64,000 nt of DNA. It comes from Mumia sp. Pv4-285. Its GTDB lineage: Bacteria > Actinomycetota > Actinomycetes > Propionibacteriales > Nocardioidaceae. The stretch is taken from NCBI RefSeq assembly GCF_041320275.1, contig NZ_CP162023.1:558001-622000 (forward strand), given 5' to 3'. A model generated the notes under the pieces. That model had not been told where the DNA came from. It saw only the letters and a list, made by a program, of their open reading frames with translations, and made no database searches. The translations under genes were made by a program, and so were the position numbers. Position 1 is the first letter of the stretch, and each line of letters starts with the position of its first letter. Positions 1-64,000 of this stretch are shown in pieces.

Positions 1-353
1 GCGCATCGGCCGGGCACTTCATCGACAGGTACGTGTTCCCGGACGGCGAGCTGACCGGGTCCGGCAAGATCATCACGGAGGTCCAGGACGCGGGGCTGGA
101 GGTGCAGCACGAGGAGAACCTCCGCATGCACTACGCGATGACGCTGCGCGACTGGAACCGCAACCTGCGAGACAACTGGGACGAGGCCGTCGCCGAGGTC
201 GGCCTCGGCACCGCGAAGGTGTGGGGTCTCTACATGGCCGGGTCGCGACTCGGTTTCGAGCGCAACTCGATCCAGCTGCACCACGTGCTCGCGACGAAGA
301 CGGACCCGTCGGGCGAGACGACCTTCCCGCTGCGGCCGACGTGGGGGAGCTGA
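1..353 (+). CDS. cfa: Cyclopropane-fatty-acyl-phospholipid synthase, C-terminal part (truncated by window edge)
   Basis: The reading frame is open from the first full codon at position 3 and ends at a TGA at 351-353, so only the C-terminal ~116 residues are present. The segment FIDRYVFPDGEL followed by I.EVQDAGLEV.HEENLR.HYA.TL..WN is characteristic of the end of SAM-dependent cyclopropane/mycolic-acid-type methyltransferases, which add a methylene bridge to unsaturated acyl chains of membrane phospholipids in the cytosol. The GTG at 33 lies inside this conserved stretch and is not the real start. The SAM-binding Rossmann part must lie upstream of the window. Confidence 0.85.
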   Translation, partial: ASAGHFIDRYVFPDGELTGSGKIITEVQDAGLEVQHEENLRMHYAMTLRDWNRNLRDNWDEAVAEVGLGTAKVWGLYMAGSRLGFERNSIQLHHVLATKTDPSGETTFPLRPTWGS

Positions 354-378
354 CCCGCGGCTCCCGTACGCTGCGCAC

Positions 379-939
379 GTGACGAGCTTTGACACCGGCG
401 ACGCCGTAGCCCACGACGTCGTCGGCGTCGTGCGCTACCGGTTCGATCAGCTCCCGACGTACGAGCGGCGGTTCGGCAGGTCGATCGCGGTGAATACGTT
501 CTTGCTCGGCTTCGTGCTGGTGATCGCCCTCGCTTGGCTCGTCGTCGTGCCGGCGTTGGGCTCGGTCGCGCTGGTCCCCGGCTTGTTGTTCCTGCTCGTG
601 GGGGCGATACCGGCGTACACCCTGGCGTCCATGCGTCGGTTCCGTCGTGGGCTGCCGCGACCGGGAGGGCCCGACGTCGCTGTCGTCGTACGCCGGTCCG
701 GCCTCGACCTGGCTTGGCCTGACCTCGGTCCGACCCGGCTGACGAGCCTGACGTGGGGTGACATCGCCGCCGTCGACCAGCGACGGGTGCGTGCCGTCAG
801 CGTGCTACGCGTCCGCACCCGTCGCCGGCCGGCGGGCTCGTGGTGGCGTGTCGCGTACATCCCGCAAGACCTCCTCGACACCTCGGTCGACCTCGTCGTC
901 CGTGACGTGCACACCCTCACCCGTACGAACGGGACGTGA
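379..939 (+). CDS. Small membrane protein with two TM helices, function unknown
   Basis: A 186-residue protein starting at GTG 379. It has an N-terminal cytosolic stretch, two adjacent hydrophobic helices at roughly residues 38-78 (the second LVPGLLFLLVGAIPAY), then a basic turn and a soluble C-terminal domain of about 100 residues with the WGDIAAV.QRRVR pattern seen in small bacterial membrane proteins with a PH-like (bPH) tail. I do not recognise a specific family. No strong ribosome binding site precedes the GTG, so a start a few codons downstream is possible. Its stop codon lies inside the left arm of the terminator at 938-972. Confidence 0.6.
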   Translation: MTSFDTGDAVAHDVVGVVRYRFDQLPTYERRFGRSIAVNTFLLGFVLVIALAWLVVVPALGSVALVPGLLFLLVGAIPAYTLASMRRFRRGLPRPGGPDVAVVVRRSGLDLAWPDLGPTRLTSLTWGDIAAVDQRRVRAVSVLRVRTRRRPAGSWWRVAYIPQDLLDTSVDLVVRDVHTLTRTNGT

Positions 940-972
940 GGGATTGCGCCCGGTGTGCGGGCGCAATCCCTC
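938..972. terminator. Bidirectional intrinsic terminator
   Basis: A perfect 15-bp inverted repeat, GAGGGATTGCGCCCG at 938-952 and its complement at 958-972, encloses the 5-nt loop GTGTG. It sits between convergent genes, the membrane protein ending at 939 and the MMPL gene ending at 993, so it can serve both. There is no U-tract, which is usual for GC-rich actinobacteria. Confidence 0.8.
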
Positions 973-992
973 AGGATCGGTCGGACAGAAGG

Positions 993-3209
993 TCAGGCGG
1001 CGGCGCCCACCTCCCGGCGGTCCGGCGCGCGCAGCCTGCCGAGGCGCTTGTCGAGCACGAGCAGCGCCGCCGGCAGGAGCACCAGCCGTACGATCGTGGC
1101 GTCGACCAGGATCGCGACCGACAGACCGACACCCATCTGCTTCATCTCGAGCATGGACAGCGTCGCGAACACGGCGAACACGGACACCATCACCGCTGCG
1201 GCGCTCGTGACGACGCTCGCGGTCTCGCGCACGCCGTACTCGACGGCGAGCCGTGTCGACAGCCCACGCCGCATCCCCTCACGGATCCGGCTCATGACGA
1301 ACACGTGGTAGTCCATCGAGAGCCCGACCAGGACGACGAAGCAGAACAGCGGCACCCAGTCGACGAGGAAGCCCGGCGACGTGAAGTCGAGGATCCCCTC
1401 CGCCCACGTGTTCTGGAAGACCAGCGTCATCACGCCGAACGCCGCACCGACCGACAGCAGGTTGAGCCCGGTCGTGAGCAGGGCGACCGTCCCGCTGCGG
1501 AACACGAACCACATCATCAGCAGCGTCAGCAGCAGGACGAACCCGACGACGAGCGGCAACGCGTCGCGCTGCGCATCCTGGGCGTCCATCGTGGTCGCGA
1601 CGTCGCCGCCGATAGCCCACTCGGACACGTCGGCGCCCGCCAGCGCGTCGGGGACGACGGTGTCCCGAAGCTCGGTCACCGCGTCCTCGTTCGCCATGTC
1701 ACCCTCAGCGCCGACCGCGGTCAGTCGCAGGAGCGACGTACGCCCGTCGGACGAGACCTCGACCGGCTCTGCCGCCGCCGCGAGCCCGTCCGCCTGCGCC
1801 TGCGATCCGATCTCCTCCAGCGCAGCCGTCGCCGCGCCTGCGTCTGCGGCGGCCCCGGTGCGTGCGACGACCTCGATGGTCGACCGCTCCGCCGGGAAGT
1901 GCTGCTGCACCTGCTGGTACGTCTCCACCGCCGCGATGTCCTGCGGCAGGGTGTCGAGGTTGCCCTGGTGGAGCGTCATGCCGAGCGCCGGTGCGGAGAG
2001 GGCGACCAGGACCCCGAGCGACAAGGCCAGCGACGTCTTCGGGTGCTCCAGGACCGGGGCGATCAGGCGCTTGCTGATGCCACCCGTGCCGAGCCGGGCA
2101 TTGAGCCGCCACAGCCCCGGGACACGCGGGCGGTCGACCCACCGCCCCAGCTTGGCGAGCAGGGCCGGGAGGACGGTGACCGAGCCCAGCATCGCGACCG
2201 CGACGACGAGCATCGCTCCGACCGCGAGACCGGCGAACACCGTGTCACGGGTGAGCAGCAGGCCGGACATCGCGACGATGACGGCCAGGCCGGCGACGAT
2301 GACGGCGCGACCTGACGTGGCCGCGGCGATCTCGATCGCATCGAGCGTCGTCGCACCCTTGCGACGCTCCTCGCGTTCACGCTTGAGGTAGAAGAGCGAG
2401 TAGTCGACGCCGACAGCCATCCCGATCATGAGGATCACGCTCGCCACGGTCCCGGAGTCGGGGATCAGCACGGAGACCACCGCGTACAGGCCCATCGCCG
2501 TCAGCACGCACGAGAAGGCGAGCGCCACGGGGATCACTGCCGCGATCAGCGCCCCGAACGCGACGATCATGATGAGGAACGTGATCGGCAGGCTCCTGGA
2601 CTCGCCAGAGGCAAGATCCTCCCCGACGCGTTCGTCGACCTGGTTGTCGATCGACGTCCCGCCCGACTGCGCGATCTCGAGCTCGGGGTTGGCGCCCGCC
2701 ACCGTCGCGGTCGAGTCCTGCAAGAGCTCGACGGTCGCGTCGAGATCGACGCCCTTCGCGAGCGTGATCGGCACGAGCATGGCCGAGCCGTCCTCGGACC
2801 ACACCGGCGGTCCGACGTCGCCGACGTGGGCGATGCCCTCGGCTCCGGTGCGGATCGACTCGTACGCCCCCTCGGCCGCCGTGCGGTCGAGAGTTCCGCC
2901 GTCGGCAGTGACGAGGACGACCTCGCTGGGTGCCTCGTCGAGGTCGGCCTGACGGATCAGCTCGGCCGCACGGCCCGACTCGCCGACTCCGTAGTCGTCG
3001 TCACCCATCGACTGGGTGGGGACGACGGCCATGAGTGCCATGGCACCGACGACCAGCGCGAGCCAGAGCGAGAGTGCACTCCACGGATGGGTGGCGCTCC
3101 AGCGGGAGATGCGCACGACCGGCGATCGTCGTGACGGTCGTCCGCGGCCCGGCTCCGTCTGTGTGGGCTGATTCGGATCTGGCTGCGGAGGTGCTGCTGT
3201 GGTGGTCAT
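993..3209 (-). CDS. MMPL-family (RND superfamily) transporter
   Basis: A 738-residue inner-membrane exporter of the MmpL/YdfJ type, proton-driven and usually exporting lipids or drugs. It has the two-fold RND arrangement: TM1 near residues 40-60, a large extracytoplasmic domain, a TM2-6 bundle, a second large loop, then TM7-12. The paired Asp-Tyr proton-relay motifs are visible as GVDYSLF (D269) and SMDYHVF (D633). I chose the ATG at 3209 because the protein begins MTTTAAPP there; the open frame continues upstream but that part is Arg/Asp/His-rich and overlaps the opposite-strand kinase gene. The gene is divergent from the two-component pair at 3378-5278, which may regulate it. Confidence 0.88.
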   Translation of the reverse strand: MTTTAAPPQPDPNQPTQTEPGRGRPSRRSPVVRISRWSATHPWSALSLWLALVVGAMALMAVVPTQSMGDDDYGVGESGRAAELIRQADLDEAPSEVVLVTADGGTLDRTAAEGAYESIRTGAEGIAHVGDVGPPVWSEDGSAMLVPITLAKGVDLDATVELLQDSTATVAGANPELEIAQSGGTSIDNQVDERVGEDLASGESRSLPITFLIMIVAFGALIAAVIPVALAFSCVLTAMGLYAVVSVLIPDSGTVASVILMIGMAVGVDYSLFYLKREREERRKGATTLDAIEIAAATSGRAVIVAGLAVIVAMSGLLLTRDTVFAGLAVGAMLVVAVAMLGSVTVLPALLAKLGRWVDRPRVPGLWRLNARLGTGGISKRLIAPVLEHPKTSLALSLGVLVALSAPALGMTLHQGNLDTLPQDIAAVETYQQVQQHFPAERSTIEVVARTGAAADAGAATAALEEIGSQAQADGLAAAAEPVEVSSDGRTSLLRLTAVGAEGDMANEDAVTELRDTVVPDALAGADVSEWAIGGDVATTMDAQDAQRDALPLVVGFVLLLTLLMMWFVFRSGTVALLTTGLNLLSVGAAFGVMTLVFQNTWAEGILDFTSPGFLVDWVPLFCFVVLVGLSMDYHVFVMSRIREGMRRGLSTRLAVEYGVRETASVVTSAAAVMVSVFAVFATLSMLEMKQMGVGLSVAILVDATIVRLVLLPAALLVLDKRLGRLRAPDRREVGAAA

Positions 3210-3377
3210 GATGGCCTCTCGGTTCGGGTTGTCTCCTCCGCCTTCGACGATTCCGGCTCGCGCGTCGGCGTACAGGGGTCCGAGGACCCGAACCGAGGTG
3301 GTGCTAGGTCCACTGTCCCGAGCGCCTCGGGCACGCAGAGTGGGAGCATGACGACGACCGCCCTCGCAGGAGAGACG

Positions 3378-4682
3378 ATGAGCACCCCGATCGACGACCC
3401 GTACCCGCTGCCGCCCCGGCGCCGGCCCTCGCCGCTGGCGCTCACCGGGCTCGCGCTCGTCTATCTCATCCTCGGGATCCCGACGCTGGTGGTCCTGATC
3501 GTGGTCACCGTGGCGATCCCGTTCGTGGCCCTGGGCATCGGGGTTCCCGTGCTCGTGATGTTCGTGCCGTTCCTTCGACAGCTCGCGCGCATCCACCGCT
3601 ACTTCGCCTCGCAGGTCCTGCGGACCCCGGTCCCCAGTCCGTACCACCCGCGCACGTCCCAGGGCGTGAAGATCGTCGTCCAAGACTGGGCACGGGACCC
3701 GGCACGATGGCGCGACCTCGGGTGGGCGTACGTGTCGACGACGCTCGGCTGGCTGCTGTCGCTGATCCCGGTGACGCTGCTGCTCGGCGTCGTCTGGTTC
3801 GCGATCTTCCCGTTCATCTACTGGGTGACGCCGGCGGGCGTCTTCGACATGGACTGGTGGGTCGTCCAGGTCCACGACCAGCAGTCGTCGTTCTCGATGT
3901 GGATCGCCGCCGGCGTGTGCGCTCTGGTGTGGTGGCTCCTCACGCCGCCGGTCAGCCGGGCCCGGGCACGGCTGGACCTCGGTCTCCTGTCACCGACGCG
4001 GTCCGAGCTCGAGAGGCGGCTCATCGAGGTCTCCGCATCGCGGTCCGAGACCATCGACCACTCGGCGGCCGAGCTGCGCCGCATCGAGCGCGACCTCCAC
4101 GACGGTGCGCAGGCGCGGCTCGTGTCATTGGGGATGAGCCTCGGTCTCGCCGAGCAGCTCCTCACGACAGACCCCGCCGCTGCCGCACGCCTGATCGAGG
4201 AGGCACGCGCGACGACGACCTCGGCGCTGGGCGACCTGCGGTCGGTCGTCCGCGGGATCCACCCGCCGGTGCTGGCCGATCGCGGTCTCGTCGGGGCCGC
4301 CCAGGCGCTCTCGCTCGACATCGCGGTCCCGACCTCGTTCGCGGCCGTCGTGCCCGGTCGCGCTCCGGAACCAGTCGAGACAGCGATGTACTTCGCGGTC
4401 GCCGAGGCGCTCGCGAACGTCGTCAAGCACGCTCACGCGAGCGCCGCGTCCGTCGACCTCTCGTACGACGGGATGCGACTCCGCGCGGTGGTCGCCGACA
4501 ACGGAGACGGGGGCGCCGATCCCGCCGCCGGGACCGGACTCACGGGGGTGAGTCGCCGGCTGGCCGCGTTCGACGGCACGATGGTGGTCGAGAGCCCCGC
4601 TGGGGGACCGACCGTCGTCACCATGGAGCTGCCGTGCGTGTTGTCATCGCCGAAGACCTCGCCCTCCTCAGAGACGGACTGA
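3378..4682 (+). CDS. NarL-type sensor histidine kinase (HisKA_3)
   Basis: A 434-residue membrane kinase. Hydrophobic segments near residues 18-60 and 120-200 form the N-terminal membrane domain, followed by a HisKA_3 dimerisation domain whose phospho-acceptor lies in ERDLHDGAQ (H241) and an ATPase domain with the N-box EALANVVKHAHA and the glycine-rich NGDGG and GTGLTGVSRR. The ATG at 3378 is preceded by AGGAGAG at good spacing; an in-frame ATG at 3348 lacks such a site and would add 10 residues. The 3' end overlaps the response regulator by 49 bp. The stimulus is unknown; the divergent MMPL exporter is a plausible target. Confidence 0.88.
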   Translation: MSTPIDDPYPLPPRRRPSPLALTGLALVYLILGIPTLVVLIVVTVAIPFVALGIGVPVLVMFVPFLRQLARIHRYFASQVLRTPVPSPYHPRTSQGVKIVVQDWARDPARWRDLGWAYVSTTLGWLLSLIPVTLLLGVVWFAIFPFIYWVTPAGVFDMDWWVVQVHDQQSSFSMWIAAGVCALVWWLLTPPVSRARARLDLGLLSPTRSELERRLIEVSASRSETIDHSAAELRRIERDLHDGAQARLVSLGMSLGLAEQLLTTDPAAAARLIEEARATTTSALGDLRSVVRGIHPPVLADRGLVGAAQALSLDIAVPTSFAAVVPGRAPEPVETAMYFAVAEALANVVKHAHASAASVDLSYDGMRLRAVVADNGDGGADPAAGTGLTGVSRRLAAFDGTMVVESPAGGPTVVTMELPCVLSSPKTSPSSETD

Positions 4683-5278
4683 CCCGTCTCCTCGAGGCCA
4701 ACGGGTTCACGGTCGTCGCGGCCGTCGACAACGCGCCGTCCCTGGCGAAGGCGCTCCGGGAGATCGACGTCGACGTCGCGGTGGTCGACGTCCGGATGCC
4801 GCCGACGTTCACCGACGAAGGGCTGCGTACGGCGATCGACGCCCGCGCCGCGCGGCCGGGCCTGCCGGTGCTGGTGCTGTCGCAGTACGTCGAGCAGCTG
4901 TACGCCCGCGAGCTGCTGTCGTCGGGCGAAGGGGCGGTCGGCTACCTGCTGAAGGACCGGGTCGCCGACGTCGAGCGGTTCGTCGACGCGGTGCGTCACG
5001 TCGCCGACGGCGGCACGGTGCTCGACCCGGAGGTGGTGTCGGTGCTGCTCTCGAAGGCGGCGGCGAACCGACCCGTGGACCGCCTGACCGAGCGGGAGCG
5101 CGAGGTGCTCGGCCTGATGGCGGAGGGCCGCTCCAACGCGGCGATCGCCGGGCGGCTCTTCGTCACCGAGAAGGCGATCGCGAAGCACACGAACTCGATC
5201 TTCGCCAAGCTCGACCTCCCGGTGTCCGAGGACGACAACCGCCGGGTCCTCGCCGTCCTCGCCTACCTCCAGGGGTGA
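4634..5278 (+). CDS. NarL/LuxR-family response regulator
   Basis: A 214-residue regulator beginning at GTG 4634 (MRVVIAEDLALLRDGL). Receiver domain residues 1-120: acidic pocket E7-D8, phospho-acceptor D52 in VVVDVRMPP, and Lys in LLKDRV. The C-terminal LuxR-type helix-turn-helix is LTEREREVLGLMAEGRSN..IA..LFVTEKAIAKHTN.IF.KL. It starts inside the 3' end of the kinase gene, so the pair is co-transcribed and translationally linked. It is the cognate partner of the HisKA_3 kinase. Confidence 0.9.
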   Translation: MRVVIAEDLALLRDGLTRLLEANGFTVVAAVDNAPSLAKALREIDVDVAVVDVRMPPTFTDEGLRTAIDARAARPGLPVLVLSQYVEQLYARELLSSGEGAVGYLLKDRVADVERFVDAVRHVADGGTVLDPEVVSVLLSKAAANRPVDRLTEREREVLGLMAEGRSNAAIAGRLFVTEKAIAKHTNSIFAKLDLPVSEDDNRRVLAVLAYLQG

Positions 5279-5325
5279 CGCGTGTTCACGGAGCGGCCGC
5301 GACCACGCTCCGTCACGATGGAACC

Positions 5326-5646
5326 ATGAGCAAGGACACGCGTTCGTACTGGTTCATGCCGTACAGGATCCGGCAGCCCGAGCTTCTCGAGGTGTGGCTC
5401 GAGGACCAGGCCCAGCTGGGATGGGTCGCGGAGCACTTCAGCACCGTGAGCGCGATCCGGCTGACGCTCCACCGCCGGGAGGACGCGCCCACCTACCGGT
5501 ACGCGATCGATCCCCGGACGTTCCCCAACACGCAGGAGGACGACCTCCTGTCCGCTGCCGGGTGGGAGGACCTCGGCTCGCTGGCCGGCAAGGACGTCTG
5601 GCGTGCCCCGTACGAGGGCGAGCGTCCGGACTTCCTGTTCCGCTGA
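5326..5646 (+). CDS. DUF2812-like small protein
   Basis: A 106-residue soluble protein. The start MSKDTRSYWFMPYRI at ATG 5326 is preferred; an upstream in-frame ATG-free extension to 5275 overlaps the regulator's stop. The pattern of an aromatic N-terminus, LE.WLEDQA..GW...HFS and YRYAIDP resembles DUF2812, a domain often fused to or next to regulators in Gram-positives. Function unknown. It lies just downstream of the two-component genes and may be read from the same transcript. Confidence 0.6.
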   Translation: MSKDTRSYWFMPYRIRQPELLEVWLEDQAQLGWVAEHFSTVSAIRLTLHRREDAPTYRYAIDPRTFPNTQEDDLLSAAGWEDLGSLAGKDVWRAPYEGERPDFLFR

Positions 5647-5650
5647 GCTT

Positions 5651-5699
5651 CCCCGCTGGTCCTCGACCAGCGGTGTGGGGTGGCCTCGACCAGCGGGGG
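5651..5699. repeat. CTCGACCAGCGG-type interspersed repeat with hairpin
   Basis: Two copies of a CTCGACCAGCGG motif (5662-5673 and 5685-5696) separated by GTGTGGGGTGG. The first is preceded by its own complement, giving a 9-bp hairpin CCGCTGGTC/GACCAGCGG (5653-5661/5665-5673). It fills the gap between convergent genes and may also terminate transcription. The same repeat family occurs at 20287-20516, 24117-24147 and 27701-27795. Confidence 0.7.
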
Positions 5700-6488
5700 T
5701 CAGGCCAGGTCGACGACGACGGGTGCGTGGTCGGACGCGCCCTTGCCCTTGCGCTCTTCGCGGTCGATCGAGCCGCCGCTGACGCGCGCGGCCAGCGCCG
5801 GCGTACAGAGTGCGAAGTCGATCCTCATGCCCTCGCGGCGCGGGAACCGCAGCTGCGTGTAGTCCCAGTAGGTGAACGTGCCGGGCCCGGGCGTGTGCGG
5901 ACGGACCACGTCGGCGTAGCCGGAGTCCTCGAACGCCGCGAACGCCTCGCGCTCCAGCTTGGAGACGTGGGTCCTGCCCTCGAACTTCGCCATGTCCCAG
6001 ACGTCCTCGTCGCGGGGCGCGATGTTCCAGTCGCCCATCAATGCGATCTGCGCTGCGGGGTCGTCGGCCAGCCAGCCGGTGGCGTCGGCGCGCAGCTGAT
6101 CGAGCCACTGCAGCTTGTAGGCGTAGTGGGGGTCATCGAGCGTGCGTCCGTTGGGGACGTAGAGCGACCAGATGCGTACGCCGCCGCAGACCGCCGAGAT
6201 CGCACGCGCCTCTGCGGCCGCGGGGTCGCCCCAGGTCGGCATGTCGGCGAACCCGATCTGGACGTTGTCGAGGCCGACACGAGAGATGACCGCGACGCCG
6301 TTCCACTGTGACAGTCCGTGGTGCGCCACCTCGTAGCCCGCGGCGAGCAGCGAGAGCTCAGGGAACTGGTCGTCGCGGCACTTGGTCTCCTGGATCGCCA
6401 GGACATCCACGTCGCTGCGCTCGAGCCATGCGGCCACACGGTCGATGCGTGAACGGATGGAGTTGACGTTCCAGGTGGCGATCCGCAT
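5700..6488 (-). CDS. xth: Exodeoxyribonuclease III
   Basis: A 262-residue EEP-superfamily nuclease, the full length of the family. Conserved motifs in order: [14 protein letters not shown] at the N-terminus, IQETKC with the metal-binding Glu, [21 protein letters not shown], the active-site region near [25 protein letters not shown] and the terminal SDHAPVV catalytic Asp-His. It removes 3' blocks and cuts abasic sites in base-excision repair. It ends immediately at the repeat at 5651-5699. Confidence 0.95.
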
Positions 6489-6531
6489 GGGTACGACCGT
6501 ACCCGCCGGTCCAGACGGGTACGGTCGCGCG

Positions 6532-7104
6532 TCACGCTCTGCCGTAGTTCAAGGTCAGCCTGTCCACGAGCCCGCCGTACGCGGCGTCGTCGTACACCTC
6601 GATGCGGACGTCGGTCGTCTCAGGGAGGTCGAGGTCGATCACGCGATGGTCGAGCTTGGCGCTCGTCCCCGGCGGCCGGTAGTCGCCGAGTGAGCGGTTG
6701 GTGTCGTCGTTGACGATCCGGAACCAGAGGGTGTCGCCGTCATTGCTGGTGTCGTAGATCCAGACCTTCTCGCCGTACGGGTGGAACTCGACCTTCCCCC
6801 GCAGCACACCCTTCGTGTAGATCTCGGTCTTGGCAGCCGCTGCCTGGTACGGAGGGCCGCCACCGTCGCGCTGGAAGAACGTGCCGTCGGCACTGTCGGG
6901 GACCGAGCAGCCTCCGTTGACCTTGTAGACGTACTTGGCCTGGCTGGGGTGGTTGACCTCGCAGGTGCTCGTGTCGATGACCTGCACGTTGTTGACCCGG
7001 ACGTCGCCGTACGCATCGGCGGGCGATGCCAGGAGCGTCCCGGCGAGGACGGTCGCGCCGACGGCTGCCGCGACACGCGCAAGGTTCGTGGTGGTGCGAT
7101 GCAT
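6532..7104 (-). CDS. Secreted protein of unknown function
   Basis: A 190-residue protein with a clear Sec signal peptide: basic MHRTTTNLAR, a hydrophobic core AAAVGATVLAGTLLA and a cleavage site after SPADA. The mature part has two Cys (in STCEVN and GGCSVP) that could form a disulfide and is rich in aromatic and charged residues, but I recognise no family. The ATG at 7104 is preceded by GGGAGAA at good spacing, which decides the start; the open frame reaches further upstream without support. Confidence 0.65.
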   Translation of the reverse strand: MHRTTTNLARVAAAVGATVLAGTLLASPADAYGDVRVNNVQVIDTSTCEVNHPSQAKYVYKVNGGCSVPDSADGTFFQRDGGGPPYQAAAAKTEIYTKGVLRGKVEFHPYGEKVWIYDTSNDGDTLWFRIVNDDTNRSLGDYRPPGTSAKLDHRVIDLDLPETTDVRIEVYDDAAYGGLVDRLTLNYGRA

Positions 7105-7268
7105 GGGTTTCTCCCCAGTTGGTGGTGCGGACCCTGCGACAGTGGCGCGGTCGTCTTTCACCACGCTTTCGCCGCGTTTTCACGCGGCGGCGCTGGGCGC
7201 GTCGGACCACGCTTTCGTCGCGTACGATCGGTGGGGAAGTGGCGTCGATGCAGGAGGATTTCCGGCGA

Positions 7269-9575
7269 ATGGGCGATCTGGCCGAAGCAAGCATGACCGC
7301 ACGGACCATCAAGGTCCTCATCGTCGACGAGCGTCCGCAGACGTCCACCGCGCACGAGGAGATGCTCCGCCGCGTGGTCCAGGAGCTCGAGCGCATCGAC
7401 GTACGGACCGAGTTCGCGCCCAGCCCCGACGATGCGGTGCTGCGGGTGGCATCGGATGCCTCGCTGTGCGCCGTGATCGCCGATGCCGGAGGTGACTCGG
7501 ACCACCATGCCGCCCACGTCGAGCCCGACCGGCTCACGACCTTCCTGGCCGGCGTGCGTGCCCGCAACGCCGACCTGCCCGTCTTCGTGATGACCGGCAC
7601 GCGCGGAGCGGACACCCTCGACACGTCGGTGCTGCGCGAGGTCGACCAGCTGATCTACCTGCTCGACGACACGCCCTCGTGGATCGCGGGCCGGATCCGC
7701 AACGCGGCTGAGCGCTACCGGCAGGACGTGCTCCCGCCGATGTTCGGCGCGCTGGTGGCGTTCTCGCGCAAGCACGAGTACTCCTGGCACACCCCCGGCC
7801 ACGAGGGTGGTGCCGCGTTCCTCCGCTCGCCCGCGGGGCGCGCGTTCTGGGAGTTCTTCGGCGAGCAGACGTTCCGCTCCGACCTCTCCGTCTCGGTCCA
7901 CGAGCTCGGATCGCTGCTCGACCACTCCGGTCCCATCGGTGAGGCGGAGCGACGTGCTGCCACGATCTTCGGCGCCGACCGCACCTACTTCGTCACCAAC
8001 GGCACCTCGACCTCCAACCGGGTCCTGCACCAGGCATCGGTCGTCGCAGGCGACGTCATGGTGCTCGACCGCAACGCTCACAAGTCGATCGAGCAGGCGG
8101 CGACCCTCACCCACGGCGTACCGGTCTATCTGACGACGACACGCAACCACCTCGGAATCATCGGGCCCGTCCCGCCGAGCGAGCTGACCCGCGCCGCGGT
8201 CGCCGCGAAACTCGTGGCGTCGCCGCTCGTAGAAGACCCATCCGTGCGTCCGGTGATCGCGATGATCACCAACTCCACGTACGACGGGCTGCTCTACCAC
8301 GTGCCGACCGTCGAGCAGACCCTCGGCGAGCACATCGACCGGCTCCACTTCGACGAAGCCTGGTACGGCTACGCCGCCTTCCACCCGATCTACGCGGAGC
8401 GGTTCGCGATGCACACCGGCGAGCGTGCCCCCGATGCGCCGACGACGTTCGCGACGCAGTCGACGCACAAGCTGCTCGCGGCGCTCTCGCAGGCCTCGTA
8501 CCTGCACGTGCGCAACGGCAGGAACCCCGTCGAGCACGACCTCTTCAACGAGGCGTACATGATGCACGCCTCGACCTCCCCGCTCTACTCGATCATCGCC
8601 TCCAACGACGTGTCCGCCGCGATGATGTCGGGGCGTGGCGGCCCGCTGCTGACCGGCATCTCGATCCAGGAGGCGGTCGCGTTCCGGCGGACGCTCGCCC
8701 GCGTCGCCGCCGAGACGGCCGAGGACGACTGGGCCTTGCTGCCGTGGCAGCCCGAGACGGTGACTCAGGCCGACGGGTCGAAGGTGCGTTTCGAGGACGC
8801 CGACGAGGAGTGGCTGCGCAGCTCGCCGGAGCCGTGGCTGCTGCGGGCGGGCGACGACTGGCACGGCTTCGACCTGCCCGACGCCTACGCGATGCTCGAC
8901 CCGATCAAGGTCACCGTCGTGACGCCGGGTGTGAAGGAGGACGGGTCGCTGGCCGCCTTCGGGGTGCCGGCGCCGATCCTGTCGGAGTACCTCGAGCAGC
9001 AGGCGTCGATCGTCGTCGAGAAGACCCAGTCGTACTCGATCCTGCTGCTCTTCTCCATCGGCGTCACCCGCGGCAAGTGGGGCTCGCTGGTCACGACGCT
9101 GATGTCGTTCAAGCGCGACCTCGACGCGAACCGGCCGCTGGAGCAGGTCCTGCCGGCGACGTACGCGGCCGACCCGCGCCGGTATGCCGGGATAGGGCTG
9201 CGCGACCTCGCCTTGGAGCAGCACGCAGCCATCGCCCGTACGCGGATGCTCGCTCTCCAGCGGGAGGCGTTCGGAGCCCATCCCGAGCCGGTGATCACGC
9301 CGGTCGAGGCATACGCGCACGTGGTGCGGGGCACCGTCGATGCCGTGCCGCTCGACGAGCTCGCCGGGCGCACCCTCGCGATCGGGGTCGTCCCGTACCC
9401 GCCCGGCATCCCGCTGGTGATGCCGGGCGAGTCCGTCGGACCGGCGGACGGGCCGTTCCTCGCCTACCTGCGAGCGCTGGAGGACTTCGACCGGCACTTC
9501 CCCGGGTTCGAGCACGAGACGCACGGCGTCCAGGTCGTGGACGGACGGTACGTCGCCCGCTGCGTGCGCGAATGA
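7269..9575 (+). CDS. Orn/Lys/Arg decarboxylase, PLP-dependent
   Basis: A ~768-residue fold-type I PLP decarboxylase. Residues ~10-140 form a receiver-like 'wing' domain (IKVLIVDERPQTS); the catalytic part follows with SWHTPGHEGG, VTNGTSTSN, DRNAHKSI, HFDEAWYGYAAFHPIY and STHKLLAALSQ, where K401 is the expected PLP lysine. The family decarboxylates Lys, Arg or Orn to polyamines and helps acid resistance; the exact substrate cannot be read here. AGGAGG at 7252-7257 favours the ATG at 7269; ATGs at 7248 and 7293 are alternatives. Confidence 0.88.
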   Translation: MGDLAEASMTARTIKVLIVDERPQTSTAHEEMLRRVVQELERIDVRTEFAPSPDDAVLRVASDASLCAVIADAGGDSDHHAAHVEPDRLTTFLAGVRARNADLPVFVMTGTRGADTLDTSVLREVDQLIYLLDDTPSWIAGRIRNAAERYRQDVLPPMFGALVAFSRKHEYSWHTPGHEGGAAFLRSPAGRAFWEFFGEQTFRSDLSVSVHELGSLLDHSGPIGEAERRAATIFGADRTYFVTNGTSTSNRVLHQASVVAGDVMVLDRNAHKSIEQAATLTHGVPVYLTTTRNHLGIIGPVPPSELTRAAVAAKLVASPLVEDPSVRPVIAMITNSTYDGLLYHVPTVEQTLGEHIDRLHFDEAWYGYAAFHPIYAERFAMHTGERAPDAPTTFATQSTHKLLAALSQASYLHVRNGRNPVEHDLFNEAYMMHASTSPLYSIIASNDVSAAMMSGRGGPLLTGISIQEAVAFRRTLARVAAETAEDDWALLPWQPETVTQADGSKVRFEDADEEWLRSSPEPWLLRAGDDWHGFDLPDAYAMLDPIKVTVVTPGVKEDGSLAAFGVPAPILSEYLEQQASIVVEKTQSYSILLLFSIGVTRGKWGSLVTTLMSFKRDLDANRPLEQVLPATYAADPRRYAGIGLRDLALEQHAAIARTRMLALQREAFGAHPEPVITPVEAYAHVVRGTVDAVPLDELAGRTLAIGVVPYPPGIPLVMPGESVGPADGPFLAYLRALEDFDRHFPGFEHETHGVQVVDGRYVARCVRE

Positions 9576-9620
9576 CCGACGGACGCGCACATGACGGTGC
9601 CGCCCGATAGCGTGACGCCC

Positions 9621-9974
9621 ATGGCACTCACAGTAGGGATGGTCACGATCGATTGCGTCGACGCGTCGGCGCTCGGGCAGTGGTGGGCGGCTCAGCTGGG
9701 CGGAGAGGTCGTCCAGGAGAACGACGGCTGGTTCGTCGTGGTCTCGACCGGTGAGGGCGGCGTCATGCTCGCCTTCCAGAAGGTCGACCGCGTCACCCCC
9801 GGCAAGAACAAGATGCACCTCGACCTGGTCACCGCAGACATCGACGCGGAGGTCGAGCGGCTCGAGGCCGCGGGTGCCGAGCGCGTCGGCTCGCACACGA
9901 TGGACGACTTCAGCTGGGTCACGCTCGCCGACCCGGAGGGCAACTTCTTCGACGTCGCGCAGGGCGAGGGCTGA
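9621..9974 (+). CDS. VOC (glyoxalase/bleomycin-resistance) family protein
   Basis: A 117-residue vicinal-oxygen-chelate fold protein with the paired beta-alpha-beta-beta-beta pattern: TIDCVDASALGQWWAAQLGG at the N-terminus, KMHLDLVTADIDAEVERLEAAGA in the middle and VTLADPEGNFFDVAQ at the end. Members include glyoxalases, dioxygenases and antibiotic-binding proteins; nothing here assigns a substrate. ATG 9621 gives the standard N-terminus; an in-frame upstream ATG at 9591 would add an unusual ten residues. Confidence 0.8.
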   Translation: MALTVGMVTIDCVDASALGQWWAAQLGGEVVQENDGWFVVVSTGEGGVMLAFQKVDRVTPGKNKMHLDLVTADIDAEVERLEAAGAERVGSHTMDDFSWVTLADPEGNFFDVAQGEG

Positions 9975-10020
9975 CGCACCACGGCGGGGATGGCGCCCGC
10001 CGAGCACATGCGCCCACTCG

Positions 10021-11016
10021 TCAGTCCGGTGAGGGCGCGGAGTCGACGACGTCGATCCGCACAGACGTGACGAAGGACGGCTCGCCTGGCGCGAGACCCC
10101 TTACGTCGCCTTCCCGCGCCCACTCACCGATGTAGCGGCCGGTCGCAGGGTCGAACAGCATCATCCACTCGCCGCTGTCGCGGTACCCGATCCCGATGCC
10201 TTCTCGGCCGTCGAGAGTCTGAACGCCATTGGTCACGTGCACGCCCGGCTGCTCGGCGAGCGCCTCGAAGAGGGCCGCGCGGAACGCGGCGGGAGCCAGG
10301 CCGCTCCGGAGCGCCTCGCTGTAGATCTCCCGGAAGTCGTACGCCAACCCGGATCCGTCACCGCCGATCTCCTTGCGGAGCCGGTCGAGCAAGGCGTCCG
10401 GGTCGCGCGGCAACGTCGCGTACCAGTCGGGGTCGTACGTCTCGAGGTAGCTCCCTTGACCGCTCGCGGGGTTGCTCCAGCTCGGTCGCTGCCACGTGCC
10501 GTCGGTCTGCTGGAGGATGGCCTCGACCTGGTCGGATGCCCGTGGTACGACCGTGCGCTCACGGAACGTCCAGTCCGCGTCGCGGTCGTGGGGGATCCAG
10601 ATCTGACGCGTCCACCGAGAGTCGTAGTCCTCGCCATCGAACGGAACCTCCGACTTCTGCACGAGGGTGATGCGGAGGTACTGCCCCGGCTGCACCACCG
10701 GGTCGGCCTCAGCCAGTGTCACCTTCGCCGCACGCTCGAGGACCGCGGCGGCCGCCGGTGAGATGCCGACGCGCTCGCCCCCGACGTCGACCGTCGTCGC
10801 TCCGATCGCGACAGTCGCGACGACCGTTGCGGCGACGAGGCCGATCCACCTGCGCCGACGTCGGCGTGCACGGGTGACGTCGGCGCGCAACGTCTCGGTC
10901 GTCGCGGCACGCCGTACGGCTGCGCGCGCCGCCGCGAGCACGTCGTCGGTCGCCGGCACGACCTGCCCGGCCTCCTCCAGCGCTCGCCAGGAGTCGGTCC
11001 GGTCGGTGGTCGTCAT
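10021..11016 (-). CDS. CU044_5270-like membrane-anchored protein coupled to a sigma factor
   Basis: A 331-residue protein with one TM helix (IGLVAATVVATVAIGATT, about residues 57-75) after an Arg-rich cytosolic segment and a long extracytoplasmic domain. The arrangement, with AAAAVLERAAKVT after the helix and PGQYLRI, resembles CU044_5270-family proteins that commonly follow ECF sigma genes in actinobacteria. Its ATG overlaps the sigma gene's TGA by 4 bp, so translation is coupled. It may sense envelope state or bind the sigma factor, but no known anti-sigma motif is visible. Confidence 0.7.
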   Translation of the reverse strand: MTTTDRTDSWRALEEAGQVVPATDDVLAAARAAVRRAATTETLRADVTRARRRRRRWIGLVAATVVATVAIGATTVDVGGERVGISPAAAAVLERAAKVTLAEADPVVQPGQYLRITLVQKSEVPFDGEDYDSRWTRQIWIPHDRDADWTFRERTVVPRASDQVEAILQQTDGTWQRPSWSNPASGQGSYLETYDPDWYATLPRDPDALLDRLRKEIGGDGSGLAYDFREIYSEALRSGLAPAAFRAALFEALAEQPGVHVTNGVQTLDGREGIGIGYRDSGEWMMLFDPATGRYIGEWAREGDVRGLAPGEPSFVTSVRIDVVDSAPSPD

Positions 11017-11618
11017 GATGCTGCTCCTCGCTCGTCGGGACGGTCGGAGATCTCTTCCGGAGATGGCGGCACCGTGGCCGGCGTTGGTGTGGACCACGCC
11101 GCGCGGATGCGGGTGCGCGCCCGATGCAGTCGTGAGCGCGCCGTCCCGGGGGCGACCCCGAGCGTCTGTGCTGCCTCGGTGGGCGTGAGCTGGTCCCAGA
11201 CCACGAGCAGCAGCACATCGCGTTCCTCCGCTGGCAACCGCGACAACGCATCGCGCAGGTCGCCCGCCACGCTCATCGCGTCCAGGCGTGCGTCGACGGC
11301 ATGCCAGTCGTCGTCGACATCGCCCTTGACCAGCCGGTCCGGCAGGTCCCGGTGGCGCTGCTCGCGGCGCCAGTGCACCAGCAGGACGTGTCGGGCGATT
11401 CCGAAGAGCCATCCGATGACCCCGCCCAGCGCGGGATCGTAGCGGCGTCGCCCCTCGAAAGCAGCCAGCCACACCTCGCCCAACAGATCGTCGGCGGCGC
11501 CGGGCACGCGGCGTGCCAGGTAGGCATGGATCCGTGTGCCGTGCCGTCCGACGAGCTCCTCGAAGCACCGTGGCTCGTCGAGCGATCGAATGACCAGATC
11601 CGCGTCAGAGATCTCCAC
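11013..11618 (-). CDS. ECF-type RNA polymerase sigma factor
   Basis: About 201 residues. Region 2 is visible as CFEELVGRHGTRIHAYLARR....ADDLLGEVWLAAFEGRRRYD..LG..IGWLFGIARHVL, and region 4 as DALSRLPAEERDVLLLVVWDQLTPTEAAQTLGVAPGTARSRLHRAR. I chose GTG 11618 (VEISDADLVIRSLDEP) because it gives the standard ECF N-terminus; GTG 11657 and GTG 11699 are possible longer starts. It overlaps the membrane protein downstream by ATGA. It would direct RNA polymerase to a small stress or envelope regulon. Confidence 0.85.
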   Translation of the reverse strand: MEISDADLVIRSLDEPRCFEELVGRHGTRIHAYLARRVPGAADDLLGEVWLAAFEGRRRYDPALGGVIGWLFGIARHVLLVHWRREQRHRDLPDRLVKGDVDDDWHAVDARLDAMSVAGDLRDALSRLPAEERDVLLLVVWDQLTPTEAAQTLGVAPGTARSRLHRARTRIRAAWSTPTPATVPPSPEEISDRPDERGAAS

Positions 11619-11718
11619 GACTCCACCGATCCGGACCCGCCGTGGGTCCTCAGCCACTCCTTGCGCGTACGGCGTGGAGCGTTCGCACGAGGATGCCACG
11701 AGCGCCGGCAGGAGCCGC

Positions 11719-12054
11719 TCAGTCGGGCAGCTGCTCGTCCACCAGCCGCCGATCCGGCTCCTTGTCGCCGGTGCGATAGACGGCGCGGCCGAGCATGTGA
11801 GCCGCGACCGGTGCGGTGAGCAGCTGGAAGGCGGCGACCAGCACGAGCAGGCCCAGGTCGCTCCAGTGCTCCATCCGCAGCGCGATGCCCAGCAGGATGA
11901 GAAGCAGGCCGAGCACCTGAGGCTTCGTCGCGGCGTGCATCCGACTGAACAGGTTGTCGAAACGGATGATGCCGATCGCGGCGATGAGCGCGAGGAACGC
12001 GCCCACGAGCAAGCAGAACGCCGAGGCGATGTCGCGGATCAAGTCGAGGTTCAC
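11719..12054 (-). CDS. mrpG: Mrp Na+/H+ antiporter subunit G
   Basis: A 111-residue membrane subunit with three TM helices: ASAFCLLVGAFLALIAAIGIIRF, LGLLLILLGIAL and LGLLVLVAAFQLLTAPVAAHM. The RFDNLFSRMHAATKPQ motif after TM1 identifies MrpG/MnhG/PhaG. It is the last gene of the operon and starts at GTG 12054, overlapping mrpF by GTGA. It is part of the multi-subunit Na+(K+)/H+ antiporter. Confidence 0.92.
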   Translation of the reverse strand: MNLDLIRDIASAFCLLVGAFLALIAAIGIIRFDNLFSRMHAATKPQVLGLLLILLGIALRMEHWSDLGLLVLVAAFQLLTAPVAAHMLGRAVYRTGDKEPDRRLVDEQLPD

Positions 12055-12428
12055 CGGGGCTGCTCCGCTCCGCCGGCGAACCCGCCGCCACCGGTCTCCG
12101 AGCGGCCCGGGTCGTCTGAGCGGCCCGGATCGTCCGAGCGGCCCGACTCGTCCGACTCGTCGGGCTCGTCGCCCGTCGCGAAGCGGGCGATGCTGACCGA
12201 GCCCACCACCCCCACGAGAGACAGGACGACGAGGATCGGCAGGGTGTCGGTGTGACGGTTGTACGCCGCCTCCACACCGAGCCCACCCACGAGGACGGCC
12301 ACCAGGACGTCGATCGCGACCGCGCGGTTCGGCATCGAGGGACCCATCGCGGCGCGGACCACGCACAGCAGCGCGGCGATCCCGAGCATGCCGCCGGCCG
12401 CCCACGCGACTCCGGTCATCCAGGTCAT
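12051..12428 (-). CDS. mrpF: Mrp Na+/H+ antiporter subunit F with extended acidic/Ser-Arg tail
   Basis: 125 residues, compared with about 85-95 for usual MrpF. The three TM helices cover roughly residues 4-88, with VVRAAMGPSMPNRAVAIDVL typical of the subunit. The last ~35 residues are an extra hydrophilic tail with DESDESGRSDDPGRSDDPGR, coded by an 18-bp tandem repeat. The gene overlaps mrpE (ATGA) and mrpG (GTGA). Confidence 0.9.
   Translation of the reverse strand: MTWMTGVAWAAGGMLGIAALLCVVRAAMGPSMPNRAVAIDVLVAVLVGGLGVEAAYNRHTDTLPILVVLSLVGVVGSVSIARFATGDEPDESDESGRSDDPGRSDDPGRSETGGGGFAGGAEQPR
12100..12153. repeat. 18-bp in-frame tandem repeat in mrpF (3 units)
   Basis: Three units of 18 bp, each starting GAGCGGCCC, at 12100-12117, 12118-12135 and 12136-12153. 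They differ at only one or two positions and encode the repeated six-residue SDDPGRS-like tail of MrpF. Because 18 is a multiple of three, copy-number change would keep the frame. Confidence 0.85.
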
Positions 12429-13033
12429 GTCGGCGTACCCCCCTCGTGCTCGGCTCGTCGCACTCCGGGCGGGAGCGATGGCGGCGGCTGCTCGATGCGC
12501 GCGATGTCGGCCGCATTGCCCAGGGCGCGGACGACGCGCTCCTCCTCGTCCCACACGCGTTGCCGCGCCGCCTCGACGTCGCCGGTGTCCCGCGTCTCGA
12601 TCACGTGGATCTGAAGGGTCCAGTCCTTGCGGGAGACCTCGATGAGGAGGCTTCCCGGCACGAGGGAGACGATCTCGGACGTCATCATGAGGGCGAGGTC
12701 GCTGCGGGTGCGCATCGGGACGACGATGACGGAGTTGACGGGCTGGTAGCCGAACCGGAGCACGATGCCCGCGACCTGGATGCTCGAGAGGACGAGGTCG
12801 CGGAAGAACGCGTACACGAGCACGACGATCCGCCACGGGTGCAACCGCCCGGTGAAGTCGATCGGGGGCAGCGGGAAGACACGGATGATCGCGACCGAGA
12901 TCACCAGCCCAGCAAGGATGTTGCCGACGGAGAACTCGCCCCAGAGCAGGACCCACACGAGGGTCAACCAGAGCAGGACGGGCCACTCGAGCGCCCTGCG
13001 CGCCTGCGCGCGTCGCGACGTCTCGGGGCTCAT
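12425..13033 (-). CDS. mrpE: Mrp Na+/H+ antiporter subunit E
   Basis: 202 residues. N-terminal TM helices (WPVLLWLTLVWVLLWGEFSVGNILAGLVISVAI region) are followed by the MrpE signature with RIVVLVYAFFRDLVLSS and Y.P..SVI.VPMRTRSDLALMMTSEIVSLVPGSLLIEV. The C-terminus is a cytoplasmic tail. It overlaps mrpD upstream and mrpF downstream by ATGA. Confidence 0.92.
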   Translation of the reverse strand: MSPETSRRAQARRALEWPVLLWLTLVWVLLWGEFSVGNILAGLVISVAIIRVFPLPPIDFTGRLHPWRIVVLVYAFFRDLVLSSIQVAGIVLRFGYQPVNSVIVVPMRTRSDLALMMTSEIVSLVPGSLLIEVSRKDWTLQIHVIETRDTGDVEAARQRVWDEEERVVRALGNAADIARIEQPPPSLPPGVRRAEHEGGTPT

Positions 13034-14655
13034 GGCGAGACCTCTGCCGAAGCGGACTCACCTGGCATGGTGCCGTCCTCGAGGACGTTCTCGATGTAAG
13101 GGGTGCGGTCGCGCAGCTCCGACGCAGCCCGCTCCGTGATCCCGAAGAGCGGTCCGGCGACCAGCGTCAGCGCAGTCCCGAGGGCGACCAGCGTCAGCGT
13201 GGGAGCGACCATGGCGCGCGGAAGGGAGCGTACGGAGGTGACCGTGACCGTGTCGCCCCATGGTTCGCCCGACTTGGTGCCGGTGCTCGGGACCCACTCG
13301 CCGACCTCGTCCGGCTCCTCGTTGCGCGGACGCCAGAACGCCCGGTTCCAGGTCTTCGCGATGGCGTACAGGGTGAGGAGGCTGGTCACGATCGACGCCG
13401 CCACCACGAGGTAGGCCAGCCAGCCCGCGCGGTCGACGCCTGCCTGGACGAGCGCGACCTTGCCGAGGAAGCCGGAGAACGGCGGGATCCCGGAGAGGTT
13501 CATCGCGGGCAGGAAGAACATCAGGGCCAGCACGGGTGCCGCCTTCGCGAGCCCGCCGAGGTGCTCCAGGGATGTCGAACCTCCCCGGATCTCGATCAAG
13601 CCCGTCACCAGGAACAGCGTCGTCTGGATGGTGATGTGGTGGACGATGTAGAAGATCGCACCGGCGAGGCCGAGGTCGGAGGCGATGGCCACTCCGAACA
13701 CCATGTATCCGATGTGGCTCACGAGCGTGAACGAGAGCATTCGTTTGATGTCGGACTGCGCGATCGCTCCCAGGATGCCTATCAGCATCGTGAGCAGCGC
13801 GGCCCACAGCAGCAGCTCGGACAGCGGACTGTCGGGGAAGAGCAGGGTCTGTACGCGCATGATCGCGTAGACGCCGACCTTGGTCAGCAAGCCGGCGAAC
13901 ACCGCCGTCACGGGCGCTGGAGCGGTCGGGTAGGAGTCGGGGAGCCACGCCGACAGCGGGAACACCGCCGCCTTGATCGAGAACGCCGTGAGCAGCATCA
14001 GCTGCAGCACGACGCGGACCCCTTCGGGCACCTCCTGCAGCTTGACGGCGAGGTCGGCCATGTTGACCGTGCCGGTGGCGGCGTACACCCCGGCGATGGC
14101 GATGAGGAAGACCATCGACGACAGCACGGACACGACGACGTAGGTGGTGCCTGCACGCACGCGAGGGCCGGTGCCGCCCAGCGTGATGAGCACGTAGCTC
14201 GCCGCGAGCAGGACCTCGAAGCCGACGTAGAGGTTGAAGAGGTCACCCGACAGGAACGCGTTGGAGACACCGGCGACCAGCACGAGATACGTCGGGTAGA
14301 ACACCGACAACGGGGTGTCGCGGCCGAACTCGATGATGCCCTGGCCGACTGAGTAGACCAGGACCGTCAGCGTGACGATCGCGGAGACGAGCAGGAGCAG
14401 GGCGGAAAGCCGGTCCGCGACGAGCACGATGCCCATCCGGGCGGGCCAGCCTCCGACGTACACGACCTGGGGACCGTCGCGGTCGGCCGCCCACAGCAGC
14501 GTGGCCGCGATGCCGACGATCGCGGTGAGGACGACGAAGCTGATCACCCGCTGGGCACGGGCGTTGTGCCCGAGGGCGAGACACACGCCTGCCCCGAGGA
14601 GTGCCAGCACAACCGGGAGCGGGATCAGGAAGGACATCGCGGAGTCGGTGGTCAT
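13030..14655 (-). CDS. mrpD: Mrp Na+/H+ antiporter subunit D
   Basis: 541 residues, a NuoN/NuoM-like proton-translocating subunit with about 14 TM helices. Family signatures include SGDLFNLYVGFEVLLAASYVL, FSIKAAVFPLSAWLPDSYP with the conserved TM Lys, KRMLSFTLVSHIGYM, HHITIQTTLFLVTGLIE and GIPPFSGFLGK. ATG 14655 is preferred; the frame extends upstream into mrpC without support. Overlaps of 4 bp with both neighbours. Confidence 0.93.
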   Translation of the reverse strand: MTTDSAMSFLIPLPVVLALLGAGVCLALGHNARAQRVISFVVLTAIVGIAATLLWAADRDGPQVVYVGGWPARMGIVLVADRLSALLLLVSAIVTLTVLVYSVGQGIIEFGRDTPLSVFYPTYLVLVAGVSNAFLSGDLFNLYVGFEVLLAASYVLITLGGTGPRVRAGTTYVVVSVLSSMVFLIAIAGVYAATGTVNMADLAVKLQEVPEGVRVVLQLMLLTAFSIKAAVFPLSAWLPDSYPTAPAPVTAVFAGLLTKVGVYAIMRVQTLLFPDSPLSELLLWAALLTMLIGILGAIAQSDIKRMLSFTLVSHIGYMVFGVAIASDLGLAGAIFYIVHHITIQTTLFLVTGLIEIRGGSTSLEHLGGLAKAAPVLALMFFLPAMNLSGIPPFSGFLGKVALVQAGVDRAGWLAYLVVAASIVTSLLTLYAIAKTWNRAFWRPRNEEPDEVGEWVPSTGTKSGEPWGDTVTVTSVRSLPRAMVAPTLTLVALGTALTLVAGPLFGITERAASELRDRTPYIENVLEDGTMPGESASAEVSP

Positions 14656-15092
14656 CGTTCTGCCTCCGCGGGATCGGCGCCTTCCTCGTCGGGGTCGCCG
14701 GCGCCTTCCTCGTACGACTGCGACGCCTCGTCGAGGTCGGCGAGCCGCATGATGAGGCGGTCCTCGACGTCGTCCTGCACCTCGTCGTGGCCCTCGAGCT
14801 GCCACGATCGGTACGCCAGTGCGAGCAGGAACGCTGCCACGCCGAGAGTGATCACGATCGCCGTCAGCACCATGGCCTGCGGGAGCGGGTCGCTCATCGG
14901 CGACGGGTCGCTCTCGTCGACGATCGGGGCACGACCCGGAGCACCGGACGCGACGATGAAGATGAGGTTGACGGCGTTGCCGACCAGCAGCGTGCCGACG
15001 ACGATCCGGGTGAGGCTGCGCTCGAGGAGGAGCGTGACGCCACAGGCGAAGGTCACGCCGATGACGATGATCAGGACGAGGTTGACGGTCAT
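14652..15092 (-). CDS. mrpC: Mrp Na+/H+ antiporter subunit C
   Basis: 146 residues with three TM helices, homologous to NuoK: MTVNLVLIIVIGVTFACGV, LTRIVVGTLLVGNAVNLIFIV and DPLPQAMVLTAIVITLGVAAFLLALAYR. The acidic hydrophilic tail (EEGAGDPDEEGADP) is longer than in many homologues. It overlaps mrpA upstream and mrpD downstream by ATGA. Confidence 0.92.
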   Translation of the reverse strand: MTVNLVLIIVIGVTFACGVTLLLERSLTRIVVGTLLVGNAVNLIFIVASGAPGRAPIVDESDPSPMSDPLPQAMVLTAIVITLGVAAFLLALAYRSWQLEGHDEVQDDVEDRLIMRLADLDEASQSYEEGAGDPDEEGADPAEAER

Positions 15093-17995
15093 CGCACCCC
15101 TCCGGTCATCGGGGTGGTCTCGTCGTCGGTGTACGACCCGGGAAGGTCGGGCAGCTCGTCCTCCGCGTCGGCGTCGATGCCGCCGCCCAGGCTTCGCAGG
15201 ACATCGAGCATGAGGCCGAACACGACGAGATAGACGCCGATGTCGAAGAACAAGGACGTCACGAGGTGGATGTCACCGATCGCCCACAGGTGGAGGTCGA
15301 CGGTCGCGCTCTGGAGCACCTGCCCGCCGAAGGCGAGCGGTGCGAGCGCGGCGCTGGTCGCCGTCGCGAGCCCGAGCCCGAGGACGCGGCCCGCATCGAC
15401 GGGGGCGGCCTCGTCGAGCTCGTAGCGGCCGCCGGCGAGATACCGGACCATCAGCGCGAGCCCCGCCATGAGGCCACCGGCGAAGCCGCCGCCAGGCCTG
15501 TTGTGGCCGGCGAAGACCAGCCACACCGAGAACAGGATGATCGTGTGGAACACGAGTCGCGTGACGATCTCGAAGACGATCGAGCGGCGTTCGGCCGACA
15601 GCGTGCGGCCGGCCCGCAGCCAGCGGCCGGTGTCCTGGTGCGACGGCAACGGGTTGGTCGGGCTCTGCACGCCGCCGCGGCCGGTGATGAGGAAGATCAG
15701 CGAGGCGACACCGGTCGCGGCCACCACCAGGACCGACAGCTCACCCATCGTGTCCCACGCGCGGATGTCGACGAGGGTCACGTTGACGATGTTGTGGCCC
15801 CCGCCGTACTCGACGGCGTTCTCGGGGAACTCCACCGAGACCGGTTCGCCGACCCGCACGCCCGCCGCGGCGAGTGCGATGCCGGAGGCGAAGATGCCCG
15901 ATGCGGCGCCGATGCCGACGCGGATCCAGCGGGCTCGGGTCAGCGGGCGGTCGGAGAAGTACGGGACCATCCGGCGCAGCACCAGCACGAAGATCACGAG
16001 GGTGACCGTCTCCACCAGCACCTGCGTCAGCGCGAGGTCGGGTGCACCGTGCAGCAGGAACAGCATGGCGGTGCAGTAGCCGGAGACCCCGGCCAGCAGC
16101 ACGGCCTTGAGCCGCCGGCGCGAGCGGACGGTGAGGATGGCAGCAGCTGCCATCAGGACCGCGACGACCGCCTGCGCTGCGGAGTCGAACCACACGACGT
16201 CGTCGGTCCAGGTGCGGTTGAGCACCAGGGCCGTACCGGGCACGAGCAGCACCACCAGCAGGATCGAGCCGAGGTAGAACGGCAGCGAGCCACGCTGCGT
16301 GCGTCCGGTGACCTCGACCGCCAGACGGTCGGTGCTGCGCATGATCGCCTCGTACGACCGTTCGGCCGACGGCATCCAGGGCGCGGTGGGCAGGTACTGG
16401 TGGCGTCGCTGCCACGCGAAGAGCGCGACACCACCGAGCAGCGCGACGACCGACAGGCCGAGTGCGGGTGTCAGACCGTGCCAGAGCGTGAGCTCGGCGT
16501 GGTGCACGCCCGGCGGGAAGAGGTGGTCGTAACCGGCCCACAGGTCGGTCAGCGCACTCCCGCAGAAACCGAGCACGAGCGACGCGGACGCCAGCACTGC
16601 CGTGGGTGCCGCGAAGCCGACGGGGACCGCGATCAGGTCGGCCGGACGGTCGACGCCCGGCTTGTCGCCGAAGACGCCCCAGACGAACCGCAGCGTGTAC
16701 GCCATGGTGAGCAGCGAGCCGACCACGAGACCCGCGAGCACCACGCTGCCGGCGACCGGGCCGATGCCGGTCCCGTCGCCGTCGGCGACCACGTCGACGA
16801 ACGCCGCGTACACCGACTCCTTCGCGACGAAGCCCAGCATCGGCGGGATCCCGGCCATCGACGCCGCGGCGAGCACCGTGAACCCGAACAACCACGGCAT
16901 CTCGGGACGCAGCCGGGACAGCTTCCGGAGGTCGCGGGTGTGGGCGGAGTGGTCGACGATGCCGACGACCATGAAGAGCGCCGCCTTGAACAACGCGTGC
17001 GCGACCACCATCGCCAGCCCGGCGAGCGCCGCGGCACGGGTGCCGAGCCCGACGACGGCGGTGAGGAACCCGAGCTGGCTCACCGTGCCGTACGCGAGGA
17101 GCAGCTTGACGTCGTGCTGCCCGAGCGCGCGCACGCCACCCACGATCATCGTGGTGACGCCGAGCACCAGCAGAGTGGGCCGCCACAGCGAGACCTCGGC
17201 GAACGTGGGAGCCATCACCGCGACGAGGAAGACCCCGGCCTTCACCATCGCCGCCGCGTGAAGGTAGGCGCTCACCGGCGTCGGTGCCGCCATCGCGCCG
17301 GGCAGCCAGAAGTGGAACGGCACCAGGGCGGACTTCGAGACCGCGCCGACCAGCACCAGGGCGATGGCGACCGTGGTCACGGAGCCCGACGGAGCGAGGT
17401 CCATGATCGCGTCGATCTGGTACGAGCCCGCCCTCTCGCCCAGCATGATGAAGCCGACGAGCATCGCCAGGCCACCGAAGGTCGTCACGAGCAGGGCGGT
17501 CATCGCCGCGCGCCGGTTGGCGATGCGCTCGGGGTTGTGGCCGATGAGGATGTAGGAGAAGACGGTCGTGAGCTCCCAGAAGACGTACAGGAGCAGCACG
17601 TCGCTCGCCAGGACCAGACCCAGCATCGAGCCGGCAAACGCGACGAACGCGCCGGAGAAGCGCCACAGCGCGGGGTCGTACGCCCGGAAGTACCACGTGC
17701 AGTAGACCAGGACCAGGGCCCCGACGCCGGTGACGAGCAGTGCGAGGGTCCAGCTGAGCGTGTCGAGGCGCAGTCCGACCTCGAGCCCGATCGTCGGGAC
17801 CCACTCGTACGTCTCGGTGCGGACCGTGGCGTCCGGCCCCGCGACCTCGCCGCCGAGGGTGAGCAGCCAGACGAAGACGGACGCCGGCGCGAGGGCGAGG
17901 ATCGGGAACGCGTAGCGATCGAGGCGGCTGACCAAGGCGGGGGCAGCGGCTGCGGCGACCAGGTGGATCAACAGGGCGAGCAGCATCAGATCCAC
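15089..17995 (-). CDS. mrpA: Mrp Na+/H+ antiporter subunit A with fused MrpB domain
   Basis: 968 residues with around 20 TM helices. Residues ~1-560 are NuoL-like (LIGHNPERIANRRAA, KSALVPFHFWLPGAMAAPTPVSAYLHAAAMVKAG, HALFKAALFMVVGIVDH); ~600-760 carry the MrpA C-terminal/MbhD-E-like part (LHGAPDLALTQVLVETVTLVIFVLVLRR); the last ~150 are an MrpB domain (VFAGHNRPGGGFAGGLMAGLALM, DIGVYLVVFGLMLDVL). First gene of a seven-function operon that exchanges Na+ for H+ for pH and salt homeostasis. Divergent from the OmpR-type regulator at 18129. Confidence 0.94.
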   Translation of the reverse strand: MDLMLLALLIHLVAAAAAPALVSRLDRYAFPILALAPASVFVWLLTLGGEVAGPDATVRTETYEWVPTIGLEVGLRLDTLSWTLALLVTGVGALVLVYCTWYFRAYDPALWRFSGAFVAFAGSMLGLVLASDVLLLYVFWELTTVFSYILIGHNPERIANRRAAMTALLVTTFGGLAMLVGFIMLGERAGSYQIDAIMDLAPSGSVTTVAIALVLVGAVSKSALVPFHFWLPGAMAAPTPVSAYLHAAAMVKAGVFLVAVMAPTFAEVSLWRPTLLVLGVTTMIVGGVRALGQHDVKLLLAYGTVSQLGFLTAVVGLGTRAAALAGLAMVVAHALFKAALFMVVGIVDHSAHTRDLRKLSRLRPEMPWLFGFTVLAAASMAGIPPMLGFVAKESVYAAFVDVVADGDGTGIGPVAGSVVLAGLVVGSLLTMAYTLRFVWGVFGDKPGVDRPADLIAVPVGFAAPTAVLASASLVLGFCGSALTDLWAGYDHLFPPGVHHAELTLWHGLTPALGLSVVALLGGVALFAWQRRHQYLPTAPWMPSAERSYEAIMRSTDRLAVEVTGRTQRGSLPFYLGSILLVVLLVPGTALVLNRTWTDDVVWFDSAAQAVVAVLMAAAAILTVRSRRRLKAVLLAGVSGYCTAMLFLLHGAPDLALTQVLVETVTLVIFVLVLRRMVPYFSDRPLTRARWIRVGIGAASGIFASGIALAAAGVRVGEPVSVEFPENAVEYGGGHNIVNVTLVDIRAWDTMGELSVLVVAATGVASLIFLITGRGGVQSPTNPLPSHQDTGRWLRAGRTLSAERRSIVFEIVTRLVFHTIILFSVWLVFAGHNRPGGGFAGGLMAGLALMVRYLAGGRYELDEAAPVDAGRVLGLGLATATSAALAPLAFGGQVLQSATVDLHLWAIGDIHLVTSLFFDIGVYLVVFGLMLDVLRSLGGGIDADAEDELPDLPGSYTDDETTPMTGGVR

Positions 17996-18064
17996 CCGCC
18001 TCCTCTGCCGCCGTCACCCGTAGCGCAATTCTAAGGGGCGGTCCCTGACCACCGCCGGGGGCCG

Positions 18065-18097
18065 TTCACAGGAACCTCACAGGCGTTGCTCAGGCGC
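18065..18097 (+). promoter_or_regulatory. Putative response-regulator box (three 11-bp direct repeats)
   Basis: TTCACAGGAAC (18065-18075), CTCACAGGCGT (18076-18086) and TGCTCAGGCGC (18087-18097) are contiguous 11-bp units sharing a YYCASAGG-like core. This helical-turn phasing is what OmpR-type regulators bind. The site lies between mrpA and the regulator gene, so it could give autoregulation and possibly control mrp. Matching units occur at 20517-20549. Confidence 0.5.
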
Positions 18098-18128
18098 GTG
18101 GAAGCGACCTGGACGAGACTCGTGAGCG

Positions 18129-18830
18129 ATGGCCACCGAAGAATCTCCCGCTCGGCTGCTCGTCGTCGACGACGACGCGAGCATCCTCGACCTGCTCGCC
18201 TCCAGCCTCCGGTTCGCCGGCTTCGAGGTCGAGACCGCCACCGACGGCCGGCAGGCGCTCGACACCATCGTCGCCGACCCGTCGCTCGACCTCGTCGTCC
18301 TCGACGTGATGATGCCCCGCATCGACGGGTTCGAGGTCGTCAAGCGGCTGCGGGCCGAGCGCCGGGAGGTGCCCGTCGTCTTCCTGACCGCGCGCGACAC
18401 TCCTGCCGACCGGGTCAGCGGACTGACCGCGGGAGGCGACGACTACCTCGCGAAGCCGTTCAGCCTGGACGAGCTGGTGGCGCGCGTCCACGCGGTGCTG
18501 CGGCGCACCCGTCGCCCTGAGGCGTCCGACTCCCGCCTGAAGCTCGCCGACCTCGAGATGGACACCGACAGCCACGAGGTCCGCAAGGCCGGAGCGTTGG
18601 TGGACCTGTCGCCGACCGAGTTCAAGCTCTTGCGCTACCTGCTGCTCAACGTCGGACGGGTGCTCAGCAAGCAGCAGATCCTCGATCATGTCTGGAACTA
18701 CGACTTCGGCGGCGACGGCAACGTGGTCGAGACGTACGTCTCGTACCTGCGGCGCAAGGTCGACACCGCCGACCCACGCCTCATCCACACGGTGCGCGGC
18801 GTCGGGTACGTCCTGCGGCGCCCGCGATGA
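18129..18830 (+). CDS. OmpR/PhoB-type response regulator
   Basis: 233 residues. Receiver domain ~10-122 with DDD acidic pocket, phospho-acceptor D59 in VVLDVMMPRIDGFEV, the T in FLTARD and K in YLAKPFSLDEL. The winged-helix domain follows from ~140: VDLSPTEFKLLRYLLLNVGRVLSKQQILDHVW, VETYVSYLRRKVD and IHTVRGVGYVLR. It overlaps the kinase gene by ATGA. The upstream 11-bp phased repeats suggest autoregulation. Confidence 0.93.
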   Translation: MATEESPARLLVVDDDASILDLLASSLRFAGFEVETATDGRQALDTIVADPSLDLVVLDVMMPRIDGFEVVKRLRAERREVPVVFLTARDTPADRVSGLTAGGDDYLAKPFSLDELVARVHAVLRRTRRPEASDSRLKLADLEMDTDSHEVRKAGALVDLSPTEFKLLRYLLLNVGRVLSKQQILDHVWNYDFGGDGNVVETYVSYLRRKVDTADPRLIHTVRGVGYVLRRPR

Positions 18831-20281
18831 CCGGCAAGCCCGCGCGCTCTGCGGTCGCGAACCTCACCCGGCGGTGGCGCGCCCAGCCGCTGCGGATCCA
18901 GCTCGTGGTCGTCCTCGTGGCGATGGTGACGCTCGCGCTGCTCGTCAGCGCCCTCGCGACCAACGTGCTCCTGGAGCGCACGCTCACCCAGCGTGTGGAC
19001 CGTCAGCTCACCTCCGAGGCCGACCGGATCGCGAACGGACCCGGGCCGAGGCCGCGCGACGCGCCCGGACGGGCCGGGTTGCCGTCGCAGTACGTCATCC
19101 AGCTGTTCGACGACGCCGGCAACGCCTCAGACCCGATCGCGGACGATCGGCTCGACGCAGCCGACTACCCCGACCTTCCGTCCCCGGACGACGTCACGCT
19201 CGACGAGCCGCTGACCGTCTCGTCGGTCGACAGCAGCCGACAGTGGCGCGTCGTCTACACGCGCTCGAGCGACGGGCTGACGGCAGCGGTCGCGGTGGGC
19301 CTCGACGACGTCGCGGCGACCCTGACCCAGCTGCGGTGGATCGAGCTCGCGATCGCCGTCCTCGTGCTGCTCGCGCTCGCCCTGCTCAGCTCGTACGTCG
19401 TACGCCGGAGCCTGCGTCCGCTCGTCCAGGTCGAGGCCACCGCAGAGTCGATCGCCGCCGGCGACCTGACGGCACGTGTCGACACCGACCTGGACCCGCG
19501 CACGGAGGTCGGTGCCCTGTCGGCATCGCTCGACACGATGCTCGGGCACATCGAGGACGCCGTACGGAGCCGTGAGGAGGAGGCCCGTCGCGCCGAGGAG
19601 TCAGAGCGCAGGATGCGCCGCTTCGTCGCCGACGCCAGCCACGAGCTCCGTACGCCGCTCACGTCGATCCGCGGCTTCGCCGAGCTGTACGGGCAGGGCG
19701 CGGCCCCCGACCAGTCGACGGTGGACCGCTTCATGGATCGGATCCGTCAGGAGGCCGGCCGGATGGGCGTGCTCGTCGAAGACCTTCTCCTGCTGGCCCG
19801 GCTCGACCAGGAGCGTCCGTTGCGGCAGGACCCGGTGGACCTGCGGGAGCTGGCACGCGATGCCGCGGTCGACGCTCAGGCCGTCCAGCCCGACCGCATG
19901 ACCGTCGGGCCCAGGCAGGGTCCGCCGGTGGTGGTCGAGGGGGACGAGGCACGCCTGCGGCAGGTCCTCGGGAACATCGTCGGCAACGCGCTCGCGCACA
20001 CACCTGTGGACGCGGAGGTGCGGATCGACGTGAGCGTTGAGGACGACGACGGCGTGGTCGCGGTCTCCGACACCGGGCCCGGGCTCGATCCGGAGCAGGC
20101 GGAGCACGTGTTCGAGCGCTTCTACCGCGCCGACGACGCACGCAGCCGTGAGGACGGTGGATCCGGTCTCGGGCTGGCCATCGTGTCCGCGCTCGTGACC
20201 GGTCACGGGGGCCGCGTCGACCTCGTGACCGCCCCGGGTGCGGGGACGACGTTCACCGTGCGGATCCCGCTCGCACGCTGA
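18827..20281 (+). CDS. Membrane sensor histidine kinase (HAMP-HisKA-HATPase)
   Basis: 484 residues. TM1 around 27-47 (LVVVLVAMVTLALLVSALATN), an extracytoplasmic sensor of about 115 residues, TM2 around 165-187, a HAMP domain (RRSLRPLVQVEATAESIAAGDLTARV), a HisKA domain with H272 in DASHELRTPLTS, and an ATPase domain with GNIVGNALAHTP, DTGPGLDPE and GGSGLGLAIV. It pairs with the regulator overlapped upstream by 4 bp. Confidence 0.93.
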   Translation: MTGKPARSAVANLTRRWRAQPLRIQLVVVLVAMVTLALLVSALATNVLLERTLTQRVDRQLTSEADRIANGPGPRPRDAPGRAGLPSQYVIQLFDDAGNASDPIADDRLDAADYPDLPSPDDVTLDEPLTVSSVDSSRQWRVVYTRSSDGLTAAVAVGLDDVAATLTQLRWIELAIAVLVLLALALLSSYVVRRSLRPLVQVEATAESIAAGDLTARVDTDLDPRTEVGALSASLDTMLGHIEDAVRSREEEARRAEESERRMRRFVADASHELRTPLTSIRGFAELYGQGAAPDQSTVDRFMDRIRQEAGRMGVLVEDLLLLARLDQERPLRQDPVDLRELARDAAVDAQAVQPDRMTVGPRQGPPVVVEGDEARLRQVLGNIVGNALAHTPVDAEVRIDVSVEDDDGVVAVSDTGPGLDPEQAEHVFERFYRADDARSREDGGSGLGLAIVSALVTGHGGRVDLVTAPGAGTTFTVRIPLAR

Positions 20282-20286
20282 GACCG

Positions 20287-20516
20287 CCCCGACCCCGCTG
20301 GTCGGGACCACCCAACCCCGGTGGTCGAGGAGGGCGAGGAACGAGCCCGTCTCGAGACCGGGTCTCGATCGCTTCGCGCCTCGACCAGCGGAAGCCGCCA
20401 GCGGAGGATCGAGACCGGGGTCTCGATCGCTTCGCGCCTCGACCAGCAGGGGTGGGGCCTCGACCAGCAGGGGTGGGGCCTCGACCAGCGGGGGTGGGGG
20501 CCTCGACCGGCACCAG
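20287..20516. repeat. Array of CTCGACCAGCGG / GGTCTCGATCG interspersed repeats
   Basis: About 230 bp made of variants of two short motifs. GGTCTCGATCGCTTCGCGCC followed by TCGACCAGC occurs at 20361 and 20419. CTCGACCAGCAGGGGTGGGG-type units follow in tandem from 20438 to about 20510, and related GGTCGAGG/GAGACCGG halves lie before. Several pairs are self-complementary and can form hairpins. It fills most of the gap between the kinase gene and the glycosyltransferase operon; no gene is visible in it. Confidence 0.85.
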
Positions 20517-20549
20517 CTCACAGGTGACTCCCAGGCTGACCGCAGGGGA
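20517..20549 (+). promoter_or_regulatory. Putative response-regulator box upstream of glycosyltransferase operon
   Basis: Three contiguous 11-bp units, CTCACAGGTGA (20517-20527), CTCCCAGGCTG (20528-20538) and ACCGCAGGGGA (20539-20549), share the CAGG core at the same phase as the units at 18065-18097. The site ends 30 bp before the start codon at 20580. Confidence 0.5.
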
Positions 20550-20579
20550 ACGTGAAGTTCCGCCCCGACTGTGGTGGAC

Positions 20580-21809
20580 ATGAGCCAGTCACCCCCCGTG
20601 ATCGACGTCGTCGTCCCGGTCCTCAACGAGGCACACGTCATCGAGCGCAGCGTCCGCCGCCTGCGGACCTACCTCGACATCGCCGTCCCGTACGCGAGCC
20701 GCGTGGTGATCGCCGACAACGGCAGCACCGACGGCACGGCGGAGGTCGCCGAGCACCTCGCCGCGACGCTGCGCGGCGTCGACCTGGTCCGGATCCCCGA
20801 GCGGGGACGGGGACGGGCGCTCGCCACCGTCTGGTCCGGCAGCACCGCAGCCGTGGTCGCGTACATGGACGTCGACCTCTCCACCGACCTCGACGCCCTC
20901 ATGCCGCTGGTCGCCCCGCTGCTCTCGGGCCACTCCGACGTGGCGATCGGGACCCGTCTGCGGCGTGACGCGCGGGTCGTGCGAGGCGCGAAGCGCGAGG
21001 TGCTGTCCCGCGGATACAACGCGATCCTGCGCGTGGTGCTGGGCGCCCGGTTCAGCGATGCCCAGTGCGGCTTCAAGGCCGTGCGTGCGGACGTCGCCCA
21101 GGCGCTGCTGCCCTTCGTGGAGGACACGAGGTGGTTCTTCGACACCGAGCTGCTCGTCCTCGCCGAGCGTGCGGGCCTGCGGATCGCCGAGGTCCCCGTC
21201 GACTGGATCGACGACCCCGACAGCCGGGTGGCGATCGTGTCGACGGTGCGCGACGACCTGCGTGGCGTCGCGCGGATGGCGCGCGGCCTGACGACCGGGT
21301 CGCTCGACCTCGAACCCGTACGACGGGAGTTCGGCCGCCCGTCGGCCACGATGCCGGTCGGGATACGGATGATCCGGTTCGGCCTGGTCGGACTCGCCAG
21401 CACGATCGCGTACGCGCTGCTCTTCCTGCTCGCCCGTGAGGCGACGTCGGCGCAGCTCGCCAACCTCTTCGCCCTGGTCACGACGGCGATCGGCAACACC
21501 GCGCTCAACCGTCGCTTCACCTTCCAGGTCGTCGGCGTCGACGGGTTGGCCCGCCACCACCTCCAAGGCCTGATCGCCTTCGGCTGCGGGTGGGCGCTGA
21601 CGGCGTCCGCCCTCGCGCTCACGGCAGGCCAGGGCCACTCGCCCCTGACCGAGGTCGGGGTGCTGACCATCGCGAACGTCGCCGCCACCGTGCTGCGGTT
21701 CGTGCTGCTCGACCGCTGGGTCTTCGCCCACCGGCGGACCGTGACCGCGGTCCCCGAGATCCGTACTGAGACGTTCGCCGCCGCGGCGGACGAGAGGAGC
21801 ATCGCATGA
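20580..21809 (+). CDS. GT2 polyprenyl-phosphate glycosyltransferase fused to GtrA-like membrane domain
   Basis: About 409 residues. The N-terminal GT2 (dolichol-phosphate mannose synthase-like) domain shows VVVPVLNEAHVIERSVRRL, the nucleotide-binding DNGSTDGT and the metal-binding MDVDLSTDLDAL, then CGFKAVRADVA and RWFFDTELLVLAERAGLR. From ~residue 262 a four-helix GtrA domain follows (RFGLVGLASTIAYALLF, NTALNRRFTF). Such fusions make a lipid-linked sugar and may flip it across the membrane. ATG 20580 is taken; GTGs at 20571 and 20574 are near alternatives. It overlaps the next gene by ATGA. Confidence 0.85.
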   Translation: MSQSPPVIDVVVPVLNEAHVIERSVRRLRTYLDIAVPYASRVVIADNGSTDGTAEVAEHLAATLRGVDLVRIPERGRGRALATVWSGSTAAVVAYMDVDLSTDLDALMPLVAPLLSGHSDVAIGTRLRRDARVVRGAKREVLSRGYNAILRVVLGARFSDAQCGFKAVRADVAQALLPFVEDTRWFFDTELLVLAERAGLRIAEVPVDWIDDPDSRVAIVSTVRDDLRGVARMARGLTTGSLDLEPVRREFGRPSATMPVGIRMIRFGLVGLASTIAYALLFLLAREATSAQLANLFALVTTAIGNTALNRRFTFQVVGVDGLARHHLQGLIAFGCGWALTASALALTAGQGHSPLTEVGVLTIANVAATVLRFVLLDRWVFAHRRTVTAVPEIRTETFAAAADERSIA

Positions 21810-23725
21810 GCACGCTCGTACGAGAGGCACCCGCACGCCAGCAGGCGGCGGCAGCCACCGAGAGCCGTTGGTGGACGTTGGACCGGACGCTCCTCGTGGC
21901 ACTGCTCGCGGCGACGGCGGTCGCGTACTGCTGGAACCTGTCCGTCAACGGGTACGCCAACGAGTACTACGCCGCGGCGGTCCAGGCCGGCTCGCAGAGC
22001 TGGAAGGCGTGGTTCTTCGGTGCCCTGGACGCATCCAACGGCATCACCGTCGACAAGACGCCCGGCTCCCTCTGGGTGATGGGGTTGTCGGCCCGCCTGT
22101 TCGGGTTCAGCTCGTTCAGCATGCTGCTGCCTCAGGCCCTTCTCGGCGTGGCGAGCGTCGGGGTCCTCTACGCGGCGGTGAAGCGGTGGGCCGGACCGTG
22201 GTCGGCGTTGATCGCCGGTGCCGTGCTCGCCACGACGCCGGTGGCGGCACTGATGTTCCGCTTCAACAACCCTGACGCGCTGCTCGTCTTCCTCATGGTC
22301 GCCGCCGCCTGGGCCGTGACCCGCGCGATCGACGCCAAGAAGGCGCTCCGCTGGCTCGTCCTCGCGGGGCTCCTCGTCGGCTTCGCGTTCCTCGCGAAGA
22401 TGCTCCAGGCCTTCCTGGTCCTCCCGGGTCTCGCCCTCGCGTACGGCGTCGCCGGCTCGGCCCGACTGCGTACCCGTCTGCTCCACCTGCTCGCCGCGGG
22501 GGGCGCCGTGATCGTCGGCGCCGGGTGGTGGGTGCTGGTCGCCGAGCTGTGGCCGGCCGGCTCGCGGCCGTACATCGGTGGCTCGACGGGCAACAGCATC
22601 CTCGAGCTCACCCTCGGCTACAACGGTCTCGGTCGCCTCAACGGTGAGGAGGCCGGGTCCGTCGGCGGAGGCGGTGGTGGTGGCGGACAGTGGGGTACGC
22701 CCGGCATCGGGCGGCTCTTCAGCTCGGAGATGCAGACGCAGGCGAGCTGGCTGCTCCCTGCCGCACTGGTTGCGCTCGCCGTGCTCGGCGCCTTCTCATG
22801 GCGGGCCGCGAGGACCGACCGGATGCGCGCGTTCGCCATCGTCTGGGGCGGGTGGCTGCTCGTCACGGGACTGACCTTCAGCCTCATGCAGGGGATCATC
22901 CACGAGTACTACACGGTCGCACTCGCCCCGGCGATCGCTGCCCTGGTCGGCGCCGGGAGCGTTCTCCTGTGGCGACGCCGTACGGAGCTGGTGCCGCGCG
23001 CGGTCCTCGCAGGTGCGGTCTTCCTGACGGGTGCCTGGCAGTGGCGGCTCCTTGCGGAGACGCCGTCGTTCCTGCCCTGGCTTCGCTGGATCGTTCTCGC
23101 TGCTTCCGTCGTCGCCGGCACCCTGCTCCTGCTGGGACCTGAGCTGAGCGTGGTCCGTGACCACGCGCGCAGGTTCACGGTCGCCGCCGCAGTGCTCGTC
23201 GGGATCGTCGCGTTCGCCGGGCCAACCGCGTCGGCGCTCGCCACCATCGGCACGGCGCACACGGGGTCGATCGTGACCGCCGGCCCGTCCAGCGGCGGCG
23301 GTCCGGGTGGTGGGGGTGGCTTCGGCGGCGGCCCGGGCGGCGGTGCCGGTGGCAACGGCACGGGCGGTGGCACGAGCTTCCTCGGTGGCAACGGCATCTC
23401 GGGTGTCAGTGACGAGGTCGTGCAGCTGCTCCAGGAAGGGGACTACCGCTGGGCCGCAGCGGCGCAGACCGCCAACGGTGCGGCGCCGTTGCAGCTCGCC
23501 TCGGGGCAGCCGGTCCTCGCCATCGGTGGCTTCAACGGCACCGACGACTACCCGACGCTCGAGCAGTTCCAGCAGTGGGTCGCCGACGGCGAGATCCACT
23601 ACTACATCGCCGGCACCGGCCGAGGTGGCGGCAGCAACTCCGAGATCGAGAGCTGGGTGACCCAGAACTTCACGGCGCAGTCCGTGGACGGCACCACCCT
23701 CTACGACCTCACCAGCGCGCAGTGA
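21806..23725 (+). CDS. ArnT/PMT-like membrane glycosyltransferase with Gly-rich linker and C-terminal domain
   Basis: 639 residues. The GT-C core has about 11-12 TM helices, with the extracytoplasmic first-loop motif GYANEYYAAAVQAGSQSWKAWFFG.LD and DKTPGSLWVMGLSARLFGFSSFS typical of family GT39/83 enzymes that transfer sugars from a polyprenyl-phosphate donor outside the membrane. Two unusual glycine runs occur at about residues 285-295 and 492-525. The last ~110 residues form a soluble domain (ISGVSDEVVQLLQ..DYRWAAAAQTAN). It probably uses the lipid-linked sugar made by the upstream GT2-GtrA protein. Confidence 0.85.
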   Translation: MSTLVREAPARQQAAAATESRWWTLDRTLLVALLAATAVAYCWNLSVNGYANEYYAAAVQAGSQSWKAWFFGALDASNGITVDKTPGSLWVMGLSARLFGFSSFSMLLPQALLGVASVGVLYAAVKRWAGPWSALIAGAVLATTPVAALMFRFNNPDALLVFLMVAAAWAVTRAIDAKKALRWLVLAGLLVGFAFLAKMLQAFLVLPGLALAYGVAGSARLRTRLLHLLAAGGAVIVGAGWWVLVAELWPAGSRPYIGGSTGNSILELTLGYNGLGRLNGEEAGSVGGGGGGGGQWGTPGIGRLFSSEMQTQASWLLPAALVALAVLGAFSWRAARTDRMRAFAIVWGGWLLVTGLTFSLMQGIIHEYYTVALAPAIAALVGAGSVLLWRRRTELVPRAVLAGAVFLTGAWQWRLLAETPSFLPWLRWIVLAASVVAGTLLLLGPELSVVRDHARRFTVAAAVLVGIVAFAGPTASALATIGTAHTGSIVTAGPSSGGGPGGGGGFGGGPGGGAGGNGTGGGTSFLGGNGISGVSDEVVQLLQEGDYRWAAAAQTANGAAPLQLASGQPVLAIGGFNGTDDYPTLEQFQQWVADGEIHYYIAGTGRGGGSNSEIESWVTQNFTAQSVDGTTLYDLTSAQ

Positions 23726-23769
23726 CGCGCCGACACCGAACCCACGACACCCACGAAGGACAGAGTGAG

Positions 23770-24114
23770 ATGAACGAACAGATTCCCGGCAACGCGCAGA
23801 ACCCCTCGTACGAGCAAGGTCCGGAGCGCCCGAGCGGCTGGAGTGCGATCGACGGCAAGACACGGATCGGAGCCGCGATCGCCGGCATCGCGCTCTGCGG
23901 CTTCGGCTTCCTCGGCGGCATGGCCGTCGGCGGCGCCTCGGCCGACGATGTGCAGAACGGCCCGGGTGGTCGCCCTGGGATGGGGGGCGGCCCCAGCATG
24001 GGCGGCGGTCCTCCCGGGATGAGCCAGGACGGAACGGGCCAGCAGGGCGTGACGCCGCCGGACGGATCCGGGACAGGCAGCTCAGGCAGTTCCGGGACCG
24101 ACTCCGGGATCTAG
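23770..24114 (+). CDS. Small Gly/Pro/Ser-rich single-TM protein
   Basis: 114 residues: a hydrophilic N-terminus (~35 residues), one TM helix (GAAIAGIALCGFGFLGGMAVGG) and a low-complexity extracytoplasmic tail with GRPGMGGGPSMGGGPPGMS and Ser/Gly/Thr stretches. GAAGGA-type Shine-Dalgarno (GAAGGAC) precedes ATG 23770. It is the last gene of the glycosyltransferase operon, 44 bp after it. A secreted Ser/Thr-rich tail next to a PMT/ArnT-like enzyme could be a glycosylation substrate; this is inference. Confidence 0.65.
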   Translation: MNEQIPGNAQNPSYEQGPERPSGWSAIDGKTRIGAAIAGIALCGFGFLGGMAVGGASADDVQNGPGGRPGMGGGPSMGGGPPGMSQDGTGQQGVTPPDGSGTGSSGSSGTDSGI

Positions 24115-24116
24115 CG

Positions 24117-24147
24117 GGTCTCGATCGCTTCGCGCCTCGACCGGCGG
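24117..24147. repeat. GGTCTCGATCG interspersed repeat copy
   Basis: One copy of the motif GGTCTCGATCGCTTCGCGCC followed by TCGACCGGCGGGG directly after the stop codon at 24112-24114. With the array at 20287-20516, repeats of the same family flank the glycosyltransferase operon on both sides. It lies between convergent genes. Confidence 0.8.
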
Positions 24148-24159
24148 GGTGCGGTGGCG

Positions 24160-25227
24160 TCAGGCGCGACGAGCGCGAGTGCGCCGGGACCTGCGAGCGG
24201 ACGTCGTACGGCGCCCAGCGGCCGCCGTGGCCTCGCGGGTGAACCGCCCGACCTCGCGCGTCGCCTCACGCGACTCCGGGACGATGCCGACCGCGAGCTG
24301 GAACACGTGGACCTGCTTCTCCCAGATCTGGAGCTCGACGTCGACGTCGGAACGGGCGAGCCGGATCGCCATCAGCTCGGCATCGGGCAGCACGAGCTCG
24401 TCGGAGCCGACCTGGATGAGGGTCCGCGGGAGTCCGCGCAGGTCCGCGTCGACCAGCGAGGACGCCGGGCGGAGCAGCTCGGAGAGCAGCTCGTTCTCGA
24501 CCATGTCGACGAGCCGCAGGAATCCTCGCCACGCCGAGCGCGGGAACAGTGCGCACGACGGCCTGTCGGGGTGGTCGAGCTTGCGCTCCGGATCGAGGTC
24601 GGTGAGCGGCGACATGGCCACCAGACCAGCCGGCGCTGCCAGGCCTTCCTCGATGATCGCGAGCGTGACGGCGAACGCGAGGTAGCCGCCGGCGGAGTCG
24701 CCCGCGACGACGATCCGCTCGGGCGGATAGCCCTGCTCGAGCAGCCACCGGTAGCCCGCCAGGCCGTCCTCGACGGCATGGCTGACCGGGTGCTTCGGCA
24801 TCATGCGGTAGCCGACGTTGAGGACCGTGGATCCGCTCGTCGCCGAGATGCGGGCCGCGAGCCCGCGGTGGGTGTTGAGCCCGCCGATGAGGAACGCGCC
24901 GCCGTGGAGGTAGAGGATCGCGTGGGTGTCGCCGTGCTCGGCGGACTCGGCCCGGATCAGCTCGGCGTCGCAGTGCGGGAGCTGGATGGCGTCGATCGCA
25001 GTACGGCGCGGAGCGGGGAGGAGCGCCGCCGCACCCTCGAGGAGGCCGGTCGGCCATGGCGCGCCGGGCGCATGCGCCCAGACCGACAGCGCCGGCTTCA
25101 CCGTCATCCTGAGCGCGCTGGACAGGAGCAGCGAACGGGTGCTGCGACGCGGCTTCTCGACGATGCGCAGGTTGTCTCGCTCGAGCGGGATGATCTCAGC
25201 GGTGCGCAGGCCCTCTGTCAGGGTCAT
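24160..25227 (-). CDS. Alpha/beta hydrolase of the hormone-sensitive lipase family
   Basis: 355 residues. The HSL oxyanion motif LYLHGGAFLIGG and nucleophile elbow GDSAGGYLAF (Ser) are clear, followed by an acid in the SDELVLPDAE region and His in KQVHVFQL, giving a complete triad. Such enzymes are cytosolic carboxylesterases acting on short acyl esters. The C-terminal 25 residues are strongly basic (Arg/Ala/Thr) and not part of the fold. An imperfect palindrome GTAAACAGATGTTAAC at 25293-25308 upstream could be an operator. Confidence 0.85.
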   Translation of the reverse strand: MTLTEGLRTAEIIPLERDNLRIVEKPRRSTRSLLLSSALRMTVKPALSVWAHAPGAPWPTGLLEGAAALLPAPRRTAIDAIQLPHCDAELIRAESAEHGDTHAILYLHGGAFLIGGLNTHRGLAARISATSGSTVLNVGYRMMPKHPVSHAVEDGLAGYRWLLEQGYPPERIVVAGDSAGGYLAFAVTLAIIEEGLAAPAGLVAMSPLTDLDPERKLDHPDRPSCALFPRSAWRGFLRLVDMVENELLSELLRPASSLVDADLRGLPRTLIQVGSDELVLPDAELMAIRLARSDVDVELQIWEKQVHVFQLAVGIVPESREATREVGRFTREATAAAGRRTTSARRSRRTRARRA

Positions 25228-25362
25228 GGTGAGCCGTTCCTTCCCGAGGTGAACGCCAAGCGACCCGAGTGTGTGTCACGCGTCACATCCTTGTAAACAG
25301 ATGTTAACCCGTCGTGGGTCCGGATTCCGGCCGACCTCGGGGTTTGGTGCCATTCTGAGGAC

Positions 25363-26004
25363 ATGGTGACCTCGCAGGACGGAGAGGCGACACCTCCGAA
25401 GAGCGCGCCCGAGCGCACCGTGCCCAGCCATGCGGCCGACGCGTCGACGCGCGCGAAGGAGATGCTGCGCAAGGCGGTCATCGTCCTCGCGATCGCCGTC
25501 ATCATCGTCGCGATCGGCTACGCGCTCGCCGCTTTCGTCCCGCGGTGGTGGGCGCAGTGGATCGGCGCTCGTGTGGACGGCAGGCTCACCGCGGGCACGG
25601 TGTGGGGGCTCTTCCTCGGCATCGTGTTCACGTTCCTGCCGCTGCTCCTGGTCTGGCAGGCGATCGCGCGGAGGTGGATCCGAGGATGGTGGATCGCCGT
25701 CGCGATCGGCGTCGCGATCCTGCTGGCCCTCCCGAACCTCATGACGCTGTCGATCGTGCTCGGGACCAGCAACGGTGCTCACGCCGGTGAGCGCATCCTC
25801 GACGTTGACGTGCCGGGGTTCCGTGCCGCGACGCTGTGGGGCGCGATCATCGCCGTGGTGCTCCTGGCCGGCCTCATCTGGCTGACGACCACGAACCGCC
25901 AGCGAGGCCGACGGGTGCGCGACCTCTCGGCCGAGGTGTCACGGCGTGACGAGGTGGTCGAGCCAGGTCATGAGCCGGAGAAGCCCGGAGACCGGCCGGC
26001 CTGA
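25363..26004 (+). CDS. Membrane protein with four TM helices, function unknown
   Basis: 213 residues. Hydrophobic helices around residues 38-60, 83-103, 110-137 and 155-180; hydrophilic N-terminus and a charged C-terminal tail (RRDEVVEPGHEPEKPGDR). ATG 25363 follows CTGAGGAC, an acceptable Shine-Dalgarno. I do not recognise the family. It converges with the hydrolase gene ending at 26015, only 10 bp away. Confidence 0.7.
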   Translation: MVTSQDGEATPPKSAPERTVPSHAADASTRAKEMLRKAVIVLAIAVIIVAIGYALAAFVPRWWAQWIGARVDGRLTAGTVWGLFLGIVFTFLPLLLVWQAIARRWIRGWWIAVAIGVAILLALPNLMTLSIVLGTSNGAHAGERILDVDVPGFRAATLWGAIIAVVLLAGLIWLTTTNRQRGRRVRDLSAEVSRRDEVVEPGHEPEKPGDRPA

Positions 26005-26014
26005 ACCGTACGGC

Positions 26015-26854
26015 TCAGCCGCGGGTGCGAGCGACGATCTCCGACGCGACGAGCTCCGGGAACTCCTCGGGGAGCCAGTGGGACGCGCCGGCGACGGGGA
26101 CGAACCGGTACTCGGCGTCGACGTGCTCGCCGCAGCGGCGGGCTCCGGCGGAGCCGAGCGCCCAGTCGCCATCGCCCCACAGGTACGTCGTGGGAACCAC
26201 GACCGTCGGGGTCCGGTCGAGGTCGCGTCCCATCGCGCGGTACCAGTTCAGCGCCGCGGTCAGCGCGCCAGGCTCCTGCATCGCCGCCACGAAGGACGCG
26301 GCGAGCTCGGCCGGCACCGAGCCGCCGTACATCGCCGTGATCCGTCGGGCGTCGTCCTCGAGCAGGACCTGCTCGGCCTTGCCGGGCTGCCGCATCAGCT
26401 GGATGTACTTCGCGCGCTGCTGCTGGTCCTCGTCGTGGCGCAACGCCCACCCGTACGCCGCGAGGTGCGGAACCGAGAGGGCGACGAGGCTGCGGACGCG
26501 GTCGGGGTGGTGAGCCGTCAGCGCCCAGGACACGGCGGCACCCCAGTCGTGGCCGACCACGTGCACGGCGTCGTACCCGAGGGCGTCCATCAGTCCGGTC
26601 ACGTCGTCGACGAGGTGTGCCACGGCGTACGCCTCGACGTCCTCCGGGCGCGCTCCTGGGGAGTAGCCGCGCTGGTTCGGAGCGATGACACGCAGGCCCG
26701 CCTCGGCGAGCCGAGGGGCGACCTCGGACCACGAGTCGTACGTCTGCGGGAAGCCGTGCAGGAGGAACACCGGGGCACCGTCCTCGGGTCCGGCGAACGC
26801 GACGTCGAAGGTCAGCGCGCCGACGTCGACGCTGCGACGCTCGGTCCAGCTCAT
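26015..26854 (-). CDS. Alpha/beta hydrolase, epoxide hydrolase-like, third gene of the encapsulin operon
   Basis: 279 residues. The motifs HGFPQTYDSW (oxyanion HGFP), NQRGYSPGARP and GHDWGAAVSW place it in the epoxide-hydrolase/haloalkane-dehalogenase group, where the nucleophile is Asp (D103) rather than Ser. A likely acid lies in LWGDGDWALG and the His in GASHWLPEE. Its ATG overlaps the encapsulin stop by 4 bp, so it is translated with the shell protein. It has no DyP-style cargo peptide at its C-terminus. Confidence 0.85.
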   Translation of the reverse strand: MSWTERRSVDVGALTFDVAFAGPEDGAPVFLLHGFPQTYDSWSEVAPRLAEAGLRVIAPNQRGYSPGARPEDVEAYAVAHLVDDVTGLMDALGYDAVHVVGHDWGAAVSWALTAHHPDRVRSLVALSVPHLAAYGWALRHDEDQQQRAKYIQLMRQPGKAEQVLLEDDARRITAMYGGSVPAELAASFVAAMQEPGALTAALNWYRAMGRDLDRTPTVVVPTTYLWGDGDWALGSAGARRCGEHVDAEYRFVPVAGASHWLPEEFPELVASEIVARTRG

Positions 26855-27648
26855 GCGTCCATCACCACCGATGCCTCGTCGGTCAGCGGCAGGAACGCGA
26901 ACGACTCCTGCAGGTAGAGCGTCACCGACTCGTCGTCGTGGTGGAGGTAGCCGATCGACGTGTCCTGGCCCAGGTGGAGGTCGTAGTCGCCGCCGCGCGT
27001 CGACAGCAGCACGGCCCCCGAGATCGCGGGCGCCCAGACGATGTTGCCGTCGACCAGGCGCGAGAGCTGCTGGTGGATCGGGTAGCCGTGGTCGGTGGTC
27101 TCGTTGACCAGCGTGAACGCCTCGGCGCTCAGCAGGAGGGCGTACGGCCCCTCGACGCCGACCAAGCGCAGCTGGCTCAGCGCCTGCGCGACGACGTCGG
27201 GGTAGTCGACCGCGTCCACGGGGAGCCGGAGGCGCGGGTTGCTCGACGACTCGGCGATGCCGCGGATGCCCACGTCGGTGAGTCCGTGGAAGACAGCGCC
27301 GTCCTCGGCGAATGCCAGCGCCCGAGCTGCGTCCTTGACCGGCTGCCAGTCGGAGTCGTTCGAGCCGCGCTCCACGTCGTCGATGTCCTCGCGGCTGAGG
27401 TCGAACGTGACTCGGAGCTCCGCGACCGGCGCGACCTCACGGCGGCGGACGGCGACGCCGAAGCGGTCGGCCACCGCGGCGCTGCGGTGCCCCGTCGACA
27501 GCCCGGCGAACTCGACCCCCTGCGGGTCGTGGACGTCGACGACGCGGCGCCCGGCGAGGTTGCGGCGGAACGTGCGGGTCGCCTCCTCCTCGATCTGCGC
27601 CCAGGCGACCTCGGAGATCGGGGCGAGCGAGCGGTGCAGGTTGTTCAT
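26851..27648 (-). CDS. Encapsulin shell protein (family 1, linocin/CFP29-like)
   Basis: 265 residues, the normal length for the HK97-fold family 1 encapsulins. It begins MNNLHRSLAPISEVAWAQIEEEATRTFRRNLAGRRVVDV, a family hallmark, and has the conserved DWQPVKDAARALAFAEDGAVFHG, QLRLVGVEGPYALLLS and YPIHQQLSRLVDGNIVWAP segments. It assembles into a protein nanocompartment that takes up cargo bearing a short C-terminal peptide. The gene overlaps DyP upstream and the hydrolase downstream, both by ATGA. Confidence 0.95.
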   Translation of the reverse strand: MNNLHRSLAPISEVAWAQIEEEATRTFRRNLAGRRVVDVHDPQGVEFAGLSTGHRSAAVADRFGVAVRRREVAPVAELRVTFDLSREDIDDVERGSNDSDWQPVKDAARALAFAEDGAVFHGLTDVGIRGIAESSSNPRLRLPVDAVDYPDVVAQALSQLRLVGVEGPYALLLSAEAFTLVNETTDHGYPIHQQLSRLVDGNIVWAPAISGAVLLSTRGGDYDLHLGQDTSIGYLHHDDESVTLYLQESFAFLPLTDEASVVMDA

Positions 27649-28739
27649 CGTTCGTACTCTCCTCGGAGGCTGCCGACGTTCAGCGAGCCGTCGGCGGTGG
27701 ATGGGGTGGGGTCTCGATCGCCTTCTATTCCGCTGGTCGGGGCCGGAGCGCCAGCGGAGGATCGAGACCTGGAATCGGTGGCCTCGACCGGCGGGAGGTT
27801 GCCGAGCATCGCGAGGGTGGCCGACGACGGGACGAAGAACAGGCAGCCGCTCGTCGCCGTCGAGAAGTCGAGGATGCGGTCGTAGTTGCCCGCGGGCTTG
27901 CCCACGAACATGTTCTGGAGCATCTCCTCGGTGACCGCCGGGTCCTTGGCGTAGCCGATGAAGTAGGTGCCGACCTCGCCGGCGGCGTAGCTGCCGAACG
28001 CCATGTTGAACCGGACGATGTCGAGGTCGTTGCCGTCGTCGTCGGTGAGGGTGTTGAGCACCACGTGGGAGTTCGACGGCATCACCTCGTCGGCGAGCTC
28101 GACATCGTCGGCCTTGGTGCGGCCGATGATGCGCTCCTGCTCCTCCGTCGACAGCGCTCCCCAGGCGGTGAGGTCGTGGGCGTAGCGCTGGGTGATGACG
28201 TAGCTCCCGCCGAGGAAGTCGTCGTCGTCGTCCACGTACGCCGCCTCGGTGAGGCCCTCTCCGACGGGGTTCTCAGTGCCGTCGACGAACCCGAGCAGGT
28301 CGCGGGCGTCGAAGTAGCGGAAGCCCGGCGTGTCGTCGACGACCCGGACCGCGTCGCCGAGCGCGTCGAGGATCAGGCGCTCGAGCTCGAAGCACAGGTC
28401 GTGCCGCGACGCTCGGATGTGGAACAGCAGGTCACCCGGTGTGCTCGGGGCATCGTGCCGGTAGCCGTCGATCGCGGCGAACGGGCGCAGGTGCGCCGGC
28501 CGGGACGCCGCGCCGAAGCGGTCCCACAGGTCGGAGCCGATGCCGACGACGCACGTGAGGCCGGCGTGCAGGCTACGGAACCCCACGGCGCGGACCAGGT
28601 CGTCGATCTCGCTGACCACGGTGCGCGCGGCCTGAGTGGCATCGGGGCAAGGCTCGACGGTGGCGACGAGGAAGATGGCGTACTCGGTGAGGGGTGCTGT
28701 CACGGCCTGCGGCTCTGGGAAGCGGGAAACGCTGGTCAC
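27645..28739 (-). CDS. DyP-type heme peroxidase with encapsulin-targeting peptide
   Basis: 364 residues. The catalytic domain (~1-315) carries GFVDGTENP with distal D153, the likely proximal heme ligand H225 in NSHVVLN and R243 in IVRFNM. Residues ~350-360 (DGSLNVGSLRG) match the cargo-loading peptide of encapsulated DyPs. Between them residues 318-349 are a low-complexity linker coded by an interspersed repeat. GTG 28739 follows GAGAGGGG and gives VTSVSRFPEPQ, the expected N-terminus; upstream in-frame codons are unsupported. First gene of the three-gene operon. Confidence 0.93.
   Translation of the reverse strand: MTSVSRFPEPQAVTAPLTEYAIFLVATVEPCPDATQAARTVVSEIDDLVRAVGFRSLHAGLTCVVGIGSDLWDRFGAASRPAHLRPFAAIDGYRHDAPSTPGDLLFHIRASRHDLCFELERLILDALGDAVRVVDDTPGFRYFDARDLLGFVDGTENPVGEGLTEAAYVDDDDDFLGGSYVITQRYAHDLTAWGALSTEEQERIIGRTKADDVELADEVMPSNSHVVLNTLTDDDGNDLDIVRFNMAFGSYAAGEVGTYFIGYAKDPAVTEEMLQNMFVGKPAGNYDRILDFSTATSGCLFFVPSSATLAMLGNLPPVEATDSRSRSSAGAPAPTSGIEGDRDPTPSTADGSLNVGSLRGEYER
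27701..27795. repeat. Interspersed repeat lying inside the DyP coding sequence
   Basis: The stretch contains GGGGTGGGGTCTCGATCG, CCGCTGGTCGG, CGCCAGCGGAGGATCGAGACC split across 27750-27770 and GGCCTCGACCGGCGGG, all matching the intergenic array at 20287-20516 (the CCAGCGGAGGATCGAGACC block is identical). It encodes the linker in front of the DyP targeting peptide with no frame disruption. Confidence 0.8.
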
Positions 28740-28834
28740 GACACCCCTCTCGTCGACTGCTGTGGGACAGCGTACGGCCTGCGCTCGTCGCTCACCCGAG
28801 ACGTACACTCGAAGCACCCCCAGGAGGTGACGAG

Positions 28835-29227
28835 ATGAGCACCAGGTCGCTCGTGACTCTCGACGTCGACGAGGCGCGCGAGCTCCTCATGACGGCCGGG
28901 GTGGGCCACATCGCGTACGAGTCCCGACGAGGAGTCGACGTCACGCCGGTCAACTACCGTGTCGACGGAGACACGATCTTCATCCGCACGGTCGTGGACG
29001 GCACACTGGCAGAGCTGGCTCCAGGCCCAGAGACCGTCGCATTCCTGGTGACCTATCTCGACCGGCTGTCGCAGACCGGGTGGAGCGTCAAGGTCCGCGG
29101 CCCCATCCGTGCCGTCGACGAGACCTCCAGGCCCCCCGCCGTCGACCCGGAGCCGTGGATGGGGTTCCCCGGGACGGTGCTCCTCGGGTTGACGATCGAA
29201 GAGCTGACAGGGCGGCGCGTGGCCTGA
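28835..29227 (+). CDS. Pyridoxamine 5'-phosphate oxidase-family protein
   Basis: 130 residues with the split-barrel flavin-binding pattern: LLMTAGVGHIAYESRRGVDVTPVNYRVDGDTIFIRT, then VAFLVTYLDRLSQTGWSVKVRGPIRAV. The family includes FMN- and F420-dependent reductases and heme-handling proteins; cofactor cannot be decided. ATG 28835 is preceded by CAGGAGGTGA, a strong ribosome binding site. It is divergent from DyP with a 95-bp gap containing TACACT at 28804-28809 as a possible -10 box. Confidence 0.85.
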   Translation: MSTRSLVTLDVDEARELLMTAGVGHIAYESRRGVDVTPVNYRVDGDTIFIRTVVDGTLAELAPGPETVAFLVTYLDRLSQTGWSVKVRGPIRAVDETSRPPAVDPEPWMGFPGTVLLGLTIEELTGRRVA

Positions 29228-29234
29228 GCGCCTG

Positions 29235-30194
29235 TCACGCCGGTTCGAGGGTCGGCTCGTCCGGGGTCGCCGGGCTCAGGACGCACTCGACGACGAGCGG
29301 GTGCTCCTCGATCCGCCGCTCGAGGGCGCGCAGCGCATAGGCGACGGCGGCCTCGCGCGTGTCGCCGACCAGGTCCACGTGTGCGACGACGTACACCTGG
29401 CGCGGTCCCACGAACTCGACGTGCAGGTAGGTGACGCGTTCGATCTCGTCGACGCGAGCCAGCATCGCCAGTGTGCGGTCGCGCTGCGACGGCGACACGT
29501 GCTCCCCGACGATGAAGCGCCGGTTGCGGTCGATGAGCACGACGGCGACGACGGCGAGCAGGACGCCGACGGCGATGGAGCCGATCGCGTCGGGGACCGG
29601 AGACCCGGTGAGCTGGTGCGCGAGGATCCCCACGAACGCGATGAACAGCCCGATCAGTGCGGCGGCGTCCTCGGCGAAGACTGCGCGGAGCGTCGGGTCG
29701 GACGTGGTCAGCGCCGCGTCGACGACGTCGATGCTCTCGCGGCGAGCGGCCCCTCGGGTCTGACGGAAGGCCTGGGTGAAGGAGACGCCCTCGAGCACGA
29801 ACGCGATGCCGAGCACCGCGTACGCGATGCCGAAGTCGCCGGCCGGCTCCGGATCGAGCAGCTCGGTGACGCCGTGCCAGATCGAGACCGCAGCACCGGC
29901 GGTGAAGAGGCCGATCGCGGCGAACATCGACCAGACGTACGCCTCGCGGCCGTAGCCGAGCGGGTGCGCGGCGTCGGGGCGGCCCCGAGAGCGTCGGTCC
30001 GCGATGAGCAGGAAGACCTCGTTGCCGGTGTCGGCCCACGAGTGCGCGGCCTCCGCGACCATCGACGCCGATCCCGTGAGGGCGGCCGCCACGCTCTTCG
30101 CGATCGCGATGAGCGCATTCATGCTGAAGGCGAGGACGACGGTGAGCGTGCTGTCACCGCCTGCGGTCGGGCGCTGCGCGTCGTCGTCGCTCAC
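29235..30194 (-). CDS. Cation diffusion facilitator (CDF) metal transporter
   Basis: 319 residues, starting at GTG 30194. Six TM helices; the metal site is visible as HSWADTGNEVFL (HxxxD in TM2) and AEDAAALIGLFIAFVG (xxxxD in TM5). A cytoplasmic domain of about 90 residues follows from ~225 (RDRTLAMLARVDEIERVTYLHVEFVGP). The family exports Zn2+, Fe2+ or Mn2+ by proton antiport; the HxxxD/D pair suits Zn or Mn, which is not settled. Confidence 0.9.
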   Translation of the reverse strand: MSDDDAQRPTAGGDSTLTVVLAFSMNALIAIAKSVAAALTGSASMVAEAAHSWADTGNEVFLLIADRRSRGRPDAAHPLGYGREAYVWSMFAAIGLFTAGAAVSIWHGVTELLDPEPAGDFGIAYAVLGIAFVLEGVSFTQAFRQTRGAARRESIDVVDAALTTSDPTLRAVFAEDAAALIGLFIAFVGILAHQLTGSPVPDAIGSIAVGVLLAVVAVVLIDRNRRFIVGEHVSPSQRDRTLAMLARVDEIERVTYLHVEFVGPRQVYVVAHVDLVGDTREAAVAYALRALERRIEEHPLVVECVLSPATPDEPTLEPA

Positions 30195-30239
30195 ACCCCG
30201 GTTCTACCGTCGTCGCGGTGCGTGCGCAGGTCTGACGGC

Positions 30240-31436
30240 TCAGCGCGCGACGAGCGCGACGGTCAGCGCCCCCGCGGCGACGGCCACGGGTGCGAGGACG
30301 AGGCCCTGACCCAGCGTCCGTCGCCACGTCGGTCGCGGGCTGTCTCCGCTGTGCCGCTGGACCTGACGCCACCACAGCAGCGTGGCCAGCGACCCCCACG
30401 GTGTCAGCAGCGGCCCGGCGCCGACCGCGACGAGGAGCACGGCCGTACGCGCGGCGTCGTCGAGCGCGACGGGTGCGAGCGCGAGGAACGCAGGGAGGTT
30501 GTTGATCCCGTTGGCCGCACCGGCTCCGACAGCGGCGAGGCGCGCGAGGTCGCCGAGCCCGTTCCCGCTGCCCGCGATGCTCGCAGCGAGGTCGTCGAGC
30601 CCGTGAGCGTGGGCCCCACCGACGACGACGAACAGGCATGCCACCGCGACGACCATGCGCCACGGGACCAGGTCGGATGCCGCGACGACGAGGCTGCGGC
30701 GGCGGACGAGGACGGCTGCGCCGAGGACGACCGCCCCTGCGACGGCCACCCACGCGTACGAGGCTCCGGCGACGAAGCCCACCACCACGGCGACGGTGGT
30801 CACGGTCGCCGTCCGGAGCAGCACGGGGTCGTCGGGTCGAGCGTCCGGGGCCGCGACGAACCGGCCGGTGATCCGGCGGCGGTGCAGGACTGCGAGCACG
30901 ACGAGGGTGGCGCCGACCACCGCGACCGCGGGCAGCGCCATCGTCGCGACGTAGCTCGTACCGGCCCGTTCGAAGGACGGCGCTGCCAGGAGGTTCGTCA
31001 GGTTGGAGACCGGGAGCAGCAACGACGCGGTGTTGGCGAGCGCGACCACGGTGAGGGTGAGCGGGATCGGGTCGGACCCCGTCCGTCGCGCCATCGCGAG
31101 GACGACCGGCGTGAGCAGCACCGCGGTGGTGTCCAGCGAGAGCGTGACGGTGCAGAGCGTCGCGAGCGCAGCCACCCAGACCCACAGGAGGAGCCGTCGT
31201 CCGGCCGACGCGCGGACCGCCACTCCCGCGGCGGCGTCGAACAGCCCGCAGACGGCGCACAGCTCCGCGTACGCGGTGATCGCGACGACGAAGACGAGGA
31301 CTGGACCGGTGTGGTGGAGGAGGTCGACGGCGGCGTCGGACGGGAGCCAGCCAGTCACGAGGACGAGGGTGGCGGCGAGCGCCGCGGCAGCGGGAAGGGC
31401 GGCCGCGGGGGCGGCGGCACGGCTGACGACCCTCAC
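30240..31436 (-). CDS. ArsB/NhaD-like ion transporter permease
   Basis: About 398 residues with 10-12 TM helices. Conserved pieces are LSLDTTAVLLTPVVLAMARR, ALANTASLLLPVSNLTNLLA and GINNLPAFLALAPV, matching the repeated NxxSxxxPVSNLTN pattern of the ion-transporter superfamily (arsenite, citrate or Na+ exporters). No arsC, arsR or arsA is nearby, so arsenite is not established. The start is uncertain: GTG 31436 gives a natural short N-terminus before TM1; ATG 31481 would add a basic extension. No good ribosome binding site precedes either. Confidence 0.8.
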   Translation of the reverse strand: MRVVSRAAAPAAALPAAAALAATLVLVTGWLPSDAAVDLLHHTGPVLVFVVAITAYAELCAVCGLFDAAAGVAVRASAGRRLLLWVWVAALATLCTVTLSLDTTAVLLTPVVLAMARRTGSDPIPLTLTVVALANTASLLLPVSNLTNLLAAPSFERAGTSYVATMALPAVAVVGATLVVLAVLHRRRITGRFVAAPDARPDDPVLLRTATVTTVAVVVGFVAGASYAWVAVAGAVVLGAAVLVRRRSLVVAASDLVPWRMVVAVACLFVVVGGAHAHGLDDLAASIAGSGNGLGDLARLAAVGAGAANGINNLPAFLALAPVALDDAARTAVLLVAVGAGPLLTPWGSLATLLWWRQVQRHSGDSPRPTWRRTLGQGLVLAPVAVAAGALTVALVAR

Positions 31437-31514
31437 CGAGAAAGCGTACGGGCCCCGCCGTGAACGTGAGGGGTGCCTCATGTCTTGGCCGTGGCGGTGT
31501 GTCACGCTGGACGG

Positions 31515-32903
31515 GTGCCTGCACCGAGCGTCTCGTACTCCATCACCATCCGCCTCGAGGTCCCGTCCGGGGGGTCGGCCGTCAGCGACCTGACCACCGT
31601 CGTCGAGAAGGCCGGCGGCATCGTCACGGCACTCGACGTCACCGGCTCGCACACCGAGCTTCTCCAGATCGACCTCACCGTGGCGACGTCCGACACCGAC
31701 CACGCCGACCGGATCGTCGCCGCACTCCGCGCGATCGGGGACGCCGACGTCAAGAAGGTCTCCGACCGTACGTTCCTCATGCACCTCGGCGGTGTCATCG
31801 AGGTCGCGACCAAGCACCCGCTGCGGACCCGAGACGACCTCTCGATGATCTACACGCCCGGCGTCGCCCGGATCAGTGAGGCGATCGCGCGCGACAAGGA
31901 GGACGCCCGCCGCCTGACGGTCAAGCGCAACGCCGTCGCGGTCGTCACCGACGGGTCCGCCGTCCTCGGGCTCGGCGACATCGGCCCGTACGCGGCGCTT
32001 CCCGTGATGGAGGGCAAGGCGGCACTGTTCAAGACCTTCGCCGACATCGACGCCTGGCCGTTGTGCCTCGACACCCACGACGTCGACTCGATCGTCGAGA
32101 CCGTGGCGGCGATCGCCCCGGGCTTCGCAGGCATCAACCTCGAGGACATCGCGGCGCCGAAGTGCTTCGAGATCGAGGACCGGCTGCGTGCGCGCCTCGA
32201 CATCCCGGTGTTCCACGACGACCAGCACGGTACGGCGATCGTCGCGCTCGCCTCGCTGCGCAACGCCCTGCGTGTGGTCGGCAAGGACATCGCCGACGTC
32301 CGCATCGTCATGTCAGGCGCCGGGGCCGCGGGGACGGCGATCCTCAAGCTCGTCCTCGAGGCCGGGGCGACGGATGTGGTCGTGTGCGACATCGACGGTG
32401 TCGTCCACGCGGATCGCCCGGGGCTCGTCGGTCAGCTCCGCTGGATCGCCGAGCACACCAACCCGCGCGGCGTGACCGGATCGCTGCGCGACGTCATCGG
32501 CGGCGCCGACGTCTTCATCGGCGTCTCTGCCCCGAACGTGCTGACGATCGACGACGTGGAGTCGATGAACGACGGCTCGATCGTGTTCGCGCTCGCCAAC
32601 CCGACCCCGGAGATCGATCCCGCGCTCGCCCGCGCGCACGCGACGGTGGTGGCGACGGGGCGGTCGGACTATCCCAACCAGATCAACAACGTGCTCGCGT
32701 TCCCCGGGGTGTTCCGCGGTCTGCTCGACGCGCAGAGCCACGGCATCGGGACGGACGTCCTCCTCGCCGCGTCGGAGGCGATCGCGGCGACCGTCTCCGA
32801 CGACGAGCTGAACGCCAACTACATCATCCCGAGCGTCTTCCACCCCGACGTGCACGACCGCGTCGCGGAGGCCGTACGCGCGGTGGCGTCGGAGTCGCGC
32901 TGA
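31515..32903 (+). CDS. NAD(P)-dependent malic enzyme with N-terminal ACT domain
   Basis: 462 residues. Residues ~7-80 form an ACT-like domain (SYSITIRLEVPSG...LTTVVEKAGGIVTALDV). The catalytic malic-enzyme core follows with MIYTPGVARIS, LGLGDIGPYAALPVMEGKA, NLEDIAAPKCFEIE, FHDDQHGTAIV, MSGAGAAGTAIL (nucleotide-binding glycine loop) and FALANPTPEI. It oxidatively decarboxylates malate to pyruvate and CO2, supplying NAD(P)H. GTG 31515 is taken as it gives the family N-terminus; an in-frame ATG at 31473 is weaker. Confidence 0.93.
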   Translation: MPAPSVSYSITIRLEVPSGGSAVSDLTTVVEKAGGIVTALDVTGSHTELLQIDLTVATSDTDHADRIVAALRAIGDADVKKVSDRTFLMHLGGVIEVATKHPLRTRDDLSMIYTPGVARISEAIARDKEDARRLTVKRNAVAVVTDGSAVLGLGDIGPYAALPVMEGKAALFKTFADIDAWPLCLDTHDVDSIVETVAAIAPGFAGINLEDIAAPKCFEIEDRLRARLDIPVFHDDQHGTAIVALASLRNALRVVGKDIADVRIVMSGAGAAGTAILKLVLEAGATDVVVCDIDGVVHADRPGLVGQLRWIAEHTNPRGVTGSLRDVIGGADVFIGVSAPNVLTIDDVESMNDGSIVFALANPTPEIDPALARAHATVVATGRSDYPNQINNVLAFPGVFRGLLDAQSHGIGTDVLLAASEAIAATVSDDELNANYIIPSVFHPDVHDRVAEAVRAVASESR

Positions 32904-32928
32904 GCTTCGACGCCGACGGGCGCCGGGC

Positions 32929-33423
32929 TCAGCGAAGCCCGAGGCCTGGCGGGTGGGGGAGCGCCGGCCAGGAGTCGCCGGCAGCGATCGCCGTGTCGAG
33001 CAGCGCCGCCACGTCGTCGGGCCACGGGACCGTACGCCGCTGCTCGAGGCTGACGTGACCCTCGATGAACTCGAACGTGTTCGCGAGGGCCCCCGTCGTC
33101 GTGTCGAACAGCAGCTGGATCCCGTGGACGACCTTCGACGACCGCGCGAGCATCCGGACGTAGACCGCGACGTCGTGACCGACCAGCACCTCGTCGAGGT
33201 AGCGGATCCGGTGCTCGATGCTGAACGCGCTCAGCCCACGCACGTCGCGGTACGACTCGTCGAACCCGATCGCCTCGAACGCCACGTCGCCCGCCCGCGC
33301 GTGCAGGTCGAAGTAGTGCCGGATGTTGACGTGGCCGTTGCCGTCCTCGTACTCGGCAGGGACGGTGAGGACGAGGTCCGGCTCGGCGCCGGCCATGTCC
33401 GCGATGCGGAGCGCGCCGCTCAC
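32929..33423 (-). CDS. Hotdog-fold acyl-CoA thioesterase, coupled to menB
   Basis: 164 residues starting at GTG 33423. The hotdog pattern is clear: [34 protein letters not shown], then [41 protein letters not shown], matching 4-hydroxybenzoyl-CoA-thioesterase-like enzymes with catalytic Asp/Glu in the loop EDGNGHVN. It overlaps the menB stop by GTGA. Menaquinone synthesis needs hydrolysis of DHNA-CoA right after MenB, so this is a candidate for that activity. Confidence 0.8.
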
Positions 33424-34256
33424 GCGCGCCGCGGGAACTGCGTGAAGTCGGGCGTGCGCTTCTCCTTGTAGGCGTCGCGGCCCTCCTTGGCCTCGTCGTT
33501 GCCGTAGAAGAGCAGGTTGGTGTCGTGCGCGAGCTGCTGCAGGCCGGCGTAGCCGTCCTCGGAGGCGTGGAAGCTCGCCTTCATCAGTCGCAGCGCGTAC
33601 GGAGAGAGTGCGAGCATCTCGCGGCACCACTTCACGGTCTCGCTCTCGAGGTCGGCGAGCGGGACGACCGTGTTGACCATGCCCATGTCGAGCGCCTGCT
33701 GGGCGTCGTACTGGCGGCAGAGGAACCAGATCTCCTTGGCCTTCTTCATGCCGACCAGCTGCGACAGAGAGCTCGCACCGAAGCCGCCGTCGAAGGAGCC
33801 GACCTTGGGGCCGACCTGTCCGAAGCGCGCGTTGTCGGCGGCGATCGTGAGGTCGGCGACGACGTGCAGCACGTGCCCGCCGCCGATCGCCCACCCGGCG
33901 ACCATCGCGACGATCGGCTTGGGGCAGCGGCGCATCTGCACGTGCAGGTCGGTGACGTGGAAGCGGCCGGTGGCGCCGGCGTCGGTCTTGTAGCCGGAGT
34001 CGCCGCGCACCCGCTGGTCGCCTCCGGAGCAGAACGCCTTGTCGCCCTCGCCGGTGAGGATGATGACGCCGACCGACTCGTCCTCGCGTGCCACGGTGAG
34101 GGCGTCGGAGATCTCGATGATCGTCTGCGGCCGGAAGGCGTTGTGCACCTCGGGCCGGTTGATCGTGATCTTGGCGATGCCGTCGTCGGTGGTCTCGTAC
34201 CGGATGTCGGTGTAGTCGCCCGCGGAGCTCCAGACGACGGGGGTGGAGTCAGTCAT
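33420..34256 (-). CDS. menB: 1,4-Dihydroxy-2-naphthoyl-CoA synthase
   Basis: 278 residues, crotonase fold. MenB-specific features are visible: [88 protein letters not shown] with the catalytic Asp/Gly region, [31 protein letters not shown] and a C-terminal KEKRTPDF. It cyclises o-succinylbenzoyl-CoA to DHNA-CoA in menaquinone synthesis. ATG 34256 has GGAG nine bases upstream. Confidence 0.95.
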
Positions 34257-34292
34257 GGGGCCATTCTCCACACCCGCCGCCGGAGCGAGACG

Positions 34293-34787
34293 TCAGCGTG
34301 CGCCGAGCGAGCGCCAGTAGGCGTTGAGCGCGCCATTGGTCTTGATGAACCACACGAACGGTCCGACGAGGATGAACATGCCGGGGAAGTACCAGAGGCC
34401 GGTCACGGCGCTCACCGGCCGCTTCTGGCCGCGACGCTCGTAGAGTCCGCCGACCTCGTTGGAGGTGACGTACGGCATGACGATGCCGACGAAGATCGTC
34501 AGCAGGAGTGCGATGCCGCCACCGAGTCCCTGCTGGGAGTGGCGCTTCATCTCCTCGTGGGTCTTGTACCACCAGTACAGCTGGTAGAAGCCGAGCGTGA
34601 CGATCGTCAGCAGCATGCAGACGCCGGTCGAACGCACCTTGCCGAGCGGGCCCGCCGCCGGCGGGTACGGCGCCACCGCCGCGTGCTGCGGGGCAAGAGG
34701 CGCGCCGGGGTACGGCGTCGAGGGGGCGGGCAGGTGTGAGATCTCGTGGGAGTTCGCAGGTGCGGGCGGCAGGGTCGAGTCAGTCAT
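34293..34787 (-). CDS. DUF4234 membrane protein
   Basis: 164 residues. An N-terminal Pro/Ala-rich cytoplasmic segment of ~48 residues is followed by TM helices at about 52-72, 88-108 and 132-152. The motif TGVCMLLTIVTLGFYQLYWWYKTHEEMKRH is typical of DUF4234 proteins common in actinobacteria. Function unknown. It is divergent from xylB across a 140-bp gap. Confidence 0.8.
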   Translation of the reverse strand: MTDSTLPPAPANSHEISHLPAPSTPYPGAPLAPQHAAVAPYPPAAGPLGKVRSTGVCMLLTIVTLGFYQLYWWYKTHEEMKRHSQQGLGGGIALLLTIFVGIVMPYVTSNEVGGLYERRGQKRPVSAVTGLWYFPGMFILVGPFVWFIKTNGALNAYWRSLGAR

Positions 34788-34895
34788 CGGTGTCCTTGGG
34801 GTGGGGAGTCTTAGGGGAGTCCAAGCCGGAAGGTAGCGGATGGCGGCGACACCTGGGCCCGATTCGAAGATTCGTCTCGCTGCAAGCCGCTTGAC

Positions 34896-34918
34896 TTTAA
34901 TTCACGACTCGTACTAAA
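34896..34918 (+). promoter_or_regulatory. Putative XylR (ROK) operator overlapping the xylB promoter
   Basis: TTTAATTC (34896-34903) and GTACTAAA (34911-34918) form an imperfect inverted repeat around a 7-bp centre, six of eight positions matching. A TTGACT at 34891-34896 and TACTAA at 34912-34917 suggest a promoter with a short spacer, the operator covering it. ROK xylose repressors bind AT-rich palindromes at such sites. Confidence 0.45.
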
Positions 34919-34927
34919 CAGGGGGAC

Positions 34928-36316
34928 GTGGCTCACACCATCGTCGGGATCGACTCCTCCACCACCGCGACCAAGGCGCTCCTCGTGGACGCGCTCGACG
35001 GCCGCGTGCTCGACCGGCGCGTCGTCCGGCACCCCGAGGGGACGGCCGTCGACCCTCGCCACTGGCTGAAGGCGTGCGACGACGCGGTCGGCGACTGGCT
35101 GTCCGACGCGAACGCAGTCGCCGTCGCGGGGCAGCAGCACGGCATGGTCGCGCTCGACGAGGACGGCGACCCGGTCCACGACGCGCTGCTGTGGAACGAC
35201 ACCCGCTCCGCCGACGCGGCGCACGACCTCGTCGACGAGATGGGCGGTCCCCAGGCCTGCGCCGATGCGGTCGGCAGCGTCCTTGTCGCATCGTTCACCG
35301 CGACGAAGCTGCGGTGGCTGCGCGACCACCGGCCCGAGGCGGCGGCGCGTACCGCGCAGGTGCTGCTGCCGCACGACTACGTGTCGTGGCACCTCACCGG
35401 ACGCCGTACGCAGGCGTTCACCGATCGCGGCGACGCGTCGGGCACCGGCTACTTCGACGCCCGCAGCGGCGCGTGGCGCGACGACCTCGCCGAGCGCGCT
35501 CTCGGGCGTCCCGTCGCGTTGCCCCGGATCGTGACCGACGGCGCGGCGGCGTACGAGCACGAGTCAGGACTCGTGGTCACGGGTGGCACCGGCGACAACA
35601 TGGGCGCCGCGCTCGGGCTCGGCCTCCGCCCCGGCGACGTCGCCGTGTCGATCGGCACCTCGGGGGTCGCGAGCGCCGTGTCGGCCTCGCCGGTCGCCGA
35701 CGGTACGGGGGCGGTGACGGGCTTCGCCGACGCGACCGGCCGTTATCTGCCGATGGTCACCACGATGAACGCTGCCGGGATCCTCGACCTGCAGGCCCGG
35801 CTGCTCGGCGTCGACCACGCCGAGCTCGGTCGGCTCGCGCTCGCCTCGTCGCCGGGCGCGGGCGGGCTCGTCGTCTCGCCCTACTACGGCGGCGAGCGCA
35901 CCCCCAACCGCCCGCGGGCCACCGGTGTCTGGTCCGGCCTGACGCCGGCCACGACTCGCGAGGACCTCGCGCGAGCCGTCGTCGAGGCGATGCTGTGCTC
36001 GCTCGCCGACGCCGTCGACCTCCTGCGCGAGCGTGTCGGAGGCATCGACGGGCGGATCCTCCTCATCGGCGGCGCCACCGCCAACCCCGCCGTACGCGCC
36101 CTCGCCCCAGCGGTCCTCGGCGGTCCGGTCCACGTCCCCGAGCCTGCCGAGTACGTCGCGCTCGGCGCCGCTCGCCAGGCTGCCTGGGCGTGCAGCGGCC
36201 AGGCCGAGCCGCCCGACTGGGACGCCCGCGGCACCGAGGTGCTCGAGGCCGACCCGACCCCCGCCGTACGCGAGACCTATGCCCTTCTCCGCGACCGCAC
36301 GGCCGCGTGGGACTGA
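34928..36316 (+). CDS. xylB: Xylulokinase
   Basis: 462 residues of the FGGY sugar-kinase family. Motifs: [17 protein letters not shown] (phosphate 1), [70 protein letters not shown] and [21 protein letters not shown] (adenosine-binding). It phosphorylates D-xylulose to enter the pentose phosphate pathway. GTG 34928 follows AGGGGGA. It is the first gene of xylB-xylA-ROK regulator. Confidence 0.93.
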
Positions 36317-36338
36317 CCGCACCACCCGAGAGGACACC

Positions 36339-37502
36339 ATGACGATCCCCAAGCCCACCCCGGCAGACAAGTTCTCGTTCGGTCTGTGGACCGTGGCCTA
36401 TCCAGGGCGCGACCCCTTCGGGGAGCCGACCCGCGGTGAGATGGACCCGGTCCACGCGCTCGAGAAGCTCGCCGGGCTGGGCGCGTACGGCGTGAACTTC
36501 CACGACGACGACCTGATCCCGTTCGGGTCCGACGACGACACCCGCGCCCGCATCGTCGAACGCTGGAAGAAGGGTCTGGCCGACACCGGCCTCGTCGTCA
36601 CCACGGCCACGACCAACCTCTTCACCCACCCCGTCTTCAAGGACGGCGGCTTCACGTCGAACGACCGGGACGTACGCCGGTTCGCGATCCGCAAGGTGAT
36701 GCGCAACATCGACCTCGCGGCCGAGCTGGGTGCGAAGGTCTACGTCTGCTGGGGCGGCCGCGAGGGGGCCGAGTCCGGTGCGGCGAAGGACGTCGCCGCG
36801 GCGCTGGACCGTTATCGCGAGGCGTTCGACGTGCTCGGCGAGTTCGTCCACGACCGGGGGTACGACCTGCGGTTCGCGATCGAGCCGAAGCCCAACGAGC
36901 CGCGCGGCGACATCCTCCTCCCGACGATCGGCCACGCCCTCGCGTTCATCGAGACCCTCGAGCGCTCCGAGAACGTCGGCGTGAACCCGGAGGTGGGGCA
37001 CGAGGAGATGGCCGGCATGAATGCGGCGCACGGCTACGCCCAGGCGATGTGGCACGACAAGCTCTTCCACATCGACCTCAACGGCCAGCACGGCCCGCGC
37101 TACGACCAGGACCTGCGGTTCGGCGCCGGCAACGCGCGCGGCGCGTTCTGGGTCGTCGACGCGCTCGAGTCCGGTGGCTACGACGGGCCCGTCCACTTCG
37201 ACTTCAAGACGCCGCGCACCGAGGACGAGGAGGGCGTGTGGGTGGCCGCAGCCGCATGCATGACGAACTACCTCGTGCTGCGTGACAAGGTGCGGGCGTT
37301 CCGTGCCGATCCCGAGGTGCAGGAGGCGCTCGCTGCCGCCCGCCTGCCGGAGCTGGCGGTCCCGACGCTCGACGAGGGCGAGGGGTGGCGCGAGCTCGAG
37401 CAGGCCGAGCTGGCCGACCCGGACCAGCTCGCCGCGCGTGGGGCGGCGTTCGAGCACCTCGACCAGCTCGCGCTCCAGCACCTGTACGGGGTGCGCGGGT
37501 GA
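36339..37502 (+). CDS. xylA: Xylose isomerase
   Basis: 387 residues of the shorter (actinobacterial, class I) type. Conserved residues include H55 and D58 in VNFHDDDL, W-containing CWGGREG, E182 and K184 in [24 protein letters not shown] and the metal-binding H.DLNGQ and DLRFGAG, and HFDFKTPR. It converts D-xylose to D-xylulose. AGAGGAC precedes ATG 36339, 22 bp after xylB. Confidence 0.95.
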
Positions 37503-38656
37503 CCCTCGTCGCGACCGAGGACCTCCGCCGCCAGAACACCGCGACGGTGCTGCGGAGCCTGCGGCACGACGGTCCGGCGACGCGGACGGAGCTCGCGCGC
37601 CGTACCGGACTGGCGAAGGCGACCGTCGGCACGATCGTCGGGGCGCTGGTCGACGGCGGCCATGTCAGCGAGGCCGACGCCGTCGCCGCGGCGCGGGGGC
37701 GTCCGGGCCGACCGCTCGTCCTGACCGGCAGCACGCTCGTCGGTCTCGGGCTCGAGGTCAACGTCGACTACGTGTCGTCGGTCGCCGTCGACCTCGGCGG
37801 CACGGTGCGCCTCGAGCGCACCGTGCCGGTCGAGGACCGCGACCCGTACGAGGTCGTGGTCGCCGCCGCACGCGAGTCCGCCGACCTCATGTCCGGCATG
37901 GGGACCCGCGTCGTCGGCGCCACGGTCGCGGTCCCGGGCCTGGTGGACCGGCAGAACGGGATCGTCGCGATGGCCCCTAACCTCGGTTGGCGCGGCCGCA
38001 CCGTCGCCGACGACCTCGGTGCGGCGACGGGTCTGCCGGTCGCGGTCGAGAACGACGCGAACTGCGCCGCCCTGGCAGAGGCACGGCGCGGCGCCACCAT
38101 CGGGCTCGACCAGTCCGTCTACGTCACCGGCACGGTCGGCATCGGTGCCGGGGTGATCAGCGGTGGCGCGATCGTACGAGGCACCTCCGGGTTCGCGGGG
38201 GAGGTCGGCCACATCCCGCTCGGCGACCCCGCCGCGCGGTGCGGCTGCGGCCGACGCGGGTGCTGGGAGGCGTCGGTCGGTCTGCGCGCCCTGTTGTCGG
38301 CCGTGGGGGTCGCCGAGGACGGCACCCCGCTCGAGGCGGCCGAGGCGGTCTCGCGGCGGGCCGCGTCCGACGCGAGCACGGCGGAGATCCTCGACGGCAT
38401 CGGGGTGCTGCTCGGCAAGGGGGTGGCCACGATGGCGAACATCCTCAACCCCGACGCCGTCGTCCTCGGTGGCTACTTCGTCCCGCTGGCGCCGTACCTG
38501 ATGCCCGCGACCGTGCGCGAAATCGAGGCGCACGTGACGTCCGCGCCGTACGCCTCGATCGACGTACGCCTCAGCACCCTCGGGCTGCGGGCGGCAGCGA
38601 CGGGAGCGGCCGAGGAGGCGTTGACGCAGGTGCTCAGTGGAGCGACGGCGGTCTGA
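37499..38656 (+). CDS. ROK-family transcriptional regulator (XylR-like)
   Basis: 385 residues. Residues ~1-70 are a winged helix ([45 protein letters not shown]), followed by a ROK sugar-kinase-like domain with [67 protein letters not shown] and the zinc-binding [10 protein letters not shown]. It overlaps the xylA stop (GTGA), so it is likely the xylose-responsive repressor of this operon. Confidence 0.88.
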
Positions 38657-38663
38657 CGGCGGC

Positions 38664-39869
38664 TCAGGCGCTGGCGCGGCTGCGGCGCTCGACGAGCCCG
38701 TCGACGGAGCGCGGCGACAGAACCTCTTCGATCACCATCGCGGCGGCACCGAGCACGGCCTCGCGCCCGCGCATCGACGAGCTGACGATCCGCAGCTGGT
38801 GCGTGGCCAGCGGGAGCGAGCGCTGGTAGACGACCTCGCGGATCCCTGCGAGCAGGTATTCGCCGGTCGCGGCGAGGGAGCCCCCGATGACGACCACCGA
38901 CGGGTTGAGCAGGCTGACGCACGTCGCGAGGACGCTGCCGATCGCGCGTCCGGCCTCGCGTACGGCACGGACCGCCTCGACCTCACCCCGCTCGACGGCG
39001 TCGACCACGTCCTGGGGGGTTGCCACCCCGATGTCGAGGTCCGCGAGCTGCTTGGCGATCGCGGGACCGGCCGCCACCGCCTCGAGGCAGCCGAGGTTGC
39101 CGCACCGGCACGCCACGTCCTCGCCCTTGCCGCTGACCTGGACGTGGCCGAGGTCGCCCGCGGTCCCGAGCGCACCGCGGACCAGACGGCGGTTGGAGAT
39201 GATGCCCGACCCGATGCCGGTCGCGACCTTGACGAAGAGCAGGTCGTCGGTCTCCGGCCAGTGCGCCGTGTGCTCGCCGAGCGCCATCACGTTGACGTCG
39301 TTGTCGACGAGGACGGGGACGGGGAACGACGTGCTCAGGTAGCCGGGGATGTCGAAGTCGTGCCACCCGGGCATGATCGGCGGGTTCGCGGGGCGTCCGG
39401 TGGAGTGCTCGACGGGTCCGGGGGCGCCGACGCCGATGCCGGCCAGCGACTCCGGGGTCAGGCCGTGCGCCACCAGGAGGCTCTCGCCGAGGTCGACGAC
39501 GCGGTCGAGCACCGGCTGCGGTCCTTCGGTGATGTCGCTCGCGACACTCACCTCGTCGAGGATCTCGCCGGCGAGGTCGGTGAGCGCCACGGTCGCGTGG
39601 CTGGCGCCGAGGTCGACGGCGAGCACGGCGAACGAGCTGGTGTTCATCGCGAAGCGCGCGGGAGGTCGGCCGCCGGTGGAGGCTGCTTCCCCGACGGGGA
39701 CGAGGAGGCCGGTCGCCAGCAGGAGGTCGAGCCGCGCCGAGACGGTCGACCGCGCGAGCGAGGTGGCCTCGGCGATCTCCGCCTTCGTCCGTGGGCGCCC
39801 GTCCCGCATCAGCTGGAACACCTCGCTGGCTGCAGTCGCCGAGCTCGCCTGCGGCACGAACGGATCCAT
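38664..39869 (-). CDS. ROK-family repressor, divergent from the ABC sugar importer
   Basis: 401 residues. The winged helix (~1-65) shows FQLMRDGRPRTKAEIAEATSLARSTVSARLDLLLATG; the ROK domain shows AVLAVDLGASHATVALTDLAG, VGAPGPVEHSTG, DNDVNVMALGEHTAHWP, VATGIGSGIISN, GTAGDLGHVQVSG and CRCGNLGCLEAVA (zinc). It faces away from the importer operon across 110 bp carrying two inverted -35-like boxes, so it is likely its sugar-responsive repressor. ATG 39869 is preceded by GGAGA at nine bases. Confidence 0.88.
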   Translation of the reverse strand: MDPFVPQASSATAASEVFQLMRDGRPRTKAEIAEATSLARSTVSARLDLLLATGLLVPVGEAASTGGRPPARFAMNTSSFAVLAVDLGASHATVALTDLAGEILDEVSVASDITEGPQPVLDRVVDLGESLLVAHGLTPESLAGIGVGAPGPVEHSTGRPANPPIMPGWHDFDIPGYLSTSFPVPVLVDNDVNVMALGEHTAHWPETDDLLFVKVATGIGSGIISNRRLVRGALGTAGDLGHVQVSGKGEDVACRCGNLGCLEAVAAGPAIAKQLADLDIGVATPQDVVDAVERGEVEAVRAVREAGRAIGSVLATCVSLLNPSVVVIGGSLAATGEYLLAGIREVVYQRSLPLATHQLRIVSSSMRGREAVLGAAAMVIEEVLSPRSVDGLVERRSRASA

Positions 39870-39942
39870 GGGGACGAGTCTCCCACGTGAACTTCTGGAG
39901 TCAAGTCCAACATAAGTATGTCGACGTTCGTCTGACTTTTGC

Positions 39943-39972
39943 TTGACGATCGACATTGCCTGTGACTAGCAT
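39943..39972 (+). promoter_or_regulatory. Putative promoter of the ABC sugar importer operon
   Basis: TTGACG (39943-39948) and TAGCAT (39967-39972) are separated by 18 bp. The expected transcription start is at or next to the ATG at 39980, and no ribosome binding site is visible, so a leaderless transcript is plausible. AGTCAA at 39899-39904, read on the other strand, is a possible -35 for the divergent repressor. Confidence 0.45.
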
Positions 39973-39979
39973 CACGCCC

Positions 39980-41515
39980 ATGCCAGGCCCATTGCTCCAG
40001 CTGACGGGCATCGTCAAAGAGTTCCCCGGTGTGCGGGCGCTCGACGGTGTCGACCTCGTGGTCCGCGCCGGAGAGGTCCACTGCCTCCTCGGCCAGAACG
40101 GCGCGGGCAAGTCGACCCTGATCAAGGTCCTCGCCGGTGCCTACAACCCGGACGCAGGCGAGATCGTCATGGACGGCGAGCCCGTGACCTTCAGCGATCC
40201 GCAGGCCGCCCTCGGCGCCGGCATCGCGACGATCTACCAGGAGCTCGACCTGGTCGACGGGCTCAGCGTCACCGACAACATCTTCCTCGGCCACGAGAAG
40301 AGCCGGTTCGGCTTCGCGCGGGTCGGCGAGGCGAACCGCGCGGCACGCGAGCTGCTCAACTCCCTCGGTCACCCCGAGATCCGGCCGTCGCGCGAGACCG
40401 GCAGCCTCTCTGCCGCCGGCAAGCAGATCGTCTCGATGGCCAGGGCGCTCTCCCGCCAGGCGCAGGTGATCGTGATGGACGAGCCGTCGGCCGTGCTCGA
40501 CCCCGACGAGGTCGACGGCCTGTTCCGCGTCATCGAGGATCTTCGGGCGCGCGGCAAGGCGATCATCTACATCTCGCACCGGTTGGAGGAGATCCGCCGG
40601 ATCGGCGACCGGCTCACCGTGCTCAAGGACGGCCGCACCGTCGCGTCCGACCTCTCGGCGCGCGAGACACCGACCGCAGAGCTGATCTCACTGATGACCG
40701 GGCGTGAGATCTCCGCCGAGTACCCCCGCCGTACGACCCCGCTGCCCGACGTCGCTCCGCTGCTCGTGGTCGAGGGGCTGGGACGCGACGGAGAGTTCGA
40801 GGACGTCTCCTTCGAGGTGCGCCCGGGAGAGATCGTCGGGTTCGCCGGGCTCGTCGGCGCCGGCCGCAGCGAGATCGTCGAGACCGTCTACGGCGCACGG
40901 CGTGCCGACCACGGTTCCGTCACCGTAGACGGTCGCCGGCTCCGCCGCGGGTCGGTCGACTCGGCCGTCGCCGCGGGCATCGGGCTCTGTCCTGAGGAGC
41001 GCAAGTCCCAGGGCCTGGTCCTCGACGAGGCGGTCTACCGCAACATCTCGCTCGCCAGCCTGCCCCGCTTCTCGAGGATGGGGGCGACCCGCGACTCCGC
41101 GGAGCGCTCCGCCGCGGCGGAGGTGGCACGGACGGTCGACGTCCGACCGGCCGACCCGGACCGCGTCACGCGCACACTCTCGGGCGGCAACCAGCAGAAG
41201 GTCGTCCTGGCCCGTTGGTTGCTGCGATCGTGCCGCGTGCTGCTGCTCGACGAGCCGACCCGTGGCGTCGACGTCGGGGCGCGCAGCGAGATCTACGCGC
41301 TCATCCGCCGGCTCGCCGACGAGGGGGTCGCCGTCGTCGTCGTGTCCAGCGACATCGAGGAGGTCCTCGGCCTCTCGGACCGCGCGATGGTCGTCGCCGA
41401 CGGTCGCATCGTCCACTCGGCGCCTGCCGACCAGCTCGACGCACACACCGTGCTCGACCGGGTGCTCGCCACCCACGAAACATCCAGCCACGACACGAAA
41501 GGTGACGCCGCGTGA
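39980..41515 (+). CDS. Sugar ABC transporter ATP-binding protein (RbsA/MglA type)
   Basis: 511 residues with two ABC domains, as in monosaccharide importers. Domain 1: Walker A GQNGAGKST, Walker B VIVMDEPSAVLD, with an unusual signature LSAAGKQ. Domain 2: degenerate Walker A GLVGAGRSE, signature LSGGNQQK, Walker B VLLLDEPTRGVDVGA. It powers uptake through the permease that follows. ATG 39980 gives MPGPLLQLTGIVKEFPGV; an upstream in-frame ATG at 39956 is less likely. It overlaps the permease gene by GTGA. Confidence 0.93.
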   Translation: MPGPLLQLTGIVKEFPGVRALDGVDLVVRAGEVHCLLGQNGAGKSTLIKVLAGAYNPDAGEIVMDGEPVTFSDPQAALGAGIATIYQELDLVDGLSVTDNIFLGHEKSRFGFARVGEANRAARELLNSLGHPEIRPSRETGSLSAAGKQIVSMARALSRQAQVIVMDEPSAVLDPDEVDGLFRVIEDLRARGKAIIYISHRLEEIRRIGDRLTVLKDGRTVASDLSARETPTAELISLMTGREISAEYPRRTTPLPDVAPLLVVEGLGRDGEFEDVSFEVRPGEIVGFAGLVGAGRSEIVETVYGARRADHGSVTVDGRRLRRGSVDSAVAAGIGLCPEERKSQGLVLDEAVYRNISLASLPRFSRMGATRDSAERSAAAEVARTVDVRPADPDRVTRTLSGGNQQKVVLARWLLRSCRVLLLDEPTRGVDVGARSEIYALIRRLADEGVAVVVVSSDIEEVLGLSDRAMVVADGRIVHSAPADQLDAHTVLDRVLATHETSSHDTKGDAA

Positions 41516-42519
41516 GTACCTCATCGGTGGCGGGAAGCACCCAGCAGACGACTGCGACGCCTGAAAGGACGCGGTCCCTCGGGATCGCGCGCAACCTCGG
41601 GCTCGTGGTGGCGCTGGTGGTGCTCTGCGTCGTCGGCCTGATCACTGCCGGCGACCGCTTCGCGAGCAGCAACAACATCATCACGATCCTCAGCCTCGCG
41701 TCGGCGATCGGCGTGGTCGCGATCGGCATGACCTTCGTCATCACCGGCGGCGGCATCGACCTCTCGGTCGGCGCGATCGTCGCTCTGTCTTCGGTCTGGG
41801 CGTCCACCACGGGCACCCAGGCGATGGCCGAGAGCGTCGGCTGGATCGTGATCGTCACGACCGCGATCGGGGTCGGCATCGCCTGCGGCCTCATCAACGG
41901 GCTGCTCATCGCGTACGGCAAGATCGTCCCGTTCATCGCGACGTTGGCGATGCTCGCCAGCGCCCGCGGGCTCGCCGAGATCATCGCCGACCGCAAGACT
42001 CAGATCATCCGCGACCAGGCGTTCAAGGACGCCCTCGGTGCGCGTCCGCTCGGCATCCCCGTGATCGTCTACATCTTCGCGGTGGTCGTCGTGCTCGGCT
42101 GGTTCCTCCTGAACCGCACCACCTTCGGCCGGCGCACCTTCGCGGTCGGCGGCAACACCGAGGCGGCCCGTCTCGCGGGCATCAAGGTCCAGCGCCACAC
42201 CGTCTACCTGTACGCCCTGCTCGGCGCCACCTGCGGCCTCGCCGCGGTGATGCTCATGTCACGCACGCAGACCGGTTCGTCGACCCACGGCCTGATGTGG
42301 GAGCTCGACGCGATCGCCGCGGTCGTGATCGGCGGCACGCTGCTCAGCGGCGGCCGCGGCACCGTGACCGGCACGCTGTTCGGCGTGCTGATCTTCACCA
42401 CCCTCACCAATGTCTTCACGCTCAACAACTTGTCGACGTCCGTCCAGGCCGTCGCCAAGGGCGTGATCATCGTCGTCGCAGTGCTCCTCCAGCAGCGACT
42501 GGCGAACCGCAGCACCTAA
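41512..42519 (+). CDS. Sugar ABC transporter permease (RbsC type)
   Basis: 335 residues with about 10 TM helices. The BPD_transp_2 signature is visible in VAIGMTFVITGGGIDLSVGAIVALSS, INGLLIAYGKIVPFIATLAMLASARGLA, TTFGRRTFAVGGNTEAARLAGIKV and MWELDAIAAVVIGGTLLSGGRGTVTGTL. It forms the channel of the importer. It starts at GTG 41512 inside the ATPase stop. Confidence 0.93.
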   Translation: MSTSSVAGSTQQTTATPERTRSLGIARNLGLVVALVVLCVVGLITAGDRFASSNNIITILSLASAIGVVAIGMTFVITGGGIDLSVGAIVALSSVWASTTGTQAMAESVGWIVIVTTAIGVGIACGLINGLLIAYGKIVPFIATLAMLASARGLAEIIADRKTQIIRDQAFKDALGARPLGIPVIVYIFAVVVVLGWFLLNRTTFGRRTFAVGGNTEAARLAGIKVQRHTVYLYALLGATCGLAAVMLMSRTQTGSSTHGLMWELDAIAAVVIGGTLLSGGRGTVTGTLFGVLIFTTLTNVFTLNNLSTSVQAVAKGVIIVVAVLLQQRLANRST

Positions 42520-42536
42520 CTCACCGAGGAGACGGC

Positions 42537-43586
42537 ATGTCCACCACCACCCCGCGCCGGCGGCTGATCGCGATCGCCGGACTGATCGCAGCAGTGCCTC
42601 TCGCACTCACCGCCTGCACCAACAGCTCAGACGACGGCGACGACACCTCCAACGCTTCCAACACCGGCTCCGGCGACAACGCGGAGGCCGGGGACACCGT
42701 ACGCATCGGTTTCTCCGCACCTGCAGCCGACCACGGCTGGATGGGCGCGATCACCTCCGCGGCCGTCGACCAGGCCGACGCGTTCGAGGACGTGGAGCTG
42801 ATCAACGCCGAGGGCACCAACGACGTCAACCTGCAGATCTCGCAGGTGGAGACCTTCATCAACGACGAGGTCGACGCCATCGTGCTGCTGCCGTTCGACG
42901 GCGCGGCCATGACCGACGTCGCCACCCGGGCGATGGAGGCCGGCATCCCGGTGATCAACGTCGATCGCGAGTTCGACTCGCCGTTCGCGGCCCGTTCGAC
43001 CGTCCTCGGTGACAACTACGGCATGGGCGTCTCCGCCGGTCGCTTCATCTGCGAGCAGGCCGACGGCAACACCGACGCCGTCGTGGCCGAGATCGCGGGC
43101 ATCGACTCGCTCCCGCTGACGCAGGACCGTTCGCGCGGGTTCTCCGACGCGCTGAAGGACTGCGGTCTCAAGGTCTCCAACCGGGTCGCCGCCGAGTTCA
43201 CGGTGGAGTCCGGTGAGCGTGCGGCAGCCAACCTGCTCCAGGCCGCCCCCAAGATCGACTACCTCTGGAACCACGACGACGACCAGGGTGTCGGCGTCAT
43301 GGCGGCGATCGAGAACGCGGGTCGTGACGAGTTCGTCATGGTCGGCGGCGCCGGCTCGGCCAACGTGATGCGCATGATCGAGGCGGACGACACCGTCCTC
43401 AAGGCGACGGTCATCTACCCGTCGACGCAGGGTGCTGACGGCATCAAGCTCGCGCGCCTCATCGCCCAGGGCAAGTCGATGTCGGACCTTGCCGAGGTGG
43501 AGGTCCCGCGCGTGATCCAGCTGTCCGCGCCGATCGTCACCAAGGAGAACGTCGACCAGTACATGGACTCGGCCTTCGAGTCCTGA
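42537..43586 (+). CDS. Sugar ABC transporter substrate-binding lipoprotein
   Basis: 349 residues. The lipoprotein signal ends in LALTAC with lipidated C27. The mature protein is a type I periplasmic-binding fold of the ribose/galactose group: DTVRIGFSAPAADHGWMGAITSAAVDQA, EGTNDVNLQISQVETFINDEVDAIVLLPFDG, GIPVINVDREFDSPFAARSTVLGDNYGMG and YLWNHDDDQGVGVM. The ligand is not fixed by sequence. CGAGGAG precedes ATG 42537, and a strong hairpin follows the stop. Confidence 0.92.
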   Translation: MSTTTPRRRLIAIAGLIAAVPLALTACTNSSDDGDDTSNASNTGSGDNAEAGDTVRIGFSAPAADHGWMGAITSAAVDQADAFEDVELINAEGTNDVNLQISQVETFINDEVDAIVLLPFDGAAMTDVATRAMEAGIPVINVDREFDSPFAARSTVLGDNYGMGVSAGRFICEQADGNTDAVVAEIAGIDSLPLTQDRSRGFSDALKDCGLKVSNRVAAEFTVESGERAAANLLQAAPKIDYLWNHDDDQGVGVMAAIENAGRDEFVMVGGAGSANVMRMIEADDTVLKATVIYPSTQGADGIKLARLIAQGKSMSDLAEVEVPRVIQLSAPIVTKENVDQYMDSAFES

Positions 43587-43592
43587 TCGACG

Positions 43593-43634
43593 GCGGTGCG
43601 CCCCGCTCCGACTCCTGCGGGCGGGGCGCACCGC
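43593..43634 (+). terminator. Hairpin after the substrate-binding protein gene
   Basis: GCGGTGCGCCCCGC (43593-43606) pairs perfectly with 43621-43634 across a 14-nt loop. It lies between the binding-protein and oxidoreductase genes. In importer operons such a stem often stabilises the upstream mRNA and partly terminates, giving more binding protein than downstream enzymes. Confidence 0.75.
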
Positions 43635-43673
43635 AACCCAGCGCAGACGCCCCCCTCGGACCGAAGGAATCCC

Positions 43674-44912
43674 ATGTCAGACACGTCTCGCGAGCTCCGC
43701 GTCGGCCAGGTGGGCTACGCCTTCATGGGTGCCGCGCACTCCCAGGCCTGGCGCACCGCTCCGTCGTTCTTCGACCTCCCCCTCAAGCCCCGGCTCACCG
43801 CCCTGTGTGGTCGAGACGCGTCCGCGGCAGGCGTCGTGGCCGAGCGCTTCGGCTGGGAGTCGGTCGAGACGGACTGGCACGCATTGATCGAGCGCGACGA
43901 CATCGACCTGATCGACATCTGCACCCCGGGCAGCACACACGTCGAGATCGCCGTCGCCGCCCTGCGCGCCGGCAAGCACGTGCTCTGCGAGAAGCCGCTC
44001 GCCAACACGGTGGAGGAGGCGGAGCAGATGGCGGCCGCCGCTGCCGAGGCCGCGACCCACGGCGTCTTCGCGATGGTCGGCTTCACCTACCGCCGTACGC
44101 CGGCCCTGTCGCTGGCCCGCCAGCTCGTACGCGCGGGGAGGCTCGGCACGATCCGCCACGTCCGCGCGCACTACCTGCAGGACTGGCTGGTGGACCCCGA
44201 CAGTCCGTTGACGTGGCGCCTCGACAAGTCGCTCGCCGGGTCCGGCGCGCTGGGTGACATCGGCGCGCACATCGTCGACGCCGCGCAGTTCATCACCGAC
44301 TCCTGGATCACCTCCGTCAGCGGCGTGATGCAGACCTTCGTCGACAGCCGCCCGATCGCCGGGGAGCACAGCACGCTCGGCGGCAGTGGCGCCGCGAACG
44401 GTGAGCGCGGGCCGGTCACGGTCGACGATGCCGCGGCCTTCACCGCCCGCTTCGACAACGGCGCCCTCGGCATCTTCGAGGCGACCCGCTTCGCCACCGG
44501 CCGCAAGAACGCCCTCCGGATCGAGATCAGCGGGTCGGGCGGGGCGCTCGCGTTCGACTTCGAGGAGATGAACATCCTCAACCTGTACGACGCGTCGGAG
44601 CCTGCCGAGACGGCCGGTTTCCGCCGCATCGTCGTCACGGAACCGAGCCACCCGTACGCCGCCGCCTGGTGGCCCCCCGGTCACGGACTCGGCTACGAGC
44701 ACGGCTTCACGCACCAGGTCGTCGACATCGTGAACGCCATCGCGTCCGGTGAGCAGCCGACTCCGTCCTTCGCCGACGGACTGGCTGTGCAGCGTGTGCT
44801 CGCCGCTGTGGAGGCGAGCTCCGACGACGACTCCCGTCAGCAGAAGGTCCCCCACGACTCAGCACCCGTTGGCGCGGGCACGCCCGCGACCCCCCAAGGA
44901 GAGGCATCATGA
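43674..44912 (+). CDS. Gfo/Idh/MocA-family oxidoreductase
   Basis: 412 residues. N-terminal Rossmann domain begins [18 protein letters not shown] (a variant of the GxGxxG loop), then [45 protein letters not shown] containing the catalytic EKP Lys. The C-terminal sheet domain has [18 protein letters not shown] with the conserved Asp-His pair. It oxidises a hydroxyl of a sugar or cyclitol with NAD(P). GAAGGAAT precedes ATG 43674. It overlaps the isomerase gene by ATGA. Confidence 0.88.
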
Positions 44913-45916
44913 CGCGACCGATCACGCTCTTCACCGGCCAGTGGGCCGATCTTCCGTTCGAGGAGGTGGCACGTCTTGCCGCCGGATGGGGCTACGACGG
45001 GCTCGAGATCGCGTGCTGGGGGGACCACTTCGACCCGTGGGCTGCCGTGGAGGAGGACGGCTACGTCCAGGCGAAGCTCGACCTGCTCGACCAGTACGGC
45101 CTGAAGGTCTACGCGATCTCCAACCACCTCAAGGGCCAGGCGGTCTGCGACGACCCGATCGACCAGCGGCACCGCGACATCCTTCCCGACCGCATCTGGG
45201 GGGACGGCGACCCCGAAGGCGTACGCCAGCGTGCCGCCGAGGAGATGAAGAACACCGCCCGTGCTGCACGGCTGCTCGGGGTCGACACCGTTGTCGGCTT
45301 CACGGGCTCGTCGATCTGGAAGTACGTCGCGATGTTCCCGCCGGCATCGGAGGCGATGGTCGACGCCGGCTACGAGGACTTCGCGACCCGCTGGAACCCG
45401 ATCCTCGACGTCTTCGACGAGGAGGGCGTGCGGTTCGCGCACGAGGTGCACCCGAGCGAGATCGCGTACGACTACTGGACCACCGTGCGGACGCTCGAGG
45501 CCATCGGTCACCGCGAGGCGTTCGGGCTCAACTGGGACCCGTCGCACTTCGTGTGGCAGGACCTCGACCCGCTCGGCTTCCTCTGGGACTTCAAGGACCG
45601 GATCTACCACGTCGACTGCAAGGACGCGAAGAAGCAGGTCGGCAACGGTCGCAACGGGCGGCTCGGCTCGCACCTGCCCTGGGCGGATCCGCGCCGCGGC
45701 TGGGACTTCGTCTCCACGGGACGCGGTGACGTCCCGTGGGAGGCGTGCTTCCGCATGCTCAACACGATCGGCTACGACGGCCCGGTGTCGATCGAGTGGG
45801 AGGACGCCGGCATGGACCGTCTCCTTGGTGCGCCCGAGGCGTTGGCGTTCGTGAAGGCCAACCTGTTCGACGCTCCCGAGGCGGCGTTCGACGCGGCGTT
45901 CAGCACCAAGGACTGA
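44909..45916 (+). CDS. Sugar phosphate isomerase/epimerase (AP-endonuclease-2 TIM barrel)
   Basis: 335 residues. TIM-barrel pattern with [36 protein letters not shown] at the N-terminus, [59 protein letters not shown] and [10 protein letters not shown], which supply the metal-binding His/Glu/Asp residues. With the oxidoreductase it likely processes the imported sugar. It overlaps the upstream gene by 4 bp. Confidence 0.88.
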
Positions 45917-45985
45917 CGCCGCGAGCGGGACGTCGATCCATGTCCTTCTGATCGAACGCGGTCGCCGGCACGCGATACTCCGTCC

Positions 45986-46987
45986 ATGATCGACCAGCTT
46001 CGTACCAAGGTCCTGCCGCCGTCGCAGCGTCGTACGCTCGAGGAGCTGACGCTCGAGCTCGACCCGGGTGCCGGCGACGTCGCGTCCAAGAGCTCGGCGT
46101 TCTGGACGATGCTGGTGCTCTCCGGCGTGATCGCCTCGGCGGGTGTGCTCGCCGACTCGACCGCGACGGTGATCGGGGCCATGATCATCGCTCCGCTCTC
46201 CACGCCGATCATGGGCACTGCGCTCGCGATCGTGAAGCGGCAGCCGACACGGGCGCTCATCCTGGTCGCCGCGGGATCAGCAGTGGTGGTGGTCATCGGA
46301 CTGCTCTTCTCGTTCTTCCTTCCCGGCTCTTACGACGTCCACGAGAACGGCCAGATCATCGGGCGCACCTCGCCGGACGTGCTCGACCTGATCGCGGCGG
46401 TGGCGACCGGACTCGCAGGAGCGGTCGGGCTCGCCCGCCGCGACGTCGCGGCCGTCCTCCCGGGGGTGGCCATTGCGATCTCCCTCGTGCCGCCGCTGGC
46501 CGTGGTCGGGGTCTGCCTCGGCCTGGGAGACGTGGAGCTCGCGATCGGTGCGTTGCTCCTCTTCCTCTCGAACCTGCTCGCGCTGGTGCTCGCCGGGACG
46601 TTGGTGTTCGCTGCGCTCGGCTACGCGGCAGACTCGCTCGACAGCGCCCGGCGCTCGGCGCGCAAGACCCGGGTCACGCTCACCGTCCTGGTCGTCGCCG
46701 TGACGGTCCCGCTCGTCGTCAACACGATCGTCACGATCGTCCTCGCGAACTGGGCCGGTCGGGTCGAGAGCGTCGCAGAGGAGTGGATCTCGCAGGTCGA
46801 CGGTGCCGCCGTGACACAGGTCGAGACCCGGTCCCGCGTGTTCGTCGTCCACGTCCGCGCGGCCGGCGAGCTGCCACCCGCCGACGACCTGCTGGCTGGG
46901 CTCGAAGGGGAGGTTCCGGACGGTGCGAAGGTCAGCGTCGTGACGACCCAGGGCGAGGAGATCGAGGCGGGCGTCGTCGGAGACTGA
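45986..46987 (+). CDS. DUF389 / TIGR00341-type membrane protein
   Basis: 333 residues with about six TM helices. The DUF389 signature is seen in FWTMLVLSGVIASAGVLADSTATVIGAMIIAPLSTPIMGTALAIV and AAVATGLAGAVGLARRDVAAVLPGVAIAISLVPPLAVVGVCLG, followed by a soluble C-terminal tail of ~70 residues. Function is not established for the family. A strong terminator follows. Confidence 0.88.
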   Translation: MIDQLRTKVLPPSQRRTLEELTLELDPGAGDVASKSSAFWTMLVLSGVIASAGVLADSTATVIGAMIIAPLSTPIMGTALAIVKRQPTRALILVAAGSAVVVVIGLLFSFFLPGSYDVHENGQIIGRTSPDVLDLIAAVATGLAGAVGLARRDVAAVLPGVAIAISLVPPLAVVGVCLGLGDVELAIGALLLFLSNLLALVLAGTLVFAALGYAADSLDSARRSARKTRVTLTVLVVAVTVPLVVNTIVTIVLANWAGRVESVAEEWISQVDGAAVTQVETRSRVFVVHVRAAGELPPADDLLAGLEGEVPDGAKVSVVTTQGEEIEAGVVGD

Positions 46988-46988
46988 C

Positions 46989-47027
46989 ACAGCGACGCCC
47001 CGGCGGGAGGTGCCGGGGCGTCGCTGT
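46989..47027. terminator. Bidirectional intrinsic terminator
   Basis: ACAGCGACGCCCCGGC (46989-47004) pairs perfectly with 47012-47027 across the loop GGGAGGT. It starts just after the DUF389 stop codon and lies 25 bp before the end of the convergent hydrolase gene. Confidence 0.85.
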
Positions 47028-47051
47028 CCGGAGGGGGAACCAGCTTGGAGG

Positions 47052-47909
47052 TCAGGCCGGGCAGGTGTTGCGGTACTCCGACAGCTGCGACGACACGGTC
47101 GAGGGCAGCGGGCACAGGATCGACGAGTAGCGCGTGTCGGTGTCGAGGTAGCGCTTGAGCCAGCTGATCATGACAGCGCCCTGGTCGTTCGGGTTGGTGT
47201 TCGCGGCCAGGTGGGACTCGTTGTCGAGCTCGGCGTAGGCCCTCTCGGGCGCTCCGGTGAGCGTGGCGTAGAAGCGCTCCGCGTGCGAGCCGACCGCAGC
47301 GATGGTGTCGGACTCGGCGCCGATGATCATGGTCGGGATGTCGATGCCGCTCCAGGTCTTGTCGGTGTGCCAGGGCTGCAGCGCGACCGCGGCCTTGACG
47401 TTCGACCCACCGTTCTCAGCGGCGTACAGCGTGCCGCCGCCTCCCATCGAGTGGCCGGCGACCGCGACACGGGAGGCGTCGAGCCGGGTGCGGACCGAGC
47501 TGCGCTCCGTGAGGTAGTCGACGCCCGCGAGGATCTGGCGGCCGCGGCTGTCGGGCTGGTCCAGGGTGCTGTTCGTGTCGATCACCAGGACGACGAAGCC
47601 GTGGGACGCCACGCGACGCGCGAGCCCGGAGTACTGGCTGGCCCGCGCCGTGAAGCCGGGGGAGAAGACGACGGCTCCGTAGCCGCTGCCGGTCGACGGG
47701 TAGTAGATTTCGCCGCCGCCGAACCCGCTGGCGGACAGGCTCGAGACCGACGTGGTGCTCACGCCGTACGTGCCGTTGGCGAGGATGTTCGTCGCCGTGG
47801 GGGCGGGCCCGTTCTCGACCGCGTTCGCCGCTGGTGCGGTGACGCCGACGAAGGGGAGGGACACGACCGCGAGGACACCCACGATCCTGACCGCGAGATG
47901 CTTCAACAT
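47052..47909 (-). CDS. Secreted polyester hydrolase/cutinase (PETase-like)
   Basis: 285 residues with a Sec signal (LAVRIVGVLAVVSLPFVGVTAPAANA, cleavage near residue 30). The mature part follows the actinobacterial cutinase/PET-hydrolase family along its length: SSLSASGFGGGEIYYP, SPGFTARAS, RVASHGFVVLVIDTNSTLDQPDSR, GHSMGGGGTL (nucleophile S154), LQPWHTDKTW with W180, GAESDTIA (D201) and NESHLAAN (H233), ending DTDTRYSSILCP with C266 and C283 as the expected disulfide. F86 replaces the usual oxyanion-hole Tyr. It should hydrolyse cutin-like or synthetic polyesters outside the cell; activity on PET is unproven. Confidence 0.9.
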   Translation of the reverse strand: MLKHLAVRIVGVLAVVSLPFVGVTAPAANAVENGPAPTATNILANGTYGVSTTSVSSLSASGFGGGEIYYPSTGSGYGAVVFSPGFTARASQYSGLARRVASHGFVVLVIDTNSTLDQPDSRGRQILAGVDYLTERSSVRTRLDASRVAVAGHSMGGGGTLYAAENGGSNVKAAVALQPWHTDKTWSGIDIPTMIIGAESDTIAAVGSHAERFYATLTGAPERAYAELDNESHLAANTNPNDQGAVMISWLKRYLDTDTRYSSILCPLPSTVSSQLSEYRNTCPA

Positions 47910-48284
47910 GCTCGTTCTCCTTCTCGATTCGGCGGCTCCGAGAACCCCTCGACGGTCGAGGTCGCCGCTCGGTGGAAGGGGACGTTAACGGGCCTGTTAC
48001 AGACCGCGCAACAAACCCGTAGGACTTTTTGTCACGCCCGGTTACTTGGTGACTAAGCGCTTGCTTAGCGAAGTGTGATGCGAAGAATCTCCGGCTGAAG
48101 TAGCGATTTACCGAACACTGTTATGCCGGGGAATTGAGACGCCGTGGGTTGTCCGGGTGGGTTCCGAGCGAATGTGAGACCGGTCACTTTCGCCCAGCGG
48201 ACGCTGTTCCGTCGCGGCGGCACTCCGAGCGCCGTTTGACCCCGCAGGCGCCGGGTACTTCCTCCGCGACGAAGGGAGCGGTTC
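47910..48284. other. Long intergenic region with a palindromic operator candidate
   Basis: 375 bp without a gene, between the divergent hydrolase and epimerase genes. It is clearly less GC-rich than its surroundings around 47985-48130. The only structure I can support is CTAAGC-GCTT-GCTTAG at 48053-48068, a perfect 6-bp inverted repeat of the kind bound by TetR-family repressors. No tandem repeat or RNA gene is visible. Confidence 0.6.
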
Positions 48285-49298
48285 GTGCGCGTCGTGGTGA
48301 CAGGGGCCAGTGGGAACGTGGGCAGCGCGCTGCTGCGCGAGCTCGCCAGCCGCGGCCACGACCTCGTCGGAGTCGCACGCCGTACCCCCGACCTCCCGCA
48401 CGACCCGCAGGAGGGGTCGGTCCGCTGGCACGCCGCAGACGTGGCCGAGGACCTGCTCGACCCGTTGTTCGAAGGCTGCGACGCTCTCGTCCACCTGGCC
48501 TGGATGTTCCAGCCGACCCATGACCCCGACACCACCTGGCGCGCGAATGCGATCGGCACCCGCCGCGTCCTTCAGGCGGCAGCGCGCACCAAGGTGCCGG
48601 TGGTCGTCTGCGCCTCGTCGGTCGCCGCCTACTCTCCTGCCGAGGACGACCACCCCGTCGACGAGGACTGGCCTACCGACGGTCCCTCGCCTGCGTCGTA
48701 CTGCCGCGAGAAGGCGTACGTGGAGCGACTCCTCGATGCGTTCGGGGCCCAGCGGCCCGACGTACGGGTCGTACGCGTCCGCCCTGCCTTCGTCTTCCAA
48801 CGCTCGGCTGCGTCCGAGCAGCGGCGGATCTTCGGTGCGCCGGCGCTGCGGCCTTGGATGCTCGACCGGAGGTTGCTGCCCGTCGTCCCGATCCCCCGCG
48901 GGCTCCGCCTGCAGGCGGTTCACGCCGGCGACCTCGCCCGGGCGTACGCGGAGACGGTCGAGCGACCCGTCCACGGCGCGTTCAACGTGGCCGCCGACGA
49001 CCTGCTGCGACGGGACGACCTCGGGCGGATCCTCGACGCCAAGCCGTTCGACGTCCCGGCCCGCCTCGTCCGCGGCGGCATCGAGGCGGCGTGGCGGGTG
49101 CGGCTGGTCGGAGCGCCAGGTGATCTCTTCGATGCGCTGCTCCGCATCCCCGTCCTCGGGACGGCGCGGGCGAAGGCCGAGCTCGGATGGATGCCGCACC
49201 ACTCCGCTGCTTCCGCCCTCGAGGCGATGCTGACCGGTGCGCGCGAGGGTGCGGGATCCGACCTGCCGCCGCTGGAGCCCGACGCCTCGTTCCCCTGA
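48285..49298 (+). CDS. NAD-dependent epimerase/dehydratase (extended SDR)
   Basis: 337 residues. The nucleotide-binding TGASGNVGSALLREL is at the N-terminus, then DALVHLAWMFQP, VVCASSVAAYSP and the catalytic YCREKAYVE (YxxxK). The C-terminal substrate domain is typical in length. The sugar or other substrate is unknown. GTG 48285 follows GAAGGGAG at good spacing. Confidence 0.88.
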   Translation: MRVVVTGASGNVGSALLRELASRGHDLVGVARRTPDLPHDPQEGSVRWHAADVAEDLLDPLFEGCDALVHLAWMFQPTHDPDTTWRANAIGTRRVLQAAARTKVPVVVCASSVAAYSPAEDDHPVDEDWPTDGPSPASYCREKAYVERLLDAFGAQRPDVRVVRVRPAFVFQRSAASEQRRIFGAPALRPWMLDRRLLPVVPIPRGLRLQAVHAGDLARAYAETVERPVHGAFNVAADDLLRRDDLGRILDAKPFDVPARLVRGGIEAAWRVRLVGAPGDLFDALLRIPVLGTARAKAELGWMPHHSAASALEAMLTGAREGAGSDLPPLEPDASFP

Positions 49299-49307
49299 CC
49301 AGCCGCA

Positions 49308-49769
49308 TCAAGTGCGAAGGCCTGCCGCCATGCCTTCTCGGTACTCGGTGTAGCCGGGTCCCACGATCGCGAGCAGTGAGGCGAACCCTAGGAGCGTGGC
49401 CAGGTTCTGCCCGAAGGCGCCGCTCAAGAATCCCAGAGCCGATCCTGGTCCGATGTCAGGGTGCAGGATGCCGATCAGGCCGACGAGGAACACCAAGGCG
49501 AAGAGCAAGAACCAGGCCGAAGCGACGACGCGCGTGGCCGCCGTGGCCTTGACGAATGCGAGCGGATCCAGGCCGCGTCGTGACAAGCGCTGCGCCATGA
49601 CGGAGCCCGAAACCATCGCTGCTGTGCTCGCATACGACGCAAAGGCAGTTCGAGCGGCCCCATCGACTGCACTGAGAATCCCCGACGTGCACAGGCTCAC
49701 GACGCTGCAGAACCAGAAGAAGCGCATCCATCGGCCGAGAGGCCTCGGGCGTACGGGGCGCTTACCCAT
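49308..49769 (-). CDS. Small membrane protein, function unknown
   Basis: 153 residues with TM helices near residues 17-35, 79-102 and 118-142, a basic N-terminus (GKRPVRPRPLGRW) and charged loops. The first helix begins MRFFWFCSVVSLCTSGIL. No known family is recognised. It converges with the epimerase gene, nine bases apart. Codon use is less GC-biased than its neighbours, so it may be poorly conserved. Confidence 0.5.
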   Translation of the reverse strand: MGKRPVRPRPLGRWMRFFWFCSVVSLCTSGILSAVDGAARTAFASYASTAAMVSGSVMAQRLSRRGLDPLAFVKATAATRVVASAWFLLFALVFLVGLIGILHPDIGPGSALGFLSGAFGQNLATLLGFASLLAIVGPGYTEYREGMAAGLRT

Positions 49770-49878
49770 GGCATGACTGTAAGGCGGACAGACCCGGAGT
49801 GCCCGCGGCGGAGCGACCGTGTCGCCGTCCACGGGCAGCGCGCCAGATCGGATGCGGCATACTGACCGCCAGGAATCA

Positions 49879-49951
49879 GGGCCTCTAGCTCAACTGGCAG
49901 AGCAGCGGACTTTTAATCCGCGGGTTGTGGGTTCGATCCCCACGGGGCCCA
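49879..49951 (+). tRNA. tRNA-Lys (anticodon TTT)
   Basis: The acceptor arms GGGCCTC (49879-49885) and GGGGCCC (49944-49950) pair with one G-T wobble, with discriminator A at 49951. The D arm has TAGCTCAACTGGCAGAGC, the anticodon arm GCGGA-CTTTTAA-TCCGC gives TTT, and the T arm GTGGGTTCGATCCCCAC is canonical. CCA is not fully encoded. Confidence 0.96.
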
Positions 49952-50190
49952 CCTGGAGGTCGTGGCTCACGACGTCGCTGCGCGGAGCGGTTTCCGGTTC
50001 CCAGCCCCGGATACGCGACGGATGTCGTCGTCCCGCGCCCCAATCGCGGGCCATCGGCGAGCCGTGGCGCGCGATCGGGACCTGCATCAGTCGACTTTCC
50101 TCGGATTCGTCGATCCGCCCGACGCAACCTCCGCCGACCCCGTAACCTGAAGGTGAACTGCTGTTCGACGACGCGTGAAGGGAGACCGTG

Positions 50191-50358
50191 GTGGCATCGC
50201 CCGAACCCTTGGACGTCCGTCTGCGTGATCAGGATGTGCTCGACGAGATCGAGATGACCAGCAACCTGATGATTGCTGCGTCGGCCGCGTCGGAGCGCCT
50301 CAGCCAGCAGGTCGTCGATGAGATCCTCGGGGTTCGCCCGCGCCGCAACGTCGCCTGA
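50191..50358 (+). CDS. 55-residue conserved-looking small protein
   Basis: GTG 50191 to TGA 50358 encodes 55 residues. AAGGGAG lies about six bases upstream; a GTG at 50188 is in frame but too close to it. The protein is a predicted amphipathic alpha helix pair: LRDQDVLDEIEMTSNLMIAAS followed by LSQQVVDEILGVRP. I recall similar short proteins with an LRDxDVLDEI...LSQxxIDxILGV pattern in other actinobacteria. Function unknown. It stands alone between tRNA-Lys and the DUF47 gene. Confidence 0.7.
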   Translation: MASPEPLDVRLRDQDVLDEIEMTSNLMIAASAASERLSQQVVDEILGVRPRRNVA

Positions 50359-50484
50359 CGCTCCCCAAGCTTTAGTAAGCCCCGTCACAGTCACCCACGT
50401 GCACGCGTAGGGTGAGATGCGCATGGTTGGGACCCAGGACCTACCATTGATCCGGCCTTACCCACCCCCTGACGGGAGCTTGTC

Positions 50485-51102
50485 GTGCGGTTGAAATTCC
50501 GACCGACTGATACAACGTTCTACGACCTCTTCACCGAGCTCGCCGGCCACCTCGTGGACGGCGCGAACCTGCTCGCGAAGATGCTCGACGAGACGTCCGA
50601 CCGAGACGCGATCGCGAAGCAGCTCAGCGAGGTCGAGCACGCCGCGGACGACGCGACACACGCCATCATCAACCGCGTGAACCAGACCTTCGTGACCCCG
50701 TTCGACCGCGAGGACATCTACAAGCTCGCAAGCAGTCTCGACGATGTCATGGACTTCATCGACGAGGCCGGCGACCTGGTCGTGCTCTATGACCTCGACG
50801 TGCTCCCGTCGCGGATGGCGTCGATGGTCGAGGTCATCCAGCGAGGCTGCGAGCTGACTGCCGAGGCCATGCCCCGGCTGCGGACCATGACCGACCTCTC
50901 CGAGTACTGGATCGAGATCAACCGCCTCGAGAACCAGGCCGACCGTGACTACCGCCGCATCCTCGCCAAGCTCTTCTCCGGTGAGTACAAGGCGCTCGAG
51001 GTCATGAAGCTCAAGGACGTCGTCGAGTCGCTCGAGGACGCCGTCGACGCACTCGAGTCCGTGGCCAACACGGTCGAGCAGATCGCAGTCAAGGAGTCCT
51101 GA
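50485..51102 (+). CDS. DUF47 (PhoU-like) protein paired with Pit transporter
   Basis: 205 residues, all helical, in the PhoU-like DUF47 pattern: FYDLFTELAGHLVDGANLLAKML, VEHAADDATHAIINRVNQTFVTPFDREDIYKLASSLDDVMDFIDEAGD with the metal-binding ED/DD clusters, and LENQADRDYRRILAKLF. It is encoded just before a Pit phosphate transporter, the usual pairing, and probably controls its activity. Start at GTG 50485, with GGGAG seven bases upstream. Confidence 0.9.
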   Translation: MRLKFRPTDTTFYDLFTELAGHLVDGANLLAKMLDETSDRDAIAKQLSEVEHAADDATHAIINRVNQTFVTPFDREDIYKLASSLDDVMDFIDEAGDLVVLYDLDVLPSRMASMVEVIQRGCELTAEAMPRLRTMTDLSEYWIEINRLENQADRDYRRILAKLFSGEYKALEVMKLKDVVESLEDAVDALESVANTVEQIAVKES

Positions 51103-51104
51103 GG

Positions 51105-52115
51105 GTGGATCTCACCCTGCTCATGGTGATCCTCGTGGTCAGCCTCGCGCTGGCTTTCGACTACACCAACGGCTTCCACGATGCGGCCAACGCGATCGCG
51201 ACGTCCGTGTCCACCCGGGCACTGACACCGCGCATCGCGCTCCTGATGGCCGCGATCATGAACTTCATCGGGGCGTTCCTCGGCACGGAGGTCGCCGACA
51301 CCGTCGGCAGCATCATCTCCTCAGGTGTCGAGGGCGCAGGCAACCACGGTCTCACCGTGGTGCTCAGTGCCCTCGTCGGCGCGATCGTCTGGAACCTCAT
51401 CACCTGGTACTTCGGGCTTCCGTCGTCGTCGTCGCACGCGCTGATCGGCGGTCTGGTCGGTGCCGGTGTGGCCTCGGCGAGCACCGTCGACTGGCCCACG
51501 GTCGTCGACAAGGTCGCGATCCCGATGGTCGTGTCGCCGCTGATCGGCTTCAGCGGCGCCTTCCTGCTGATGCTGGCGATCATGTGGATCTTCAAGAACC
51601 GCAACCCGCAGCGGACGATGCGCGGCTTCCGTCTCGCACAGACCGTGTCGGCAGCCGCGATGGCACTCGGCCACGGCCTGCAGGACGCCCAGAAGACGAT
51701 GGGTGTCATGTTCCTGGCGCTGCTCGCCGGCGGCTACGTCTCCGAAGGCGACGACATCCCGATCTGGGTGATGGCGAGCGCCGCAGCAGCGATCTCGCTC
51801 GGTACGTACTCCGGTGGTTGGCGCATCATGCGGACGCTCGGTCGACGGATCATCCACCTCGACCCGGCCCGCGGCTTCGCCTCGGAAGCGGTCGCTGCGA
51901 GCGTGCTCTACGTGATGGCGATCGGCCTCCACGCGCCGGTCTCGACGACCCACACCATCACGTCGTCGATCATGGGTGCCGGAGCGACCAAGCGGTTCAG
52001 CGCGGTCCGCTGGGGCGTCGCCCGCGGCATCGTCACCGCGTGGATCGTGACCATCCCCGCGGCGGCCACCGTCGCTGCGATCACCTACTGGATCTGCGCA
52101 CTCTTCCTGCCGTAG
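51105..52115 (+). CDS. pit: Low-affinity inorganic phosphate transporter (PiT family)
   Basis: 336 residues with ~10 TM helices. PiT signatures appear twice, as in the family: FDYTNGFHDAANAIATSV in the N-terminal repeat and ALGHGLQDAQKTMGVM in the C-terminal repeat, together with LPSSSSHALIGGLVGAG and HAPVSTTHTITSSIMGAG. It takes up metal-phosphate with protons. It begins two bases after the DUF47 stop (GTG 51105), so both are one operon. Confidence 0.94.
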   Translation: MDLTLLMVILVVSLALAFDYTNGFHDAANAIATSVSTRALTPRIALLMAAIMNFIGAFLGTEVADTVGSIISSGVEGAGNHGLTVVLSALVGAIVWNLITWYFGLPSSSSHALIGGLVGAGVASASTVDWPTVVDKVAIPMVVSPLIGFSGAFLLMLAIMWIFKNRNPQRTMRGFRLAQTVSAAAMALGHGLQDAQKTMGVMFLALLAGGYVSEGDDIPIWVMASAAAAISLGTYSGGWRIMRTLGRRIIHLDPARGFASEAVAASVLYVMAIGLHAPVSTTHTITSSIMGAGATKRFSAVRWGVARGIVTAWIVTIPAAATVAAITYWICALFLP

Positions 52116-52135
52116 GCAGCCCGCACGACAAACGA

Positions 52136-52172
52136 AGGGCGCCCACCGACCCCCGCGTCGGATGGGCGCCCT
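52136..52172. terminator. Bidirectional terminator between pit and pstB
   Basis: AGGGCGCCCA (52136-52145) pairs with TGGGCGCCCT (52163-52172), with an inner CGAC/GTCG pair around CCCCGC. It lies between two convergent phosphate-uptake operons and can stop both. Confidence 0.8.
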
Positions 52173-52184
52173 CCGTGCTGTCCG

Positions 52185-53057
52185 TCAGCCGAAGCGGCCG
52201 GTGATGTAGGCCTCGGTCGACGAGTTGTCGGGGTTGGAGAAGATCTTCGTGGTCGGGCCCGACTCGATGAGCTGTCCCGGCTCACCCACCCCGGCCAGGT
52301 TGAAGAACGCGGTCTCGTCGGACACCCGTGCAGCCTGCTGCATGTTGTGCGTGACGATCACGATCGTGTAGTCGTTCTTGAGCTGACCGATGAGGTCCTC
52401 GATCGCGCTGGTCGAGATCGGGTCGAGCGCGGAGCAGGGCTCGTCCATGAGCAGCACCTGCGGCTCGACGGCGATCGCGCGCGCGATGCAGAGTCGCTGC
52501 TGCTGACCGCCCGACAGCCCGGCACCGGGTCGGTTGAGCCGGTCCTTGACCTCGTCCCAGAGGTTGGCGCCACGCAGCGACCGCTCGGCGATCGTGTCGG
52601 CCTCGTCCTTCTTGAGACGAGCACCGTTGAGGCGGACACCCGCAAGGACGTTGTCCTTGATCGACATCGTCGGGAACGGGTTCGGCCGCTGGAAGACCAT
52701 CCCGATCTCCCGGCGTACGAGCACCGGGTCGACACCCGGGGCGTACAGGTCACGGCCGTCGACACGGACGGTGCCGTCGACCCGCGCACCGGGAGCGACC
52801 TCGTGCATGCGGTTCAACGAGCGCAGGAAGGTCGACTTCCCGCACCCCGACGGGCCGATGATGGCGGTGACCGACTGCGCCTGGATCGCCAGCGTGATGC
52901 CGCGGACCGCGTGGACGTCGCCATAGTAGATGTCGAGGTCCTCGACGTCGATGCCGATGGCCGGCCGGCGCGAACCGGGACCGTCGGCGGCGCTCGCGGA
53001 CGTGGTGCGGGGAGCCGTCGCCGGGACGGACTCGCGGAGTACGGATCGCATGCTCAT
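52185..53057 (-). CDS. pstB: Phosphate ABC transporter ATP-binding protein
   Basis: 290 residues. Walker [23 protein letters not shown]-loop [15 protein letters not shown], signature [16 protein letters not shown], Walker [18 protein letters not shown]-loop VTHNMQQA, all as in PstB. About 35 extra N-terminal residues precede the core. It overlaps pstA by ATGA. Confidence 0.96.
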
Positions 53058-54139
53058 CGCTTGTCCTTGGGAGAGAAGAAGTAGGTCACGAGGCGCGCCA
53101 CGAGGTTGAGAGCCATGACGATCAGCATCAGCACGAGTGCGGCACCCCAGGCCCGTGCGATGGAGGGCTCCGGCGGGACGCCGGGGCTCATGATGGAGCT
53201 GTAGGTGAACACCGGCAGCGTCGCCATGCGTCCGTCGAACAGGTTGAAGTTGGTCGAGTCGGTGATCCCCACGGTGATGAGGAGCGGCGCCGTCTCGCCG
53301 ATCACGCGCGCGACGGCCAGCGTGATGCCGGTGACCAGACCGGCCATCGCCGTCGGCAGCACCACCTTGACGATCGTCCGCCAGCGGGGGACACCCAGCG
53401 CGTACGCCGCCTCCCGCAGCTCGTTGGGCACGAGCTGGAGCATCTCCTCCGACGAACGCACCACCACCGGCGTCATCAGCACCGTCAGGGCGACCGCGCC
53501 GGCGAAGCCCATCCGAACCCCTGGTCCGAAGAAGACGACGAACAGGGCGTAGGCGAAGAGGCCGGCGACGATCGACGGGATGCCCGTCATGACGTCGACG
53601 AGGAAGCGGATGGCCTTCGCGAGGCGGCCATCACCGCCGTACTCGACGAGGTAGATCGCGGTCAGCAGTCCCAACGGCACCGACATCGCGGCGGTGGCGG
53701 CGGTGATGATGACCGTGCCCCAGATCGCGTGGTAGATGCCGCCACCCTCGCCGACGACGTTGCGCATGGAGTACGAGAAGAACTCCGGCGCGAGCACTGG
53801 GAGGCCGTTCTTGACGACGGTCCACAGGATGGAGACGAGCGGGACCATCGCCAGCGCGAAGGCGCTCGAGACGACGACGGTCACGAGCCGGTCGAACGCC
53901 TTGCGTCGGCCCTCGACCGCGTACGAGAGGAGAGGGAACCCGACCACGACGACGGCCCAGCCTGCGAGCAGCGAGGGGATGAGCGCGAGCCCGAGGCCGG
54001 CGTGCAGCGCCGACGTGAGGACGACGGCGATCGCCAGCGCGACCCAGCCCGAGCGGCGTGGCAGCTGCGGGTGGTGCCAGCTGCTCAGCTGCGCGGGAGC
54101 GTCCTCGCGCTTCGGCGCCGGAGGTGCGGTGGTGCTCAT
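53054..54139 (-). CDS. pstA: Phosphate ABC transporter permease PstA
   Basis: 361 residues. N-terminal hydrophilic stretch, then TM helices; the PstA part shows [112 protein letters not shown] (EAA loop). ATG 54139 overlaps the stop of the second mini-ORF by ATGA. An extension upstream would run into the 89-bp repeats. Confidence 0.94.
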
Positions 54140-54228
54140 GCGTTGCCTTCCTTGCCTGAGCGCTGCGGTACCTCGCTCCGGCACGCCTCGTTCCTCGGCG
54201 TACCTCCGCTCCGGTTCCTCGCGCTCAT
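54136..54228 (-). CDS. 30-residue mini-ORF 2 in the pstC-pstA gap
   Basis: ATG 54228 to TGA ending at 54136 encodes 30 residues, identical in sequence to mini-ORF 1. It starts MSARNRSGG and ends RSGKEGNA. Its stop overlaps the pstA ATG and its start overlaps the stop of mini-ORF 1, both by ATGA. GGAAGG lies six bases before the next start. The peptide is basic and has one Cys; I cannot say whether it is functional. Confidence 0.45.
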   Translation of the reverse strand: MSARNRSGGTPRNEACRSEVPQRSGKEGNA

Positions 54229-54314
54229 GCGTTGCCTTCCTTGCCTGAGCGCTGCGGTACCTCGCTCCGGCACGCCTCGTTCCTCGGCGTACCTCCGCTC
54301 CGGTTCCGCGCGCT
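54137..54314. repeat. 89-bp tandem duplication between pstC and pstA
   Basis: Two 89-bp units, 54137-54225 and 54226-54314, differ at a single base. Each carries a hairpin core (GGTACGCC and GGCGTGCC arms, read on the coding strand) and ends with GGAAGGCAACGC before an ATG. The sequence after the second unit (from 54315) resumes with the original ATGCGTTGG of pstC. Confidence 0.9.
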
Positions 54315-54317
54315 CAT
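54225..54317 (-). CDS. 30-residue mini-ORF 1 in the pstC-pstA gap
   Basis: ATG 54317 to TGA ending at 54225 encodes 30 residues. Its ATG overlaps the pstC TGA by 4 bp and its own TGA overlaps the ATG of mini-ORF 2, keeping translation coupled along the transcript. No homologue is recognised; it may be a by-product of repeat insertion. Confidence 0.45.
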   Translation of the reverse strand: MSARNRSGGTPRNEACRSEVPQRSGKEGNA

Positions 54318-55279
54318 GCGTTGGCTCCCGAGAACTCCTTGCGCCGGTTCACGATGGCGCGTGCGGCGAAGTTGACCGCGAAGGTGATGACGAAGAGCAC
54401 CAGACCGGACGCGATGAGTGCGTTCACGGTGAGCCCCGAGGCCTCGTTGAACTGGAGCGCGATGTTGGCGGGGATGGTGCTCGGGTTGGTCGAGCTGATC
54501 AGGTTGAACGTGACGACGCCCGACGCCGAGAGGACCATCGCGACTGCCATCGTCTCGCCGAGGGCGCGGCCGAGACCGAGCATCGCGCCGCCGATCATGC
54601 CCGAGCGGCCGTGCGGAAGGACGACAGTCCGGATCATCTCCCAGCGGGTCGCGCCGAGCGCGAGCGCTGCCTCCTCCAGGAGGACCGGCGTCTGGCGGAA
54701 GACCTCGCGGGCGATCGCGGTCACGATCGGCAGGATCATCACCGCGAGCACGACGGCTGCCGTGAGGATGGTGCGGCCGGTGGCGGACGCGGGACCTGCG
54801 AAGAACGGGAGGAAGCCGAGGTTCGCCTCGAGCCACTCGAACGGCCCGACGAGCTCTCCGGCGAGCACGCGCATGCCCCAGAGCCCGAAGACCACGGAGG
54901 GCACAGCAGCGAGGAGGTCGATCACGTAGCCGAGCGTGTGACCGAGTCGTCGTGGCACGTAGTAGGTGACGAAGAGCGCGACCGCGACGGCGAGAGGCAC
55001 GGCGATCACGAGGGCGAGAGCCGCGCTCCAGAGCGTGCCGAAGACGAGCGGCAGGACCCAGGACAGGAACGACTCGCCGCTCTTCACCTCGTCGGGCGAG
55101 GCGGTGATGCCGGGGATCCCTTCGGCCGTCAGGAAGATCGCGACCCCGGCGAGGATCGCGACGATGGCCAGAGCGGCGCCCTTCGACAGTCCCAGGAACA
55201 GGCGGTCACCGAGTCGGCGCTTCGCCGGGCCGTGCTCGGCAGCACCCCGCGGTGGGGACGGTGTTGAGGTGTCGGTCAC
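54314..55279 (-). CDS. pstC: Phosphate ABC transporter permease PstC
   Basis: 321 residues. Six TM helices with the PstC features FLSWVLPLVFGTLWSAALALVIAVPLAVAVALFVTYY, YVIDLLAAVPSVVFGLWGM and EEAALALGATRWEMIRTVVLPHGRSGMIGGAMLGLGRALGETMAVAM (EAA loop). GTG 55279 follows GGAGGACC at eight bases and is preferred over a longer start. Confidence 0.95.
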   Translation of the reverse strand: MTDTSTPSPPRGAAEHGPAKRRLGDRLFLGLSKGAALAIVAILAGVAIFLTAEGIPGITASPDEVKSGESFLSWVLPLVFGTLWSAALALVIAVPLAVAVALFVTYYVPRRLGHTLGYVIDLLAAVPSVVFGLWGMRVLAGELVGPFEWLEANLGFLPFFAGPASATGRTILTAAVVLAVMILPIVTAIAREVFRQTPVLLEEAALALGATRWEMIRTVVLPHGRSGMIGGAMLGLGRALGETMAVAMVLSASGVVTFNLISSTNPSTIPANIALQFNEASGLTVNALIASGLVLFVITFAVNFAARAIVNRRKEFSGANA

Positions 55280-55316
55280 TGAGTGGTCCTCCGGTGGAGA
55301 AGTCGGGCGGGGCATA

Positions 55317-55363
55317 CCTGCGGGTGGCACTCCGATCCCCCGATTCGGGGTACCACCCGCAGG
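55317..55363 (-). terminator. Hairpin between pstS and pstC
   Basis: CCTGCGGGTGG (55317-55327) pairs with CCACCCGCAGG (55353-55363), with an inner CCCC/GGGG pair. It directly follows the pstS stop at 55368. Such hairpins typically raise the amount of binding-protein mRNA relative to the permease genes. Confidence 0.7.
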
Positions 55364-55367
55364 AGCA

Positions 55368-56465
55368 TCACTTCGCCGAGATGCCCTCGGCGATGCCCGA
55401 GATGCGCTCCTCGAGAGCGCTGGTCAGCGGCGCGGAGCCGGCGCCCTCGGCGGCTGCCTGCTGGCCGTCGGAGCTGGCGACGTAGGTGAGCCAGCCCTTG
55501 ACGAGATCGGCCTTGGCCTCGTCGTCGTACTGCAGGCACGCGATCTGGTACGACACCAGGACGGCCGGGTAGACGCCGGCCTCGGTGGTCTTGTGGTCGA
55601 TGTCCATCACGATGTGCGAGTCGCCGCGGCCCTCGATCGGTGCGGAGGCCTCGAGGATCTTGGCGGCTGCCTCGGGGCTCGGCCCGACGTACTCGTCGCC
55701 GACCTTGAGCGAGGCGACTCCGAGTTCGCCGGCCTGGCTGGCGTCGGCGTAGCCGATCGTGCCCTCGCCGCCCTGGACGGCAGCGACCACGCCGGAGGTG
55801 CCCTGCGCGCCCTCGCCGCCCTTGATCGGCCAGGTCTCGACCTCGCCGGCGGTCCAGCTCTCGGGGGCGACCGCAGCCATGTAGGCGGTGAAGTTCTCGG
55901 TGGTGCCCGAGTCGTCCGAGCGGTGGACGGGCGTGATCTTCGAGGACGGCAGGTCCGCATCGGGGTTGTCGGCCTTGATGGCCTCGTCGTCCCAAGTGGT
56001 GATCGTGCCGGCGAAGATCTTGCCCAGGGTGTCGGGCGAGAGCTGCAGGCCGTCGATGCCGGGGAGGTTGTAGATGACGGCGATCGGGCTGACGTAGGTC
56101 GGGACCTCGACGACGTCGCTGCCACAGCGCTCCTCGGCCTTGGCGAGCTCGTCGTCGTCGAGGTAGGCGTCGGAGCCTGCGAAGTCGGTGCCGCCGGCGA
56201 GGAACTGCTCGCGGCCCGCGCCGGAGCCGGCGGGATCGTAGTTGACGGTCACGTCAGGGTTCGCCGTCTGGAAGCCCTGCTTCCACGAACCGACTGCGGC
56301 CTCCTGCGAGCTGGCGCCGGCGCCGTTGAGCGTGCCGCTGAGGGCGCTGGCGGTGGTGTCGTCATCCGCGCCGGCCTCGTTGCCTGCACCGCAGGCGGAC
56401 AGGCTCAGGGCCACGGTCGCGGCGAGCGCCAGGGGGGCGGCAACGCGGAGCTTGTTGCGGTTCAC
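55368..56465 (-). CDS. pstS: Phosphate-binding lipoprotein PstS
   Basis: 365 residues beginning at GTG 56465. Lipobox ALSLSAC with C25. Phosphate-binding fold: LNGAGASSQEAAVGSWKQGFQ, VNYDPAGSGAGREQFLAGGTDFAGSDAYL, PVHRSDDSGTTENFTAYM and GVVAAVQGGEGTIGYADASQA, which supply the Ser/Gly/Arg ligands. First gene of pstSCAB. The upstream 11-bp phased PHO box indicates induction in phosphate starvation. Confidence 0.95.
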   Translation of the reverse strand: MNRNKLRVAAPLALAATVALSLSACGAGNEAGADDDTTASALSGTLNGAGASSQEAAVGSWKQGFQTANPDVTVNYDPAGSGAGREQFLAGGTDFAGSDAYLDDDELAKAEERCGSDVVEVPTYVSPIAVIYNLPGIDGLQLSPDTLGKIFAGTITTWDDEAIKADNPDADLPSSKITPVHRSDDSGTTENFTAYMAAVAPESWTAGEVETWPIKGGEGAQGTSGVVAAVQGGEGTIGYADASQAGELGVASLKVGDEYVGPSPEAAAKILEASAPIEGRGDSHIVMDIDHKTTEAGVYPAVLVSYQIACLQYDDEAKADLVKGWLTYVASSDGQQAAAEGAGSAPLTSALEERISGIAEGISAK

Positions 56466-56518
56466 TGTGTTCTTCCCTCTCTGGGAAACGTCGTGTCAGA
56501 TCTGTGCTGTCGACGGCG

Positions 56519-56573
56519 ACGTTAGGCACCAGAGGTGAAGCGGCAGGCGGACGCAGGTGAACCGAAGGTGAAC
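56519..56573 (-). promoter_or_regulatory. PHO box and -10 element of pstS
   Basis: Read on the coding strand, GTTCACCTTCG (56573-56563) and GTTCACCTGCG (56562-56552) are adjacent 11-bp direct repeats, followed by a degenerate unit (56551-56541) and CTTCACCTCTG (56540-56530), all in phase. This matches the PhoP-binding PHO box of actinobacteria. TAACGT at 56524-56519 is a fitting -10 with no separate -35, typical of activation by PhoP. Confidence 0.8.
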
Positions 56574-56615
56574 GCTGCCTGACGAGTTCGGGCGGATCCG
56601 GCGCGTCTCCCGTGG

Positions 56616-57002
56616 TCAGACGGCCGAAGGAGCGGCCAGGAGCGCGCTGTGCTCGGTGCGCTCGAGGTAGTGCCGGACGGTGTCCCGGCTCTTCGTGAGG
56701 CACGCGATCTTGTCGTCGAGGGAGACCAGCTCGCCGTACAGCATCTCGGCGAACGTCTGGCTGCACGAGGGTGAACGCTGGTCGTCGGCCAGCGCCTCGA
56801 TGTCGAGCACCACCCTGACGAGCCGGGTCGGGAGCCCCGAGGCGATGAGGCTTCGGATCGTGCGGACCCGCTCGACGTCGGACTCCTCGTACGACCGGTA
56901 GCCGTTGTCCTGACGGCTCGCGGCGAGCAGGCCTTGCTCCTCGTAGTAGCGGAGCATCCGCGGTGCGACTCCGGTCCGGTCCGCCAGCTCTCCGACGCGC
57001 AT
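56616..57002 (-). CDS. MerR-family transcriptional regulator
   Basis: 128 residues. The winged-helix start MRVGELADRTGVAPRMLRYYEEQGLL and DNGYRSYEESDVERVRTIRSLIASGL is typical MerR. The C-terminal part (residues ~78-128) is a dimerisation helix (SLDDKIACLTKSRDTVRHYL) with one Cys in CSQTFAE and another in IACLTK, not a clear metal site. ATG 57002 follows GAGAGGA. Divergent from the MFS gene; the palindrome at 57030-57051 is a likely target. Confidence 0.88.
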   Translation of the reverse strand: MRVGELADRTGVAPRMLRYYEEQGLLAASRQDNGYRSYEESDVERVRTIRSLIASGLPTRLVRVVLDIEALADDQRSPSCSQTFAEMLYGELVSLDDKIACLTKSRDTVRHYLERTEHSALLAAPSAV

Positions 57003-57026
57003 CTGCACGGTCCTCTCGTCTCGGGC

Positions 57027-57057
57027 TTGACCTTCACACAGATGTAAAGGTTTACGG
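57027..57057 (+). promoter_or_regulatory. MerR-type promoter/operator for the MFS gene
   Basis: TTGACC (57027-57032) and TTACGG (57052-57057) have a 19-bp spacer, the overlong spacing typical of MerR-controlled promoters. The spacer contains a near-palindrome, ACCTT-N-ACA ... TGT-N-AAGGT, 57030-57051. The MFS ATG at 57065 lies close to the expected start of transcription. Confidence 0.55.
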
Positions 57058-57064
57058 TCCCAGC

Positions 57065-58309
57065 ATGACACGGAAGACATGGATTGCACTGGTGACGCTC
57101 GCAGGTGCGGCGTTCGCCACGGTGACGGTCGAGCTGCTCCCCGCCGGGCTGCTCGCGATGATGGCCGACGAGCTCGGGGTCTCCGAGGGTCGGATCGGCC
57201 TGCTGGTGACGGCATGGGCCCTCACGGTGGCTGCTTTGAGCCTGCCGCTCGAGCGTGCCACCCGACGCCTCCCTCGACGTACGGTGATGGTCGCGGCGGT
57301 CGTGGTGAGTGCCGCGGCCGCCGTGCTCGCGGCGGTCGCTCCGGCGTACGGCGTGCTGGTGGTGGCTCGCATCGTGGCGGCCGCCGGGCACGGCCTGCTC
57401 TGGTCGCTGCTGGTGCCGTACGCGGCCTCGCTCGTCGACGAGCGACACCTCGGCCGGGCCGTCTCCGTCGTGCTCGTGGGACCGACCGCAGCCGGCGTGG
57501 TGGGCGTGCCGCTGGGTACGGCGATGGCCGGCGTGCTGGGATGGCGCGCGGTGCTCGTCGCCGCCGGTGTGCTGCTTGCCGCCGCCGCCTGGGCGCTGGT
57601 GCGCGTGCTGCCGTCCCACAAAGGCGGTGCGGTCGACGTCGCACACGCGGCCTCCGAAGGTCGCGTGTCCGCACCCGGACGCGACGGCACGCTCGTGCCC
57701 GTGCTGGTCACTGCCGCGCTCGGCGCCCTGGTGCTCGTCGGTCACTTCCAGCTGTTCACCTTCGTCGCCCCGATCGTCATCGACGTGGCCGGATTCGACG
57801 CCGCCGCCCTCGGCGGGGTCCTGGCGCTGTTCGGTGCGACCGGCGCCCTCGGGCTGGCCGTCGCCGGCCCGCTGTCCGACCGGCTGCCCCGTACGGCGCT
57901 GCCGGCGACCGCGGTCGCCTTCGCCGGCACCGCGCTCGCGCTGACCGTGGTCGACCGTGGCGTGGCTCTGGCTCTCGTCGTCATCGGTGTCTGGGGCGTG
58001 ATGATCGGGCTGTTCCCGCCGGTGTTCCAGGCGACCATCATGCGGATCGCCTCCGAGCGCAGCCGCGGCGCCGCGGGCGCCGTCGTCGTCACGGCGCTCA
58101 ACCTCGGCATCGCGGCGGGAGCGGCATCCGGGGCGTGGCTCCTCCAACAGCTCGGCGCCGCGTGGCTGGCACCGGTCGCCGCGGTCCTGATCGGTGTCGC
58201 TGCTGCCGGCCTGACGCTCAGTGCGGCGCGTGGTGCTCGGTCGCGTGGACCTCGCCCCGCCGATGGTGCACGACCACCAGCCCGGCCGGCGCCAGCGGAT
58301 CGGCACTGA
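57065..58309 (+). CDS. MFS transporter (drug or sugar efflux type)
   Basis: 414 residues with 12 TM helices. Typical MFS pieces: FATVTVELLPAGLLAMMADELGVSEGRIGLLVTAWALTVAALSLPLERATRRLPRR (motif A region) and GPTAAGVVGVPLGTAMAGVLGWRAVLVAAGVLLA. It resembles DHA1/AraJ-like efflux pumps. ATG 57065 gives the natural start. Its 3' end overlaps the opposite-strand Nudix gene by 92 bp; the overlapping part encodes an Arg/Pro-rich tail beyond the last TM. Confidence 0.85.
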   Translation: MTRKTWIALVTLAGAAFATVTVELLPAGLLAMMADELGVSEGRIGLLVTAWALTVAALSLPLERATRRLPRRTVMVAAVVVSAAAAVLAAVAPAYGVLVVARIVAAAGHGLLWSLLVPYAASLVDERHLGRAVSVVLVGPTAAGVVGVPLGTAMAGVLGWRAVLVAAGVLLAAAAWALVRVLPSHKGGAVDVAHAASEGRVSAPGRDGTLVPVLVTAALGALVLVGHFQLFTFVAPIVIDVAGFDAAALGGVLALFGATGALGLAVAGPLSDRLPRTALPATAVAFAGTALALTVVDRGVALALVVIGVWGVMIGLFPPVFQATIMRIASERSRGAAGAVVVTALNLGIAAGAASGAWLLQQLGAAWLAPVAAVLIGVAAAGLTLSAARGARSRGPRPADGARPPARPAPADRH

Positions 58310-59135
58310 CCGATGCGGCGTCGACTCCGACCGACGCGAGCATCCGCGGGATGACCGTGCGGTGGCCGCAGACGGCGACCGGCCGCTTGAGGGCGACGTC
58401 CTCGGCCATCGCCTCGAAGAGCGGGCGGTTCTTCGCGGGGCCGCCGTCGCGCGGCTCGTCGAGGCGGTGGTCCACCGTGATGGGGCGTCCGGCGGAGTCG
58501 GCGTACGGGACGACGGTCTGGACGCACCGCAGCGCGCCGCTGGCGTGGACGTGGTGCACCCCGTACGCCGCGAGCAGCGGCCGCAGGGAGTGCGACTCGC
58601 GCTTGCCCTCGGCCGTCAGCGGCCTCGACAGTGCGTCCTTGCGCCAACGGCGGCGGGGCCGGGCGGCCGCGTGGCGGACGACGATCAGGGTCCGCGTCCG
58701 ATGGCTCCCCGCGCCCACGCGTTCGAGGAAGGTGTCGATCACGGCGCGGTCGGTGTCGTACGAGACCCGCTTGCCGGCCTTCTCCAACGGCACCCACGCG
58801 ACGGCGTCGATCTCGCGGTTCGGGACGTAGGAGTCGGCGTCACCGCTGAGGGGCCGCGCGGCCCAGTAGGCGACGTTCTTGAGGCGCCCCGCGGCGAACT
58901 CGTACTCCAGCTCGAGAAGCGGGACGCCGAGTCGCGAGAGGACGCCGGTCTCCTCCTCGACCTCGCGGACGGCAGCAGCCGGGCGGGTCTCACCTCGCTC
59001 GACGGTCCCCTTCGGCACGGTCCAGTCGTCGTGCCGGGTCCGGTGCACGAGCAGGACCTCGAGGTCGCTCTTGGCGCCGGGGTGGGCCGGACGCCAGACG
59101 AGTGCGCCGGCGGACATCCTGACGGGGATGCTCAC
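58218..59135 (-). CDS. MutT1-like Nudix hydrolase fused to a histidine phosphatase
   Basis: 305 residues starting at GTG 59135. N-terminal Nudix domain (~1-140): box [23 protein letters not shown] (GX5EX7REUXEEXGU). C-terminal domain (~145-305): histidine-phosphatase signature [12 protein letters not shown] with the RHG-like RHA and a second HRTV... region. This two-domain order matches mycobacterial MutT1, which hydrolyses oxidised nucleotides and diadenosine polyphosphates. It overlaps ppk by GTGA, linking polyphosphate and nucleotide metabolism. Confidence 0.88.
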
Positions 59136-61339
59136 ACGATCCCGCCGACCGTCGCCGCCCGCTCCTTCGCCTCGGCCCGCGCCCGAGCGCGTCGAGCCCG
59201 CGTGAGTGCGATCGTCGTCTGCTGGAGGTCGATCAGGGGAGGCCCGTCGGTCGTCTGTCTCGTCCAGGTGCCGTCGGGGCCCAGGTTCCAGGCGTCGGTC
59301 GTCGGGTCCATCGCGAGATCGAGCATGGCCCCGATCTGCGCGATGTGCTCGCGGCGGTCGAGCCGGACGAGCACCTCGACGCGACGGTCGAGGTTGCGGT
59401 GCATCAGGTCCGCCGAGCCGATCCACACCTGCGGCTCACCCCCGTCCTCGAACCAGAACACCCGGCTGTGCTCGAGGTATCGGCCGAGGACGCTGCGGAC
59501 GACGATGTTGTCGCTCATCCCCGGCACCCCTGGCCGCAGCGCGCAGATCCCGCGGACCAGCATCTCCACCGGCACTCCGGCCCGCGAGGCTCGGTAGAGG
59601 GCGTCGATGACGTCCTCGTCGACTATCGAGTTGACCTTGATGCGGATGCCGGCGGCGCGTCCGGCCCGCTGGTGCTCGATCTCGCGCTCGATCTGCTCCA
59701 CGATGCCGGGGCGCAGCCCGGCCGGCGCGACCATCAGCTGCCGGTACGACTCGCGGCGGGAGTAGCCGGAGAGGTTGTTGAAGAGGTCGGTGAGGTCGTC
59801 CGCGATCTCGGTGTTGGTGGTGAGGAGCCCGTAGTCCTCGTAGAGGCGGGCCGTCTTGGGGTTGTAGTTGCCGGTGCCGATGTGCGCGTAGCGACGCAGC
59901 CCGTCGGCCTCGTCCCGGACGACGAGGCACAGCTTGCAGTGCGTCTTGAGGCCGAGCAGCCCGTAGACCACGTGGCAGCCTGCCCGCTCGAGCTTGCGCG
60001 CCCAGCGGATGTTGGCCTGCTCGTCGAACCGCGCCTTGATCTCGACCAGGACGAGGACCTGCTTGCCGGCGCGGGCGGCATCGATGAGCGAGTCGATGAT
60101 CGGCGAGTCTCCGGAGGTGCGGTAGAGAGTCTGCTTGATCGCGAGCACCTGAGGGTCGGCCGCCGCCTGCTCGACGAACCGCTGAACGCTGGTCGCGAAG
60201 GAGTCGTACGGGTGGTGCAGCAGCACGTCGTGCTCGCGCAGGGCGGAGAACATGTCGACCGGGCTCGCCGACTCCACCTCCGCGAGGCCGGGGTGGGTGG
60301 TCGGGACGAACGGCTCGTACTGGAGCTCGGGCCGGTCGAGGTCGGCGATCTGGTGAAGGCTCGCGAGATCGAGCGGAGCGGGGAGCGCGAACACCTCGTT
60401 GCGGGTGATGTCGAGCTCGGTGACCAGCAGCTCCAGGACGTGCTCGTCCATCGTGTCCTCGACCTCGAGGCGGACGGGCGGCCCGAACTTGCGTCGGAGG
60501 AGCTCCTGCTCGAGAGCCTTGAGAAGGTTCTCGGCGTCGTCCTCCTCGACCTCGAGGTCCTCGTTGCGGGTGACGCGGAAGGTGTGGTGGGCCTCGATGT
60601 CCATCCCGGGGAACAGGGCGTCCAGGTGCGCGGCGATGACCTCTTCCAGCGGGACGAACCGGTGCGGGCCGACGCTGACCCAGCGGTCGAAGATCGGCGG
60701 CACCTTGACGCGGGCGAAGTGCGCCTTGCCGGTGACGGGGTTGCGCATGACGACGGCGAGGTTGAGCGAGAGACCCGAGATGTAGGGGAACGGGTGGGCC
60801 GGGTCGACGGCGAGCGGCGTGAGCACCGGGAACACCCGCCGGCGGAAGACCTCGGTCGCGTCGGCACGCTCGCCGTCCTCGAGGTCGTCCCAGTGGAGCA
60901 GGGCGATGCCACGCTCGTCGAGCGCTCCCTTGAGGGCGTCCGTGAGCAGTGCTCCCTGGCGGCGCATCAGCTGGTGGCTGGCGAGGAGGCTCTCGGACCA
61001 GACCTCTCGTGGTTGCATCCCGCTGGCCCGCCTCGACGCGAGGCCGGTGGCGATGCGTCGCTTGAGGCCGGCGATGCGGACCATGAAGAACTCGTCGAGG
61101 TTGCCCGAGAAGATCGCCGTGAACCGGACCCGCTCGAGCAAGGGGACGCTCGGGTCCTCGGCCAGCTCGAGCACCCGCTGGTTGAACGCCAGCCACGACA
61201 GCTCACGATCGCTGAACCGGCCTTCGGGCAGGTCGGGCTCGTGATCGACGAACGGCGGATCGACGTCGAACGAGTCCGGCGAGTGGGGCTGGTCCTCTGT
61301 CACGGTGCCCCCGACGCCTGCGGGAAAGTCATCAGCCAT
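59132..61339 (-). CDS. ppk: Polyphosphate kinase (RNA degradosome-type PPK1)
   Basis: 735 residues, four-domain PPK1. N-terminal [47 protein letters not shown], and [20 protein letters not shown]-like segment; catalytic domain has the phospho-acceptor His in [22 protein letters not shown] and the second conserved His in [10 protein letters not shown], and metal/ATP residues. It polymerises inorganic polyphosphate from ATP. It belongs with pst and pit in a phosphate block. ATG 61339. Confidence 0.95.
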
Positions 61340-61384
61340 GGCCCGATCGTGCCACGGGAAAGTGACCAGCAGGTGACGCGCGGC

Positions 61385-62032
61385 TCAGGCGCTTCTGCCC
61401 ACCCACAGCCGGTGGTGTGCACCGACCGGGATCTCGGCGACGCGGACGAAGCCCGCCGACTCCAGGACGAGCACCTGCTCCGGCTCGAGCGACACGGCAG
61501 CGGCCGTCCCCTCGAGCTCCTCGAGCGCCCGGACGGTGCACGCCATGAGCAGCCTGTCGCGCTCTGCGGGCGGGAGCTGCGGATCTGCGGCGAGCCCGGT
61601 GAGCAGGACGTCGGGCTGGATCGCGTCGAGGTGCGCGCCGATCTCCGGGGTGGCGGCGTCGAGGACGCCCCGTACGTCGCTGCCCGGATCGAGCGCAGCC
61701 TGGACGGTGGCGGCGTCGAGCTCGCGAGCGACCACGGCGCTCAGTGCGTTGACCTGCGCCATCGCGGTCGTCGGCACCCACACCGACGCCGCGAGGACGA
61801 TGCCCTCGTGGTCGGCGACCCACATCTGCCCGTGCTGGAGGACGACATGGCTGAGCGCGAGCCGGGTGACCGACGCGGCGACCACCGGGTCTGCGGGTCC
61901 GTCGATCGTCCCGTCACCGTCGAGGTCGACCTGGGGAGCGGCCGCCTCGAGGAGGCGCGTGACGTGGGTGACGTCGGCGATCCCGCCTCGTCGGACGGCG
62001 TACGCGGTGTCGGGATCGAGCTGCGTGGTCAT
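61385..62032 (-). CDS. GNAT-like N-acetyltransferase or related protein
   Basis: 215 residues with a GNAT-like layout: N-terminal AYAVRRGGIADVTHVTRLLEAA, a central VLQHGQMWVADHEGIVLAASVWVP and C-terminal VLVLESAGFVRVAEIPVGAHHRLWVGR. The acetyl-CoA pyrophosphate loop is not canonical, so activity is uncertain. It stands upstream of ppk on the same strand, 45 bp away. Confidence 0.65.
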   Translation of the reverse strand: MTTQLDPDTAYAVRRGGIADVTHVTRLLEAAAPQVDLDGDGTIDGPADPVVAASVTRLALSHVVLQHGQMWVADHEGIVLAASVWVPTTAMAQVNALSAVVARELDAATVQAALDPGSDVRGVLDAATPEIGAHLDAIQPDVLLTGLAADPQLPPAERDRLLMACTVRALEELEGTAAAVSLEPEQVLVLESAGFVRVAEIPVGAHHRLWVGRSA

Positions 62033-62079
62033 GACTCAACCCTGACAACCCGGATCAAGCCGGTGGGTCGGCGGCGACG

Positions 62080-62922
62080 TCAGCCGGCGTCGTACAGGAC
62101 GTCGCGGGCGGCCTCGACGAAGCCGAGACCGTGGTACGTCGCGAGCGCGGGCGTGTTGTCACCCTCGACGTACAGATCGATGCGGGCGACCCCGGTGCCG
62201 ACGAGGTGGTGCAGGCCACGCAGGGTGAGCGCCTTGCCCAGTCCGCGGCCCTGCTCGGACGGGTCCACGCCGACGACGTAGACCTCACCGACGTCGCCAC
62301 CCTGGGCCGGTGCCGGGTCGATCTTGGTCCAGTGGAAGCCGACCACCTCGCCGTCCCGCTCAGCGACGAACAGTCCTTCGGGGTCGAACCAGGGCTGCGC
62401 CATCCGGGCGCGCAGATCGGCCTCGTCCATCGCTCCCTGCTCCGGGTGCGACGCGAACGCGCGGGCGTTCACGGCCAGCAGGCCGGCCGCGTCGGCGTCG
62501 CGCCACGTGCGGAGGACGACGCCGTCGACGGGCCGCTCGGCGGGCAACGGGCTCGCGGTGTCGCGCTCGAGCACGAGCAGGGTGCGGGACGCAGTGAGGC
62601 CGGCGGACTGTGCGAGCCCCTGGGCGGCCGGGAGGTCTCCGTGCGCCCAGAACCGTCGCTCGCCCCGGCCTCGCAGGTCCTCGAGGAGCGACCGTCCGAT
62701 GCCCCGGCGTCGGTGCGAAGGCGCGACGTAAAGCTCGACAGGCGCGTCGGCGGCCGCGAAGGCGACACCCACCACCGTGCCGTCGTCTCTTACGACCTCG
62801 TCGACCCGCGCTGCCTCTCCTGCGGAGACGGCGATGCGGCTCGCCTCGTTCAGCGGCGAGACTCCGTCGGCTTCGGCGACCTTTTCGGCGAGTGCGACAC
62901 GAGGATCGACGGGCGAGGTCAT
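62080..62922 (-). CDS. mshD: Mycothiol synthase
   Basis: 280 residues with two GNAT domains, the MshD organisation. Domain 1 shows VELYVAPSHRRRGIGRSLLEDL, domain 2 shows GEVYVVGVDPSEQGRGLGKALTLRGLHHL and the C-terminal VARIDLYVEGDNTPALATYHGLGF, which bind acetyl-CoA. It acetylates cysteinyl-glucosaminyl-inositol in the last step of mycothiol synthesis, a marker of actinobacteria. ATG 62922 overlaps the carboxyltransferase stop by ATGA. Confidence 0.95.
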   Translation of the reverse strand: MTSPVDPRVALAEKVAEADGVSPLNEASRIAVSAGEAARVDEVVRDDGTVVGVAFAAADAPVELYVAPSHRRRGIGRSLLEDLRGRGERRFWAHGDLPAAQGLAQSAGLTASRTLLVLERDTASPLPAERPVDGVVLRTWRDADAAGLLAVNARAFASHPEQGAMDEADLRARMAQPWFDPEGLFVAERDGEVVGFHWTKIDPAPAQGGDVGEVYVVGVDPSEQGRGLGKALTLRGLHHLVGTGVARIDLYVEGDNTPALATYHGLGFVEAARDVLYDAG

Positions 62923-64000
62923 GAGCGTCCTTCCTGAGCGGTGTGCTTCGAGCGCAGCGTACGGACCTGCATCGCCACCTCGGCGGCCACGGCGCCCGCG
63001 AGGGCCGCCGGATCCTCCTCGTCGCCGTCGAGCTCCCGGACGAGCACCTGCACCTTGCCGGCGGCGTACAGGTCCGACGCCGAGACCCGCTGCGACCGCG
63101 CCATCTCGGCCGCGTGGTCCGCGTTGCCGTGCACGATCGCCGACGCGCCCTCCGGCGGGAGCGGGGAGAGCCACGCGTTCTGGGTCGCGACCACGACGTC
63201 GGCCGGGAACAGCGCCAGCGCACCGCCGCCGCACCCTTCGCCGAGCAGGACGGAGACGGTGGGCACGGTCATCGTCGCCATCGAGGCGATGCACCGGGCG
63301 ATCTCACCGGCGATCGCCCCCTCCTCGGCCGCCTTCGAGAGCTCGGCGCCGGGCGTGTCGATGATCGAGACGAGAGGGAGTCCGAGCTCGTTGGCCAGCC
63401 GCATCCCGCGGCGGGCCTCACGCAGTGCGCCAGGGCCCATGGGCGCGCGAGCCTGCGCCCTGCGGTCCTGCCCGACGACGACGCAGGGTTCGCCGTCGAG
63501 CCGTGTCAGCGCGACGATCATGGCGCTGTCGCGCTCGCCCTCGTCGGTGCCCTGGAGCCGGATCGTGTCCTCTCCCGCGACCCGCAGCACGTCGCGCACG
63601 CCCAGTCGGTGCGGTGCTCGGGTGCGCTCGATCGACGCCCACGTGTCCAGCGCGGCGTCCGTCGCGGGCTCGCGGCGCTGGAGGGTCGACGGCTTCGGGG
63701 GATCGACGAGGATGCTCAGCGTACGGTCGACCAGGGCCGGCAGGTCCTCCGCCGAGACGACCGCATCGAGGATGCCGTGGTGGGCGAGGTTCTCGGCGGT
63801 CTGCACGCCTTCAGGGAACACGCTGTGGTTGAGCACCTCGTACACCTTCGGGCCGAGGAAGCCGACGAGCGCCGCGGGCTCGGCGACGGTCACGTGGCCC
63901 AGCGAGCCCCACGACGCGAAGACGCCGCCGGTGGTGGGGTGACCCAGATGGACGAGGTAGGGGAGTCCTGCCGCCTTGTGGTCCATGATCGCGCGGGAGA
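62919..64000 (-). CDS. Acetyl-/acyl-CoA carboxylase carboxyltransferase (AccDA-like), truncated by window edge
   Basis: The frame is open to position 64000, so the N-terminus is outside the window. DHKAAGLPYLVHLGHPTTGGVFASWGSLG and KVYEVLNHSVFPEGVQTAENL are AccD-like; RMRLANELGLPLVSIIDTPGAELSKAAEEGAIAGEIARCIASM and SVLLGEGCGGGALALFPADVVV are AccA-like, indicating a fused carboxyltransferase. It transfers CO2 from biotin to acyl-CoA for fatty acid synthesis. The ATG at 63986 (MDHKAAG) is internal, not the start. Confidence 0.88.
   Translation of the reverse strand, partial: SRAIMDHKAAGLPYLVHLGHPTTGGVFASWGSLGHVTVAEPAALVGFLGPKVYEVLNHSVFPEGVQTAENLAHHGILDAVVSAEDLPALVDRTLSILVDPPKPSTLQRREPATDAALDTWASIERTRAPHRLGVRDVLRVAGEDTIRLQGTDEGERDSAMIVALTRLDGEPCVVVGQDRRAQARAPMGPGALREARRGMRLANELGLPLVSIIDTPGAELSKAAEEGAIAGEIARCIASMATMTVPTVSVLLGEGCGGGALALFPADVVVATQNAWLSPLPPEGASAIVHGNADHAAEMARSQRVSASDLYAAGKVQVLVRELDGDEEDPAALAGAVAAEVAMQVRTLRSKHTAQEGRS

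Follow-up and report, generated by a model that had tools for sequence, protein, structure and literature searches.

Tandem units of a dispersed actinobacterial hairpin family between pstC and pstA in Mumia

Background

The mycobacterial interspersed repetitive units (MIRUs) insert into the tetranucleotide DTGA and are not known to have dyad symmetry. Several other kinds of short elements are scattered through bacterial genomes. The REP/BIME palindromes, which go with RAYT transposases, are short imperfect palindromes dispersed between genes and sometimes arranged in tandem. Short derivatives of the IS200/IS605 type, along with HEARO-linked elements, insert at a fixed tetranucleotide, and site-specific elements residing at the 3' ends of conserved genes form a further general kind. 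The MIRUs themselves, reportedly described by Supply et al. in 1997, are presented in PMC2734929 as scattered units of 40-100 bp with variable copy number. PMC12548453 treats them as apparently mobile and as inserting at start codons, where an ORF is coupled at -4 nt to the gene of the site, and PMC4213456 gives two length forms, of 77 and 53 bp.

Comparison with known elements

The junction between pstC and pstA in the genome of a member of the genus Mumia carries repeats for which the MIRU, with the same coupled-ORF geometry, is probably the closest known kind, the two being likened by description. The units at hand are of 89 bp, scattered and also in tandem, with two, one, a partial or no unit at one and the same junction. 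Stop/start overlaps of -4 nt are seen at the junctions in the window (the 64,000-nucleotide stretch of DNA analyzed here), and 27 of 37 copies of the coupling type lead into a gene or a further unit. The target is likewise DTGA, with element-free sites reading ATGA or GTGA, and there are likewise two length forms, of 89 and 50 bp from start to start; taking the MIRU lengths as given above, all four lengths equal 3n-4. Unlike the MIRUs, the units are hosted by Mumia, a member of the Nocardioidaceae and not a mycobacterium, and they possess a conserved covarying hairpin (z of -6.0 and -4.9), target-matched arms and a further class of copies located at gene 3' ends.

The remaining kinds share individual traits with the family. 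Like the REP/BIME palindromes it is an interspersed palindromic repeat that is sometimes in tandem, but its insertion is anchored on stop and start codons and its arms vary with the target. The Y1/RAYT transposase domain PF01797 was detected in none of 12 carrier genomes, the window genome included, as against five positives among 14 control genomes. The IS200/IS605 and HEARO-type elements likewise combine a hairpin with a short target (ATGA or GTGA, for instance). The present family differs from them: Y1 has no match in any of the 12 carriers searched, a repeat of the target stands on either side and complementarity to the target extends up to 12 nt (in the murA copy of the window genome). 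The site-specific elements of gene 3' ends resemble the family in that identical conserved gene ends are occupied in different genera, the target is directly repeated, and tandem arrays and scars occur, but a length of ~90 bp leaves no room for an integrase gene. Literature searches on HEARO targets, REP in Nocardioides, palindromes at actinobacterial stop codons or housekeeping genes, coupling MITEs and actinobacterial RAYT returned nothing relevant. The principle of a mobile repeat at a start codon that leaves a coupled ORF is known from the MIRU, as PMC12548453 sets out; the conserved hairpin, the target-matched arms and the gene-end class look new, so far as the literature was searched.

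Anatomy of the pstC-pstA junction

The initial annotation of the window had described an 89-bp unit duplicated with one mismatch between pstC and pstA. The sequence, the list of ORFs, repeat finding and self-alignment agree on this duplication: TRF reports a period of 89 with 99% matches and a score of 373, the top of 11 rows in the window (the runner-up scores 131), and self-alignment of the junction returns two 89-nt copies that are 99% alike. The chain of pstC, two mini-ORFs and pstA described there was also recovered, with the minus strand reading pstC, ATGA, mini-ORF 1, ATGA, mini-ORF 2, ATGA and pstA in three 4-nt overlaps, and with a GGAAGG six bases before the next ATG (Table 1). The two 30-codon peptides are indeed identical, the sole mismatch between the units (CGG/AGG) being synonymous. 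Chance as an origin of these units is excluded by the homologous unit at the same site of M. xiangluensis together with the copies found elsewhere in the genome. No T-run follows the hairpins of this junction in the window sequence.

Table 1. Features of the pstC-pstA junction (positions in the window)
Feature	Position	Strand	Basis
pstC, phosphate ABC transporter permease	54314..55330	minus	ORF; NCBIfam TIGR02138 above cut-off
pstC stop TGA	54316-54314	minus	overlaps mini-ORF 1 start as ATGA
Unit 1 = mini-ORF 1, 30 codons + TGA, ATGA at both ends	54225..54317	minus	R1 match, 107.2 bits
Unit 2 = mini-ORF 2, same peptide, ATGA at both ends	54136..54228	minus	R1 match, 109.6 bits
Unit 1 hairpin: outer arm GC.TGAGCGC with GCGCTCAGGC, inner stem GGTACGCC with GGCGTGCC	54243..54319	minus	fold -48.7 kcal/mol, z -6.0; family covariation
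Unit 2 hairpin	54154..54230	minus	fold -43.9 kcal/mol, z -4.9
GGAAGG, Shine-Dalgarno-like, 6 nt 5' of mini-ORF 2 ATG	54235..54240	minus	sequence; unpaired linker in fold
GGAAGG, Shine-Dalgarno-like, 6 nt 5' of pstA ATG	54146..54151	minus	sequence; unpaired in fold
pstA, phosphate ABC transporter permease; ATG overlaps mini-ORF 2 stop	53054..54139	minus	ORF; NCBIfam TIGR00974 above cut-off

Two further features of the window were observed. The tandem array that scores highest after the 89-bp one is a 21-bp repeat of 3.6 copies (20436-20512; score 131). Adjoining the pst operon, in convergent orientation on the plus strand (50485-52115), lie two genes that by eye are PhoU/DUF47-like and PiT phosphate transporter-like.

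A dispersed family of hairpin-forming elements

The 89-base unit is a member of a dispersed family of ~90-bp hairpin-forming interspersed elements in actinobacteria, and not a private duplication of this junction. Its host is a Mumia of the family Nocardioidaceae, whose PstA has its best match, at 94%, in M. xiangluensis. A DNA search of this genome yields four copies of the unit and the covariance model R3 seven at E up to 1, the weakest with 3.4e-6. The pstC-pstA junction holds two of the seven and gatC-gatA one; a tandem pair follows murA, a single copy follows gyrB, and a short form lies between two ABC permease-like genes. The initial annotation had suggested searching this genome for other 89-bp units at ATGA junctions, and the gatC-gatA and ABC permease-like copies do lie at such junctions, unrelated to pstC-pstA. 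With E-values that are rough for both models, and with strict filters in searches of more than 40 genomes, R1 has 71 matches at E up to 0.01, spread over 31 of the 294 Nocardioidaceae genomes, and R3 has 97 at E up to 0.001, spread over 36 of them. Across the class, R3 matches 12 of 394 genomes, seven of them from four families other than the Nocardioidaceae, with the matches in three of these seven (G431, G496 and G515) weaker than 1e-5. Rfam has no match at the gathering score in 18 loci and none at E up to 1 in positions 53900-54500 of the window. A match in genome G045, in which R3 finds none, looks by eye to be coding sequence and was dropped.

Folded singly, the units form long hairpins, with z-scores of -6.0 and -4.9 in the window, -3.2 in M. 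xiangluensis, -1.9 at gatC-gatA and -1.0 in genome G013, and unusually good folding is thus not general to every unit. The hairpin is common to the aligned copies and its covariation is strong. In a set of 45 that mixes coupling-type and gene-end copies, aligned by MAFFT and not by the model and with the structure taken from one aligned member, 87.1% of cells pair, as against 70.7% in shuffles and at most 43.1% in slid structures, and 170 cells are altered on both sides compared to 60.0 after shuffling. The outer arms taken alone pair in 75.5% of cells (54.2% shuffled; 42.3% for the best slide).

Filled, empty and scarred sites in Mumia

Comparison of the pstC-pstA junction in related genomes, which had been suggested along with the duplication, reveals two, one, partial and no units across Mumia. 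There are two in the window genome, one in M. xiangluensis and none in M. quercus, where a plain ATGA overlap is found. In Mumia zg.B17 a unit has suffered a deletion and its 5' part is fused in frame to pstA, for which the ATG of the element serves as start, with codon 71 as the next start codon in frame.

Seven further Mumia loci exhibit empty, partial or scarred sites on genome comparison. The gatC-gatA site and the ABC permease junction are each empty in all five other Mumia genomes. At hrcA-dnaJ (names assigned by eye) the element is present only in genome G001, taken to be M. xiangluensis, and lacking in five of five others; no stop/start overlap existed there before the insertion, which indicates that the target is DTGA and not coupling as such. 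L040, a GTGA junction upstream of a dihydroorotate-dehydrogenase-subunit-like gene (NCBIfam, below cut-off), is filled in M. xiangluensis and element-free in all four genomes read, the automatic alignment being poor on the left and the single GTGAGC plain in each sequence. Similarly, the site L035 before a P450-like gene (NCBIfam, below cut-off) is filled in M. xiangluensis, with nothing in three others read; in the window genome the 3' end of the element has apparently left a scar.

The gene-end sites are equally variable. The element behind gyrB is present in the window genome and M. xiangluensis and absent from G002, G004 and G005, and G003 has a doubled GACATCTGA-like word without the element. 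At murA there are two units in the window genome and a truncated unit in G002, and M. xiangluensis shows a doubled word; R3 has no match there in G003-G005, of which G003 displays a different hairpin-like stretch with GAGGAACGAG. G003 also contains, at another place, a 54-nt short form whose deletion is apparently the same as that of the ABC permease copy, and since its ABC site is empty the short form too seems to have moved. Altogether, filled and element-free states across Mumia genomes are seen at five DTGA loci besides pstC-pstA, with ATGA or GTGA at the element-free sites. Along with the empty site of M. quercus and the single unit of M. xiangluensis, these make the earlier proposal of insertion at an ancestral ATGA junction, with the overlaps kept, well supported.

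Two classes of copies and the phase of the core

R3 has 103 non-overlapping matches in 96 loci (three places in G139 and the loci L226 and L227 of G400 lie outside these), of which 87 were parsed and 16 dropped. The parsed copies comprise 37 of the coupling type, L074 and L102 being counted here, 33 at gene ends and 17 others. The stop of a GC3-supported upstream gene falls within -20 to +15 of the core in 70 of the 87, as against 3.1% of 2902 control positions (coupling 32/37, gene-end 25/33, others 13/17). It is located exactly at -7 in 26 coupling copies and exactly at -1 in 25 gene-end copies, with 0.14% of controls at either position. The R1 set gives a comparable picture (53/71 versus 1.9% of 3036 controls).

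By NCBIfam matches above cut-off, the genes downstream of coupling types include those for GatA, a BagB ATPase, the small subunit of carbamoyl-phosphate synthase and YvcK. Hosts of gene-end copies similarly identified, with one or two examples each, are RpmJ, ketol-acid reductoisomerase and GroEL; MurA matches one NCBIfam model above cut-off, and the best match of GyrB, whose sequence is incomplete, lies below it. Going by their C-termini, RplK and YebC are presumably hosts as well. The same host C-termini recur across the gene-end set, and the copies at the stop codons of murA, gyrB, ilvC, rpmJ and groEL are without the coupling phase. Three loci in other genomes deserve a mention. At L211 (~1501-1601 in G611, of another family) tandem element-like units are situated at the TAG stop of a gene that we take to be GroEL-like from its C-terminus GGMGGMDF, with an arm nearly complementary to its last codons. 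L219 (G467) and L225 (G400) hold three-unit tandem arrays with 92-94 bp spacing behind gene ends that we take to be YebC-like and RplK-like respectively.

Among the 35 R1 units flanked by DTGA on either side, the length is 3n in 30 and the frame open in 29; three of the six exceptions, i.e. the five that break phase and the one interrupted, come from G023, where three of four DTGA-flanked units break the rule. Core lengths divisible by three occur in 29 of 37 coupling copies versus seven of 33 gene-end copies (Fisher 3e-6, on counts in which related copies are not independent). In these GC-rich cores stops are rare, with 35, 30 and 24 of 37 open in frames 0, +1 and +2; hence an open frame alone proves little, and it is the length phase that carries the argument. 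That a mini-ORF merely ends in DTGA (31/37) is a weak test, as 87 of 165 control ORFs do likewise. When its stop has to overlap the start opening a gene or the next unit, 27 of 37 do so, against 91 of 310 control DTGA ORFs, and ten fail. In L100 and L106 the same core is read in a different frame and the ORF nonetheless closes on DTGA, which implies that the geometry and not the peptide is kept there. Deviations of other kinds include L033, which stops after 7 codons, L037, which ends in TGAATG without overlap, and some units that read another frame or encode 17 residues. Two of the mini-ORF peptides, searched against Pfam, have no match at E up to 1.

Arms that match the target

In gene-end copies the sequence to the left of the core consists of the last codons of the upstream gene, and that to the right (T') is complementary to those codons. 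Arm positions 5-9, which lie outside the R1 model, match on average at 3.66 of 5 in the R1 set (65 of 71 parsed), compared to 2.70 with permuted partners (sd 0.10, maximum 3.00 in 1000). When copies with a TGAGY arm are set aside and each distinct arm is counted once (21), the values are 3.67 versus 2.67. The figures for the R3 set, 6.61 versus 4.32 of 9, are biased upwards because R3 models the arms. For the murA copy of the window genome this match extends over 12 nt. The flank is also directly repeated on the right, over 7.92 nt as against 4.92 when permuted (sd 0.18; 8.06 versus 4.67 in the R3 set), and in 28 of 30 coupling units the first bases of the left and right DTGA agree (A/A 23, G/G 5, A/G 1, G/T 1), which fits a duplication of the target.

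The word GACATC precedes TGA in 12 of 33 gene-end copies; among 199 other gene ends of these loci it does so once, and among 65 window genes never. The Fisher value overstates the difference, since some of the 12 may be inherited and not repeated insertions. MurA C-termini account for six of the 12 and GyrB C-termini for three; the others are a second tandem unit (L087), L162, with a frame open for fewer than 37 codons, and the unnamed L167. Behind the gene-end element of L162 (~1501-1700, M. xiangluensis) we also observed a ladder of ~28-nt repeats composed of arm and target fragments (GTCATCTGTCGGTCGTAC...), which looks like repeated copying of the arm-target part by itself.

The matched arm can be read in three ways: as a guide for insertion, as a copy of the target made when the element inserts, or as a sequence corrected afterwards through selection or template switching. 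It is conceivable, though we hold it as a tentative idea, that these are minimal mobile elements choosing their sites by base pairing. The variable arm T' outside the constant core would then pair with the final 7-12 nt of its target gene, as far as the stop codon, and the target would be repeated on the right. Elements with the same arm (e.g. AGATGTC) would enter genes that are unrelated apart from a common target word, such as the GACATC-TGA of MurA and GyrB; a change of arm would retarget the element, and landing on DTGA would give rise to the coupling type.

Origin of the units and alternative explanations

We consider it probable (roughly 0.8) that a member of this non-autonomous family of ~90-bp mobile hairpins inserted at the pstC/pstA ATGA and was then doubled, and that its mini-ORF geometry could let ribosomes pass from pstC to pstA. 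This reading draws on the copies, the hairpin covariation, the empty sites, the junction geometry and the 3n lengths observed above. Insertion would have occurred at the ATGA common to the pstC stop and the pstA start, and the second unit may derive from tandem duplication or a second hit at the same junction. As for the way the element moves, we infer that insertion duplicates the DTGA target, whereby the interior would become a short ORF running from the upstream stop to the downstream start. A ribosome ending pstC could restart on the overlapping ATG and read mini-ORF 1 and then mini-ORF 2, opening both hairpins; on ending mini-ORF 2 beside the exposed GGAAGG it could restart on pstA, which would be the benefit of mini-ORF translation to that gene. 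The initial annotation had held that the mini-ORFs keep pstC and pstA translationally coupled. The geometry behind this claim is sound and fits the 3n lengths of the coupling type, and translation itself is a prediction from sequence. The initial annotation was right on anatomy and insertion, and missed the dispersed hairpin family, the copies at stop codons without coupling phase and the target-matched arms.

The alternative that we regard as possible but doubtful holds that the hairpin matters and not the mini-ORF, i.e. that a REP-like mobile palindrome is tolerated at stop codons, or useful there for mRNA stability or termination, with the ORF a by-product of DTGA in GC-rich DNA. The many copies in gene-end phase at murA, gyrB, rpmJ, ilvC and groEL, the strong covariation in a set that mixes both classes and the mostly open frames all agree with it; but the 3-base phase is kept by coupling-type copies (29/37) and not by gene-end ones (7/33), and in L100 and L106 the shifted frame of the core is compensated such that the ORF still closes on DTGA. 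Internal regulation of pstA by the units, as attenuator or internal promoter, appears unlikely: they form strong hairpins, and the MIRU-bearing senX3-regX3 region is reported in PMC4213456 to drive senX3-independent expression of regX3, but the units occur in unrelated operons and number two, one or none at this junction across Mumia, and no T-run follows the hairpin in the window.

We think it very unlikely that the 30-residue peptide is itself the functional product. The identity of the peptides of both units and the similar peptide in many copies would accord with such a role, but this similarity follows from the conserved hairpin DNA, there are units in other frames or with 17 residues, and the two peptides compared with Pfam drew no match at E up to 1. 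Least probable of all is that the pstC-pstA junction was simply duplicated in place, with no mobile element involved, despite the two adjacent near-identical copies, the commonness of tandem duplication and the tandem units at other sites. The single unit in M. xiangluensis, the lack of any in M. quercus and the homologous units at other junctions, in other genera and in other families all speak against it, and only the step from one to two units may be local.

Conclusions

Insertion of a mobile hairpin that leaves pstC and pstA joined by mini-ORFs, the reading we favor, suggests that the trick of the MIRUs, by which a parasitic repeat lands on a start codon and the genes are left coupled, is not confined to mycobacteria. 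The states with zero, one, two and fused units at pstC-pstA constitute natural experiments for termination-reinitiation. Finally, the target-matched arms and the recurrence of the same conserved gene ends across genera suggest an unexplained form of site choice for an element of 90 bp.
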